Origin: Woeseiaceae bacterium
Lineage (GTDB): Bacteria; Pseudomonadota; Gammaproteobacteria; Steroidobacterales; Woeseiaceae
Direction: 5' to 3'
Length of the DNA stretch: 51,423 nucleotides
NCBI GenBank assembly: GCA_030065985.1
Contig: JASJCM010000007.1
Span: forward strand, 1-51,423
Of this stretch, positions 1 to 51,423 are shown one piece after another; within the stretch, counting starts at the first letter, position 1; each line of letters starts with the position of its first letter. The notes below the pieces were generated by a model. That model was given only the letters and a program-made list of their open reading frames with translations, was not told where the DNA came from and did no database searches. The translations under genes were made by a program, and so were the position numbers.

Positions 1-1927
<1,927 letters not shown>

Positions 1928-1944
1928 CGGTCAGGATGACCTAA

Positions 1945-1976
1945 TGTCGCAAAGCACGGGATGTGCTATAGCGACA
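1945..1976 (+). other. Imperfect stem-loop in the groEL 3' UTR
   Basis: TGTCGC (1945-1950) pairs with GCGACA (1971-1976), and the inner AGCAC pairs with GTGCT around a GGGAT loop, leaving a small A-rich internal loop. It sits 17 nt after the groEL stop and 25 nt before the terminator. It may protect the 3' end of groESL mRNA or be part of a 3'-UTR-derived small RNA. The structure is seen in the sequence; any function is inference. Confidence 0.4.
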
Positions 1977-2000
1977 AAGCCCCCTGCTACTGCAGAGACA

Positions 2001-2034
2001 AAAAGCCCGGCTCATGAGCCGGGCTTTTTTTTTT
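2001..2034 (+). terminator. Rho-independent terminator of groESL
   Basis: A perfect dyad at 2004-2025, forming a 9-bp GC-rich stem (AGCCCGGCT/AGCCGGGCT) with a CATG loop, is followed by an uninterrupted run of ten T. The T run ends only 12 nt before the start of the next gene, leaving no room for a conventional promoter between the terminator and that gene. Confidence 0.95.
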
Positions 2035-2046
2035 CGGAGAATTGAA

Positions 2047-2646
2047 ATGAACTGGAATGACATCGCTTCGGTAGCGGTAACGCTCTTTTTTATCATGGAC
2101 CCACTTGGCAACGTGCCGGTGTTCAATGCCATCCTGTCCAACTTTGACAGTTCGCGCCGATCGCGAATCGTGGCGCGCGAGCTCGTACTCGCGCTGGTTA
2201 TCCTGTTCGTGTTCCTGTTTACGGGGAACGCGATCCTGGGGTTCCTTGGCCTCAGCGAGTCGTCGTTGAGCATTGCGGGCGGTATTCTGCTGTTCATCAT
2301 TTCCCTGCGCATGATCTTTCCGAAGACAACGTCGCGAGATGAAATCGAAGGCGCCGAGGATCCGTTCCTCGTGCCCCTGGCTGTACCGATGATCGCGGGA
2401 CCGTCGACGATCGCGATACTTCTGCTGCTGAGCTCGAGTCAGCCCGGTCGTATGGCTGAGTGGAGCATTTCGCTGTTCCTTGCCTGGCTGGCCACCATGG
2501 TGCTGCTCGTCGCATCGCCACAGCTGATGCGTGTGCTCGGCGCGCGCGGCGCACGCGCGCTCGAACGACTCATGGGCATGATCCTTATTATTCTCGCTAC
2601 CCAGATGCTGCTGAATGGCATACGCGATTTCGTGAACAGCCTTTAG
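2047..2646 (+). CDS. MarC/UPF0056 family inner-membrane protein
   Basis: A predicted polytopic inner-membrane protein of 199 residues, close to the usual MarC/YhgN length. About six hydrophobic segments are visible, and the family signature FFIMDPLGNVPVF lies near residue 16, with PLAVPMIAGPSTIA in the middle. The molecular role of MarC proteins is unknown; the old link to multiple antibiotic resistance has not held up. ATG 2047 is preferred because GGAGA lies just upstream; the in-frame extension to 2014 would start inside the groEL terminator. The gene lies directly behind that terminator, so expression may depend on read-through or on a promoter upstream of the hairpin. Confidence 0.9.
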   Translation: MNWNDIASVAVTLFFIMDPLGNVPVFNAILSNFDSSRRSRIVARELVLALVILFVFLFTGNAILGFLGLSESSLSIAGGILLFIISLRMIFPKTTSRDEIEGAEDPFLVPLAVPMIAGPSTIAILLLLSSSQPGRMAEWSISLFLAWLATMVLLVASPQLMRVLGARGARALERLMGMILIILATQMLLNGIRDFVNSL

Positions 2647-2688
2647 GTTGGGGACTCGCTACAATGCGCGTGTAAGCGGGAGAAAAAT

Positions 2689-3921
2689 ATGCAGGTCTTC
2701 GTAATTGCAGTCACGGTCGCACTCGTCGTGTCGTTCATGTGTTCGATCTTCGAGTCGGTGCTGTTGTCGATCAATCACGCCCAGGTCGAGGTGCTCGCCA
2801 AGGACGGCAAGCGGTCCGGGCGTATCCTGAAGGCGTTCAAGGAACGCATCGACATCCCGATCTCGGCGATCCTGATCACCAATACCGCGGCGCACACGAT
2901 CGGCACGGCAGTTGCCGGCGCGAGTTACTCGCAGGTGTTCAACCCCGAATCGCTTTGGATCTTCACGCTGGTCTTCACGGTCGTCGTGCTGCTGTTCACC
3001 GAGATTATCCCGAAGACGCTGGGTGTGACGTTTGCACGTCGGCTTGCGCGCCCGGTCGCCTATGGCATTCATCTGCTTGCGGTTTCGCTCAAGCCTTTTG
3101 TGCTCGTGTCCGAATGGATCTCGCGCTCAATTCGCGGCAGTCACGAATCACCCATTACCTCGACCGAGGAGCTGCGTCTGCTCGCGACGCTCGGGCTGAA
3201 CCAGGGCGTCGTCGGCGATCAGACCGCGAACATTATTGTCGGGGCCTCAGAGCTCAAGAAACTCTCTGCCATCAACGTCATGGTCCCGCGGCAACGCGTG
3301 GTGTTCCTCTCGCACGACGACACGGCGGAGGAGGTACTGAAGAAGATTACCGACAGTGGCTTCAGTCGATTCCCGTATTCGCCGACCGGTGACCTCGACC
3401 AGGTTGTCGGCGTTGTCTACGCGAAGAAAGTGCTTGTCGAGCTGGCGGCGATGGAGGGCGAAACGGTCAAGTGGCAGAATCTCGTCAACGAACCGATCGT
3501 CGTTCCCGAATCGGTGCCCCTCGAGTCGCTGCTGCACACATTCCGACAGACGCGACGGCACATGGCGCTCGTGGTCGACGAGTACGGCGACCTCCAGGGC
3601 ATCGTGACGCTCGAAGACGTGCTCGAGGAGATCGTCGGCGAGATCTTTGACGAGTCGGACATGATGCGGGAAGACATGTGGCAGCGGCCGGACGGCAGCG
3701 TACGTGCTTTCGGCACCGCCGAACTCCACCGGCTATGTCGATCGCTGGATATCGAGATGCCCGAAGACGCCGAAATCACGACGATCGGAGGTCTTTTGTC
3801 GGAGTCGCTCGGGCGGATACCCGAGCAAGGTGACACGCTGGAGTGGCGCGGTTACCGGCTGACCGTATTGTCAGCCAGCAACCGCGGTGCGGACCTGGTG
3901 TCGGTAGCGAAGCTCGATTAG
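2689..3921 (+). CDS. CNNM/CorC-like membrane protein with CBS pair
   Basis: A 410-residue protein of the HlyC/CorC/CNNM family, implicated in magnesium or other cation efflux or homeostasis. The N-terminal DUF21/CNNM transmembrane domain spans roughly residues 1-165, with the conserved [11 protein letters not shown]. Two CBS domains cover about 195-320 ([24 protein letters not shown] is the characteristic second-CBS end), and a CorC_HlyC C-terminal domain covers about 330-405. The name haemolysin often attached to the family is misleading. The gene is convergent with htpX and the ends overlap by 4 nt. The exact cation cannot be told from sequence. Confidence 0.93.
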
Positions 3922-4799
3922 GCGTTCTGCAGCGCCTTGATGCGCTCCGCAATCGGCGGGTGGCTCATGAAGAGCTTCTTCAGTCCACCAGAGCGATCCC
4001 CCGAGATGCCGAATGCCCGCATGGCCTCCGGCAACTGTGCCGGTACATTTCTCTCCAGGCGCGAGAGCGCTCGGATCATCGGTTGCGAGCCGTTGAGCTG
4101 TGCCGAGCCGGCGTCGGCGCGGAATTCGCGGCGACGCGATACCCACATCACGATGGTGCTGGCGAGAATGCCGAGCACGATCTGCGCGACGATAACTGAA
4201 GCGAAGTAGCCGATTCCGGCCCCGCTTTCATTACGCAGAATAACGCGGTCGACGAAGTGACCGACGATGCGCGACAGGAAGATGACGAACGTGTTCACGA
4301 CGCCCTGGACAAGGGTCAACGTCACCATGTCGCCGTTCGCGACGTGTGAAATCTCGTGCGCGAGAACAGCCTCGACTTCGTCACGTGGCATATTCTGTAA
4401 CAGCCCCGTGCTGACGGCCACGAGCGCGTTGTTGCGTCGGGCGCCGGTGGCAAACGCGTTCATGTCGGCGGCCGGGTAAATAGCGACCTCCGGCATGTCG
4501 ATACCCGCCTGCTGCGCCTGGCGCTGCACGACGTTGACGAGCCAGGACTCGACCTCGTTGCGTGGCTGTGTGATGACCTGGGCGCCCGTTGTGCGCTTTG
4601 CCATCCATTTTGAGATGGCGAGCGAGATGAAGGCACCGCCGAAACCAAACACTGCCGAGAAGATCAGCAGGGCCTCGTAATTCAGGCCTGAACCGGACTG
4701 CTCGAGGTAGCTGTCCACGCCCAGCAGACGCAGCACGATGCTGAGGACGAGGATTACCGCCACGTTGGTCGCGACGAACAGGGCGATACGCTTGATCAT
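3918..4799 (-). CDS. htpX: HtpX membrane zinc protease
   Basis: Heat-shock-inducible inner-membrane M48B metalloprotease that degrades damaged membrane proteins together with FtsH. It has 293 residues, the normal length. Two N-terminal membrane segments (residues 5-25 and 42-62) precede the zinc motif HEISH (H148, E149, H152) and the third ligand E225 in [10 protein letters not shown]. Two further hydrophobic stretches lie near 160-180 and 195-220. The start MIKRIALF is that of the E. coli protein. A sigma-32-like promoter lies about 40 bp upstream, and groESL and hsp20 are close by. Confidence 0.98.
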
Positions 4800-4838
4800 G
4801 AATAGGCTCCAGAAATCTGTGTTGTCATTAAGACTCGG

Positions 4839-4867
4839 ATTTTGGGGTTTTGTTGCCGCTTTTCAAG
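4839..4867 (-). promoter_or_regulatory. Sigma-32-like heat-shock promoter of htpX
   Basis: Read on the minus strand, CTTGAAA (4867-4861) is followed after 13 nt by CCCCAAAAT (4847-4839). The sigma-32 consensus is CTTGAAA, 11-16 nt, CCCCATNT, so the -35 is perfect and the -10 keeps the CCCC core. Transcription would begin about 30 nt before the htpX ATG. HtpX is a known sigma-32 target in E. coli. Confidence 0.85.
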
Positions 4868-4904
4868 AGAAATCGGAATCCCTGTCAATGCGCGCAAGCC
4901 CGAA

Positions 4905-4933
4905 TTGTCAGGTTTTTGGCGGGCTCGTATAAA
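4905..4933 (+). promoter_or_regulatory. Sigma-70-like promoter of hsp20
   Basis: TTGTCA (4905-4910), a 17-nt spacer and TATAAA (4928-4933) make a near-consensus vegetative promoter. The expected start site is near 4940, about 45 nt before the hsp20 start. Its -35 is covered by one arm of an imperfect inverted repeat, CCTGTCAAT (4881-4889) and ATTGTCAGG (4904-4912), which could be an operator. No sigma-32-like site is seen on this strand. Confidence 0.7.
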
Positions 4934-4940
4934 TGAAACG

Positions 4941-4980
4941 CTGGCATGGGAATGCCGGTAGTTTGTCGGGAAGGAGGTGA
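4941..4980 (+). promoter_or_regulatory. hsp20 5' UTR: GNRA hairpin and perfect Shine-Dalgarno
   Basis: CTGGCAT (4941-4947) pairs with ATGCCGG (4952-4958), one G-T wobble, closed by a GGGA (GNRA-type) loop. Twelve nt later comes AAGGAGGTGA (4971-4980), fully complementary to the 16S anti-Shine-Dalgarno. Such a strong site in a small heat-shock gene invites a temperature-controlled mask, but I could not draw a convincing pairing that hides it. Confidence 0.5.
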
Positions 4981-4985
4981 GTCAA

Positions 4986-5474
4986 GTGTCAATCCTGCGC
5001 AAAATCGAGCCCCGCAATAGGGCGATTGATGTAAGACGGACTATGCCTCTCACCCGCAGCATGGAGGAGTTCTTTGAGGACTTCCCGCCACGCCGCTGGA
5101 TGGAGGCATTCGGGCCCTTCGAGAGGAACTGGCCAATGGAATCCGAGTTTGAACGGGCATTCCGTTTGGATCTCGTTGACCGTGAAGAAGAGCTCGTTGT
5201 CCGTGCCGAACTGCCCGGCGTCGAAAAAGATGACGTCCAAGTCACGATTGCAGGCGATCGCCTGCTAATCGAAGCAGAAAGGGAGTTCGAGGAAGAGGAC
5301 GAGAGGGAGAACTTCTATCGGCATGAACTCGGCTACGGCAAGCTCATGAGAACGGTAGCCCTGCCGGTCGAAGTGGATCCGGAGAAAATCCACGCCGAAC
5401 TTAAAGAAGGCATCCTGAAAGTCACGCTTCCGAAGATCCGGGTGGCGAAAAGACACACAGTGAAAGTTGCCTGA
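4986..5474 (+). CDS. Hsp20 / alpha-crystallin small heat-shock protein
   Basis: Cytosolic ATP-independent holdase that binds unfolding proteins. A variable N-terminal arm (residues 1-55) precedes the alpha-crystallin domain (about 56-155), containing LVVRAELPGVEKDDVQVTI and the closing ELKEGILKVTLPK; the tail RVAKRHTVKVA carries an I/V-x-I/V-like anchor. GTG 4986 is chosen because the perfect ribosome-binding site ends 5 nt before it; the in-frame GTG at 4977 lies inside that site. This gives 162 residues. A strong terminator follows. It stands alone between htpX (divergent) and the membrane-protein operon. Confidence 0.95.
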   Translation: MSILRKIEPRNRAIDVRRTMPLTRSMEEFFEDFPPRRWMEAFGPFERNWPMESEFERAFRLDLVDREEELVVRAELPGVEKDDVQVTIAGDRLLIEAEREFEEEDERENFYRHELGYGKLMRTVALPVEVDPEKIHAELKEGILKVTLPKIRVAKRHTVKVA

Positions 5475-5494
5475 CGAAGTAGCTGTGTAGTGAT

Positions 5495-5531
5495 AGCCGG
5501 GACGGCCCCAGGCCGCCCCGGCTTTATTTCG
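5495..5531 (+). terminator. Rho-independent terminator of hsp20
   Basis: AGCCGGGACGGCC and GGCCGCCCCGGCT form a 13-bp stem with one A-C mismatch around a CCA loop, followed by TTATTTCGT. It lies 20 nt past the hsp20 stop. Confidence 0.88.
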
Positions 5532-5539
5532 TCAGAAAT

Positions 5540-5580
5540 TGTCAAAAATATTTGACACAAAGTAATCAATCTTTTACATT
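5540..5580 (+). promoter_or_regulatory. Promoter with overlapping dyad operator
   Basis: A perfect inverted repeat TGTCAAA-AATA-TTTGACA (5540-5557) contains the -35 TTGACA (5552-5557). After exactly 17 nt comes TACATT (5575-5580) as -10. A repressor on the dyad would block polymerase. The obvious candidate is the XRE-type regulator encoded by the second gene of this operon, giving negative autoregulation. Promoter and dyad are seen directly; the regulator assignment is inference. Confidence 0.75.
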
Positions 5581-5616
5581 GCGTTCCAGTCGAGATTTGC
5601 GCGCTGAGGAGGCGTC

Positions 5617-6054
5617 ATGAACATGAGTTTTGCAGAAAAGAGTGCCTGGGGCCTGTTTGCTGGCCTTGGGGTGATGTCCTGGTGGTACTTCCCGCGTGCC
5701 TTTGCCATTGCAGCCCAGACGGACAGTCCGATGGCGCTGGGCGCGATCAGTGTCGTCTGCATCATTGGCCTCGTTGTGTTCGAGGCGGTCTACCACGCGG
5801 TAATTGCGGGCCACGGTGGCGACGAGACGGATGAGCGGGACCGCTTCATCGATATCAAGGCCGAGCGGAATGCCGGTTTCGTGCTCGGCATTGCACTGTT
5901 TGCAGTCGTCGGGCGGATCTTTGCGACGACCGCATTGCCGGAGCTGGCGCCCATGTCGCCGCTCGAGATTGCCGTCTGGATTCTGCTGGCGCTGACGGTA
6001 TCAGAGCTTAGCAAGGTGCTGTGGCAGATCTGGTACTACCGAACAGGTGCCTGA
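5617..6054 (+). CDS. Small polytopic membrane protein paired with an XRE regulator
   Basis: A 145-residue protein of unknown function with four hydrophobic segments (about residues 10-30, 42-65, 85-108 and 115-137). A hydrophilic loop rich in D/E/R (GGDETDERDRFIDIKAERN) lies between the second and third. It resembles the DUF2178-like membrane proteins often coded next to small Cro/CI-type regulators. The start has a strong GAGGAGG ribosome-binding site. The stop TGA shares its A with the ATG of the regulator, so translation is coupled. A dyad operator lies over its promoter. Confidence 0.75.
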   Translation: MNMSFAEKSAWGLFAGLGVMSWWYFPRAFAIAAQTDSPMALGAISVVCIIGLVVFEAVYHAVIAGHGGDETDERDRFIDIKAERNAGFVLGIALFAVVGRIFATTALPELAPMSPLEIAVWILLALTVSELSKVLWQIWYYRTGA

Positions 6055-6266
6055 TGGCTAAGACGCTGGTACGCAACAATATTCGCAAGCTTCGTTTCGA
6101 GCAGGATGAAATGACGCAACAGCGGCTTGCCGAGATGGTCGGCGTGACGCGCCAGACGATTGTTGCCATCGAAAAGGAGAAATACTCGCCGTCGCTGGAG
6201 GCGGCGTTCAAGATTGCGCTTGCGCTGAAGAAACCGCTGGACGAGGTCTTTTACTACGACGCCTGA
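6054..6266 (+). CDS. Small XRE/Cro-CI family transcriptional regulator
   Basis: A 70-residue protein that is almost entirely a helix-turn-helix domain: QQRLAEMVGVTRQTIVAIEKEKYSPSLEAAFKIA is the typical HTH_3 core, ending DEVFYYD. Members of this compact group act as dimeric repressors, usually of their own operon with a neighbouring membrane protein. Start at ATG 6054 overlaps the previous stop (TGATG). The last 59 nt overlap the 3' end of convergent msrQ. The likely target is the dyad at 5540-5557. Confidence 0.9.
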   Translation: MAKTLVRNNIRKLRFEQDEMTQQRLAEMVGVTRQTIVAIEKEKYSPSLEAAFKIALALKKPLDEVFYYDA

Positions 6267-6849
6267 CCGCGATGACGCGGGCAAGCAGCAGAACCGCAAC
6301 GATGGCTGAGTAAATCAACGGTTCGGCGATGTCTTTTTTGACCTGCCACCAGTAATGCCAGACGCCAAGGATCGCAATCGGATACACCGCGTAGTGCAAC
6401 TGCTGCCAGCGCCGCCCCATGCGTCGACGCATGCCGTTCGTTGAGGTTACGGCGAGCGCGAACAGCAACACGAGGGCCAGGAAGCCGATCGTGATAAAGG
6501 GTCGCTTGACGATGTCTTCGAGAATCGCGCTCAACAGAATGCCCTGGTCGAGTACCAGCCAGGTCAGGAAGTGCATGAATACGTAGAAGAAGGTGAAGAG
6601 CCCCAGCATGCGGCGGAACCGGGCAAGCCAGTTCCATCCGGTGAGGCGTCGCAGCGGCGTAACCGCCAGCGTGATTACGATAAAGCGCAGGCCCCAGTTG
6701 CCAAAGCGATCGAGTATTTCCTCAACCGGATTGGCGCCAAGGCTCCCGGTCACGTTGAACGCGTCACCGACGACCATTGCGAACGGCAACAGGCACGCAA
6801 GGAACACAAGCGGTTTCCCGATAAACCGAAGTTGCGTCGCCGTATTCAT
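6208..6849 (-). CDS. msrQ: MsrQ haem-binding membrane subunit
   Basis: Haem b membrane protein that passes electrons from the respiratory chain or flavin to periplasmic MsrP for repair of oxidised methionine. At 213 residues it has family length, with about six membrane helices. The ferric-reductase-like core includes histidines in FVFMHFLTWLVLDQG, WQQLHYAVYPIAI and GVWHYWWQVKKD. It starts 6 nt after the msrP stop, forming the usual msrPQ operon in the order P then Q. The 3' end overlaps the XRE gene on the other strand. Confidence 0.95.
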   Translation of the reverse strand: MNTATQLRFIGKPLVFLACLLPFAMVVGDAFNVTGSLGANPVEEILDRFGNWGLRFIVITLAVTPLRRLTGWNWLARFRRMLGLFTFFYVFMHFLTWLVLDQGILLSAILEDIVKRPFITIGFLALVLLFALAVTSTNGMRRRMGRRWQQLHYAVYPIAILGVWHYWWQVKKDIAEPLIYSAIVAVLLLARVIAVRRRSKRPRPAVSSAQAQS

Positions 6850-6855
6850 GAATAT

Positions 6856-7815
6856 CTAGTAGTTGCGCCTGAGATCGAGGCCCTTGTACAGATGCGCGAC
6901 ATGCTCGCCGTAGCCGTTAAACATGAGTGTCGGCTGCTTGTTGGCGAAAAGCCCTGCGCCGATGCGCCGCTCGCGCGCCTGGCTCCAGCGCGGATGATCG
7001 ACCTTGGGATTGACGTTCGCATAGAAACCGTATTCGCGCGGCGTCGCCATGTTCCAGCTCGTCTCCGGTCGCCGCTCGGTGAAGCGTATCGAGACGATGC
7101 TCTTGATGCTCTTGAAACCGTATTTCCACGGCACCACGAGGCGAATCGGGGCGCCGTTCTGGTTCGGCATGACTTGTCCATAGAGGCCGACCGCCAGGAT
7201 TGACAGCGGGTTAGTGGCCTCGGCAATCGTCAGGCCCTCGCGGTACGGCCAGTCCAGCACCCGGCGGCGCTGTCCGGGCATACGGCTCGGGTCATGCAGG
7301 GTCTCGAACGCGACGTACTTCGCCTTCGACGTCGGACGGAAGTGCTTGACGACGGCAGCGAGGGAGATGCCGACCCACGGGACCACCATCGACCATGCCT
7401 CGACGCATCGCAGGCGATAAATGCGCTCCTCCAGATCGAACGGTTTTATGAAGTCGTCGAAGTCGAAGGTACCGGTTTTCTCGGCGTGGCCCTCGACGGT
7501 GATGGTCCACGGCCGTGGTTTAAAGTCGCGCGCATACACGACCGGATCATCCTTGCCCGTGCCGAACTCGTAGAAATTGTTGTATGTCGTAATGTCGTCG
7601 TAGCTGTTCGGCGTCTCTATCGTGCTGAACGGGCTCTTGGTAACGCTTTCCAATCGCGCGCGACGCTCCTCGGGTATCACTGCGGAGAGAGCCGCCGGCG
7701 CAAGCAGGCCGCCACCCGCGATCGCGCCGGCACGCATGAAGTCGCGACGATTCAGGTAATTCGTCTCGCTCGTGATTTCGGACGGGCGAATGTCAGAGGG
7801 CTTTCGAATCAGCAA
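6856..7815 (-). CDS. msrP: MsrP periplasmic methionine sulfoxide reductase, Mo-cofactor subunit
   Basis: Molybdopterin enzyme that reduces protein methionine sulfoxide in the periplasm, with electrons from MsrQ. It has 319 residues. The N-terminus carries a twin-arginine signal (NRRDFMRAG, residues 22-30, then a hydrophobic stretch and ALSA), so it is exported folded. The oxidoreductase molybdopterin domain includes [15 protein letters not shown], with the presumed Mo ligand C137, and later [18 protein letters not shown]. It is the first gene of msrPQ. With msrA at 24.7 kb the strain repairs methionine in both compartments. Confidence 0.97.
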
Positions 7816-7926
7816 TCGAGTTCTCCTTGCACGAGGTGTTGCTTATAAGACCGGCCGCACACAGCAAATATTGCACATTGATTCCGCGCGAGAGATGCTC
7901 GCAACAACTTGTTACGAGTCACTGAC

Positions 7927-8313
7927 ATGAACACCGCACGCGTCCTTCCCTGGTACTACGCCGCCACGGTGCTGTTCCTGATCCTCGACTACGGCTTCGG
8001 GATCAATATTCGCGTTGCGTTCCTCGATGCGATGCCGGTGGCAAAATTCGGCTATTACATCGTTTTGATTTGGTGCTTCGGACTCGTGATGTACCGGCCG
8101 GCCTGGGCAACCCTGGTCGGCACATTCGAGTCGCTCGTGACGCTAATTGCGCTGATATTGGGAATGGGAATGCGGGTTATGATCCCAAATGACGTGATCT
8201 TCGCCGAAAATGCCGCCATCGTGACGGTTCAGGAAGTCATCAACTTCGTGATTTCCGGGAGCATGGCCTACCTCTCCTGGGTCAAAGGGTTAAGGCAGCT
8301 CGTGAAACGCTAG
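7927..8313 (+). CDS. Small membrane protein of unknown function
   Basis: 128 residues, mostly hydrophobic, with four likely membrane segments (WYYAATVLFLILDY, FGYYIVLIWCFGLVMY, LVTLIALILGMGMRVMI and VQEVINFVISGSMAYLSW). I do not recognise the family. ATG 7927 is preferred to an upstream TTG at 7909 because the extra residues are polar and add nothing. The ribosome-binding site is weak. It stands alone between divergent msrP and the FrnE-like gene. Confidence 0.65.
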   Translation: MNTARVLPWYYAATVLFLILDYGFGINIRVAFLDAMPVAKFGYYIVLIWCFGLVMYRPAWATLVGTFESLVTLIALILGMGMRVMIPNDVIFAENAAIVTVQEVINFVISGSMAYLSWVKGLRQLVKR

Positions 8314-8402
8314 CGCCGTTCAGCGTCGATTCAAGACTGCCGGGATACGCTTGATATCAGGCAAATGGACCTCATCTAGGGCGTAACAGGAGGATCGAAT
8401 TC

Positions 8403-9125
8403 GTGAGCGAAACACTTTCCAACATCGTCCGTACCAACGACCGGGTCGCGTCGACCGCCGCGTTGCATGTCGAGGTGATTGCGGATTTCGTGTGCCCGTT
8501 CTGTTTTCTCGGGAAAAGGCGGCTCGATCAGGCGCTGAAGGCGGTTAAGGGGCCGGCGGGAACCAGCTGGTACCCTTTCCAGCTCAATCCCGAGATCCCG
8601 GCCGAGGGTCTGCCTTTCGAGGAGTACCTGACAAAGCGCTTTGGCAGCCCCGACAACGTGGCGCCGGTGCTTGAACATATCGCTGCCGACGGTCGCAGTG
8701 AGGGTATCGACTTTCGCTTCGATCGCATCCGTCACGTGCCTAACACGTTGCCGGTCCATCAGCTCATGCAGCTCGCAGAAACGAAAGGCATCGACCAGAC
8801 GGCACTCGCCGAAGACCTGATGTCGGCGTTCTTTGAAGATGGGCGCAACATCGGCAGTCGCGATGAACTCATCGACATTGCGGGCGCGCACGGCATCACC
8901 AGCGATGAGGTGATCAAGGCGATTACCAGTGAGCGGATTCGCCAGCTGGTACTGGCGCGGGAAGGGCAGGTGCGCGCGAGCGGTCTTTCGAGCGCGCCCG
9001 GGTTCCTGCTCAATCGCAGGTTGCTTGTTGTCGGCGCCCAGTCAACCGAGAACATCGTGAACGCGTTTGATCGGGCGATGTTTGGTGAAGGCACCGACGC
9101 CCTCGTATCACCGGCGCTCCACTAG
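8403..9125 (+). CDS. FrnE/DsbA-family thioredoxin-fold oxidoreductase
   Basis: A 240-residue cytosolic protein of the DsbA/FrnE type (also called 2-hydroxychromene-2-carboxylate isomerase-like). The thioredoxin-fold CPFC (C31, C34) follows VIADFVCPFCFLGKRRLDQA. The helical insert contains LPFEEYLTKRFGS, and the C-terminal cis-Pro region reads ASGLSSAPGFLLNRRLLVVGAQ. No signal peptide is present, so it acts in the cytosol, probably on thiols or disulfides. GTG 8403 is preceded by AGGAGG (8388-8393). Its end overlaps the convergent hydrolase gene by 18 nt. Confidence 0.9.
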   Translation: MSETLSNIVRTNDRVASTAALHVEVIADFVCPFCFLGKRRLDQALKAVKGPAGTSWYPFQLNPEIPAEGLPFEEYLTKRFGSPDNVAPVLEHIAADGRSEGIDFRFDRIRHVPNTLPVHQLMQLAETKGIDQTALAEDLMSAFFEDGRNIGSRDELIDIAGAHGITSDEVIKAITSERIRQLVLAREGQVRASGLSSAPGFLLNRRLLVVGAQSTENIVNAFDRAMFGEGTDALVSPALH

Positions 9126-10052
9126 CCAGTCCACCGTCAGCCGATTGACGTCATCAGGGCGCTCCTGCTGCGTCCAGTGCCCACAGCCGTCAAGCATGTG
9201 AACTGTAAGGTCGTCGACCAGCGGTTTCATGCCTTCTATGTGCTGCAAGCCAATCACGACGTCGTCGACCGCCCCGATGAATAACGTCGGGATGTCGATG
9301 CGCTGATCGACGCCTTCGAGGCGCTCCCAGTTGCTCGTCCAGTTGCGGTACCAGTTGATCGGGCCGGTGAATCCGGACTTCGAAAATGCCGAGGCGTAGT
9401 AATCGAGTTCGGCTTCGGATAGCAAGGCATCGCCCGACGCCTCGTCGGCAAGCGTCGTTCGCAGCAAGCTGATGATCTGGTATTCCGGAGGGAGCTTATC
9501 GAACTGTTCGCGTGTGATGACGTTCTTACGCATCATTCGGTCGATAAAATGCCGCGGGTCAGCGCCAAATACCCGATCCGCCTCGTCGGAGTCCTGGAAG
9601 TTGACGATGTAGAAGTTATTTCCGAGCCGCTCGCGCATGATCCCGATCGGATCAACCGGCGGACGCGGGTAATGCGGAATGTTCAGAATGACGAGCTTCT
9701 CGATGCGTTCCGGCGCCAGCATGGCCATGTTCCAGAGCACGAACGCACCCCAGTCGTGGCCGACAAACGTCGCGGTGTCGAGATCCAGCGCATCGAGCAG
9801 CCCGTGCACATCGGCGATGAGCTCCGACATGCAGTAATCGGTGACGTTGGGCGGGACGCTCGTTCGTCCATAGCCGCGCTGGTCAGGCGCGATCGCGCGG
9901 TACCCGGCAGCGGCCAGGGCGGGGAGCTGGTGGCGCCAGGAGAAAGCGAGTTCCGGAAAGCCATGCAGCAGGATGACCGGTGCGCCTGACCCCTGTTCAT
10001 AGACGGCCATATCCAGGCCGTTCGCCTTTATCATTTTCGGGTCAGGGAACAT
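9108..10052 (-). CDS. Alpha/beta hydrolase, epoxide-hydrolase-like
   Basis: A 314-residue alpha/beta hydrolase. The oxyanion motif HGFPE lies at residues 30-34. The nucleophile elbow is GHDWGA with Asp100, the aspartate expected of epoxide hydrolases and haloalkane dehalogenases rather than the serine of esterases. The charge-relay acid lies in IGAVDDVV and the histidine in GCGHWTQQERP. Tyr residues in the cap that could activate an epoxide are present (for example DYYASAF). Start ATG 10052 is preferred; a TTG at 10070 is in frame. The physiological substrate is unknown. Confidence 0.88.
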   Translation of the reverse strand: MFPDPKMIKANGLDMAVYEQGSGAPVILLHGFPELAFSWRHQLPALAAAGYRAIAPDQRGYGRTSVPPNVTDYCMSELIADVHGLLDALDLDTATFVGHDWGAFVLWNMAMLAPERIEKLVILNIPHYPRPPVDPIGIMRERLGNNFYIVNFQDSDEADRVFGADPRHFIDRMMRKNVITREQFDKLPPEYQIISLLRTTLADEASGDALLSEAELDYYASAFSKSGFTGPINWYRNWTSNWERLEGVDQRIDIPTLFIGAVDDVVIGLQHIEGMKPLVDDLTVHMLDGCGHWTQQERPDDVNRLTVDWLVERR

Positions 10053-10096
10053 GCGAGCATTTGACAGCAATTTCCGCGAGACCGCAAAGTTACGGT

Positions 10097-10525
10097 ATGA
10101 CCCAACTTGAACTGATCTACCCGATGGCGGCCATGGTGCTGCTAACCACTATTGTGCTGTACCGCATGGTCCGCGGTCGGTTCGCAGCGGTTCGCAGTGG
10201 CGCGGTCGATGCGCGATTTTACAAGACGCATCAGGGCGACAACACTGAGCCGCGCGAGGTGGCCCAGCATGCCCGGCATTTCACCAATCTATTCGAGAAC
10301 CCGGTGCTGTTCTACGTGGCCTGTGTCGTTGCAATGGTCAGCGGACTCGGCGGCATGCCGATGCTTGTGCTGGCCTGGCTGTTCGTCGCGATACGCATTG
10401 CGCACGCCGTCATTCATCTGACGAGCAACCGGATCCCGCAGCGCATTGCCGCGTATGCGTCGAGCTGGACCGTGCTCGCGGCAATGTGGCTGTGGCTCGT
10501 TTACGGTGTCGCGACTGCGCCGTGA
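10097..10525 (+). CDS. MAPEG-family membrane protein
   Basis: A 142-residue four-helix membrane protein of the MAPEG (eicosanoid/glutathione metabolism) superfamily. Conserved features are the FYKTHQGDNTEPREVAQ segment and FENPVLFYVACVVA. Bacterial members are mostly uncharacterised; some are glutathione transferases or peroxidases. ATG 10097 (MTQLELIYPMAAM) is the family start; upstream in-frame codons run into the promoter of the divergent hydrolase. The stop overlaps the next gene by 4 nt (GTGA). Confidence 0.88.
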   Translation: MTQLELIYPMAAMVLLTTIVLYRMVRGRFAAVRSGAVDARFYKTHQGDNTEPREVAQHARHFTNLFENPVLFYVACVVAMVSGLGGMPMLVLAWLFVAIRIAHAVIHLTSNRIPQRIAAYASSWTVLAAMWLWLVYGVATAP

Positions 10526-10872
10526 GTAAGGTGTGGCGTGACCGACTGCTCGCGCTCAGGGAAGAACTCGAGGGAATAGCAGATACCGGCAATGACGCGT
10601 CGGCCGTGGTTGAACTTGACCAGACCAAGGTAGGACGACTGTCGCGCATGGATGCGATGCAGGCGCAGGCCATGGCGCAAGCGTCAGGTCAGCGCCGCGA
10701 GCTCATGCTGCGCGGAATCGACGCGGCGCTGAAGCGACTCGACGCAGACGAGTTCGGTTATTGCCAGCAGTGCGGCGAGGACATCAATCCGAAGCGCCTG
10801 GAATTCGACCCGACCGCGTTGCTCTGCATCGACTGTGCCAGCAAGGCAGAAGAGGGGGCGACTAGATCTTGA
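10522..10872 (+). CDS. DksA/TraR-type C4 zinc-finger protein
   Basis: A 116-residue protein with a helical hairpin N-terminus and a four-cysteine zinc finger C-terminus (C81, C84, C102, C105; CQQCGEDINPKRL then LLCIDC). DksA and TraR bind the secondary channel of RNA polymerase; this short form lacks part of the DksA coiled coil and may act on polymerase or on something else. GTG 10522 overlaps the MAPEG stop (GTGA), indicating translational coupling. It is convergent with the SDR gene, with an 11-nt overlap. Confidence 0.85.
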   Translation: MSKVWRDRLLALREELEGIADTGNDASAVVELDQTKVGRLSRMDAMQAQAMAQASGQRRELMLRGIDAALKRLDADEFGYCQQCGEDINPKRLEFDPTALLCIDCASKAEEGATRS

Positions 10873-11632
10873 TGCCGAACAGCCGGATAAGACCCTGCGT
10901 AATGCGAAGTCGCATGACGGGCACCAGGAAGCGGTACAGGCGCCCCGAGGTGTATTCGCTCTTACCTTTCTCGAGCGCTGTCAGCCCTTCACGAATGACG
11001 ACGTCAGCGTCGTACCAGAGCCACTTCGGCATGCCGCGTTTCATCTCCGACAGGCGTTCTGATGCGTGGAAGTCCGTGTGCGTGAAGCCGGGACAAAGCG
11101 CCAGCACGAAGACGCCCTGGTCGCGATACGTCGAGGCCAGTGCTTTCGACAGGGCGATCAGGTAGGCCTTGGTCGGTCCGTAACTGTAGTCGCCGGCGAC
11201 GGATAGCTGTCCGGCTACCGATGCGACGTTGATGACGCGCCCATAGCCGTTATCAATCATCTCCGGCATGAACTCGTGACACATGGCTGCGACTGACGTC
11301 ATCATCAGGCGGATATACGCATCGTGCCTGTCCCAGCCACGAGATCGGATCAGGTCCGGTCCCTCCGAGCCCGCGTTGTTGATGAGAAAGTCGATTTCGA
11401 AGCCATGCTGTTGCGTCTCCGCAAACAGTCGGCCCGGGGCGCCGGGCTCTGACATGTCAGCAGTCAGAATATCGACATCGACACCGTGAGCATCGCGGAG
11501 CTCCGCCGCAAGTGCCTCCATCGGTTCGGCGCGTCGTGCCGTCAGCACAAGATCCTTGCCCTGCGCTGCAAGTTGGCGCGCAAACTCGCTGCCGAGGCCC
11601 GCGGAGGCCCCCGTAATCAGTGCTCTACCCAT
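10862..11632 (-). CDS. Short-chain dehydrogenase/reductase (SDR)
   Basis: A 256-residue classical SDR. The NAD(P)-binding TGASAGLG (residues 7-14), the NNAG motif (85-88), catalytic S138 in NVASVAG and Y151-x-x-x-K155 (SYGPTKAY) are all present. Two Arg residues at the end of beta-2 (TARRAEP) favour NADP(H). The C-terminus has a hydrophobic basic segment (YRFLVPVMRLRITQGLIRLFG) that could attach to the membrane. ATG 11632 (MGRALITG) is chosen because the Rossmann strand begins there. The substrate is unknown. Confidence 0.9.
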   Translation of the reverse strand: MGRALITGASAGLGSEFARQLAAQGKDLVLTARRAEPMEALAAELRDAHGVDVDILTADMSEPGAPGRLFAETQQHGFEIDFLINNAGSEGPDLIRSRGWDRHDAYIRLMMTSVAAMCHEFMPEMIDNGYGRVINVASVAGQLSVAGDYSYGPTKAYLIALSKALASTYRDQGVFVLALCPGFTHTDFHASERLSEMKRGMPKWLWYDADVVIREGLTALEKGKSEYTSGRLYRFLVPVMRLRITQGLIRLFGIKI

Positions 11633-11709
11633 AGTGACCGGCACTATCGCATATTTCAGCTCGACCTGAAGTAGAATCACGCGAGGCCACAGAACCGGAT
11701 AATAAGAAC

Positions 11710-13680
11710 ATGCGTAAAGACGGACTCAGCCAGAAAGCCTACGTGCCCATTGCCGAAGGCGATTCGTATGACCCCTTTGTGCCGGCGAGCGAGTCGCCAG
11801 CCGAATTCACGTTCAAAGCAGTCGGACTCGGCATCCTGTTCGGCATCATTTTTGGTGCCGCTAACGCCTACCTCGGTCTGCGCGCCGGCCTGACGATCAG
11901 CACGTCGATACCGGTTGCGGTAATGACTGTTGCGGTATTCCGCGCGCTCAAAGGCATGGGTATCGGCGGGACGATTCTCGAGACCAACATCTCGCAGACG
12001 ACCGGCTCGGCATCGAGTTCGCTCGCCAGCGGCGTAATCTTCACACTGCCGGCGCTGTTCATGTGGGGCATGCCGCCTGAACTGTTGCAAATGACGTTGC
12101 TTGCGATGTCGGGTGGCCTGCTCGGCATCCTCTTCATGATTCCGTTGCGCCGTTTCCTGATCGAGCGCGAACACGGCAAGTTGCCTTACCCGGAGGGAAC
12201 AGCATGTGCCGAAGTTCTTGTCGCCAACGAGATCGGTGGCGGCCGCGCGCGCTTCGTCTTCTACGGCCTGGCCGGTGGCGCGTTCTTCAAGTTCCTGACG
12301 TCCTGGATCAATGTCATCCCGGGCGCGATTCACTCGAAGGTCCCGTTCCTGCGCAAAGGTGAGCTTGGCATGGACCTGTCCGCTGCACTCTTCGGCGTTG
12401 GCTATATCCTCGGCCCGAAAATCGCCGCCGTGATGGTCGGCGGCGGTCTGCTGTCCTGGCTCATTATCATCCCGGTGATCGACTACTGGGGCGCAAACCT
12501 GACGGCACCGTTCTACCCCGAGACGGTCAACCTGATTCGCGATATGTCGCCAAGCCAGATCTGGACGCGTTACGTGCGTTACATCGGCGCGGGCGCGGTG
12601 GCAACCGCCGGCATCATCACTCTGATCCGCAGCATCCCTGTCATGGTCAGCAGCTTCAAGATCGGTTCGGCGCAGCTGACCGAACGCATCAGCGAAGGGC
12701 AGGCGGCGCCAGCGGCAGCCGAGCGCACCGGCTCCGATCTGCCGCTCAAGGTTGTGGGCATAGGCGTACTGATTATTGCCTCCGTGCTGGTACTCGTACC
12801 CCAGGTATTCGGCGCTGTCGGCGGCATGGGTATTCGCGCTGCCGCGGCTATCTGTGTTGTCGTCTTCGCGTTTTTCTTCGTCACGGTAGCCTCGCGCATC
12901 GTCGGACTTGTCGGCGTGACCAGTAACCCGACGAGCGGCATGACTATTGCCGCGTTGCTCGGCACCGCATCCATCTTCCTGATGTTCGGCTGGACCGACA
13001 CGATGGGCAAAGCCGCGGCGCTAACGGTGGGTTGTGTCGTCGCTATCGCAGCATCCATATCGGGCGACACCTCCCAGGATCTCAAGACCGGCTTCCTGCT
13101 GGGCGCCACGCCGCGTCGACAACAGACGTCGGAACTTATCGGCGTGCTCACTTCTGCGGTATTCGTTTGTCTCACGGTGCTCGCGCTTGGCAAAGGCTTC
13201 GGCTTCGGCAGCACAGAACTCCCGGCACCGCAGGCGACGCTGATGAAACTGGTTATCGATGGCGTGCTCGACCAGAACCTGCCCTGGGCACTGGTAGCCA
13301 TTGGTGCAGGCATCGCGATCGCTTGCGAACTCGTCAAGATCCCGTCGCTGCCGTTTGCTGTGGGCGTTTACCTGCCCGTCTCGACGATGACGCCGATCTT
13401 CGTCGGCGGTTTGATCCGCCTGTGGATGGAGCGCAAGGCGAAGGACGAGACGCAGGCAGCCAACCGTCGCGAGCGCGGCATTCTGCTCGGCAGTGGCTTC
13501 GTCGGTGGCGAGGGCCTGCTCGGCGTCGGTATTGCGCTGGTCGCGGTCGCGAAGAGCGCGCGGCCGGACGGTATCGGTACGGACTGGCTCGGATCCGAAG
13601 TTGTGGCGATGTTGGTCGGCGCCGCCGCGTTCGCTGTGTTCATCACGTGGTTCTTCCGCATGGTGCGGGGCAACCGCTAG
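11710..13680 (+). CDS. OPT-family oligopeptide transporter
   Basis: A 656-residue polytopic inner-membrane protein of the oligopeptide transporter (OPT) family, with about 15 hydrophobic segments. Family features include GAANAYLGLRAGLTIS near residue 55, the conserved PYPEGTACAEVL segment near 160, and DTSQDLKTGFLLGATPRRQQ near 455. Bacterial OPT proteins import peptides or metal chelates with protons; the substrate here is unknown. It is monocistronic: the ileS leader promoter begins about 20 bp after its stop, and no clear terminator is seen between. Confidence 0.93.
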   Translation: MRKDGLSQKAYVPIAEGDSYDPFVPASESPAEFTFKAVGLGILFGIIFGAANAYLGLRAGLTISTSIPVAVMTVAVFRALKGMGIGGTILETNISQTTGSASSSLASGVIFTLPALFMWGMPPELLQMTLLAMSGGLLGILFMIPLRRFLIEREHGKLPYPEGTACAEVLVANEIGGGRARFVFYGLAGGAFFKFLTSWINVIPGAIHSKVPFLRKGELGMDLSAALFGVGYILGPKIAAVMVGGGLLSWLIIIPVIDYWGANLTAPFYPETVNLIRDMSPSQIWTRYVRYIGAGAVATAGIITLIRSIPVMVSSFKIGSAQLTERISEGQAAPAAAERTGSDLPLKVVGIGVLIIASVLVLVPQVFGAVGGMGIRAAAAICVVVFAFFFVTVASRIVGLVGVTSNPTSGMTIAALLGTASIFLMFGWTDTMGKAAALTVGCVVAIAASISGDTSQDLKTGFLLGATPRRQQTSELIGVLTSAVFVCLTVLALGKGFGFGSTELPAPQATLMKLVIDGVLDQNLPWALVAIGAGIAIACELVKIPSLPFAVGVYLPVSTMTPIFVGGLIRLWMERKAKDETQAANRRERGILLGSGFVGGEGLLGVGIALVAVAKSARPDGIGTDWLGSEVVAMLVGAAAFAVFITWFFRMVRGNR

Positions 13681-13699
13681 GGAGGCGTGCAGAAACTGC

Positions 13700-13728
13700 T
13701 TGTTTTTTAGGCTTTTCCCCGCTAATTT
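13700..13728 (+). promoter_or_regulatory. Putative promoter of the ileS T-box leader
   Basis: TTGTTT (13700-13705), 17 nt, TAATTT (13723-13728). The hexamers are only moderate matches, but the predicted start near 13735 falls exactly at the base of stem I of the T-box, and the region is T-rich. This placement is the main support. Confidence 0.45.
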
Positions 13729-13732
13729 CGCG

Positions 13733-13989
13733 GGCAAGACGCTGATGGGGACGAGTAGGCAGCCCAATCAGGCCTTAGCGACCGGAGGATGGTGAGAGCT
13801 CCGGGCCTGGTCCTGCTGAATATCACCCCGGAGTCGCCAACCGAACCGCGAAGCGCATTAGGCCTGGCCGGCTGGTCCACGAGACGGACGACGGGCCCGG
13901 ATGGCCCATGAGGCGGCTTTGCCGCGAAACCGGGTGGTACCGCGAGATTCTTCGCCCCGGGTGCTTCTGCACCCGGGGCGTTTTCGTTT
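13733..13989 (+). promoter_or_regulatory. T-box riboswitch leader, tRNA-Ile specific, of ileS
   Basis: Tertiary-structure features of a class I T-box are all visible. Stem I: GGGG (13747-13750) pairs with CCCC (13826-13829). The specifier loop has AGTA (13754-13757) opposite GAATATCACC, whose ATC (13822-13824) is an Ile codon. Above it GGCAG/CTGCT pair, then CAGGC/GCCTG, an AG bulge CTTAGCGA (13774-13781), CCGGAG/CTCCGG, and the distal loop GATGGTGAGAG (13788-13798), matching the glyQS pattern. Stem III is GCGGC-TTT-GCCGC (13913-13925). The T-box AACCGGGTGGTACCGCG is at 13928-13944. Antiterminator: CCGGG/CCCGG (13930-13934 with 13956-13960), the 7-nt bulge TGGTACC, GCGA/TCGC (13942-13945 with 13952-13955). 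The bulge TGGT would pair with the ACCA end of tRNA-Ile. The antiterminator and terminator share bases 13953-13960, so they exclude each other. The stem II region (about 13838-13905) was not resolved. Confidence 0.96.
13953..13989 (+). terminator. Regulated intrinsic terminator of the T-box leader
   Basis: CGCCCCGGGTGC (13953-13964) and GCACCCGGGGCG (13969-13980) form a perfect 12-bp stem with a TTCT loop, followed by TTTTCGTTT. Its 5' arm is used by the competing antiterminator, so termination is expected when tRNA-Ile is charged and read-through when it is uncharged. Confidence 0.95.
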
Positions 13990-14001
13990 GAGGTAAGTGT
14001 T

Positions 14002-17000
14002 TTGTCATTCAAAGAAGTAACAGGTCGCTACGACGGTCCGGCCCTCGAGGAAGAGGTGCTGGAGTTCTGGCGCGAGCACGACGTATTCGGTCAGACCATC
14101 GAAGCCACGAAGGACGGTCCGCAGTTCAGCTTCAACGAGGGTCCGCCGACGGCGAATGGCAAGCCGGGCATCCATCATGTGCTGGCGCGTGCGTTCAAGG
14201 ACATCTTCCCTCGCTACAAGACGATGCGTGGCTATCACGTGCCGCGTAAAGCCGGATGGGATACGCACGGCCTGCCGGTCGAGCACGAGGTTGAGAAGCT
14301 CCTGAAGAAACAGGGGCGGATCGCAAGCTACGACAAGGCCGAAATCGAGGCCAAGGTCGGCATCGCCGAGTTCACGCGCCTGTGCCGCGAGTCGGTCATG
14401 ACCTATATCTCCGACTGGGAGGCCATGACGGAGCGCATGGGTTTCTGGGTCAACCTCGACGAGGCCTATTACACCCTCAACAATTCGTTTATCGAGTCGG
14501 TCTGGTATCTGCTTAAGGAAATCTGGGACAAAGACCTCATCTACAAGGGCTACAAGGTTGTCCCCTACGATCCGCGCATCGGTGCGACCCTCTCGTCGCA
14601 TGAGCTCGCGCAGGGATACAAAGAGACCGAAGATCCATCGATCACGGTCCGCTTCAAGGTTAAAGGCGAAGACGACACCTACATTCTGGTCTGGACGACA
14701 ACTCCGTGGACGTTGCCTTCGAACCTCGCCCTCGCGGTCGGCGAGCACATCGACTACAGCTACTGTGAATCCGATGGCCAGACGCTAATCCTGGCTGAGG
14801 CGCTACGCGAGGCCGTGTTCCGCGATATCGAGCACAAGGTCGTCAAGACCGTGAAGGGCTCGGAACTCGTCGGCATGCGCTACGAGCGCCTGTTCGACTA
14901 TCTCGAGGTCGACGCCGAAAACGCCTTCAGCGTCATGGCTGCCGACTTCGTCAGCACCGAAGACGGCACCGGTATTGTGCATACGGCGCCGGCCTACGGC
15001 GTTGACGACCTCGCCTTCGGCCAGGCCAATGGCCTGCCGGTTGTGCACGGCGTGGGTCTCGACGGCAACTTCATCGATGCGGTCGAGCCGGTCAAGGGCC
15101 TGTTCTTCAAGGACGCGGACAAGATCCTCATCCGCATTCTCAAGGACCGCGGCCTGATGTTCCGCTCGGAACGTTATCGCCATAACTACCCGTTTGGCTG
15201 GCGAACCGGCGACCCGATTCTCTACTACGCCAAGAACGCGTGGTACATCCGCACGTCGAAGTTCGCGGAGCGTATGGCGGAGCTCAACCAGACGATCAAC
15301 TGGGTGCCGGAGCATATCCGGGACGGGCGCTTCGGCAACTGGCTTGAGAACAACATCGACTGGGCGCTGTCACGCGAGAGGTTCTGGGGGACGCCGCTGC
15401 CGGTCTGGACCAACGGCGAAGACTTCATGTGCGTCGGCTCGGTCGCGGAGCTCGAAGAACTGACGGGCAGGGAGCTCAGCGAACTCGACCTGCACCGCCC
15501 CGCGGTCGATGAGGTCACGTTCGAGAAAGACGGCACGACCTGGCAGCGTGTGCCGGAAGTTATCGACTGCTGGTTCGACTCGGGCGCGATGTCCTACGCG
15601 CAGTGGCATTACCCGTTTGAGAACCAGGACAAGTTTGAAAAGCACTTCCCGGCCGATTTCATCTGCGAGGCTATCGACCAGACACGTGGCTGGTTCTATA
15701 CGCTGCATGCCATTGCAACGCTCGTCTCTGACAGTGTCGCGTACAAGAACTGCATCTGCCTGAACCTGATCGTCGACAAAGACGGCAAGAAGATGTCCAA
15801 GTCGGTTGGCAACATCATCAATCCCTACGATGTCTTCGATTCGGTCGGCGCGGATGCGCTGCGCTGGTACTTCCTCGCGCGCCTCGCGCCGGATGTTCCG
15901 AAACGCGTGTCGGTCGACATCGTCGCGGACGTCGCGAGCTCGTTCATCAATACATTCTGGAATACCTACGGTTTCTTCGTGCTCTACGCACGTCTTGATG
16001 AGATCGACCTGTCGCAGGACGTTCCCGTTGCCGATCGGCCCGAGATCGACCGCTGGGCGCTGGCCTTGCTGCATGACACGATCACGACCGTCACTGATGC
16101 GCTCGATCACTACGATGCCAAGTTGGCCGGTGAGGCGATCGAGTCGTTTGTCGATCAGCTCAGTAACTGGTACGTGCGACGTAACCGCCGTCGTTTCTGG
16201 AAGTCGACCGATCCCGCGGACAAGCAGGCCGCGTATCTGACCCTGTACGAGTGCCTCAAAGGCGCGCATGAATTGATGGCTCCGTTCGTGCCGTTCCTGG
16301 CCGAGAACGTTTACCAGAATCTCGTGCGCTCGGTAGATCCGGATGCGCTGCCGTCTGTGCACATGGGTAACTGGCCAGACGCCGACCCGTCATGGAAGAA
16401 CGACGAACTGCTGCACAACATTGGCGTTGTGCAAAAGGTCGTCGGGCTCGGACGCGCCGCGCGCAATCATTCGAATGTGCGTACGCGCCAGCCGCTGTCG
16501 CGACTGCTTGTCAGGGCACCGAATGATGCCGCTCTGAAGGCACTCGAGAGCCACCAGGATCAGATACTCGAAGAGCTCAATGTCAAAGCAATTGAGTTCA
16601 TCGCACGGGACGCCGGGCTCGTGAGCTACAACATCAAGCCAAACCTGCCGAAGCTTGGCAAACAGTACGGCAAACTTGTGCCGCAAATCCGCCAGGCATT
16701 ACTCGATGCCGACGGAGCCGCGATCGCAAGCGCGGCTGCGAACGGCGAGGCATTCGAGATCGAGGTTGCCGGGCAGACGATTCCTCTCGAGGGCGACGAT
16801 GTGTTGATCGAGACTCATTCTGCCGAGGGCTATTCCTGCGAGGCGGACTCCGGTTACCTGACCGCGCTCGACACGAGCCTCAACGACGAGTTGCTCGCGG
16901 AAGGACTCGCGCGCGAGATCGTGCGCTCGGTGCAGGACGCGCGCAAGCAGGCCGGCCTCGAAGTGTCGGACCGCATTTCGCTCGGCGTGTCGGGATCTGC

Positions 17001-17151
17001 TGATGTCGAGAGCGCTCTGGCAGTGCATCGCGAGTACGTCATGAACGAGACGCTGGCAACGAGCTGGGAAGTTGGCCAGACTGACGCCCGCTACACCGCC
17101 GATCGGGAGATGGGCGAGCTGACGTGGAAGATCGAGATCAGCCTGAATTGA
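14002..17151 (+). CDS. ileS: Isoleucyl-tRNA synthetase, type 2 (eukaryote-like)
   Basis: Charges tRNA-Ile with isoleucine in the cytosol. At 1049 residues it is longer than the usual proteobacterial IleRS (about 940). It has the type-2 form of the motifs: GPPTANGKPGIHHVLAR near residue 48 (HIGH-like), GWDTHGLPVEHEVEK, the CP1 editing domain with WTTTPWTLPSNLALAVG, FICEAIDQTRGWFYTLH, and KMSKSVGN near 597. A long C-terminal region replaces the zinc tail of type 1. Type-2 enzymes are common in actinobacteria, Chloroflexi and eukaryotes and tend to resist mupirocin. The start is TTG 14002, with GAGGTAAG just upstream. It is preceded by the T-box and is not in the usual proteobacterial ribF-ileS-lspA operon, suggesting the gene and its riboswitch arrived together. 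Confidence 0.96.
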   Translation: MSFKEVTGRYDGPALEEEVLEFWREHDVFGQTIEATKDGPQFSFNEGPPTANGKPGIHHVLARAFKDIFPRYKTMRGYHVPRKAGWDTHGLPVEHEVEKLLKKQGRIASYDKAEIEAKVGIAEFTRLCRESVMTYISDWEAMTERMGFWVNLDEAYYTLNNSFIESVWYLLKEIWDKDLIYKGYKVVPYDPRIGATLSSHELAQGYKETEDPSITVRFKVKGEDDTYILVWTTTPWTLPSNLALAVGEHIDYSYCESDGQTLILAEALREAVFRDIEHKVVKTVKGSELVGMRYERLFDYLEVDAENAFSVMAADFVSTEDGTGIVHTAPAYGVDDLAFGQANGLPVVHGVGLDGNFIDAVEPVKGLFFKDADKILIRILKDRGLMFRSERYRHNYPFGWRTGDPILYYAKNAWYIRTSKFAERMAELNQTINWVPEHIRDGRFGNWLENNIDWALSRERFWGTPLPVWTNGEDFMCVGSVAELEELTGRELSELDLHRPAVDEVTFEKDGTTWQRVPEVIDCWFDSGAMSYAQWHYPFENQDKFEKHFPADFICEAIDQTRGWFYTLHAIATLVSDSVAYKNCICLNLIVDKDGKKMSKSVGNIINPYDVFDSVGADALRWYFLARLAPDVPKRVSVDIVADVASSFINTFWNTYGFFVLYARLDEIDLSQDVPVADRPEIDRWALALLHDTITTVTDALDHYDAKLAGEAIESFVDQLSNWYVRRNRRRFWKSTDPADKQAAYLTLYECLKGAHELMAPFVPFLAENVYQNLVRSVDPDALPSVHMGNWPDADPSWKNDELLHNIGVVQKVVGLGRAARNHSNVRTRQPLSRLLVRAPNDAALKALESHQDQILEELNVKAIEFIARDAGLVSYNIKPNLPKLGKQYGKLVPQIRQALLDADGAAIASAAANGEAFEIEVAGQTIPLEGDDVLIETHSAEGYSCEADSGYLTALDTSLNDELLAEGLAREIVRSVQDARKQAGLEVSDRISLGVSGSADVESALAVHREYVMNETLATSWEVGQTDARYTADREMGELTWKIEISLN

Positions 17152-18765
17152 TCAGAAGCTGCGCTTGGCGCTAAACGAGATCTGCACGGAATCGATGCTG
17201 TCATCGCCATTTAATGGCGCCGCGATGTCGAGGTGAAAGACCTTCGTTGAGGAAAAGCGTGTCGGTGCGATACGCAGACCGATGCCCGCATTTGCCAGCC
17301 ATTCGCGCTCTTCAGGTCCCGCGGGGTTTGGACCCCAGACGCGGCCAGCGTCGGCGAAGATTGCTGCGCCAATGTGAAACAGCCGCCACGGGTACCAGTC
17401 GGTGAAGTAGCGTTGCTCAATCGTAGCGACGACGCTTGATTCGCCGTTCTGGTAGTTGATCGGGTAGCCGCGCATGCCAGAGTCGCCTCCTATGAATACC
17501 GGATTGTCGATATCCAGAGCATGGCCAGCCGATCCGGCGATCGAGGCAAAAAGCAGGCGCTTGTCGGATTGACGGCGGTAGTAACGAGCGCTGAACCACA
17601 GCTGGGCATTGCGCGTGTCGCCGGACTCAACGCGTCCACGCGCCTGTAGCGAGAGGAGCAGGGCATGCTCGCCGAGCGTGCCGAAGCCCTGGCTCGCGGA
17701 GAGCGCGTAGATCAGCGCATTGCGATCGGAGCCAAGAGACTCGTCCGACCATCCAAGCGATGCAGTGACGCGACGTCCCATCAGGAAGTCTTCGGTGCGG
17801 CTGATCTGGTCCTTATTCTGTGACGTTACGAACTCGTCTTCGAGAAGCTCGAAGCCGACAAACGGATAAATGAGCTCGCGGTCTGACGGCAGGATCCCGG
17901 GCAGCGTTGGTGCAGCCACCGGCGAGAAGCGGTTCTCGTCGTAGGTAACGCCATACGTCCAGCGACGCGCAAAGCGCCCGCTCAGGCCCTTCGACCAGCC
18001 GCCGAAAACCGATACATAGTCACGCTCATGACCGAACTCGGCGGCTTCTTCACCGGCGGTATAAAGCGTGGTCTCTCGGGTATCCGCAAAGAACGAGCCG
18101 CCCGCGGCCCAGCGCGCATCGAGCGCATAGAAAGGCCGTGCAATCGACAGGAACTGCGACTCGCCATCCGAGTTGTCAGCAATCTTCGTATACAGCGCAA
18201 CGCGGCTGCCGGCGAGATGCTCATCCACGAAAGACACTGAATTCGAATCGCGGTCCTTGTCGTCGGAGTAGGTGAACTGCAGGGACTGCCCTCGGCCGAA
18301 GAGGTTGCTCTCCTCGAATCCGGCGCGCCATTTGTTCTCGCCGCCACCACGCGAGAACGAGATCTCCGGAACGAGCGACCAGATGTCGCGAGTGACGACA
18401 TGAAGGTCGACGACGCCAGGGGCGACTTCCGTTGTGCGGATCTGGGCATCGTAGATGTACTTGCGTTGACGCAGGATGCGCTCCGATTCCTCAACGAGAC
18501 GCTTCGAATAGGGTTGTCCCGGTTCGAGCAGCAGCTGCCTCGTAATCGTGGAATCACGCGTAACGACGTGAAACCGGTTGGCCATCCGGTAAAGCCACTT
18601 GTCTTCGTCGGGATTGTCGGTATCAAAGATATTGGCTTTATCGACCACCACCTCGCGAATCGTGGCGCCCTCGAAATCCGGTGCCGTCGTTTCGTCAGCC
18701 AGCGTGCCGGAGGCGGGCGCAAGCAGGCCGCCGAGAATGGCTGGAATCAGGAAATGTTGCCGCAA
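17152..18765 (-). CDS. BamA/TamA-like outer-membrane surface antigen (D15)
   Basis: A predicted outer-membrane beta-barrel of 537 residues. TTG 18765 is chosen because GGAGGT lies 6 nt before it and the product then begins with a signal peptide (RQHFLIPAILGGLLAPASGTLA). An N-terminal periplasmic part (about 25-140) resembles a single POTRA-like unit with the IREVVVDKANIFDT segment. The C-terminal half shows D15/Omp85 features: GGDSGMRGYP (the loop-6-like motif), many alternating aromatic strands, and the terminal phenylalanine of SAKRSF. Shorter than BamA or TamA, so it is a separate member of the superfamily, cargo unknown. The gene abuts ileS tail to tail. Confidence 0.85.
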   Translation of the reverse strand: MRQHFLIPAILGGLLAPASGTLADETTAPDFEGATIREVVVDKANIFDTDNPDEDKWLYRMANRFHVVTRDSTITRQLLLEPGQPYSKRLVEESERILRQRKYIYDAQIRTTEVAPGVVDLHVVTRDIWSLVPEISFSRGGGENKWRAGFEESNLFGRGQSLQFTYSDDKDRDSNSVSFVDEHLAGSRVALYTKIADNSDGESQFLSIARPFYALDARWAAGGSFFADTRETTLYTAGEEAAEFGHERDYVSVFGGWSKGLSGRFARRWTYGVTYDENRFSPVAAPTLPGILPSDRELIYPFVGFELLEDEFVTSQNKDQISRTEDFLMGRRVTASLGWSDESLGSDRNALIYALSASQGFGTLGEHALLLSLQARGRVESGDTRNAQLWFSARYYRRQSDKRLLFASIAGSAGHALDIDNPVFIGGDSGMRGYPINYQNGESSVVATIEQRYFTDWYPWRLFHIGAAIFADAGRVWGPNPAGPEEREWLANAGIGLRIAPTRFSSTKVFHLDIAAPLNGDDSIDSVQISFSAKRSF

Positions 18766-18977
18766 GGAAGTACCTCCAGGGCCTATTCTAGTCGCAGTTG
18801 AGAGACACTTGCGCGATCTTTGCAAAACCTGATATAAGAAAACGACGCAAAGTTCTGATCCATCAGGGGTACACACGGACTTGCGAGGCCCTGCAGGGGG
18901 CCCCGGACTACAGGACGTAGTCGACTCTTAAAAAAGAAAAAGCGTACATAAAAATACAACGAAACGCTGGAGTGGCA
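18766..18977. other. Divergent intergenic region with two small stem-loops
   Basis: It lies between the D15-like gene (leftward) and a small hypothetical gene (rightward). GGCCC-TGCAG-GGGCC near 18890-18905 and GACTAC-AGGAC-GTAGTC near 18907-18923 can form adjacent hairpins. An A-rich stretch (18930-18959) follows. The hairpins have no U-tract on the plus strand; on the minus strand they lie in the 5' region of the D15-like transcript. No gene is seen. Confidence 0.3.
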
Positions 18978-19349
18978 ATGACAGACCACGTCGATCGCTT
19001 TCACGCGGCCCTGACCGTACTGGCTGGGCACGGCCATATAAAACAAAGGCTTATCAAGGCCTGGGACGATAATCTCAGCGAGATCAGCGACGATGAGCTG
19101 CCTGTTGCGCTTAAGCAGAGCTTTGCCGACCTGCGTCACGACATGACCCAGGTCTCCCCCTTGAATGGTGAAAGCGTAATCTGCGCGTCGGTTCGCAAGA
19201 TGTCCCTTGACGAGGCAAGCGCCTGCGCCGCCCGCATCGTCACGCTCTACGGAGAGCTCGCGAAGGGCATCGACGATATCCAGGTTGCTCTTCCATTGCC
19301 GGAAAGCGAGGAAATCCGGGTACCGCCTTTTCTCGTAAAGTCAGTCTAA
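18978..19349 (+). CDS. Small hypothetical cytosolic protein
   Basis: A 123-residue soluble acidic protein (MTDHVDRFHAALTVLAGHG). No signal peptide or membrane segment is visible, and I cannot assign a domain. It looks mostly helical, with two moderately conserved-looking blocks (LPVALKQSFADLRHDM and SVRKMSLDEASACAARIVTLYGEL). ATG 18978 has GGAG 5 nt upstream. The end overlaps the convergent SRPBCC gene by 4 nt. Confidence 0.75.
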   Translation: MTDHVDRFHAALTVLAGHGHIKQRLIKAWDDNLSEISDDELPVALKQSFADLRHDMTQVSPLNGESVICASVRKMSLDEASACAARIVTLYGELAKGIDDIQVALPLPESEEIRVPPFLVKSV

Positions 19350-20359
19350 TCCGACTGGACCGGGTAATAGACATAGGTCAGTAGGTCCTGCTCGGGCACC
19401 TTGCTCGGGTCGCTGACGTACGATTCCCAGGCCGCACCATTCCGCTCGATACCCAGCGCCGCCAGATAGGCTGCAATCTTGCGGTGCGTTGCCGACAGGT
19501 CGCGATACGAACCCATGTGCTTGACCCGAATCGCGGCGCCGCCGTAGGTCTGCCCGATTCTCACCGTCGGGCCGTCGAGTGGCGTCGCATCCGTCACACC
19601 GCGTACCGGAATGGCCGAATCGAACTGCAGCTCGGAGCCTGAGTACGTGCGAGTTATCGATAGCGGGGCGCCGGCTTCGTCGAGACCATTTCGGTCGATG
19701 AAGCTCAGGATTCTGAAATAGGCCTCGCCCATCGCCTCGGAGATCGCCGCAGGCTCGGGACGGGAGCTGGTTCGAAGGTATGCGATTTGCTGCGGTTCAA
19801 CGCGCAGGTGCTCGATGTCCGTATTGCTGAAGTCTGCGCTTGGCAGGCTTTCGGCCAGTTCCTTCAGACTTGCAAGGCCGGACTCATAGTCACGCGCGAC
19901 AACGCTCCCGAGCATTGGGGCGAAGTATCGGCCAACGAAGTTCATGCCGTAATCGGCCTCGAAACCCCAGTGGATAGTGGTCGAGCCGGCGCCTCCTTCG
20001 AGCCGGAACCAGGTTCTCGCCTCGCCGGGCTCTCCGGGATTCATAACGATGCCGACGTACTCGTGAGGGCGGCTTTCGCTGATCGTCTGGACGCCGGTGC
20101 CCAGCACCGTGCCGTCCCAGGTGACGGTCGCACCTTCACCGCGCCGGTTACCCGAGTACATGAAGCGCGCATTGGGGTCAGTGTCCGACCAGGGCGCCCA
20201 CAGCGTAAATCGCCGGAAGTCGTTGACCAGCGCAAAGACGGTTGCGGAATGCGCATCGATCTCGATACTCACCTCGACGGTGTGCGTCCGGGGAAGCGTG
20301 AGGCCGATGGCTATCAGTACGATAACCGCAGCTATGACGGCATAAAGTATTTTTTGCAC
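19346..20359 (-). CDS. Membrane-anchored SRPBCC plus GyrI-like domain protein
   Basis: A 338-residue two-domain protein. An N-terminal membrane anchor (ILYAVIAAVIVLIAIGLTL) is followed by a START/polyketide-cyclase (SRPBCC) ligand-binding domain (residues about 35-175, with FRRFTLWAPWSDTDPNARFMYSG). A GyrI-like effector-binding domain follows (about 195-335, with GGAAIRVKHMGSYRDLSATHRKI). This architecture recurs in proteobacteria with unknown ligand. GTG 20359 is the likely start; an in-frame ATG at 20407 would extend it over the murI start. Divergent from murI with about 37 bp between them, so the promoters overlap. Confidence 0.82.
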   Translation of the reverse strand: MQKILYAVIAAVIVLIAIGLTLPRTHTVEVSIEIDAHSATVFALVNDFRRFTLWAPWSDTDPNARFMYSGNRRGEGATVTWDGTVLGTGVQTISESRPHEYVGIVMNPGEPGEARTWFRLEGGAGSTTIHWGFEADYGMNFVGRYFAPMLGSVVARDYESGLASLKELAESLPSADFSNTDIEHLRVEPQQIAYLRTSSRPEPAAISEAMGEAYFRILSFIDRNGLDEAGAPLSITRTYSGSELQFDSAIPVRGVTDATPLDGPTVRIGQTYGGAAIRVKHMGSYRDLSATHRKIAAYLAALGIERNGAAWESYVSDPSKVPEQDLLTYVYYPVQSD

Positions 20360-20396
20360 GGCCGGATTATTCCACAGATGGCCTTCGTTCGGCACA

Positions 20397-21227
20397 ATGC
20401 GCAGCATGACTGCGAATGTACAAAACGATTTACCGATCGGCGTCTTCGACTCCGGCGTCGGCGGGCTGACGGTTCTCGACGCAATTCGGCAGGCACTGCC
20501 GCACGAACACCTCGTATATCTCGGCGACACCGCGCGGTTGCCTTACGGCACCAAGAGTCCTGCGTCGATCGAGCGCTATGCGACGCAGGCGGCTGCCAAG
20601 CTCGGCGAGCAGGGCATCAAGCTCCTTGTTGTGGCCTGCAATACGGCATCGGCCGTCGCGCTCAATGCACTGCGCGAGCAGATGGCCCCTGTGCCGGTCA
20701 TCGGCGTCGTCGAGCCCGGTGCAACGGCGGCCGTCGCTGCAAACACGGGCGGCAAGCACCTCGTGCTGGCTACCGAGGCTACCGTGCGGCTCGGCGCCTA
20801 TCGCAAGGCGGTCGAAGCACTCGACCCTGCGGCAGAAGTCCGCGAAGAGGCCTGTGAAATGCTCGTGGCACTGGCTGAGGAGGGCTGGAGCGACGGCGAA
20901 ATCGCAACGGCCATCGTGCGGCGATATCTTGATGAGGCAAATGGCTTTGCGCCCGATACGATTATCCTCGGTTGCACGCATTTCCCGCTGCTGCGCGATA
21001 CGATCGCGGAGGTCGCCGGTGCCGGCGTCACGCTGGTCGACTCAGCCAGTACGACAGCGGCCGTCGTACGCGCGACACTCGAGGCAAATGGCGTCTTGCG
21101 CTCCGGTAGCACGTCCGGCTCATTGCGCCTTCTGGCGACCGACGGCGCTACGCGCTTTGCTCGCGTCGGCGGACGTTTTCTTGGCCACTCCCTCACGTAC
21201 CAGGATGTCGAACTCGTCGACCTCTGA
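20397..21227 (+). CDS. murI: Glutamate racemase
   Basis: Converts L- to D-glutamate for peptidoglycan in the cytosol, without cofactor. It has 276 residues. GVFDSGVGGLTV lies at the N-terminus. The two catalytic cysteines are C81 in VACNTASA and C193 in ILGCTHFPLL, with the flanking DTARLPYG conserved. ATG 20397 and ATG 20406 are both possible starts; neither has a strong ribosome-binding site. Divergent from the SRPBCC gene. Confidence 0.97.
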   Translation: MRSMTANVQNDLPIGVFDSGVGGLTVLDAIRQALPHEHLVYLGDTARLPYGTKSPASIERYATQAAAKLGEQGIKLLVVACNTASAVALNALREQMAPVPVIGVVEPGATAAVAANTGGKHLVLATEATVRLGAYRKAVEALDPAAEVREEACEMLVALAEEGWSDGEIATAIVRRYLDEANGFAPDTIILGCTHFPLLRDTIAEVAGAGVTLVDSASTTAAVVRATLEANGVLRSGSTSGSLRLLATDGATRFARVGGRFLGHSLTYQDVELVDL

Positions 21228-21272
21228 GCCTGTGCGATAATTACCGTCTTTGATTCGTTCCAGGGGAATGCT

Positions 21273-22934
21273 GTGAATCCTGCAAGCTTCATCCGAATTT
21301 CTGTCGTTGCGCTGAGCGCGGCGATGCTCATGTCCTGCGCCGAGGAGCCGCAGCCCGAAGTGACGCTGTCGTCGGTCGGCAAACTCGAACCGCGCCCGGA
21401 GATCTACGCGGACTTCACGCTGACAGCTGACCTGAGCCATCTGAACGACGACCAGAAGCAGATGATTTCCCTGCTCATCGAGGCGTCCGACATTATGGAT
21501 GACCTTTTCTGGCGCCAGTCCTTCGGTGACGATTATAAGGAATGGCTCGACTCGATCGACGATGAGCGGACTCGCCGCTTTGCCGAGCTCAACTACGGTC
21601 CCTGGGATGCGCTCGCCAACGATGAGCCGTTCATGGAAGGCTTCGATTCAAAGCCGCTTGGGGCGCAGTTCTACCCTGAGGACATGACCCGCAAGGAGTT
21701 CGAAGACGCATTCCTCCCGGGGAAAGTCGATCTTTACAGCTTCGTGCGACGTGATGCGGAGGGCAAGCTGACGCTGGTGCCCTATCACGTCGAATACAAG
21801 GACGAACTCGCCGAGGCCGCCCGCCTGCTGCGCGAGGCTGGCCGCCTGGCCAAGAGCCCCGATTTCGGCAACTACCTCAAGTTGCGTGCTGCTGCGCTGA
21901 TCAGCGACGACTTTCAGCTTAGCGACCGCTACTGGATGGATGTGAAAGACAACGAAATCGATGTGGTTATCGGGCCGATCGAAACCTACCTGGATCGGAT
22001 GTTCGGCTATCGCACGGCTTACGAGTCCTACGTTTTGATCAAGGACCTCGAATGGAGCGAGCGCCTGAGCCGCTTTGCCGAGTTTCTGCCCGTGCTGCAG
22101 GAGGGACTGCCGGTGCCCGAGGAATACAAGTGGGAATCGCCGGGCACGAATGCCGACCTGAATGCCTATGACGTCGTGTACTACGCCGGTCACAGCAATG
22201 CAGCGTCCAAGACGATCGCGATCAACTTGCCGAATGACGAAGACGTTCAGCTCGAAAAAGGGTCACGGCGGCTGCAGCTCAAGAACGCGATGCAGGCAAA
22301 GTACGAGAAAATTCTCGAGCCGATCGCCGACGTGCTCATTGACGAGACGCAGCGCCAGCACATCTCGTTTGACGCGTTCTTCTCGAACACGATGTTCCAT
22401 GAGGTCGCACATGGTCTCGGAATTAAGAACACGATCGACGGTCGCACGACGGTCCAGAATGCCCTGCAAGACCTGGCGTCGAGCATAGAAGAGGGCAAAG
22501 CGGATATTCTCGGCGTCTACATGATTACCGAACTGCACAAAGCCGGTGAGCTGGGCGACGCTGACCTGCGCGACTTCTATGTCACGTTCATGGCCGGCAT
22601 CTTCCGCTCCGTCCGTTTCGGCGCTGCAAGCGCCCACGGCAAGGCCAACATGGTGCGGTTCAATTTCTTCCTCGATGAAGGCGCATTCGTGCGTGACTCG
22701 GAAACGGGTCGCTACAGTGTCGATTTCGAGCGTTTTGGGCAGGCGATCGAGAAGCTGTCGCGCGTTATCCTGACGCTGCAAGGTGACGGCGACTACGAGG
22801 GCGCTAAGCGGCTAACCGAGACCAAGGGCGTCATAACGCGCCAGCTTCAGGAAGACCTGGATCGACTCACTACGGCCGGAATTCCCGTCGATATCAGCTT
22901 CACGCAGGGAGTTGCGCAGCTCGGTATCGAATAG
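21273..22934 (+). CDS. M49-like (dipeptidyl-peptidase III-type) zinc peptidase lipoprotein
   Basis: A 553-residue predicted lipoprotein: signal peptide with lipobox MSC, Cys22 as the lipidated residue, then a soluble domain facing the periplasm. The sequence resembles the M49/DPP III group through YGPWDALANDEPF, FYPEDMTRKEFE and the glutamate motif EEGKADILG (near residue 406). The zinc motif is HEVAH (H376, E377, H380), five residues rather than the six-residue HEXXGH of classical DPP III. GTG 21273 has AGGGGA upstream. Distant homologues are sometimes annotated as Nudix or dihydrofolate reductase because of fusions; neither domain is present. The substrate is unknown. Confidence 0.8.
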   Translation: MNPASFIRISVVALSAAMLMSCAEEPQPEVTLSSVGKLEPRPEIYADFTLTADLSHLNDDQKQMISLLIEASDIMDDLFWRQSFGDDYKEWLDSIDDERTRRFAELNYGPWDALANDEPFMEGFDSKPLGAQFYPEDMTRKEFEDAFLPGKVDLYSFVRRDAEGKLTLVPYHVEYKDELAEAARLLREAGRLAKSPDFGNYLKLRAAALISDDFQLSDRYWMDVKDNEIDVVIGPIETYLDRMFGYRTAYESYVLIKDLEWSERLSRFAEFLPVLQEGLPVPEEYKWESPGTNADLNAYDVVYYAGHSNAASKTIAINLPNDEDVQLEKGSRRLQLKNAMQAKYEKILEPIADVLIDETQRQHISFDAFFSNTMFHEVAHGLGIKNTIDGRTTVQNALQDLASSIEEGKADILGVYMITELHKAGELGDADLRDFYVTFMAGIFRSVRFGAASAHGKANMVRFNFFLDEGAFVRDSETGRYSVDFERFGQAIEKLSRVILTLQGDGDYEGAKRLTETKGVITRQLQEDLDRLTTAGIPVDISFTQGVAQLGIE

Positions 22935-22941
22935 CGCAAGT

Positions 22942-24021
22942 TCAGAGGTCGTTCTTCATAATCACCGGAAGTCGGTGACCGAAGAGCGATGTCAGGTAAA
23001 GAGAGCGTTGCGTTTCGAGCACGCCTGTCAGCGTCGGGAAGCGCGCGTCGGGGTCCTGCATGTCCATCAGGATCTGGCCGTCACCATTGAATGCAACGAC
23101 GTGCGACGACGGCACCGCCTGTGGCCGAAGAAACGCGGGCAGCCGCTGCACGACCTTGCGTAGCCACGGGCGGTCCGACAGCTTGTCGAGCAGGGCGTTG
23201 CGGGGGGCGGCGAGTCCGACCCAGAAGCGACCGCCGAGGCCGGTCTTCAGGTTATCCGGGAAACCGGGCAGGTTTTCGAGCAGTACCTCAGTGGTCCCCG
23301 CACGTTCCCCGAGGATCCAGTGCTTCAATACGCGGTAGTTGCTCGTTTCCGCGATCACGATGAACGTGTTGTCTTTGCTGATCGCAATACCGTTCGCGTA
23401 GTTAAGGTCGTCGAGCAGCTGTCGGCTTTCACCCGTGGCGGGGTCAAAGACAAATACGCCACCGTGGCCGCCGTGCTCCATGATGTCGAGCAACGACGCG
23501 TTATACGTGCCTCGAAATCGTTCGGCACCGAACTTGTTGCTTGCTTCCGTGAAGAAGATACGACCGTCCGTAGCGATAGCGAGATTGTTCGGGTAGACCG
23601 GCGTGTCGCCGATCCTGGAGAGCAGGGCTTCAACGTTCCCCTGTCGGTCGATTCGCTGCAATCCCAGGTAGGCATTTGCGACGACCAGGTTGCCGTCGGG
23701 ATCGACTTCGATACCCAGTGGCCGACCGTCCGTATCGGCGAACGCCTCGACGCGACGTTGCAGGATGCGAATGACCTGACCCTGACTTGTCGTGACGTAG
23801 ACACTGCCATTGTGTCCGAGCGTCGCATCTTCGGGGCCCTCGAAATCGCCGAGACGGATACCTGTTGCGGCCTGCAGGAGGCGGTTCGGTGCGTGGGGAT
23901 CCACAAAGCCGCGGTCAACCGGTGCCTGCCAGGCTACCGGCTCAATTGGCACTGGCCAGAGGAGAAGGTAGAGCATCAGCCCGGTGAGCAACGTACCCAG
24001 CGCAAGCAGCCCCCGCTTCAC
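22942..24021 (-). CDS. Membrane-anchored SMP-30/strictosidine-synthase-like beta-propeller
   Basis: A 359-residue protein with an N-terminal membrane anchor or uncleaved signal (LLALGTLLTGLMLYLLLWPV) and a six-bladed propeller of the APMAP/strictosidine synthase-like type. Features are FEGPEDATLGHNGSVYVTT, GRPLGIEVDPDGNLVVANAY, a TEASNKF strand and GFPDNLKTGLGGRFWVGL. Related enzymes are calcium-dependent lactonases or arylesterases; plant strictosidine synthase activity is not expected. It starts 13 nt after folE and is probably cotranscribed. A second propeller of related fold lies at 30.7 kb. Confidence 0.85.
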   Translation of the reverse strand: MKRGLLALGTLLTGLMLYLLLWPVPIEPVAWQAPVDRGFVDPHAPNRLLQAATGIRLGDFEGPEDATLGHNGSVYVTTSQGQVIRILQRRVEAFADTDGRPLGIEVDPDGNLVVANAYLGLQRIDRQGNVEALLSRIGDTPVYPNNLAIATDGRIFFTEASNKFGAERFRGTYNASLLDIMEHGGHGGVFVFDPATGESRQLLDDLNYANGIAISKDNTFIVIAETSNYRVLKHWILGERAGTTEVLLENLPGFPDNLKTGLGGRFWVGLAAPRNALLDKLSDRPWLRKVVQRLPAFLRPQAVPSSHVVAFNGDGQILMDMQDPDARFPTLTGVLETQRSLYLTSLFGHRLPVIMKNDL

Positions 24022-24034
24022 CGACAGCCCCGTA

Positions 24035-24640
24035 TCAGCGACTGCCGTCGATCATGCGCAGGAACTCAGCCCGGGTGCGTGCGTCCTTGCGAAAACCGCC
24101 GACCATCTGGCTGGTCACCATCGAGACGTCGGTCTTGTGAACGCCGCGGGTGGTCATGCACTGGTGCTTGGCTTCGACGACGACCGCGACACCCTTGGGT
24201 TGCAGCACATCATGAATGCAGTTGGCAATCTGGGCCGTCATCTTTTCCTGCACCTGGAAACGTCGCGCATAGGCTTCGACGACTCGGGCAAGCTTGCTGA
24301 TGCCGACGACCTTGTTGCGCGGCAAGTAGCCGACGTGCGCCCGCCCGATGATGGGGGCCATGTGGTGTTCGCAGTGCGATTCAAAACCGATGTCGCGCAG
24401 CACGACCATTTCGTCGTAGCCCTCGACTTCCTCGAACGTGCGTTCCAGGAATTCGTAAGGATTGACCTTGTAGCCGCTGAACCAGTCCTCGTAGGCCGCT
24501 GCAACGCGCTTCGGCGTATCTAGCAGACCCTCGCGTCGGGTATCTTCGCCCGCCCACAGTAACAGCGTACGAACCGCCTCCTCCGCCTGTTTGCGGCTCG
24601 GCTTGCGCGGTTTCGGTTCTTTCTTCCTGGTCTTTGCCAC
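24035..24640 (-). CDS. folE: GTP cyclohydrolase I
   Basis: First step of tetrahydrofolate (and pterin) synthesis: GTP to dihydroneopterin triphosphate. It has 201 residues; a basic N-terminal tail ([15 protein letters not shown]) precedes the core. Zinc ligands are C90 and H93 in [10 protein letters not shown], and C161 in [11 protein letters not shown]. The [15 protein letters not shown] segment is also conserved. It lies upstream of the beta-propeller gene on the same strand and 31 bp downstream of msrA. Confidence 0.98.
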
Positions 24641-24671
24641 GGTCGTTCCTTATCGATCGAAGGCGCCGATG

Positions 24672-25322
24672 CTACGCAGACTTCTGGTCGAGGTCGAGCC
24701 CGATTGGACAGCTGACGCCGGTCCCGCCCAGCCCGCAGTAGCCGCCCGGGTTCTTTGCCAGGTACTGCTGGTGATAGTCCTCTGCGTAGTAGAAGTCGTC
24801 GAGCGATGTAATCTCGGTCGTGATCTGGCCATGGCCGGCTGCGCCCAGCTGCTCCTGATAGGCTGCGAGCGAGCGACGCGCGATATTCTGTTGCTCATCA
24901 TTGATCGTGTAGATGGCTGAGCGGTACTGGGTGCCGATGTCATTGCCCTGGCGCATGCCCTGAGTCGGGTTATGGCTCTCCCAGAACACCTGCAGCATTT
25001 TTTCGTAACTCGTAAACGCCGGGTCAAATACCACGAGCACGACCTCGGTATGCCCTGTGGCACCCGAGCAGACTTCCTCGTAGGTCGGATTGGGGGTCAC
25101 CCCGCCGGCGTAACCCACAGCCGTTGTATACACACCTTCGGACTCCCAGAATCGACGTTCCGCGCCCCAGAAACAGCCGAGTCCGAATACGGCTCGTTGC
25201 ATGTTATCGGGAAACGGCCCCTGCAACGGGTTGCCGTTAACGAAGTGCCGCTCGGGCACAGGCATTTCGGTGTCGCGCCCGAGCAAAGCTTCGGAGCGCG
25301 ACGGCAGGGTCAGTTTTTTCAT
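24672..25322 (-). CDS. msrA: Peptide methionine-S-sulfoxide reductase
   Basis: Reduces the S-epimer of methionine sulfoxide in cytosolic proteins, using thioredoxin. It has 216 residues; the N-terminal extension of about 40 residues resembles that of E. coli Msr[12 protein letters not shown] contains catalytic C50. Recycling cysteines lie near the end ([14 protein letters not shown]). It starts 5 nt after the stop of the upstream TPR gene, so the two are probably cotranscribed; folE follows at 31 bp. Confidence 0.97.
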
Positions 25323-25327
25323 GGGGT

Positions 25328-26773
25328 CTACTTTTTGCCGGATGTTTCCGCCAGTTCTCTCTTCTTCTTGAGCTCGTCATGCTGTTCCTGGCGATAGAAG
25401 AACTCGTGCACAAATACCTGGTTGCCGGATTCCACCGGCACACCGTCGACGAGCATTGGTCGAAACATGCGACGCCGCACCTCGCGGTGCACCATGCGCT
25501 GCATGTCGGTGAATTCCTCCGGACTGGCTACGGTACGTATGTTGCGGACACGGCCGCGAGTCGACACCGTGTAATCGACACGAATGGTGCCGGTCAGTAA
25601 ACCGTCCGGGCCGCCCGCTGCGCTACTCGGCCCGCCGGCATAAGTGGGCAGGGCCTCCTCACGCAGCGTGATCGGTCCTTCGAGCAAATCGCGGCGCATC
25701 TCGCGGCGATCCTCGTCGCCGGAAAGCGAATTCCAGACCTGTAAATAGATCTTGCGCGCACGGTTGTGTGCTTCCATGAAAACGTAATAGTCCGCTAGAG
25801 CAAGGCGCGTATTGGCAAGTTCGAGCCACGGGAGTTCTTTTGAGCCTTCGGCGATGCGAACGGCGCGTTTGAAATGCGCTTCGCCGGTTGCACCGGAGGT
25901 CACGCCGGCTCCTCCGCTATACGCGTCGTAGAAGTAGTAAGACTCACCAAGCTTGACGAGCGGCGTAATCAGGCGCGGATCGTTCTTGCCAACCGTCGTC
26001 TCGATTATGCGAATTGCCCGTCGATAGGTCGCTCGTTCGTCGTTGTAGTATCCGGCCCGGTGTTGCCATTCGCCGCGGCGCATCAGAGACGGCAGCAAGC
26101 CCAACGCATCGTCCTTGAAATGCCGCACATTGAGCATGTGAATGCGATCGAGAACGTCGCGAGCCTCTTCGAGTTCGCCCATGCGGACCGTTGCCTCGGC
26201 CAGCGACTCCAGGATTTCTACCTGTTCGATATTGTGGGGCCCTTCGTTGACGTGTGTGATGTGCGTCGCTCGCTGGAATGACCGCGAGGCAAGGTCCGGG
26301 CGGCCCTGGCTAAGCTGCGCTGCTCCGAGGCCCTTTAGCGGATTTACGAGGCTGTCGTTGAGGCGGTCTTCCAGGATCTCGAGAATCTCGATGGCTGAGC
26401 TGAAATTCTGTATCGCGGCATCGTATTGCCGATTCTGGTGTTGCACGATTGCGAGGTTATTCAGCGCCTTGGCAGTTTCCTGCGTCTGTGGACCATAGAA
26501 CCTGATGGCCATCTCCACGACGCGCTTTGCCGAAACGTCGGCTTCGTCGTAGTTTTTGTCGGCGAGAAATCGCTGGAAATTGTCGAATTCGCGAAGGATC
26601 TGCTCCTCGGTCAGGGGCAATGGCGCGCCAGGCGCAGGTGCTTCTTCCTCGGCGACCGGTACCGTCTGCTCGAGCGGCGCTGGCGGTTCATCGTCTTGCG
26701 AATTCTGGGCGAAGGCAGGGGTGGCTACCGCCAGTAGCAGGAAGGCGAATCTGTGGGGTCGCGAGTATGTCAT
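25328..26773 (-). CDS. Secreted TPR protein with TonB-like C-terminal domain
   Basis: A 481-residue periplasmic protein. It has a cleavable signal peptide ([14 protein letters not shown]), a proline/glutamate-rich spacer, then TPR repeats (about 85-330; [24 protein letters not shown] is one unit). The C-terminal domain resembles the TonB C-terminal fold ([19 protein letters not shown], then [15 protein letters not shown]). It lacks the transmembrane anchor and proline stretch of true TonB, so it is more likely a periplasmic interaction protein than an energy transducer. msrA follows 5 nt later. Confidence 0.82.
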
Positions 26774-26892
26774 TCGCTGGTTGGAGTCTCCTTGGAGCGC
26801 CCTGCAGCGCTGAGTCTAATTCAGACCGACAGCGCGCCCGATAGTTCTGTGTTTCGCGCCCTGCTTGGTACCAACTATACCGGGTCGGCGTC

Positions 26893-27957
26893 TCAGAAAT
26901 CGAGACCCAACTGCTGTTGTCCCGGACGAATGAAGCGGCTGCAGTCGAGCGTGTGCTGGTACGAGTCCGGCTCGAGCCCGAGCTTGCGGCTCGCCGTCCG
27001 GAAACGACTGCCGATCATGTCGGCGTAGGCACCGCGGCCGGTCTGGCGAACGCCAAAGCGAGCATCGTAGTGCTTGCCGCCACTGGCCTGCCTGACGAGG
27101 CTCAGGACGTGTTCCTTGCGGTCGGGGAAGTGCGCCTCGAGCCAGTCGGAGAAAATATCTACCAGCTCGTGTGGCAGCCGCAGGAATATGTAACGTGCCT
27201 GGTCCGCGCCGGCCTCGGCCGCTGCGGCCAGAATTGCCTCGATCTCGTTGTCATTAATCGCCGGTATGATCGGTGCCAGCAGCACGCTCGTCGGCACGCC
27301 GTGATCCGCGAGCAGGCGCAGTGCCTTCAGGCGAGCTGCTGCGGAGGGGACGCGCGGCTCCATGATGCGCTTCAGGTCGTCATCGATCGTCGGCATGCTG
27401 ATCGCGACCGAGCACAGGCGCATGGAGGCAAGATCGGCCAGCAGGTCGAGGTCGCGCTCGATCAGATTACTTTTCGTGATCAGGTTGACCGGGTGCCGGT
27501 ACTCGTGGAACTGCTCGAGAAGCTGGCGCGTAATCTCGAGTGTCCGCTCGGCCGGCTGGTAGGGGTCGGTGTTGGCGCCGATCGTGATCGGTCTGCACTC
27601 GTAGCCTTTCTTTTCCCACTCCTCGAGAAGACGAGTCGCTGCGTTTGGCTTCGAAAAAATACGCGTTTCGAAATCGATGCCGGGCGAGAGATCGAGGTAG
27701 CTGTGGCTTGGGCGCGCGTAGCAGTAGACGCAACCGTGTTCGCAGCCCTGGTAGGGATTGATGGACTGGTCGAATGGGATGTCAGGCGAGTTATTGGTTG
27801 CGATGATGCGGCCTGCTGGCATGGCTCGAACCACTGTCTCGGGCGTCTCTTCAGCACGCTCATGCGCAACCTCGTCTTCGAGTTCGACGAGGCGCTGGTC
27901 AAAGCGACCGACAGTTGCCGATACGGCACCGCGGCCCTTGTGAGGGCGAACAGGCAT
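26893..27957 (-). CDS. PA0069-family radical SAM protein, SOS-controlled
   Basis: A 354-residue radical SAM protein of the PA0069/Rv2578c (SplB-like) family. The cluster motif is C72-x3-C76-x2-C79 (GCEHGCVYCYARPSHSYL). Other conserved blocks are ITIGANTDPYQPAER, LITKSNLIERDLDLL, SISMPTIDD-like SVAISMPTIDDDLK, and LLAPIIPAINDNE. The family is related to spore photoproduct lyase in fold, but its reaction is not established. A textbook LexA box lies 14 nt before the start, and the Pseudomonas aeruginosa orthologue PA0069 is a known LexA-regulated gene, pointing to a DNA-damage role. It is monocistronic. Confidence 0.93.
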   Translation of the reverse strand: MPVRPHKGRGAVSATVGRFDQRLVELEDEVAHERAEETPETVVRAMPAGRIIATNNSPDIPFDQSINPYQGCEHGCVYCYARPSHSYLDLSPGIDFETRIFSKPNAATRLLEEWEKKGYECRPITIGANTDPYQPAERTLEITRQLLEQFHEYRHPVNLITKSNLIERDLDLLADLASMRLCSVAISMPTIDDDLKRIMEPRVPSAAARLKALRLLADHGVPTSVLLAPIIPAINDNEIEAILAAAAEAGADQARYIFLRLPHELVDIFSDWLEAHFPDRKEHVLSLVRQASGGKHYDARFGVRQTGRGAYADMIGSRFRTASRKLGLEPDSYQHTLDCSRFIRPGQQQLGLDF

Positions 27958-27970
27958 GCGAGGAAGGGTA

Positions 27971-27986
27971 CTGTATAGATATACAG
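27971..27986 (-). promoter_or_regulatory. LexA (SOS) box
   Basis: CTGTATAGATATACAG matches the gammaproteobacterial LexA operator CTGT-(AT)4-ACAG at all eight defined positions; the central 8 nt are ATAGATAT. It lies 14 nt before the radical SAM start codon and within the expected promoter or leader. The gene on the other side is transcribed toward it, so only the radical SAM gene is controlled. Confidence 0.93.
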
Positions 27987-27996
27987 TGATGCAAAC

Positions 27997-28356
27997 TCAG
28001 TTCAGAACGCGGTATCCGCGTCCCCTGAGGCAGCGCTTGAAGACCTGCTGCTTCTCGCGATCTGCGTCGAGCCCGGAGCGCGTAGCCCCGTAGAGTGCGC
28101 CGGTCGCAGCGCTGCGGCCTTTGTCGCCATTGATAGCGCCGGCCACCGTGCCTACCACGGCACCGGCGGCGCCACCCTTGGCCATACCCTGGGTGATCAG
28201 GATTTCTTCGGTATATCGCTCGCATTCTTCCCAATCGGCGGCGAGTTTCTCCGGATCAACACCCTTGGTGTCGACGATAGGGTCAGGATGCGCCGCGCAG
28301 CCCGCGAGGGCGGCAACGCCGAACAAAAGTATCAGCTTGTGCTTCAGCATCGTCAT
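27997..28356 (-). CDS. Glycine-zipper lipoprotein
   Basis: A 119-residue predicted lipoprotein: signal peptide with lipobox LAGC (Cys19), a short charged region with the conserved-looking WEECERYTEEI, then a glycine-zipper helix (GGAAGAVVGTVAGAINGDKG, near 61-80) and a basic C-terminus with CLRGRGYRVLN. Glycine-zipper lipoproteins of this kind occur in the outer membrane or periplasm; the role is unknown. An ATG two codons later is an alternative start. Confidence 0.8.
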   Translation of the reverse strand: MTMLKHKLILLFGVAALAGCAAHPDPIVDTKGVDPEKLAADWEECERYTEEILITQGMAKGGAAGAVVGTVAGAINGDKGRSAATGALYGATRSGLDADREKQQVFKRCLRGRGYRVLN

Positions 28357-28396
28357 ATCAACGCACCAGGCAGGATTTGGTTTACAGGTATACCAC

Positions 28397-28744
28397 CTAG
28401 CGCAACACCCAGCGGAAAAACTTCACGATTAGCAATCCCCCGACGGCAATAGCCGCGGCGATGCTATTGACTGGCGATACCAGCATCTGCAGCCATTCTG
28501 TCTCGACTTCGACGACTGACATCGGCAGAAACTGGCTCACGAAGTTGACCGCGGCAAACACCGGGCTTGCGACGAACGCGAAGCCGATCAGGACTACAAG
28601 GCCGAACAGCGACCACAGGAGCATTGCTCGATAACGCTGTCGGTCGACCCTGCGCATGACGTCGCCAAGGAAGCGTTCGCTGTCGAAGGTCTGTTCCGCC
28701 TGCTCGAACAGGGCTTGCAGGCGCGGATCCAATTCTGTGGTCAT
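28397..28744 (-). CDS. Membrane protein cotranscribed with an ECF sigma factor, possible anti-sigma
   Basis: A 115-residue protein with a cytosolic N-terminal part (residues 1-38) and two membrane segments (MLLWSLFGLVVLIGFAFVAS and VNSIAAAIAVGGLLIVKFF). No zinc HxxxCxxC anti-sigma motif is present. Its start overlaps the sigma-factor stop by 4 nt (ATGA), so it is translationally coupled and may act as a partner or anti-sigma. This role is inferred from position only. Confidence 0.72.
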   Translation of the reverse strand: MTTELDPRLQALFEQAEQTFDSERFLGDVMRRVDRQRYRAMLLWSLFGLVVLIGFAFVASPVFAAVNFVSQFLPMSVVEVETEWLQMLVSPVNSIAAAIAVGGLLIVKFFRWVLR

Positions 28745-29304
28745 GCCTCACTCCCTTGCGGTTCGAGGTACGCAACCAGCAGTTCCTGGAGTTTTTGCGT
28801 ACCGCGGCGAATATGTGACTTGACGGTGCCAAGGGGCAGTCCCGTGAAGTCCTCGATTTCGGCGTGCGTCATGCGCTCGTGGTAACTCAGCACGATGCAC
28901 AGCCGCACATCATCTGGAAGAGTTGCCAGCGCCCGGTCGAGGTCCATCGCGATGCCGGGCGCGTCTTGCTGTGCAATCGCTGCCTCCGAGTGTTCCTCGG
29001 CAGCTTCGAGCGGATCGTTGCGCCGTCTGTGCTGCAGCCACGTGTTGATTGCGAGCCGCTTCAGCCACGGCGCGAAGCGCTCGGCATCGAGCAGCTGGTC
29101 GATCGATCGCCAGGCTTGCATGAACACCTGTTGCGACAGGTCGTCGGCGAGGTCCGCATTGCCGCAGGAGCGGCGCATCAGGTTGCGGATCCATGTCTGG
29201 CGCCGCGAGACGAGCTCCGCGAACGCGTCGCGGTCACCTGTGCGGGACAGTCCGACGAGCACTGTCTCGGTGCTCTTCGACAGGAAATCAGGGGCGTGGG
29301 GCAA
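28741..29304 (-). CDS. ECF-type RNA polymerase sigma factor
   Basis: A sigma-70 family protein of the extracytoplasmic-function type, 188 residues. Region 2 lies near residues 15-85 (ADLADDLSQQVFMQAWRSID) and region 4 near 125-175 (ALATLPDDVRLCIVLSYHERMTHAEIEDFTGLPLGTVKSHIRRG). TTG 29304 is chosen because the reading frame upstream of it overlaps the preceding gene; the start follows that gene's stop by only 4 nt. It is the middle gene of a three-gene operon with a DUF6249-like membrane protein and a possible anti-sigma. The signal sensed is unknown. Confidence 0.9.
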   Translation of the reverse strand: MPHAPDFLSKSTETVLVGLSRTGDRDAFAELVSRRQTWIRNLMRRSCGNADLADDLSQQVFMQAWRSIDQLLDAERFAPWLKRLAINTWLQHRRRNDPLEAAEEHSEAAIAQQDAPGIAMDLDRALATLPDDVRLCIVLSYHERMTHAEIEDFTGLPLGTVKSHIRRGTQKLQELLVAYLEPQGSEA

Positions 29305-29308
29305 GGCA

Positions 29309-29707
29309 TTAACCCAATGGCGGGTATCCCGAGTCCTGTTTTTCCGAACGCTTCGCAAACTGGGCGGCAACGAGCAGGCCGATGCCAACGGAGGCGACGA
29401 GACTGGCAACGCCGAGCAGCGGCATGAACGCACGTTCATCGATGAGGTAGCCCATGAGTGCCAAACCCGGTGCGACGAATAACGTGATAAGCCCTCCGAC
29501 CGTCAGGTCGCGCGATGTGTTCTTTCCGGTGCCCAGCAGCTTGTTCGTGAGCTCCTGATCAGGCGGCTTACCGGCCTCGACCATGCGGCGCAGCGTTTCA
29601 TGCTGCGCTTCGCGCTTGCGGATGCTGTCCCAGACACCCGATACGACTGTGGCGGCGACGAACATCCAGAAACCAAATGCGGCCAGCCCAAAAATTCCAC
29701 TATTCAT
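29309..29707 (-). CDS. DUF6249-like membrane protein
   Basis: A 132-residue protein with three membrane segments (GFWMFVAATVVSGVW; LTVGGLITLFVAPGLALMGYLI; MPLLGVASLVASVGIGLLVAAQF). A cytosolic loop has the HETLRRMVEAGKPPDQEL pattern shared by membrane proteins often coded with ECF sigma factors. It has a strong GAGGAG ribosome-binding site and is the first gene of the sigma operon. The family name is from memory of the pattern, not from a search. Confidence 0.75.
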   Translation of the reverse strand: MNSGIFGLAAFGFWMFVAATVVSGVWDSIRKREAQHETLRRMVEAGKPPDQELTNKLLGTGKNTSRDLTVGGLITLFVAPGLALMGYLIDERAFMPLLGVASLVASVGIGLLVAAQFAKRSEKQDSGYPPLG

Positions 29708-29777
29708 ACCGTTCTCCTCAAAAATAACGGTTTCTATAGGTGGAGATGCGGGTTTTCCGTCCCTGGATGCAGGTCCT

Positions 29778-29806
29778 GCAAATTAAGGCCCCGCCAGGCG
29801 GGGCCT
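29778..29806 (-). terminator. Rho-independent terminator of the mscS operon
   Basis: AGGCCCCGCC and GGCGGGGCCT (29786-29806) flank a single central base, which opens to a 5-nt loop. Read leftward, the stem is followed by TTAATTTG. It lies just past the mscS stop. Confidence 0.85.
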
Positions 29807-29812
29807 CGAGGT

Positions 29813-30727
29813 TCAATCCTTGACCGTATAAAGGTGTACGTCCTGTTGCGGGAACGGGAACGAAATATCTTCGTCGTCGAAGCGCTTTTTGATCTTCTCG
29901 GTCAGGTCGAAATACACACCCCAGTAGTCGCCCGAGGCGACCCAGGGCCGCACGACGAAGTTGACGCTGCTGTCGGCTAGCGCCTGCACCGCGATCAGAC
30001 ACTCGGGGTCCTTCAGGATGCGCTCGTCGGCGTTGACCAGTTCGCGCAACGTCGCGTGCACCTTGTCGAGGTCATCGCTGTAGCTGACGCCGACGGTGAG
30101 ATCCACGCGCCGCGTGTCGTTCGCCGAGTAATTGGTGATGATGCTGTCCATGATCTGGCTGTTCGGCACGATGATCTTCTTGTTGTCGGGTGTCTTCAGC
30201 ACCGTGGTCAGGATCTGCACCTCTTCCACGCTGCCGGCGATACCTGCGGCCTCCACGTAGTCACCCACCTTGTACGGCCTGAATAGTACGATCAGCACGC
30301 CGGCCGCGAAGTTTGACAGCGAGCCCTGCAAAGCAAGGCCAACGGCCAGGCCGGCGGCACCGAAGATGGCGATGAACGACGTTGTCTGGATACCGAGCGC
30401 GCCGATTGCCGCGATGATGACGACGACCATGAGCGCCATGCTGACAAGATTGCCGACAAACTTCTGGAGGGTCTGGTCGACCTGCTGGCGATCCATGACC
30501 TTCGTCATTCCGCGCACGACAAGCTTTACGACAAACCGACCGATATAGAAGATCAGGATTGCGACAATCAGGTTCTTGCCGAAGTTCACGAACAGTGTCG
30601 AGTCGATTCCGCTATTTCTAAGGAATTCGAGCATTGTGTTTGGATCCATACTGGTTACGGCATCAACGGCTTCATTAACTGTGTTGTTGGCCGTTTCTTC
30701 AACAGCAGCTTCGGGTTGTTCTTGCAT
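29813..30727 (-). CDS. mscS: Small-conductance mechanosensitive channel (MscS)
   Basis: Inner-membrane channel that releases solutes on hypo-osmotic shock. It has 304 residues. After an acidic N-terminal part come three membrane helices; the pore-lining TM3 is FGAAGLAVGLALQGSLSNFAAG with the family Gly/Ala pattern. The beta domain (LFRPYKVGDYVEAAG) and C-terminal alpha/beta domain follow (VPNSQIMDSIITNYS). It lies 12 nt downstream of the gene at 30740-31858 on the same strand and ends at a terminator. Confidence 0.96.
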   Translation of the reverse strand: MQEQPEAAVEETANNTVNEAVDAVTSMDPNTMLEFLRNSGIDSTLFVNFGKNLIVAILIFYIGRFVVKLVVRGMTKVMDRQQVDQTLQKFVGNLVSMALMVVVIIAAIGALGIQTTSFIAIFGAAGLAVGLALQGSLSNFAAGVLIVLFRPYKVGDYVEAAGIAGSVEEVQILTTVLKTPDNKKIIVPNSQIMDSIITNYSANDTRRVDLTVGVSYSDDLDKVHATLRELVNADERILKDPECLIAVQALADSSVNFVVRPWVASGDYWGVYFDLTEKIKKRFDDEDISFPFPQQDVHLYTVKD

Positions 30728-30739
30728 GAGGGGTCCTTT

Positions 30740-31858
30740 CTATTGTCCGGGCACGCCGGCAACGCCAGGCCGGAAACGGAAGATCCGGTACGGCCCGCTA
30801 TTGCTGATGTGCTCGCGTGATTGAAGAATGAGTTCGGGCAGCGCGCTGTCCGCTATGTAGAGATACCCGTCAGGCCCGAACGACAGGGCGTCGGGCCAGC
30901 GTAAACGGTCGGATTCGATAAGTGTCGCCGGGTCCCGGTCGGGGCCAGCGATGAAAATGGAGTTGTGTTCTATGGCTGTGATGTACACGTTGCCTGCGAC
31001 ATCGACGCTCAGGCCATCGCTGAGCGGCTTGTCCGAGACCCGCTCAACGCGATTCGCGAGCTGTCCAGGGGGCAATGAGTCGTTACGCAGATCGCGCAGG
31101 CGCACGCGATAGAGCCCGGAACCACTAAGTGCTCCGTAATACAGCCATTCCGGTCCGAGTGCGATCCCGTCGATGCCGCCGCGCAAGGTCACGATGCCGC
31201 CAAGAAACTCCATGTTTCGGCCCATGCTGCGAATCATGTATTCCTCGGCCGCGACCGACTCGTGTCCTTCGAGCACGCGCCGCGCGCTGCCCATTTCGAC
31301 GTCATAGACAATGATTGCGGGCGATTTGCGCCAGACGCTCGTATCTGCGATTACGAGCGTGTTGCCGTCCGCTGATACCTGAAGGTCCTGCAAAAAAGAG
31401 CCAAACGGCGCGATGTCGGGACTGAGCTTTTGCTCGCGTATTACAGTGTCGGTGTCGAGGTCGATCGCAACGATGCGCGCCGGACGCGTGCCGTGGTTGC
31501 CATGGTCGATCGTCCACAACCGATTGAACCGGTCGATGGCAACCCCAAGCACCGTATCGAAAAGCTCGTCCTGCTGGCCCCAGGACGGATAGGGTACGGC
31601 GGCGCCGCGAACATACTCGAGCAGCTTGTTGCCTTGCGGCCGTGCTTCGGGATGCACGGTGAAAAAGAGTCGATCGTCCCGGTTGACCGCCACGTTGCCG
31701 ACCGGCTCCGAGTAGGTCAGCACCTCTTCGAGCGAACCGGAATCGAGGATCGGGCTGGTCGAGAGGTCGGGATAGGCCGTGCCGCCTCCGTAACGAACCC
31801 AGAGGCTGGTAGTCCCGATAATCGCGAGAACGAGAAAGAACAGCAGTATTTTTTTCAT
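30740..31858 (-). CDS. Secreted beta-propeller of the Yellow/royal-jelly type
   Basis: A 372-residue protein with an N-terminal signal or anchor (ILLFFLVLAIIGTTSLWV) and a propeller of the MRJP/Yellow (SMP-30-related) kind. Signatures are PVGNVAVNRDDRLFFTVHPE, LGVAIDRFNRLWTIDHGN, GGIDGIALGPEWLYYGALSG and KPLSDGLSVDVAGNVYITA. Family members in insects bind small amines; bacterial versions are uncharacterised. Likely cotranscribed with mscS, 12 nt downstream; the link in function is unclear. Confidence 0.82.
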   Translation of the reverse strand: MKKILLFFLVLAIIGTTSLWVRYGGGTAYPDLSTSPILDSGSLEEVLTYSEPVGNVAVNRDDRLFFTVHPEARPQGNKLLEYVRGAAVPYPSWGQQDELFDTVLGVAIDRFNRLWTIDHGNHGTRPARIVAIDLDTDTVIREQKLSPDIAPFGSFLQDLQVSADGNTLVIADTSVWRKSPAIIVYDVEMGSARRVLEGHESVAAEEYMIRSMGRNMEFLGGIVTLRGGIDGIALGPEWLYYGALSGSGLYRVRLRDLRNDSLPPGQLANRVERVSDKPLSDGLSVDVAGNVYITAIEHNSIFIAGPDRDPATLIESDRLRWPDALSFGPDGYLYIADSALPELILQSREHISNSGPYRIFRFRPGVAGVPGQ

Positions 31859-31919
31859 TCTTGGCTGAGGTAGCCCGTTGTCACTCCCCGGTGAAATAGT
31901 ACATCAAAGCGACGCGATT

Positions 31920-32795
31920 TCAGACCCGGAGAGCAACAAACCAGGCCACCACGACGAGTGCCAGAGCCAAGCCACCGGCGATTCTCTGGGTACGCGGCGG
32001 TGCCGGCATCCTGCCGACCAGGGTCAATACCATCCCCGCCGCAAAACCGCAGACGAACCCCATCAGGTGGGCACCGATGTCCGTGTTTTCGTCGCCAGTG
32101 CCCGTGAACATGAGCAATGCGAGTCCGCCAATGATCGGGCCGAGGCGCGTTGACCAGCGATCCTGCGCCATTAGCTGGCCTCGCCAGACGTATCCGGCCA
32201 GGAGGCCGAGCGTTGCAAAGACCGCAGTGGATGCGCCGATCGACCGATGCGTCGATTCCAGCAACAACGTGTTGGCAGTATTGCCAAGTGCGGCCGCAAC
32301 GAGGATCGTCAGCCACGCGACGCCCGACCCGAGCAGCCGGCCTGCGAATATTCCGAAGAAGACGCCAAACACGAGATTGCCCAGCAAGTGCTGAATATCA
32401 GCATGCAGCGTCAGCGCGGTGATTGTGCGCCACCATTCGCCGGACCGAATCAGGGTACCGTCCACCCGACCGGCCGCCAGCCAGTCGCCGCCGAAAAAGG
32501 AGTAACCAGCCATGCCCGTCACGGCACAGACGATGAGGACATAGGCGATCAGGCCGGGTAACGCATCCTGGTAAACGACGCGTTTGCGGCGCTTCGGCTG
32601 CACCGGTGGGTTCTCGTCATCGTAGAGGCGCAGTTCCGCGACCGCCCTGGCCGAGTCCGCTGCCGGCACGACGAGGGCGCAGCTCAGGCCGTCGTCGATG
32701 ATTTCGTAGACGATTTGCGCGGACGCAAGTACCAGCGCGCGGTCGGAACAACCGCGCCGGTTACGGCTCTCATATACAACACGCCAATCGTCCAT
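31920..32795 (-). CDS. Rhomboid family intramembrane serine protease
   Basis: A 292-residue protein. A soluble N-terminal domain of about 100 residues (WRVVYESRNRRGCSDRALVL, similar to a site-2-like ligand domain) is followed by a basic stretch (PKRRKRV) and seven or so membrane helices. The catalytic serine lies in SIGASTAVFATLG and the histidine in IGAHLMGFVCGFAAG; HLLGNLVFGVFFG is the conserved helix-2 motif. ATG 32795 is used because the 94 residues upstream read through the divergent promoter region. Confidence 0.92.
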   Translation of the reverse strand: MDDWRVVYESRNRRGCSDRALVLASAQIVYEIIDDGLSCALVVPAADSARAVAELRLYDDENPPVQPKRRKRVVYQDALPGLIAYVLIVCAVTGMAGYSFFGGDWLAAGRVDGTLIRSGEWWRTITALTLHADIQHLLGNLVFGVFFGIFAGRLLGSGVAWLTILVAAALGNTANTLLLESTHRSIGASTAVFATLGLLAGYVWRGQLMAQDRWSTRLGPIIGGLALLMFTGTGDENTDIGAHLMGFVCGFAAGMVLTLVGRMPAPPRTQRIAGGLALALVVVAWFVALRV

Positions 32796-32849
32796 CAATT
32801 CAGGGTAGCAAGATTGCGGTAAGCTAAGGTCCGAAATCTGGGGACGTGC

Positions 32850-33398
32850 ATGAGAAATACAATCCTGGCAGCGCTGCTCATTGCCTGCGTGCCCGCCGCG
32901 TGGGGTGAAGTTCGCGACGCCGCAGCCAATGGTTTCACAACGGTCAATGAAGCCGTAATCGACGCCGAACGTGCGGCTGCCTGGAAAGCCGCGGTGCATG
33001 GTATCGGTCAGTGGTGGAGTTCGGATCACACGGTGTCGGGTGATGCGGCTCGCATGAGTATCGATCCGACGATGCAAGGTTGTTTTTGCGAGTCACTGGG
33101 CGAGCAGGCCGGTGTCGTGCATCTGACGGTCACGATGGTGAATCCAACGGTGCTGCTGCGCCTGACCGGTGGTCTCGGCCCCCTCGGCCTGATGGGTCTT
33201 GACGGCAATATGACCTGGGAATTCGAAGACGTGGAAGAGGGCACTCGCGTGCGCTTCACGTACGCGGTCGGCGGTTATTCCCCCACAGGTCTCGACACGA
33301 TTGCACCTGCGGTCGATGGTGTCATCGCCGAAGCCCTGCATCGACTGAAGCGCTACGTTGAAACTGGCAGCCCTGAGGAGCCCGCGCGCGGTGACTGA
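32850..33398 (+). CDS. Secreted SRPBCC-domain protein
   Basis: A 182-residue protein with a signal peptide (NTILAALLIACVPAAWG) and an SRPBCC/Bet v 1-like domain (SWWSSDHTVSG-like WWSSDHTVSGDAARMSID, then TWEFEDVEEGTRVRFTYAVGGY). The domain binds hydrophobic ligands in known members. Divergent from the rhomboid gene. The end overlaps the Nudix gene start by 8 nt if GTG 33391 is used. Confidence 0.82.
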   Translation: MRNTILAALLIACVPAAWGEVRDAAANGFTTVNEAVIDAERAAAWKAAVHGIGQWWSSDHTVSGDAARMSIDPTMQGCFCESLGEQAGVVHLTVTMVNPTVLLRLTGGLGPLGLMGLDGNMTWEFEDVEEGTRVRFTYAVGGYSPTGLDTIAPAVDGVIAEALHRLKRYVETGSPEEPARGD

Positions 33399-34161
33399 GA
33401 TGTCCCATGCCCGACCGTCATCGACCGTGATACTGGCGCGGCAGGGGAGGAACGAGCCTGAGTTGTTCATGGTGCAGCGCCATCCGCAGTCATCCTTCGG
33501 CGAGGCGTATGCCTTTCCGGGTGGCACCGTCGATCCTGAAGACAACGCGGTCCATGAATGCTGCCGCGGCGTGAGTGAGCTTGCGGCGAACTCCCGGCTC
33601 GGCGTGAAGGCTGACGGACTGGACTACTACAGTGCCGGCATCCGCGAGCTGTTCGAGGAATCCGGTGTCCTGCTGGCGGATTTCGAGCGTGTTCCGGAAG
33701 GTCTCGAAGCTGCGCGTGATGCGCTTAATGATCGCAGCGATAAGTGGGATGCGTTTGTCGTGCGCAACAAGCTGGAGCTGCGATGTGATTCTCTGCACTA
33801 CATCAGCCACTGGATTACGCCACCATCGTTTCCTGACCGGTATTCGACGCGTTTCTTCGTCGCCGCGTTGCCGGAAGGTCAGGCGGCCGTGCACTGCGGG
33901 GGCGAGCTGACCGACTCCTGCTGGATGACAGCGCACGATGTGCTCGAGGCGGGAAGGGCAAGAGAGATTAGCCTGCACTATCCGACTGTCAAATCACTTG
34001 AGAGTGTGGCCCGGCACAAGACTTTCGAGGCGCTGGTGGACTGGGCAGCGTCCTGCGTCGAATGGGGTGTCACGACGATGTTGCCAGTCGTAATCGAACG
34101 GGACGGTAAGCCCGAAGTCGTGCTTCCGGGCGACCGCGATTATCCGGGCTATCCGGCATGA
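33391..34161 (+). CDS. NUDT19-like Nudix hydrolase
   Basis: A 256-residue Nudix protein. The Nudix box is split: AFPGGTVDPEDN is separated by about 35 residues from AGIRELFEESGVLL (RELxEExG, catalytic glutamates present). This long insertion is a feature of NUDT19-type CoA diphosphatases. GTG 33391 is supported by GAGGAG 10 nt upstream; ATG 33400 is the alternative. The stop overlaps the next start (ATGA), so translation is coupled to the MBL protein. Confidence 0.86.
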   Translation: MTEMSHARPSSTVILARQGRNEPELFMVQRHPQSSFGEAYAFPGGTVDPEDNAVHECCRGVSELAANSRLGVKADGLDYYSAGIRELFEESGVLLADFERVPEGLEAARDALNDRSDKWDAFVVRNKLELRCDSLHYISHWITPPSFPDRYSTRFFVAALPEGQAAVHCGGELTDSCWMTAHDVLEAGRAREISLHYPTVKSLESVARHKTFEALVDWAASCVEWGVTTMLPVVIERDGKPEVVLPGDRDYPGYPA

Positions 34162-34997
34162 AGAACTTCGGTCCCACGATGGAGCCGGTGACGGCGCTGC
34201 TACCTGGTGTGCGGCGCTTCGTTGCCCCGAATCCGTCGATGATGACCGGGCCCGGCACCAATACCTACCTGTTCGGCAAGCGCGAGATCGCAGTGCTCGA
34301 CCCAGGGCCCGTTATCGAATCGCACCTCGAGCATATCGAGCGCGACGCGGGTGGGACGATCCGCTGGATACTCGTGACACACACGCATCCCGACCACTCG
34401 CCCGCCGCATGTGTGCTTGCCGAACGAACCGGGGCAGAGTTGCTCGGTCGTCCCGCACCCAATGGCGAGCACCAGGACAGCACCTTTGTGCCTGACCGCG
34501 TGCTTGAGGACGGTGATGCTCTGGCGACGGATGAGTTCGTGCTCGAAGCTGTACACACGCCTGGTCACGCGTCGAACCACTTGTGCTATCGACACGTTGC
34601 GAGCAACTGGCTGTTTACGGGCGATCACGTGATCGACGGATCGACGGTCGTCATCAATCCGCCTGACGGCAATATGAAGCAGTACATCGAGTCGCTGCGC
34701 CGCGTCCTGGAACTCGGTATCGAGGCCATTGTTCCGGGCCATGGAGAAGTCATCAAAGACTATGAACGACTCGTCAACTGGATCATCGACCATCGTCTCG
34801 AGCGCGAGGCGAAAGTCGTTGCTGCGCTCGAGACGAATCCGGGCCTGACCTCACATGATCTTGTGCCACATGTTTATCAGGATGTGCCAGAGCAGCTCTA
34901 TGGGCTCGCAGAGCGCTCCCTGCTTGCACACCTGATCAAGCTGGCAGAGGATGGCCGCGCTGATAACTCGAGCGACCATTGGAGTCTGCTGGATTGA
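34158..34997 (+). CDS. Metallo-beta-lactamase-fold hydrolase, LACTB2-like
   Basis: A 279-residue MBL-fold protein with the metal motif THTHPDHSPAA (HxHxDH, near residues 73-78), then HTPGHASNHLCY, FTGDHVIDGSTVV and VPGHGEVI. The C-terminal winged-helix part (LVPHVYQDVPEQLYGLAERSLLAHLIKLAEDG) matches LACTB2, an endoribonuclease in animals; bacterial members may be thioesterases or RNases. It overlaps both neighbours by 4 nt, so the three rightward genes 33391-36172 form one operon with the SRPBCC gene before them. Confidence 0.9.
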   Translation: MKNFGPTMEPVTALLPGVRRFVAPNPSMMTGPGTNTYLFGKREIAVLDPGPVIESHLEHIERDAGGTIRWILVTHTHPDHSPAACVLAERTGAELLGRPAPNGEHQDSTFVPDRVLEDGDALATDEFVLEAVHTPGHASNHLCYRHVASNWLFTGDHVIDGSTVVINPPDGNMKQYIESLRRVLELGIEAIVPGHGEVIKDYERLVNWIIDHRLEREAKVVAALETNPGLTSHDLVPHVYQDVPEQLYGLAERSLLAHLIKLAEDGRADNSSDHWSLLD

Positions 34998-36172
34998 AGG
35001 TGCGCAGATCAGCGTTGTTCGTCGCGTTGGGCTTTGTGGCAATTGGGTTTGCGGGCCTGACGTTGCATTACGGAAGGGCGGTCCCCGAAAAGCCCGATGT
35101 GGAGCTTGAGTCGTCGCCTGAGACTGTCGTGGCATCGTCCTTCAAAGCCTCGCGCGAGCTCGAGCCCATTCCCGAGGCGCCGCCAGGGCGCATGACACCG
35201 GAAATGCTCGAATTGATTACGCATGGGCTACCGATCGAAGGCTGCGACAAGTTTTCGGGCACGCAACTCGATTTTGGAAGGGAAGAAGAGCAAAAAGAAG
35301 AGATTCGTAAGGCCGTGCAACTACTGTCAGTGTCGGGTGATCCAGAGTATTTGATTGGCGCTGCGTTGCTGGATTTCGAGCGTGGGGATGACGGCAGTCA
35401 CCCCTTGCTGGAGCAGGCCCTGCAGCAATTGCCTGAGCATCCGGTTGCGCTCTGGCACAAGATGCAGCACTGCCGCGGTACAGGCTGCGAGAGATCTGCC
35501 AGTGCGAGAGCATTGACTCAGGCCGACCCCACCAACGGCCTGATGTGGATTAAAGTTGCAGCCGAGCACATACGCGATGGCAATCCCGGGGAGGCGGAAG
35601 CCGCGTTGCGGCGCGCGATTGCAGCGCCACGATTCGACAACTACTTCATCGACTATGTCACGGTGATCGAGCGCGCTCTGGCAGCAACTACCGAAATGGA
35701 TTACGCCCAGCGTGTTGTCTATGGCATAGGTATTTCGGCCGCGGCGGCGATTCCGATGTACGGCGATATATTCAATGCTTGCAAGTCGGAAACGAACGAC
35801 GCCGCAGTTTGGTCCCCCCTCTGCGATGAGCTCGGCCAAAGCATGGCCGATCGTAGCCGCGACCTCATGTCCACAATGATCGGGCACGGGCTTCGTAAAG
35901 TGGCAGCAACCAGGGTTGGCGATGCCGACAGGGCGGCGGTAATGCAGCGAGAGAGAGATCACATGCAAGAACGTTACATCGACACGCAGACGCGCGTCGG
36001 TGCCCATGCGGTGCTTCTCAACGACCATGCCGTCCTTCAGCGCTACATCGACACATTCCGTGCCCATGGCGAGATGCGGGCTATCGACAACCTCGTGGAC
36101 GAGGCTATTCGCCTGCGCGCCGACGAGACCTACGACCAGTGCAATTTCGTAATTCGACAACTGGACGACTAA
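34994..36172 (+). CDS. Membrane-anchored TPR-like protein of unknown function
   Basis: A 392-residue protein with an N-terminal anchor (RRSALFVALGFVAIGFAGLTL) and a long soluble, mostly helical part resembling degenerate TPR or Sel1-type repeats (DPEYLIGAALLDFERG, then NPGEAEAALRRAIAAPRF). Several cysteines (CDKF, CRGTGC, CKSE, CDEL, CNFV) could form disulfides in the periplasm. TTG 34994 overlaps the preceding stop (TTGA), with GGAG 9 nt upstream; GTG 35000 is the alternative. The end overlaps korB, which is convergent, by 4 nt. Confidence 0.75.
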   Translation: MKVRRSALFVALGFVAIGFAGLTLHYGRAVPEKPDVELESSPETVVASSFKASRELEPIPEAPPGRMTPEMLELITHGLPIEGCDKFSGTQLDFGREEEQKEEIRKAVQLLSVSGDPEYLIGAALLDFERGDDGSHPLLEQALQQLPEHPVALWHKMQHCRGTGCERSASARALTQADPTNGLMWIKVAAEHIRDGNPGEAEAALRRAIAAPRFDNYFIDYVTVIERALAATTEMDYAQRVVYGIGISAAAAIPMYGDIFNACKSETNDAAVWSPLCDELGQSMADRSRDLMSTMIGHGLRKVAATRVGDADRAAVMQRERDHMQERYIDTQTRVGAHAVLLNDHAVLQRYIDTFRAHGEMRAIDNLVDEAIRLRADETYDQCNFVIRQLDD

Positions 36173-37155
36173 TCCACGGTCCAGCTGCTCGGTCCCTCGA
36201 TGATGTCCGCGACGCTTTTCCTGCGTTTCATCTGCGTCGGGTGCTTCGCGTAGAACGCATCTTCATAGCTCTGCGCCGGCTGCCGATAGATCACGCCCAA
36301 TGCCACGGGCGTCTTCTGGTCGATCAGCATGCGAGCTATGGTCGGGTTGCGTTCGTCATGCACGAGCACCTCGTCTTTTGCGTCGGTTACGTCAATTACC
36401 TCGAGTGCCAGGGTGTCCTGGTTGAAGTGGATGCCCTTGCTGTTGTTCTCACCGAACAACATCGGTTCGCCATGCTTTACGTGCAGCTGCGTGTCCGGAG
36501 CTGTCTTTCTGTCGGTGAAGTCGGCGAAGACGTCTTCGTTGTAGACGATGCAGTTCTGGAAGATCTCGACGAACGCGGTACCTTCGAACGCGTGCGCCTG
36601 CTGCAAAACATCGCCCATGCCTTTCTTGTCGGTGTCGATGCCACGCGCAAAAAAATGCGTGCCTGAGCCCATCGCGAATTGGCCTGGTGACACTGGTGAT
36701 TCAACGGAGCCGGTCGGGCTCGACGGGGATGCCGTACCCACGCGCGACGTGGGCGAATACTGGCCTTTCGTCAGGCCATAGATCTCGTTATTGAACAGCA
36801 GCACCTTGATGCCGACATTGCGGCGCAGGGCGTGCAGAACATGATTGCCGCCAATCGACAGCGCATCGCCGTCGCCGGTCACAACCCACACATTGAGCTC
36901 GGGGTTCGCCAGCTTGAGGCCCGTCGCGATCGCAGGTGCGCGGCCGTGAATCGTGTGGAAACCGTAGGTATCGACATAGTAGGGAAAGCGCGCCGCGCAG
37001 CCGATACCCGAAATGAAGGCCGTCTTGTCCGGGTCCGCGCCGACGTCTGCGAGCGCCGTCTGCACCGCGCGCAGGATGGCGTAGTCGCCGCAGCCGGGGC
37101 ACCAGCGCACTTCCTGGGAGGTTGCGAAGTCCTTGGCAGTCAGTTTCGTGCTCAT
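36169..37155 (-). CDS. korB: 2-oxoacid:ferredoxin oxidoreductase, beta subunit
   Basis: The thiamine-diphosphate subunit of a KorAB-type oxidoreductase, which decarboxylates 2-oxoglutarate (or a related 2-oxoacid) to the acyl-CoA with reduction of ferredoxin. It has 328 residues. [4Fe-4S] ligands C19, C22 (RWCPGCGDY) and C53 are visible, with a fourth in VEIFQNCIVYNED. The ThDP/Mg motif is GDGDALSIGGNH. Translated in the same operon as korA with a 4-nt overlap. The substrate is inferred from the family; pyruvate or branched-chain forms cannot be excluded. Confidence 0.92.
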   Translation of the reverse strand: MSTKLTAKDFATSQEVRWCPGCGDYAILRAVQTALADVGADPDKTAFISGIGCAARFPYYVDTYGFHTIHGRAPAIATGLKLANPELNVWVVTGDGDALSIGGNHVLHALRRNVGIKVLLFNNEIYGLTKGQYSPTSRVGTASPSSPTGSVESPVSPGQFAMGSGTHFFARGIDTDKKGMGDVLQQAHAFEGTAFVEIFQNCIVYNEDVFADFTDRKTAPDTQLHVKHGEPMLFGENNSKGIHFNQDTLALEVIDVTDAKDEVLVHDERNPTIARMLIDQKTPVALGVIYRQPAQSYEDAFYAKHPTQMKRRKSVADIIEGPSSWTVD

Positions 37156-38990
37156 ACTGCTTTGCCTCGCAACGATTCGATCTTGTCGACCAGCTCACCG
37201 ATCAGGAAGGGATGACCCGTGACCTTGGTAAAGGACTCAGGCTCGATGCAAAGCTTGTCCTTCAGCAGTGTGACGAGTTGGCCGTTGTTCATTTCAGGGA
37301 CGAGTATCTTGTCGAACTTCGCAAGCACCTCGCCAAGATTGGACGGAAACGGATTGAGGTGTCGCAAATGGACGAAGCTGGCACCCGTCTTCCGTGCGGC
37401 CTGGTAGATTGGCCCGTAGGTCGATCCCCATCCAACAACGACGACGTCACCGCACTCGGGCCCCGCCTCGATTTCCTGCTCGCCGATGTAGCTGGCAACG
37501 GCGTCGACTTTGTTGGCGCGCAACTCGGTCATGCGTTGGTGGTTGGCCGGATCGTAGGATATGTGGCCCGTCTCGCTATCGGATTCGAGACCGCCGATGC
37601 GATGCACGAGGCCCGGCATCCCAGGTGTGACCCAGGGTCGACCAAGGGACGTCTCGTCCCGCGAGAATGCTCGCCGCTGCGGACTGTCATCGGAGTCGGG
37701 TAGCGCATTCGTCTCGATCGCATCGTAGTCACTCATGCTCGGGACGCGCCAGGGCTCCGCTGCATTGGACAGGTAGCCGTCGGCCAACAGAATAACGGGC
37801 GTCATGTGTCGCAGCGCGATCCGGGTTGCCTCGATCGCCATGTCGAAGCACTCGCCCGAATTCGATGCGGCGAGTACGGGAATCGGCGTGTCCGCATTGC
37901 GGCCGTAAACGGCCTGGTAAAGATCGGATTGCTCGGTTTTGGTCGGCAGGCCCGTCGAGGGTCCGCCGCGCTGCCAGTTTACGATGACAAGTGGCAGCTC
38001 GGCGCTGACCGCCAGTCCCATCGCTTCAGTCTTCAGGGCGATACCGGGGCCCGAGCTCGACGTTACGCCGATCATGCCGCCATACGACGCACCGATTGCG
38101 GCGCAGATTGCCGCGATCTCGTCCTCGGCCTGGAACGTGCCGACGCCAAGTTCCTGGAGTCCGACCAGGCGGTGAAGCAGCGGTGAAGCCGGCGTGATCG
38201 GATAGGAACAAAACATGACTTCGCGATCGGCAAGCTCGCCGGCTGCGGCCAGTCCCAGGGCAAGCGCCTCCGCACCGGTAATGCTGCGATAGACGCCGGG
38301 AGCCATTTTCGCTTTTGGCAGATCAAATTGTGAGATGTTGGCCGACAGCTCGGCTGTTTCGCCAAAGGCATGTCCGGCATGCAATGCCTTGATATTGGCA
38401 TCGCGCATGGTCGGCTTACTTGCGAGGCGGCGATTGATCCAGGCCTCGATCGGACCGAGTTCGCGGTCAAACATCCATAACAACATGCCGAGCGCGTAGA
38501 AGTTTTTGCAGCGACCACCCTCCGACTTGCTCAGGCCAAACTCTTTAACCGCTTCGAGATTGAGGTGGCTGATGTCGGCTGCGACAACCTGGTAGTCGTT
38601 CAACGTGCCGTCTTCGCGCGGGTCGCTGTCGTAGCCGGCCTTGGCCAGGTTGCGTGGGGTGAAACCATCGTTATTGACGATGACCAGCGCGCCTTTCGCG
38701 ATCAGCGGCAGGCTGACTTTGAGAGCAGCCGGGTTGAACGCGACCAGTACCTGCGGCTCGTCACCAGCCGTCGTGATCGGCCCGCCGCCGAGGTTGATCT
38801 GGTAGGCCGAAACGCCGAAGGTCGTGCCCACTGGCGCACGGATTTCGGCCGGGTAATCGGGAAACGTCGCGAAATCCGAACCGGACAGTGCCGTGGAGAC
38901 CGCGAACTGCGACCCCATGAGCTGGATGCCGTCGCCGGAGTCCCCCGCGAGCCGCACGACGGTTGACTCTAATTGTTTGTTTTTACTCAC
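37152..38990 (-). CDS. korA: 2-oxoacid:ferredoxin oxidoreductase, fused gamma-alpha subunit
   Basis: A 612-residue subunit in which a gamma domain (residues 1-190, with RLAGDSGDGIQLMGSQFA) is fused to the alpha (ThDP-binding Pyr) domain (about 200-600, with FCSYPITPASPLLHRL and GVTSSSGPGIALKTEAMGLA). This fused form goes with the short KorB and is typical of aerobic bacteria such as mycobacteria. The start is GTG 38990. It is divergent from fdxA, whose ferredoxin is a plausible electron acceptor, across 138 bp containing a dyad. Confidence 0.93.
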   Translation of the reverse strand: MSKNKQLESTVVRLAGDSGDGIQLMGSQFAVSTALSGSDFATFPDYPAEIRAPVGTTFGVSAYQINLGGGPITTAGDEPQVLVAFNPAALKVSLPLIAKGALVIVNNDGFTPRNLAKAGYDSDPREDGTLNDYQVVAADISHLNLEAVKEFGLSKSEGGRCKNFYALGMLLWMFDRELGPIEAWINRRLASKPTMRDANIKALHAGHAFGETAELSANISQFDLPKAKMAPGVYRSITGAEALALGLAAAGELADREVMFCSYPITPASPLLHRLVGLQELGVGTFQAEDEIAAICAAIGASYGGMIGVTSSSGPGIALKTEAMGLAVSAELPLVIVNWQRGGPSTGLPTKTEQSDLYQAVYGRNADTPIPVLAASNSGECFDMAIEATRIALRHMTPVILLADGYLSNAAEPWRVPSMSDYDAIETNALPDSDDSPQRRAFSRDETSLGRPWVTPGMPGLVHRIGGLESDSETGHISYDPANHQRMTELRANKVDAVASYIGEQEIEAGPECGDVVVVGWGSTYGPIYQAARKTGASFVHLRHLNPFPSNLGEVLAKFDKILVPEMNNGQLVTLLKDKLCIEPESFTKVTGHPFLIGELVDKIESLRGKAV

Positions 38991-39032
38991 AAAAAACGTA
39001 TAGTGTCAGCTATTCGAGTCGAGAGTTTAGCG

Positions 39033-39050
39033 CAGTCGGCAGACCGACTG
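39033..39050. promoter_or_regulatory. Perfect dyad between korA and fdxA
   Basis: CAGTCGG-CAGA-CCGACTG, 7 bp each side, near the middle of the divergent region. It could be an operator serving both genes or a hairpin in the leader of either transcript. No promoter hexamer of good quality was found close to it. Confidence 0.4.
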
Positions 39051-39128
39051 ACATGCGGCAAAACACGTCTTGATTAGAGCGCCTACTTCGCATAGCGTAC
39101 GCGGTCGGGAAACAGAGGGTCACACCAC

Positions 39129-39452
39129 ATGACATTCGTTGTCACCGAAGCCTGTATCAAGTGCAAACTGACCGACTGCGTCGAGGTTTGTCCGGTTGAC
39201 TGTTTTCACGAGGGCCCAAACTTCCTCGTGATTGATCCGGATGAGTGCATCGATTGCACCTTGTGCGAACCCGAATGTCCGGTTGAGGCCATCTACTCCG
39301 AGGATGAGTTGCCCGCCGGGCAGGAGCAGTTCCTCGAGCTTAATGCCGAGCTCTCGCAAGAATGGCCCGTCATCACCGAGATGAAGGACCCGCCGGAGGA
39401 CGCCGATGAGTGGCGTGAAGTGAAGGACAAGCTTCAGTATCTCGAGCGGTAA
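39129..39452 (+). CDS. fdxA: 7Fe-8S ferredoxin
   Basis: A 107-residue ferredoxin of the Azotobacter FdI/FdxA type. The cysteine pattern C9, C17, C21 and C25 ([19 protein letters not shown]) and C40, C43, C46, C50 ([14 protein letters not shown]) provides one [3Fe-4S] and one [4Fe-4S] cluster; C12 is extra. The long C-terminal tail is normal for the type. It lies across from korAB and 15 bp before an esterase gene on the same strand. Confidence 0.97.
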
Positions 39453-39467
39453 CGGCGTGCGACCGGC

Positions 39468-40367
39468 ATGAGCAGTCTCAGAGCACGACTGATCCGGTCC
39501 CTGACCAGCCGCTACATCCGAAAGATTGATCTTGCCAATGCCGATGTCGGCAAGATGCGCAAGCGTCTCGACCAGATTGGCAGTCTCGGTCGCGTGGGCG
39601 CGCGTGTCGCGATTCAGCAAGACAAACTCTACGGGCTTAAAGTCGAGTGGTACCGGCCGCAGAACGCGCGGTCGGGAAAGATCCTCCTGTATCTACATGG
39701 CGGCGCCTTCGTTCTCGGCAGCTGCGATTCGCACCGCAAGCTCGTTACGCAGATAGCGCGCGCCGGCCTCATTGATGCTGTGCTGCCCGAGTACCGTCTC
39801 GCGCCCGAGCACCCGTACCCGGCCGGTCTCCAGGATTGTATCGGCGTGTATCGCGCACTCCTTGACTACGGTTACAACCCCGAGAACATCGTCGTTGCCG
39901 GCGACTCGGCGGGGGGCGGTCTCACGATGTCGCTGATGCTCGAGCTGCGGCATACGGGAGTGCCGCTCCCAGGCGCGGCCGTTCTGCTGTCCCCATTTCT
40001 CGATCTCACAGCCAGCGGTGAGTCGGTCACGACGCGAGTGGAACAGGAACCCTGGTTCAATCCGAATGACATCCACACCGTCATCAAGCACTACTGTCCT
40101 GATGAGGACCTCGAGAATCCGCTATTGTCACCGGTATTCGCGAATGTCGCAGGATTGCCGCCAACGCTTGTCCAGGTAGGCGACGACGAGATTCTCCTTA
40201 GTGACTCGGCGCGTATTGCCGAGAAGATGACAGAGGTTGGCGTCGACGTTGAGCTGCAGGTTTTTCCGGAAATGTGGCACGTTTTCCAGCTGTTCGTCGG
40301 CAAAATGCCGGAGAGTCGTGTCGCCATCGACAAGATTGGCGAGTTCATAGAGAATCGTTTTACCTGA
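39468..40367 (+). CDS. HSL-family alpha/beta hydrolase (esterase)
   Basis: A 299-residue esterase of the hormone-sensitive lipase group. The oxyanion HGGA (77-80), the nucleophile S147 in GDSAGGG, the acid in VGDDEILLSDS and the histidine in EMWHVFQLF form a full catalytic set. The YRLAPEHPYPAG block is diagnostic of the family. No signal peptide is seen. It follows fdxA by 15 bp and may be cotranscribed. Likely substrate: short-chain acyl esters. Confidence 0.92.
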   Translation: MSSLRARLIRSLTSRYIRKIDLANADVGKMRKRLDQIGSLGRVGARVAIQQDKLYGLKVEWYRPQNARSGKILLYLHGGAFVLGSCDSHRKLVTQIARAGLIDAVLPEYRLAPEHPYPAGLQDCIGVYRALLDYGYNPENIVVAGDSAGGGLTMSLMLELRHTGVPLPGAAVLLSPFLDLTASGESVTTRVEQEPWFNPNDIHTVIKHYCPDEDLENPLLSPVFANVAGLPPTLVQVGDDEILLSDSARIAEKMTEVGVDVELQVFPEMWHVFQLFVGKMPESRVAIDKIGEFIENRFT

Positions 40368-40412
40368 GATCGTCGCCGACCGTCGATGATTCAAACCGGA
40401 CATGGAGATGGG

Positions 40413-40910
40413 ATGACTCGATCGCAAATCGCCGTTTTCGTTTTCTTGGCAACGCTGTCCACGTCCTCGGGCGCGGGGCCAACCGCGGACACGATAGAAG
40501 AACTCAAGGCATGTGCGCGAATTACAGAGCAGGAAGCGCGCTTCGCTTGTTACGACGAGCTTGGTAAACGCGTTCTCCGCCAGGAAACTGCCGAAAGCAA
40601 TCCGGCGCAAGAGAGTCCGCTTCAGACAGAAGCGCAAACGGCTACTACAACAGTCGTTGAGCCGCTACCCGATGATCTTGGCAGCAAGAATGAAATTCAG
40701 TATGCGGCTTCGGTCACGTCGTGCAAGCAGGGCCTCCACGGCGATTGGTTCTTCTTTTTCGAAAATGGCCAGGTCTGGAAGCAAGTAAACAATCGCAACA
40801 TTCGTTTCAAGGAATGCGAATTCGATGTGACGATAACGAAGGACAGGTTTGGCTATAAGATGCGGATAGACGCTGAAGATCGGACCATCCGTGTGAAACG
40901 CAATCGATAG
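40413..40910 (+). CDS. Secreted VasI-like protein
   Basis: A 165-residue protein with a signal peptide (QIAVFVFLATLSTSSGA) and the pattern CARITEQEARFACYDELGKRVL seen in VasI/type VI secretion accessory-like proteins and in many stand-alone secreted proteins. The C-terminal half is beta-rich, with two cysteines (CKQG, CEF). No type VI genes are nearby, so that link is only by resemblance. ATG 40413 has GGAG 5 nt upstream. Confidence 0.75.
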   Translation: MTRSQIAVFVFLATLSTSSGAGPTADTIEELKACARITEQEARFACYDELGKRVLRQETAESNPAQESPLQTEAQTATTTVVEPLPDDLGSKNEIQYAASVTSCKQGLHGDWFFFFENGQVWKQVNNRNIRFKECEFDVTITKDRFGYKMRIDAEDRTIRVKRNR

Positions 40911-40959
40911 GTCGCGTGCGGGGCGCACGCCATCGCCGCGCTAAGCCTCTGCTTGATCC

Positions 40960-42327
40960 TCAGAAAACGTTCTGTTTCTGCGAGTCGTCGTACATCTTCG
41001 TCAGGAACGAACGAATCGCAGGCTCCGCTTCCTCTCTGGTCATGAGCTTCTGCTTCTCGAGCACAGCCGCCATATCCTTGATTGAGCGACGGCCGTCAAT
41101 CAGCGACATAATGAACGAGTAGATCTGCGTCGTCATGGCCTGTTGCCGGAATGACGCAGTCGCAGGCACCGGATCTTTGCCTGTCACGAGCCAGTCGGGC
41201 AGGGCCTTGTAGCGCTCCGGCTTCTTCGCGTTCCGCTCCTTGTACGCCGAGAACGTGAACACACGTTCCTGGCGGCCGTGGCGGCTGGCCGGAGAGTCCA
41301 TGTAGGGGATCGTGGCCTGCGATACATACGGATCTGAGAAGCCGCTTTCCGCAACGATCGCCTTTACTTCTTCCGGGCTGTAACACTGTGACTGGCGCGG
41401 TGAGTGAAACGACAGCGATCCGAAGTTGATCCACCGACCCTCTTTATTAAGCAGCCGATTGATGCGGGCCGCGAAGACCGGCAAATCGTCGGTAATGACG
41501 TCGATAAGCCAGGGTGTGACGATCGTGTCGAAGGACTTTTCCGGGAAAGGCGGTCGCAACGCATCGCCGAGCACTAGGTGAAAGCTGTCGTCGACCGGCT
41601 CCGGGGCAGCAAGCTTGCGCAGCACGGCATCGTCTTCAAGCGCCAGCGGCGCGATCGGGAATTCGTAGAGATTGAGTTTTTCTCCGCTGGTCACGGTCTT
41701 CGCAACGAGTAGCAGCAGCGGGTTGAAGTCCATTGCAACGGTCGTGTTGCAGTCGAGAATCGTATGGATGTCGTAGGCGAGGCGTCCTGCGCCGGCGCCG
41801 AGCACGAGGACGTTGCCCAGTTCCGCATGATCGTGGAGTACGGCCTGTACCTGATTCAGCGATGCAGTATTCTCCTCGTCGCCCCAGGCCCAGTCCCGGT
41901 GGATGTTGGCGTAGTAGGTTTGCAGGCCCTGGTCCGAAGGCAGGCGCGTCCGCAATGCCAGGTAGCTTTCCGCGGTGCCCTGCAGGGACTGCACGTCGAC
42001 GGGGCGCAGCAGCTTCGCCAGTTTGCGGCGATGGGAATCGACGCATTTCCTGTAGCGCTCTACGCGACGTTTGGCGAGCTGCGACAACGCCTTGCTCTTG
42101 AGTTCCTGCTCGAGTGTTGTGACTTCCTGGCTCAGCTTCTGCAATGCGAACTGCAGTCGTCCGCGCCACTCGCCGAGCGTCGCCTCCGGCGCAGCGAACA
42201 TCCAGGGGATGTCGCCAATCATCGGGAAGTCGGTCTTGCACGCTTTGCAGTGAAAACCGCTGGCAGTGGTTTCGAGCGGCGCGTTGTCACAGCGTGGGCA
42301 GGCTAGAAGGGCAGTAAGGTCCGTCAT
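40960..42327 (-). CDS. Zinc-ribbon methyltransferase of the N2227/carnosine-type
   Basis: A 455-residue fusion. A Trm112-like zinc ribbon (C10, C13, C27, C30) is followed by a basic coiled-coil segment (about 58-110). The class I SAM-methyltransferase core has motif I VLVLGAGAGRLAYDI (173-187), the N2227-like AMDFNPLLLLVAK, the acidic LGDALRPPF and VTPWLIDVI. The C-terminal part (about 385-455, IYSFIMSLIDGRRSIKDMAAVLEKQ) resembles a PqqD-like winged domain. The N2227 family includes carnosine N-methyltransferase; the substrate here is unknown. The start lies 18 bp beyond the T-run of the cytochrome operon's terminator. Confidence 0.85.
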   Translation of the reverse strand: MTDLTALLACPRCDNAPLETTASGFHCKACKTDFPMIGDIPWMFAAPEATLGEWRGRLQFALQKLSQEVTTLEQELKSKALSQLAKRRVERYRKCVDSHRRKLAKLLRPVDVQSLQGTAESYLALRTRLPSDQGLQTYYANIHRDWAWGDEENTASLNQVQAVLHDHAELGNVLVLGAGAGRLAYDIHTILDCNTTVAMDFNPLLLLVAKTVTSGEKLNLYEFPIAPLALEDDAVLRKLAAPEPVDDSFHLVLGDALRPPFPEKSFDTIVTPWLIDVITDDLPVFAARINRLLNKEGRWINFGSLSFHSPRQSQCYSPEEVKAIVAESGFSDPYVSQATIPYMDSPASRHGRQERVFTFSAYKERNAKKPERYKALPDWLVTGKDPVPATASFRQQAMTTQIYSFIMSLIDGRRSIKDMAAVLEKQKLMTREEAEPAIRSFLTKMYDDSQKQNVF

Positions 42328-42345
42328 GGCTGGGCATTATGCATC

Positions 42346-42380
42346 AAAAAAAACGGCCAGCCGAAGGGAGCGGCTGGCCG
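42346..42380 (-). terminator. Rho-independent terminator of the haem-protein operon
   Basis: CGGCCAGCCG and CGGCTGGCCG form a perfect 10-bp stem with a 7-nt loop. Read leftward, it is followed directly by eight T. It ends the operon 47845-42420. Confidence 0.95.
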
Positions 42381-42419
42381 TGTTTGGTGCTGTGCTCGCG
42401 CACAGCGGTATAGCCGTAG

Positions 42420-44030
42420 CTATACGGGGTTGGCAATTGTGCCGTTAACGATCGGTGCGAAAGCCGTGAGGCTATCGAGATCGCTACCCAGACCGTGGCT
42501 AATGCCGAGGGACTGGTAGAGTGCGTTGAACTGTCCCTGTTCGCCGTGCAGCGCCATGTAGTTGAGAACGACGGAGTTGACGAGCAGGTTGACGTTGTTG
42601 GCCATCGGCGTTGCAGCGCGCATGACAGAGCCGTCAGCGCTCATCGCGCCGATCTGCTGATGCAGTGCCTGCTCTTCCGGTGTGCCACCGAGGAGATTCG
42701 GTCGCCCGTTCGGGTTGTACACGAGGAAGAACGAGCCGGCGGTCGATGAGTTGTCACTCGTCCATTCGCCCTTGCCGCGGCCGTCAGCCGAGTTGTCGAT
42801 TGCGCCGTTCGAGGACAGTGACCCGTCACTGAATACGTACAGCATGAGGGGTTTGCCCAGACGAGCCGCGTACTCGAGACAGGCGCCCATGCACTGACCG
42901 GCGCGGAAGTCTTTCACTTCGCCCTCGGCACGTGCACCGCCGTGGTAGTCGTAACCACCCATCTCGACGGTACCGGCGCCAGCGAAGCCGTTCATGACGA
43001 GTTTCATGACCGATGCGGTCTTCTGGAACTCGCGAGCATCGCGGTTGCCGCCGAAGAACTCAGCGCTCGTGAAGATGCCGGCGGCATCATCAACGATCAT
43101 CTGATCAAGGCCAGGGTCGATCGGCGTACCGCCGAAGCGGTCAGCAATATCTGCCGCCTTGAGGTAGCCGCAACGTACTGCGCGATCGATGTCCGCATCG
43201 CGGCTAACGAGCGTTTCGACATTGAGCATCTTCTCGTCCGACAGGCGATAGATCGACTCCATAACCTTGGTCGCGTCTTCCTTCGACAGAATACCGACGA
43301 GGTCACCCGTGTCGACGAGGTTGACGACGTCACTCGGACGATCAACCTTGGTCGGGCGCAGCTCAGGATCGAACAGTGCCGCGGGCAGCATCGAGTTGCC
43401 ACCAGAGTCCGAGTTCTCGGAACCAGCCAGCGTCAGGATCGAGCCCTTGGAGCCAGCCAGTGCGATGCCGTACATCGGGTTATGCGGGTTGTTGCCCGTA
43501 TCGTTGTCCGAACGTGCCGGAATCACAGCACCATTGATATTGGCCGCCGTCGTCGGGCTCACTCTCGACAGGATGCCGCGTCGGAACGCGCTGTCGAAGT
43601 GGAAGCCGAGGCCGAGGTCGAAGTTCGCGTACGGGTTGCCGGCTGCGTCGTTCAGTCCGGGGACCATGTCGCCCGGCAGGCCCATCTTCTCGTAGCCCTG
43701 CGTGCTCAGGAAATCGGTCTGACCCCCCTGCTGACCGACCAGGACGTTGGAGTTGGCGATGTTCACACCACCGGCCAGGTCGAAGCAGATGAACGGGATT
43801 TTGCCCGCACCGTCCGTGATCTGGCAGGGGTTGGCACGCAGCGCGTCCAGGTCCGGCGACAGATCAGCGAGGGCATTGCGCGGATTCAGCAGCGGTGCAA
43901 TACCGCCGACCGTGAAGGCCGCGCCGCTCAGGAAGCCCTGCGACAAGAACTGTCGTCTCGTGACAGGACGCGGATGATCTGCGTGAAGCAGCGGCAAATC
44001 CCAATTGCCTTTGTCTCGTTTCATAGTCAT
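42420..44030 (-). CDS. Tat-exported DUF1501-like protein
   Basis: A 536-residue periplasmic protein. The twin-arginine signal TRRQFLSQGFLSGAAFTVGG is followed by a mature domain resembling DUF1501/sulfatase-like proteins that occur beside haem proteins in planctomycetes and marine gammaproteobacteria. Conserved-looking blocks are IPFICFDLAGGVNIANSNVL, NPHNPMYGIALAGSKGSILT, GGYDYHGGARAEGEVKDFRAG and KPLMLYVFSDGSLSSNG. No CxxCH haem site is present. ATG 44030 is used with AGGAA upstream; ATG 44024 is also possible. It lies 29 bp downstream of the dihaem lipoprotein and ends the operon. Confidence 0.78.
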   Translation of the reverse strand: MTMKRDKGNWDLPLLHADHPRPVTRRQFLSQGFLSGAAFTVGGIAPLLNPRNALADLSPDLDALRANPCQITDGAGKIPFICFDLAGGVNIANSNVLVGQQGGQTDFLSTQGYEKMGLPGDMVPGLNDAAGNPYANFDLGLGFHFDSAFRRGILSRVSPTTAANINGAVIPARSDNDTGNNPHNPMYGIALAGSKGSILTLAGSENSDSGGNSMLPAALFDPELRPTKVDRPSDVVNLVDTGDLVGILSKEDATKVMESIYRLSDEKMLNVETLVSRDADIDRAVRCGYLKAADIADRFGGTPIDPGLDQMIVDDAAGIFTSAEFFGGNRDAREFQKTASVMKLVMNGFAGAGTVEMGGYDYHGGARAEGEVKDFRAGQCMGACLEYAARLGKPLMLYVFSDGSLSSNGAIDNSADGRGKGEWTSDNSSTAGSFFLVYNPNGRPNLLGGTPEEQALHQQIGAMSADGSVMRAATPMANNVNLLVNSVVLNYMALHGEQGQFNALYQSLGISHGLGSDLDSLTAFAPIVNGTIANPV

Positions 44031-44059
44031 CTCAGTAAGTTCCTTCTTTAGTCCTGTCG

Positions 44060-46636
44060 TTATTGAACCAGCGTGACCGCGCTGCCAAGCATCGAGGCAC
44101 ATACGCCTTTCGCGATAGCACGCGTGTCACTGGGGCCTGCAAGCAGGCGGTCAATGAGGTTGCTCGGACGCAGCCCGGCACCCGGGAACGAAGCCAGTTC
44201 GCCATGGATCGCCGTGTAGCTCGGCTGCGACATGATCTGCTGGTCGGTCGAGTTATGACCTGCAGCACGAGCGATCAGCGGCTCGACGAATGTGTCGCGG
44301 TTGCCAACGCTGAATGCGGTCGCTGCGGGCTGCGAGAAGAAGCTGCTCGGCCAGATCGTCGAGTCCTCTACGGCCGCATCGCAGTACTGGATAGCCAGCT
44401 GAGCGATCGCAACCTGGTGCGAGGACAGGAACGTGGCCGGGTCTTCTACCGCAGGCAGTGACTGACGCAGCTCCTGGTAGGCCTCATCCACGAGGAAGAC
44501 GCCACCGCGCTGGTAGTTCACACGATCGACGCTAGTGATCCATGCATACGTTGCATCGATCTCGTCAAACGTCTTCACACCAACATCCGAAGTCTGTTCC
44601 TCGGCCGTCGCGACGTAGTTGGATTCAACCAGCATCGGGAGCTCGGCACGGTTGAACAGCACACCGTTGAGGTTATCGAACGTCAGGAAGAACACGTCGT
44701 CGGCCGGGCCAAGCCCCAGTGGCAGGATCGCGCCGAGGTCTGACAACGGCTGACCAAGCTCACCGACAGTGGGCGCAGCCATATCGAGGTTCTGGACGAG
44801 GTTCGCGTAGCTCTGGCCAACCTCGACTTCGAGGCCGTTCATTGCGAAGCGCATGCCTTCGAGCGTCACCGGCTGCGGCGCGGAGCCGTCCAGCGTGATG
44901 AAGTGCGGCTTGTCGAACAGGTACGCGTACGTGTCGAACTGCTGTGCCTCAAAGAGGATGTAAGCGTTCTGCGCGTCCGCCGGCAATCCGATGCGCTCGG
45001 AAACGTCGAACAGCAGGTAGAAGCGTTCGCCGACACCCGCGTCGAAGTTCTGCTGAATCTGTTCCTGGGTCAGCGCGCGACGGTGAACCGCGGCGAGGCG
45101 GAAGACACCTTCCCACGTGGCGTCGCTCGAGGCCTCGTTACCAAGTACCAGGGCGAAATTGTCTTGCCACGGAATCAGCGTGCCACCCGGGACCGGGTCG
45201 GTCTGCGTGACGAGGTTACCGTTCACGTAGATACGACGACCGTCGATCGGGTTATACGTTGCGACAACGTGCTGCAGCGTCGCTTGCAGGACTTCGTCAG
45301 CGTCCGGTGTGGACAGCTGCGGGTCACCGTTAAGCGTCGTCAGCGGGTTGCCATCGGCATCTTCGGCGTTTGTGCGCAGCAGGAAGTCATAGTTATAGAG
45401 CGTCTGCTGCAGCGCGAAGTTACGCGAGTTCTGGCCGGCCGAGTAGGTCACGATACGTGCCATCTCCTGCGTGACATTGGCCGGTACGACCCAGGCCTCG
45501 ATCGAGAATTCACCCGACTCGACGAGAACGTCATGCAGTTTCTTACTGGCGACCGTCGAACCCTGCGCCTTACCAGCGCCCTGCGCCATGTCATAGCCGA
45601 TCGTGATTCCCCAGCCACCGTACCAGGTGACGTCGCCCGAGAGGTTCAGGTCGATCGCCGGATCGACACCACTTGAATCAAAGGCGACCGTGCCGCTGCC
45701 CGTCTTGAACTCCCAGAGTGCGATCTGGTCGTTCTCGTAGCGGTTACCGCCCGAGGCGAGCGTGCCGTCGATAAGGCGAACACCCTTCGAGTAGATCAGG
45801 CTCGGGTCGACTGCCGTCGGGGTGAGACTGCCAATGAAAGCGTTGACTGCGGCCAGCATCTGAGCGCCGGAAGTCGCACAGTCGTTGTTCCAGCAGTTGT
45901 GCGCCTCACCGCCCTGTGCGCCCGGCGATACCTTGATCACGAAGCGCGAATCGACTGCCGCGTTGAGGTTGATCTTCGACTTCGCTGCTTCGTAAGCACT
46001 CGCGACATCAGGATCCGCGAAGTACGGCTGCTGCGGCGTCGCCGACTGTGAGCTGTGACAGCCCGCGCAGTACTGCGCGAGGATCGGTCCGTGAATGTGC
46101 TGCTGGAACAGCGCCGGATCGGTCGGGAAGCTCATGAACGGTTGCTGGCCCGGATCGATATCATCCGGAGGCGTCAGTACGATCTGGCGACCGCCGCCAC
46201 CGACGGTGCCGATCCAGTTCTCGATCCAGGTCGTCATGATCGTGCCGCAAACAGCAGGGTCTGCAACCCAGCAGTTATGGCCTGTCGGCGGCGTAGCGAC
46301 TTTCTCTACGATACGCGAGAGAGACGGCTGGCCGCGGTTGATGACGCCTGCGGCCTCGTCATAGGCCATGTTGACGTCGTCGTGACGAACGAACATCGGA
46401 GTCTGGCCCACTGTCTCGTTGTGGCAAGCGCCGCAACGATCCGATGTGCGGGCGTTGCTCCAGAATTCCTGCTGGAACTTGAGGACGTCACCATCACGCG
46501 CTACGGGGCCCGTGTACGGCGCGTCGCCATTGTTGCCAGTATTTGGCGGTGCCGGCAGCTCCGTCGTCTGTGCTCCGCCGCCACAGGCGGAAAGCACGAA
46601 GCTGGCCAGTACAGCAATTCCAATTGCTCTGATCAT
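44060..46636 (-). CDS. Dihaem lipoprotein with LamG-like domain
   Basis: An 858-residue predicted outer-membrane or periplasmic lipoprotein. Lipobox LSAC gives Cys18. Two haem c sites are CGACH (C68, C71, H72) and CAGCH (C190, C193, H194). Each is followed by a GHNCW/AHNCW-type block with further Cys and a Met (CGTIMTTW, CATSGAQM), which may be the distal ligand, so the N-terminal 270 residues are a tandem repeat. A concanavalin/LamG-like jelly-roll domain follows (about 305-505, with SIEAWVVPANV and RRIYVNGNLV), then a C-terminal domain with no clear match. Middle gene of the operon, 12 nt after the 46649 gene. Confidence 0.85.
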   Translation of the reverse strand: MIRAIGIAVLASFVLSACGGGAQTTELPAPPNTGNNGDAPYTGPVARDGDVLKFQQEFWSNARTSDRCGACHNETVGQTPMFVRHDDVNMAYDEAAGVINRGQPSLSRIVEKVATPPTGHNCWVADPAVCGTIMTTWIENWIGTVGGGGRQIVLTPPDDIDPGQQPFMSFPTDPALFQQHIHGPILAQYCAGCHSSQSATPQQPYFADPDVASAYEAAKSKINLNAAVDSRFVIKVSPGAQGGEAHNCWNNDCATSGAQMLAAVNAFIGSLTPTAVDPSLIYSKGVRLIDGTLASGGNRYENDQIALWEFKTGSGTVAFDSSGVDPAIDLNLSGDVTWYGGWGITIGYDMAQGAGKAQGSTVASKKLHDVLVESGEFSIEAWVVPANVTQEMARIVTYSAGQNSRNFALQQTLYNYDFLLRTNAEDADGNPLTTLNGDPQLSTPDADEVLQATLQHVVATYNPIDGRRIYVNGNLVTQTDPVPGGTLIPWQDNFALVLGNEASSDATWEGVFRLAAVHRRALTQEQIQQNFDAGVGERFYLLFDVSERIGLPADAQNAYILFEAQQFDTYAYLFDKPHFITLDGSAPQPVTLEGMRFAMNGLEVEVGQSYANLVQNLDMAAPTVGELGQPLSDLGAILPLGLGPADDVFFLTFDNLNGVLFNRAELPMLVESNYVATAEEQTSDVGVKTFDEIDATYAWITSVDRVNYQRGGVFLVDEAYQELRQSLPAVEDPATFLSSHQVAIAQLAIQYCDAAVEDSTIWPSSFFSQPAATAFSVGNRDTFVEPLIARAAGHNSTDQQIMSQPSYTAIHGELASFPGAGLRPSNLIDRLLAGPSDTRAIAKGVCASMLGSAVTLVQ

Positions 46637-46648
46637 TGTTATGCCTCC

Positions 46649-47845
46649 TTACTGGCCCGCGCAGTACGACGCGGTATCTGCAAAGACCTGCTTCATCCTG
46701 TAGCCGGTCGCCTGGAAATCATCGGTAATAGCTTCGACCGTCGAGTGATCGACCGTCGTCTCGGGTTCACGCAGGCACACGGCCTTGAACACCTTCTTGA
46801 CCTGGCAGGACGCGAACTGGCGGCTGTTGCCGAGCTCTTCACCGAGCGATTTGGCGCCCTGGCCACTGCCCGGCAGCGCCTGGCTGAAACCGAGGTAACG
46901 GTTCTGGCCCGTGCGCCAGTAGTTCGTCCAGCTGTCATCCGGCGTGCGGAAGCCCTGCGGGAAATTGAGATCGTTGTTGAAGTACTTCGGCTGGATTGCG
47001 CCAGGCGTGTACTGCAGTGCCTCTGCGGTCTCGTCGTAGTTGTAGTACGCGAAAGCCTGTGCCATCGGGTCCATGCCCGTATGGCAACCGACACAGTTAT
47101 TAAGGAACAGGCGGCTGTCACCACCCGGGCTGCGGCTCACGTCCTGGCGGATGCGATCCGGCGACAGGCGTGGGTCGTGCAGCTGCTCCATATCACGGCA
47201 GAAGTGATTGACCATCGTGAAACGGAACATCGCGCGGTTGGTACCGGCGACAAAAAATGCCTGCGATGCAGCGCGCGACGTCATGACGCCGGCGGTCGCG
47301 TTCGACGGAATACCCTGTACCGTCGACTGGCTGGCACGTTCGAGTACGTCCTTGAGGTTGTGGTTACCCGCCTCGAGCTGCTCGTAGTGGTTGTTGTTGT
47401 TCGCTGCCGGAGCAGTACCTACCGTGCCCGCGCGCCCGACATAGGTAATGTCATCGGACAACAACGTGTTGAAACCAACGTCGTCGCGGATCATTCCGAT
47501 CACCGTAGCGACGTAGTCGTTGAGCGGTACGAAAACGCTGCGATCGCGGTTGGTCCAGGGAGCGGCGAAGTTCTTCAACGTAACATTGTAGAAGCTGTCG
47601 TTCTCCATGGCGATGTAAGCCGCGCAGTCCGTGCCGGTCACACCGAAACCCGAGCAGGCCGGGTTCGCGCCGTTGATCGCATCGATCATGTCGCTGAGTA
47701 CGGCCGAGGAAGGTGGCACACCTGCGATACGTTCGTGTATGCGTTTCGCCTGTTCCCTGGGTCCCGCACTGGCTGGCGCTGCGATCATTACTGCGAGTAA
47801 TGCTGCGAGCGCGATGCGTACGTGTCCTTTCCACATCTTGTTCAT
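46649..47845 (-). CDS. Secreted monohaem protein, first gene of the operon
   Basis: A 398-residue secreted protein with signal peptide ending PASAG and one haem c site CVGCH (C251, C254, H255) in FLNNCVGCHTGMDPMAQAF. The same segment is found in DUF1588/DUF1585-type cytochromes. Two Cys-rich stretches (NPACSGFGVTGTDC and CQVKKVFKAVC) may form disulfides. No clear ribosome-binding site precedes ATG 47845; ATG 47836 is an alternative. The long 5' UTR and a sigma-54 promoter lie upstream. It leads the leftward operon of three. Confidence 0.8.
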   Translation of the reverse strand: MNKMWKGHVRIALAALLAVMIAAPASAGPREQAKRIHERIAGVPPSSAVLSDMIDAINGANPACSGFGVTGTDCAAYIAMENDSFYNVTLKNFAAPWTNRDRSVFVPLNDYVATVIGMIRDDVGFNTLLSDDITYVGRAGTVGTAPAANNNNHYEQLEAGNHNLKDVLERASQSTVQGIPSNATAGVMTSRAASQAFFVAGTNRAMFRFTMVNHFCRDMEQLHDPRLSPDRIRQDVSRSPGGDSRLFLNNCVGCHTGMDPMAQAFAYYNYDETAEALQYTPGAIQPKYFNNDLNFPQGFRTPDDSWTNYWRTGQNRYLGFSQALPGSGQGAKSLGEELGNSRQFASCQVKKVFKAVCLREPETTVDHSTVEAITDDFQATGYRMKQVFADTASYCAGQ

Positions 47846-47993
47846 ATCGTTCTGCTCATCGTTGGTTATTAACGCAAAGCGTGGCCGGAAAATGTTGCCA
47901 AAGCCTTTCGCTCATTGCCGTGAATGTATTCACAGTCCTTGGGATCCGTTACGGGCTCCCTGCCCGCATTGCCCTGCGACCCACAAGGAATAA

Positions 47994-48009
47994 AGCAAGT
48001 GCTGTGCCA
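47994..48009 (-). promoter_or_regulatory. Sigma-54 promoter of the haem-protein operon
   Basis: Read leftward, TGGCAC-AGCAC-TTGCT has the GG and GC pairs separated by 10 nt, as in the sigma-54 consensus TGGCACG-N4-TTGCW; only the G after TGGCAC differs. Transcription would begin near 47983, leaving a 5' UTR of about 138 nt. Expression would need an enhancer-binding activator. Confidence 0.85.
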
Positions 48010-48177
48010 GTCTTGCTCCCGTGCAGGGTTTTCTTAAAAAAACTTATTAAAAACAGTGACCTGGCGGTGAGCTGTAGCGGCTTACCGAAATAAGGTTATG
48101 TCAGGTGCCTGTCGGCAGTTCCGCACAAGAATTATGACCGGGTCGCCTAAGCTACTGATTGTGAAGGGCCGCGCAAC

Positions 48178-48203
48178 TGTCGCTGAAGAGAGACATGGCG
48201 ACA
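48178..48203. promoter_or_regulatory. Dyad, candidate enhancer site for the sigma-54 promoter
   Basis: TGTCGC (48178-48183) and GCGACA (48198-48203) are perfect inverted arms separated by 14 nt, about 200 bp upstream of the expected start site, in the usual range for enhancer-binding activators. A second imperfect dyad, GTCAGG-TG-CCTGTC, lies at 48100-48113. Binding by an activator is inference. Confidence 0.45.
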
Positions 48204-48554
48204 CGCGGGTGACACAACGAAACAACAAAAAGAAATAAAAGAAACCTGAAGGAGTTTCTCGAAGCGACGCCGAAAACGGCATTTTTTTCGCGCAACAAAA
48301 AGGCGATGGAACCACCGGCCGTTTTCGTGCGTGTAGTAATAGAACAGCAGCGCGCGCAGCGAGAACGCCGGTTGGTGTCGTGCTTTTGAGACATTACATC
48401 GGTGCTTTGGGCTCTCTTATAATTCAGTGTCCGAGATACCGGCAGCCGCAGATCGGCTCGCGCTGCCTGAGAAAGTTAATCGTGGTTTGTGACTGCGTTA
48501 ACGGTTACTGGGCGCTTCGCGTCGTACCCTGCCAAGAGAACTGAGGTGAGAGCT

Positions 48555-51344
48555 ATGAACAGGCTATCGCGACAATTGAGAAAAGGAATCGCCGCCAAAG
48601 CGACCAGGACGGTTGCGTTGTCGATTGCGGCCATCGCTATTGCTGCGTGCAGCGAGGGCGAAGGTGTTCAGCTGGGCACCGGTCAGGATCCCGATCCCGT
48701 GGTGATCGATTTCCCGATTGCCTATATCAAAGCACCGATCCCGACAGATGATAACGGTGTCTTCGAACAGCAGGACCTGCGCACGCAGATCTCGTTCGAC
48801 TTTGGCGCCGATCTGTATTTCCGTGATCGTGCGGCCGTCGGCGCGGAAGGCGTCAACATCACCGGCGACATCACGCAGGGACTGGGCGCCATTCGCGATG
48901 TCGAGATCGACTACGATGGCAGCCGCCTGTTGTTCAGCATGCGTACCCCATTCGAGGAAGGTGTCGATGAAGAGGACCAGGTCGCGACCTGGAACATCTG
49001 GCAGTACACCTTCGAGACGGACACGCTGGTTCGCGTAATCCCGGATGACCTGACCGCCGAGATCGGTCACGACATCATGCCGAAGTACTTGCCGGATGGG
49101 CGCATCATCTTTGCGTCGACGCGCCAGACGCAGTCGCAGGCATTGCTGCTTGACGAAAACAAGGGCGCATTCCCGGCCATGGATGAGGATGAGGAAGAGT
49201 TCGCATTCAACATCCATGTCATGAACGATGACGGTTCGAGCCTGAAGCAGGTGACGTTTAACCAGAGTCACGACCTTGATCCATCGGTCATGGCGGACGG
49301 CAAGATCGTCTTCAGCCGCTGGGACCACAACATGTCGAACGATCAGGTGAACCTGTATCGGATGAACCCGGACGGTTCCGCGATCGAGTTGTTGTACGGC
49401 CAGTGGAGCCACGATACCGGATCCAATGGCGGGACCATTCAGTTCATGCAGCCTCGCGAGACTGAAGATGGCCGAGTCATGGTGCTCGCGCGGCCGTTTA
49501 CGAATACTGAAGGCGGCGGCGAGCTGATTGTCATCGATACGCCGCAGTACGTCGAAAATACGCAGCCGACCTCAGCGAATATCGGCGTATTGACCGGGCC
49601 GGCGCAGGAAGACGCGACGATCAACGAGGTCAATACCGAACCGGGCGAGCCTTCGCCGGGTGGACGTTACTACTCCGTGTACCCGATCCAGGATGGCACG
49701 GGACGATTGATGGTGAGCTGGAGTCAGTGTCGCCTTATCGAGTTCCTCGAAGACGACCTCGACCCCACGACCGACGATTTCCAGATCGTTGCGTGCACGG
49801 ACGACAACCTCCTCAACGTCGTGGTGATTGATCCCGACGATCCGGTAACCCCGGCGCCGGGCGAATTCACTGTCGCACCGCCGCTTTACGGCATCTGGAT
49901 CTACGATCCGCGCGACGAGACGCAGCTGCCGATCGTTCCGGGTGAGGAAGGCTTCATGTTCACCGAGGTTGTCTCGGCTGATCCGCGTTCGTTCCCGGCA
50001 GTGATTCCGGATGGCAGCGCGAACTACACGCAGGATCCGTCACTGCCGGATTCTGGCGAGGCGGTTCTGAACATCCGCAACGTTTACGACTTTAACGGCA
50101 CGATCCTGCCGGGCATCGACCCATACGTTCTTGCAGATCCCGTGCAGACGCCGGCTTCGGCACGACTCGCGCGTTTCGTTCGCATTGAGAAGGCTGTGTC
50201 GCTTCCTGAAGAGGACTTGCTGGACATCGATAACACGGCGTTCGGCGTCACGACATTCTTCGGTATGAAGGAAATTGTTGGCTATGCGCCCGTAGAGCCG
50301 GATGGCTCGGTCGTGGTCAAGGTACCTGCGAACGCTGCGCTGATGGTTAGCGTGCTCGATGAAAATGGCATGCGCATTACGCAGCGCCATATGAACTGGA
50401 TTGCGCTGCCGGAAGGCCAGGAACTCAAATGTATTGGATGCCATGACGCCAACAGCGGCGTCTCGCACGGTCGTGCCGATTCCTTCCAGAGCGGCTATGC
50501 TGGCGCACCGTCAGGCTTGACGGAGTTTCCAAACACGGATCCGCAGTGGTTCATCGGTGAGCCCGGTGAAACCATGGCCGAGATTCGTGCGCGTGTTACA
50601 TGCGCGAACGATGGTTGCTCGTCCATCGAGCCGTCGATGAACCTGGAGTACACGGACGTCTGGTCTGCGGACCCGACCATCGCGATGCTCAATGACGACG
50701 CGTTCGAGGATGCGCGCTACACAGACCTGACCACGCCGTCGCCGACGACGCTTGCCTGTCAGGCAGACTGGCAGTGGAACTGCCGCACAGTCATTAACTA
50801 CGAGACCATCATCCACCCGATGTGGAACGATCCGCGCATCGTCACGTTCGACGATGACAACGATCCAGCTACGCCCGAAGTCCCGATGGACGACGGCAAC
50901 GGTGGTTTCGTCAACAACAACTGCCTGAACTGCCACACGCCTGTTGATCCGGCCAATAACGCACCGCGCGTACCGGCTGGCCAGCTCGAGTTGCAGGATG
51001 GGTTGTCAATCGATGAGCCGGATCACTTCCACGCCTACCGTGAACTGTTAGTAACTGATAACCTTCAGGAATTGCAGGGCGGTATGCTGGTTGATGCGAC
51101 TCAGGTAGTCGGTCAGGATGCGGATGGAAACGATATCCTGGATTTCATTCCGGTCGCCCCCCCTGCGTCTGTAGTTGGAGCAAGGTTCTCGAGCGATTTC
51201 TTTGACCGTTTCTACGATCCTAATCACCCGAGCTACGCAATTCACGGCGGCACTATGTCGCGGGCGGAGCTACGCCTTATCGCGGAATGGTTGGATGTCG
51301 GAGCCCAGTATTACAACAACCCCTTCGACGCTCCAGCAAACTAA
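48555..51344 (+). CDS. HzsA-like dihaem lipoprotein
   Basis: A 929-residue predicted lipoprotein (basic N-terminus, hydrophobic stretch, lipobox IAAC, Cys32). Residues about 90-420 form a TolB/PD40-type propeller (repeats DGRIIFASTRQ, DGKIVFSRWDH). A middle domain resembles the hydrazine synthase alpha subunit (VEPDGSVVVKVPANAALMVS), leading to haem site CIGCH (C626, C629, H630). A second site CLNCH (C790, C793, H794) precedes a C-terminal segment with DHFHAYRELL, HGGTMSRAELRLIAEWLDVGAQ. HzsA homologues occur in many bacteria that do not do anammox, and hydrazine synthesis is not implied. ATG 48555 has GAGGTGAGAG upstream; the 22 residues before it are not used. Divergent from the sigma-54 operon. 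Confidence 0.85.
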   Translation: MNRLSRQLRKGIAAKATRTVALSIAAIAIAACSEGEGVQLGTGQDPDPVVIDFPIAYIKAPIPTDDNGVFEQQDLRTQISFDFGADLYFRDRAAVGAEGVNITGDITQGLGAIRDVEIDYDGSRLLFSMRTPFEEGVDEEDQVATWNIWQYTFETDTLVRVIPDDLTAEIGHDIMPKYLPDGRIIFASTRQTQSQALLLDENKGAFPAMDEDEEEFAFNIHVMNDDGSSLKQVTFNQSHDLDPSVMADGKIVFSRWDHNMSNDQVNLYRMNPDGSAIELLYGQWSHDTGSNGGTIQFMQPRETEDGRVMVLARPFTNTEGGGELIVIDTPQYVENTQPTSANIGVLTGPAQEDATINEVNTEPGEPSPGGRYYSVYPIQDGTGRLMVSWSQCRLIEFLEDDLDPTTDDFQIVACTDDNLLNVVVIDPDDPVTPAPGEFTVAPPLYGIWIYDPRDETQLPIVPGEEGFMFTEVVSADPRSFPAVIPDGSANYTQDPSLPDSGEAVLNIRNVYDFNGTILPGIDPYVLADPVQTPASARLARFVRIEKAVSLPEEDLLDIDNTAFGVTTFFGMKEIVGYAPVEPDGSVVVKVPANAALMVSVLDENGMRITQRHMNWIALPEGQELKCIGCHDANSGVSHGRADSFQSGYAGAPSGLTEFPNTDPQWFIGEPGETMAEIRARVTCANDGCSSIEPSMNLEYTDVWSADPTIAMLNDDAFEDARYTDLTTPSPTTLACQADWQWNCRTVINYETIIHPMWNDPRIVTFDDDNDPATPEVPMDDGNGGFVNNNCLNCHTPVDPANNAPRVPAGQLELQDGLSIDEPDHFHAYRELLVTDNLQELQGGMLVDATQVVGQDADGNDILDFIPVAPPASVVGARFSSDFFDRFYDPNHPSYAIHGGTMSRAELRLIAEWLDVGAQYYNNPFDAPAN

Positions 51345-51423
51345 GGCGTTCATCGCCGCTTGCCTGTGTGCCGTCGTACTGCAGAGTATTCTGACGGCAC
51401 CGGCGTTTGCGGCCGATGACGAA
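51295..51423 (+). CDS. Secreted protein, 3' end beyond the window
   Basis: An open frame starting at ATG 51295 within the end of the HzsA-like gene (50-nt overlap, +1 frame). The product begins with a polar region, then a hydrophobic core (AFIAACLCAVVLQSILTA) and PAFA-A, a good signal-peptidase site, followed by DDE before the window ends. GGAATGG lies 8 nt upstream. The overlap implies coupling to the HzsA-like gene and a shared pathway. Function cannot be judged from 43 residues. Confidence 0.7.
   Translation, partial: MSEPSITTTPSTLQQTKAFIAACLCAVVLQSILTAPAFAADDE

Follow-up and report, generated by a model that had tools for sequence, protein, structure and literature searches.

Closest Described Systems

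T-box leaders of class I, represented in Rfam by the model RF00230, combine a stem I that carries an AGTA/GAA internal loop, a specifier, an AG bulge and a distal loop with stems II and III, a T-box sequence, and an antiterminator set against an intrinsic terminator, and an aminoacyl-tRNA synthetase gene lies downstream. The leader described here is alike in all of these respects, but differs in the class of its host, in a score under the curated cut-off and in its presence as one element per genome. Actinobacterial ileS genes are preceded by class II T-boxes, which are translational and isoleucine-specific and act by sequestration of the Shine–Dalgarno region. They have Ile and ileS in common with the present leader, which in contrast has a full stem I and an intrinsic terminator. 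In Chloroflexota (Anaerolineae), T-boxes precede genes for type 2 isoleucyl-tRNA synthetases (IleRS) with a GXHH motif, as in the window (the stretch of 51,423 nucleotides of a Woeseiaceae bacterium that was analyzed as a whole). However, three Chloroflexota genomes gave 6, 7 and 8 T-box matches, compared to one element per genome in the gammaproteobacteria, and the window IleRS is only ~50% identical to the Anaerolineae enzymes.

Deltaproteobacterial T-boxes are known from leuA of Geobacter and Pelobacter, a group that was then classed as Proteobacteria like the host of the window, although the class and the regulated gene are different (PMC2494555; PMC3766115). The surveys place T-boxes in Firmicutes, Actinobacteria, Chloroflexi, Deinococcus-Thermus and relatives of Geobacter, and in the passages considered none from Gammaproteobacteria is named (PMC2494555; PMC3766115). 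The T-box database comprises 23,535 sequences from the major phyla and 3,632 species; the term “Proteobacteria” is absent from the main text of its description, while its tables may hold unremarked gammaproteobacterial cases (PMC7778990). The statement of a preliminary description of this DNA, that no described gammaproteobacterial T-box was known to it, agrees with the literature covered, to which most subscription papers do not belong.

A Class I T-box Leader Upstream of ileS

The genome of the window (G000) is a draft assembly of 86 contigs and 84% complete. A T-box leader lies within positions 13681–14001, the gap between a gene for an OPT-family transporter (11710–13680; PF03169) and ileS, with the leader RNA, including terminator and U-tract, assigned to 13733–13989 of the + strand from the RF00230 match and the terminator prediction. 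In a covariance-model search run in E-value mode, RF00230 matched 13733–13962 over its full length (model positions 1–219) with 81.9 bits and E = 2.7e-18, so the scoring with this model that the preliminary description proposed gave a significant result. The default Rfam scan of the window reported nothing, because 81.9 bits is below the curated gathering score of 93 bits that serves as annotation threshold. Matches to RF00230 were obtained in 5 of 14 control genomes and passed the cut-off in two of those five. As sub-threshold matches thus occur in control hosts where T-boxes are expected, such a score does not disqualify the leader, and the gathering score is treated here as a matter of threshold rather than as a defining biological feature of class I T-boxes.

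The individual elements, all on the + strand, were located by the Rfam alignment and by an alignment of related leaders. Stem I (13739–13834) is built from the pairings 13739–40/13833–34, 13747–50/13826–29, 13758–62/13813–17, 13771–73/13805–07 and 13782–87/13799–804, which correspond to helices 1–5 of the covariation analysis. It contains the AGTA/GAA internal loop, an AGCGA bulge and the distal loop GATGGTGAGAG (13788–13798). The specifier is AUC (13822–13824), an Ile codon that is read by the anticodon GAU and that agrees with the downstream gene ileS. Stem II, which had been left unresolved in the preliminary description, was found at 13836–13868 (helix 6); it has a GAA/ATTA internal loop, with AGTA in the consensus of the relatives, where its pairs show compensatory changes. 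The IIA/B region (13875–13907) is predicted to form a hairpin GTCC/GGAC and then a hairpin GGGC/GCCC (helices 7 and 8), and is followed by stem III, GCGGC/GCCGC (13913–13925; helix 9). The antiterminator (13930–13960) pairs CCGGG (13930–13934) with CCCGG (13956–13960), with GCGA/TCGC in addition, and encloses the T-box bulge TGGTACC (13935–13941). Every element that had been named before, from the AGTA/GAA loop, the AUC specifier, the AG bulge and the distal loop to the T-box and the antiterminator, is present at its place.

The same is true for the 12-bp intrinsic terminator, which lies at 13953–13980 (−29.6 kcal/mol, z −7.8) and runs into TTTTCGTTT at 13981–13989; a terminator scan of 13600–14050 found one, with a mean of 0.8 in shuffles. 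Positions 13953–13960 belong both to the 3′ arm of the antiterminator and to the 5′ arm of the terminator, which makes the two structures mutually exclusive. With a 12-bp terminator and U-tract, the leader is not a class II T-box, in which a sequestered RBS takes the place of the terminator. When the whole leader was folded as a single sequence, the terminator was obtained but the T-box fold was absent, and for that reason comparative evidence was used for the T-box structure. A possible sigma-70-type promoter, TTGTTT-17-TAATTT, lies at 13700–13728 of the + strand; at 6 of 12 consensus positions the match is too weak for a stricter promoter scan, which does not list it.

Conservation and Covariation in Related Leaders

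Out of 58 loci scanned for the T-box core, one (L116) was without it. From the remaining 57 leaders, L022, L026 and L056 (no start of stem I found), five duplicates and L030 (start misplaced) were dropped. The 48 leaders that were aligned thus comprise 47 from the genus, together with the close relative L034. The specifier ATC and the bulge TGGTACC are both invariant in all 48. A regular expression applied to the 57 leaders recovered the ATC specifier in 53, and L009, L022, L056 and L185 have ATC too when read by eye. In a second group, the order of a metagenome-assembled genome (MAG) labeled Arenicellales, the expression recovered ATC in 18 of 24 leaders, and by eye L124 has it as well.

The pairing of the T-box structure is kept by compensatory change, as 96.1% of the cells in the 48 leaders pair and 27 of the 48 base pairs carry double substitutions. 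Doubly changed cells number 207, against 66.9 in shuffles, none of 500 shuffles reaches the observed level, and in controls with slid partners the pairing drops to 34–50%. The covariation is carried by upper stem I, stem II, IIA/B and stem III. Within stem I, helices 3–5 covary and helices 1–2 are nearly invariant; both sides have changed in three of the six pairs of helix 6, in all eight pairs of helices 7 and 8, and in all five pairs of helix 9. The antiterminator is paired in 100% of the cells and is nearly invariant in sequence. Covariation is of little help for it and for basal stem I, as both show hardly any variation. An outer IIA pair set, CCG/CGG, was left out because it has no double changes.

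RNAalifold, to which the structure was not supplied, found upper stem I, stem II (slightly shifted), IIA/B, stem III and GCGA/TCGC, with double changes in 23 of its 45 pairs. It departs from the T-box fold by pairing basal stem I with the 3′ arm of the antiterminator and the specifier strand AUCACCC (13822–13828) with GGGUGGU of the T-box (13932–13938). The latter pairing is possible in nearly all 48 leaders, and its strands are almost invariant. Neither of the two pairings was adopted, as the strands are near-invariant and covariation is absent.

At the 5′ side, the pattern TTG-N20-TANNNT occurs 7–10 nt before the aligned leader start in 45 of the 48 leaders. At the 3′ side, a strict script recognized a terminator in 37 of the 48; by eye, most of the rest form hairpins that are long or interrupted, and in L002/L003 the tail is poor in U. 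The terminator hairpins of L004, L008, L020, L025, L030, L182, L187 and L189 are lengthened by long palindromes, which were apparently inserted near the loop with the hairpin kept. These palindromes resemble MITE insertions.

Proposed Mechanism

Altogether, what precedes the type 2 ileS of this gammaproteobacterium is very probably a complete class I T-box leader, which likely acts as a transcription switch that responds to uncharged tRNA-Ile(GAU). The observation itself is confirmed, and its earlier reading as a class I T-box controlling ileS is supported. The expected behavior of ileS is carried over from the known T-box mechanism, the parts of which are present in the window. With ample isoleucine, tRNA-Ile would be charged and would not stabilize the antiterminator, the 12-bp terminator would form, and transcription would stop before ileS. 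Uncharged tRNA-Ile would pair its anticodon GAU with the AUC of stem I and dock its elbow on the distal loop of this stem, while its ACCA end would pair with UGGU and hold the antiterminator, allowing ileS to be transcribed. By analogy, the binding of the tRNA, the ON/OFF response and tRNA-dependent read-through may all be expected of this leader.

On the side of the tRNA, one tRNA-Ile(GAU) read from the same genus has a 3′ end A-CCA, which is complementary to the UGGU of the bulge. Exact matches to a second tRNA search pattern gave tRNA-Ile(GAT) in 2 of the 73 genomes of the genus, one of which (G561) is without a T-box match; this pattern found no tRNA-Ile in the 84% complete genome of the window. 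A first tRNA pattern was rejected, as it matched only at places bearing CATAA, and the three that were checked are tRNA-Met.

Distribution of the Leader

The search for the same leader in related genomes, suggested in the preliminary description, showed it to be a property of the genus: exactly one RF00230 match was obtained in each of 62 out of 73 genomes, with scores of 38–104 bits, and the match is over the gathering cut-off in 7 of the 73. In a set of 37 genomes of the genus, 32 carried the T-box. By coordinates, ileS lies directly 3′ of the match in 31 of these 32; in the remaining one (G034), the contig ends 415 bases past the match. Five of the 11 genomes without a match were inspected. 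In G008 and G013, ileS is present and a T-box match upstream of it is absent. G031 (L113) carries a remnant leader, which by eye has lost its middle, so that the start of stem I runs directly into the antiterminator and a terminator that is intact. G035 is cut by a contig end, and in G017 no full ileS was seen.

Among the other families of the window’s order, none of 23 genomes has a T-box, and neither have the genomes of L038 and L039, which are more distant relatives. A draw of 369 genomes from the class gave matches only in the window’s genome and in one more of the genus, and a draw of 398 genomes from the phylum gave the window’s genome and one 26-bit match; the filters are stricter whenever more than 40 genomes are searched, so that weak matches are lost. 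The order of the Arenicellales-labeled MAG (G436) has T-boxes in 39 of 100 genomes, and the family of UBA7447, a genome among those 100, in 24 of 33. This is taken as a second order, distinct from that of the window, because none of its 100 genomes is among those listed for the window’s order.

Some further arrangements were encountered in the course of these searches. An Arenicellales MAG (L042:1600–2501) has a T-box followed by a glutathione-S-transferase-like gene and then ileS, and the T-box may control this two-gene unit. A 0.9-Mb genome from the phylum of the window (G775; L192:1628–1864) has a short T-box-like element, GGGTGGCACCGCG, between a tRNA-Thr gene and aspS, with an RF00230 score of only 26 bits. 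SAH riboswitches (RF01057) over the cut-off are located downstream of ileS at L037:7065–7145 and L038:5732–5814, the former following an S-adenosylmethionine synthetase gene.

Host, Type and Origin of the Synthetase

Assignment of the host to the Gammaproteobacteria rests on the labels given by submitters and is in keeping with the gene neighborhood. The nearest named relatives of the IleRS come from MAGs labeled Chromatiales, Woeseiaceae, Gammaproteobacteria, Acidiferrobacteraceae, Arenicellales or Proteobacteria, their best segments being 62–94% identical (top 80 of at least 590 candidates). The NCBI taxonomy places both Woeseiaceae and Arenicellales in the Gammaproteobacteria. Six of the labeled MAGs coincide with genomes of the genus by contig number and T-box match coordinates (L031 = G550, L032 = G021, L033 = G549, L035 = G551, L040 = G006 and L055 = G029). 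The genome of the window moreover carries a murJ-ribF-lspA neighborhood as in the sister families of its order, and labels and neighborhood agree with the gammaproteobacterial host assumed before. A comparison of an rRNA operon of the genus with that of E. coli (83.4% similarity) is too coarse for class placement and was discarded.

The ileS gene (14002–17151, + strand) starts with TTG and encodes a type 2 IleRS of 1049 amino acids (TIGR00392, 930 bits; PF19302). The enzyme scores 802 bits with the MupB model, 794 with MupA and 304 with ileS_w_GNAT, compared to 269, 296 and 1184 bits, respectively, for the native IleRS of a sister family, which has the FPG zinc finger. Both the match to the type 2 family and the altered HIGH motif identify the window enzyme as type 2. 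At residues 56–59, the class I signature HIGH is replaced by GIHH. Among the proteobacterial relatives in the clade, the motif was read in 12, which do not include L040 and L041, and it is GIHH in each of them. The GXHH motif in IleRS has been linked to strong mupirocin resistance, i.e., hyper-resistance (PMC10485003). That mupirocin resistance was a force favoring the replacement of ileS is speculation.

A tree of IleRS sequences was computed with a quick LG+G4 model from 78 rows, i.e., the window and 77 of the best 80 of at least 590 candidates, the partial sequences L035, L040 and L041 being left out. The window and 11 rows of Pseudomonadota form one clade at 100*, which joins Chloroflexota and one cyanobacterium at an SH-aLRT of 92 that is not starred, in a tree with open forks. 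Of the 17 Chloroflexota rows that make up the nearest large clade, 14 carry the T-box core in the 1.5 kb before ileS; for L046, a row of this clade, the upstream sequence amounts to only ~200 bases. One more sequence with a gammaproteobacterial label, the type 2 IleRS of an Oceanococcus MAG (L074), falls away from this clade, among Rhodothermota, and a search of that genome gave no T-box match. Having the enzyme and no T-box, this MAG indicates that type 2 ileS can enter the class without the leader and, if the bin is clean, is apparently a separate entry.

Probable Replacement of the Native ileS

In all five sister-family loci (G044, G045, G049, G050 and G058), the gene order is ribF-ileS1-lspA. 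This native operon would likewise supply an IleRS; unlike the window enzyme, its product is type 1 with an FPG zinc finger. In all 11 T-box genomes examined, nine of the genus (G000, G001, G005, G015, G021, G022, G023, G027 and G029) and two of the second group (G431 and G436), ribF adjoins lspA, and tblastn found no ileS1 in the ribF-lspA stretch. The ribF and lspA families were confirmed for G000, G027, G029, G431 and G436, and in G000 the two frames are contiguous, position 1434 of L213 being the last of ribF and 1435 the first of lspA. Furthermore, no genome has two IleRS over the cut-off among the matches listed. Because ileS1 is missing from ribF-lspA and no second IleRS is among these matches, the ileS behind the T-box appears to be the sole IleRS gene of G000, a genome that is 84% complete.

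Replacement of the native gene by a foreign-type IleRS is well supported. The larger story thus goes beyond the preliminary description, as the switch belongs to this foreign-type enzyme that replaced the native one. As the type 2 IleRS groups with Chloroflexota, where T-boxes lie upstream of the gene, and the native ileS is absent from its operon, an essential gene was likely replaced by a synthetase that had passed from one phylum to another along with its tRNA-sensing leader. The simplest reading would be such a joint transfer, with T-box and ileS2 acquired together before the loss of native ileS1; the candidate donor can be described only as Chloroflexota-like.

Alternative Explanations

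The draft state of the genome and the Chloroflexota affinity of the closest IleRS outside the clade could suggest that the contig is Chloroflexota DNA mis-binned within a gammaproteobacterial bin. This is highly improbable, as tens of genomes from the genus share the arrangement, the OPT transporter upstream is 93–96% identical in L031, L040 and L055, and the native ileS is gone from its operon; both the moderate identity to Anaerolineae enzymes and the single T-box per genome, compared to the several of the three Chloroflexota genomes, argue against it as well. Gammaproteobacteria use leader-peptide attenuation for amino acid operons, and a terminator is present here, but that the leader represents such classical attenuation of the enterobacterial type is hardly credible: the leader ATG in TGATGGG is kept in 25 of the 48 leaders, the 16-codon frame in the window is by eye without Ile codons, and a covarying T-box architecture would be superfluous for control of this kind.

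The presence of T-boxes both in the window’s genus and in the order of the Arenicellales MAG could also mean that Gammaproteobacteria had the element from the start, with losses elsewhere, instead of acquiring it. Its absence from all 23 genomes of other families in the window’s order and, with strict filters, from the class draw of 369 outside the genus, together with a type 2 IleRS that groups with Chloroflexota while the native operon of the sister families still encodes a type 1 enzyme, makes this very unlikely. It is also unlikely that the leader is a decaying passenger that arrived with ileS and has lost its response to tRNA. The remnant in G031 and the genomes G008 and G013 without a match do indicate that loss of the T-box is tolerated, and the spread of scores within the genus points in the same direction; against this stand the compensatory changes in 27 of 48 pairs, the identical specifier and bulge in 48 leaders, and promoter-like hexamers kept in the same place in 45 of them.

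Possible Altered Output in the UBA7447 Family

In 22 of the 24 leaders read by eye from the UBA7447 family, the hairpin that follows the antiterminator in the 3′ part has no U-run after it (L137, L162, L167–L169, L171–L174, L232–L242, L244 and L245). A GCGCGA motif is found just before the start codon in the 15 analyzed leaders of this family (L238 and L239 repeat L137). The antiterminator 3′ strand can pair with the sequence preceding the start codon in 59 of 72 pairs from 12 distinct sets, against a shuffled mean of 56.2 (p = 0.09). As this covariation test is not significant, sequestration of the start codon is put forward only as a hypothesis. An extended antiterminator does covary in this family (65 of 72, p = 0.0002, relatedness not controlled), and the output of these leaders may be translational.

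Significance

The known element is found here in an unexpected class of hosts, as T-boxes are usually taken as a Gram-positive-type device. As a whole, the chain of events in which a T-box and a type 2 ileS crossed phyla and displaced ileS1, the sole IleRS came to answer uncharged tRNA through RNA alone, and the UBA7447 family swapped the terminator for a likely translational platform close to the start codon while keeping the full class I stem I, is a tentative proposal that falls somewhat short of probable. The annotation cut-off hides most members of the clade, with only 7 of 73 genomes passing it. The case bears on the replacement of a native gene by a synthetase that brings its regulator along, and on changes in the output domain of riboswitches. 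It also offers a natural test of whether a large RNA regulator functions with the polymerase and the tRNA pool of another phylum. The gammaproteobacterial lineage concerned is tens of species wide and has its one listed IleRS placed behind a T-box switch.
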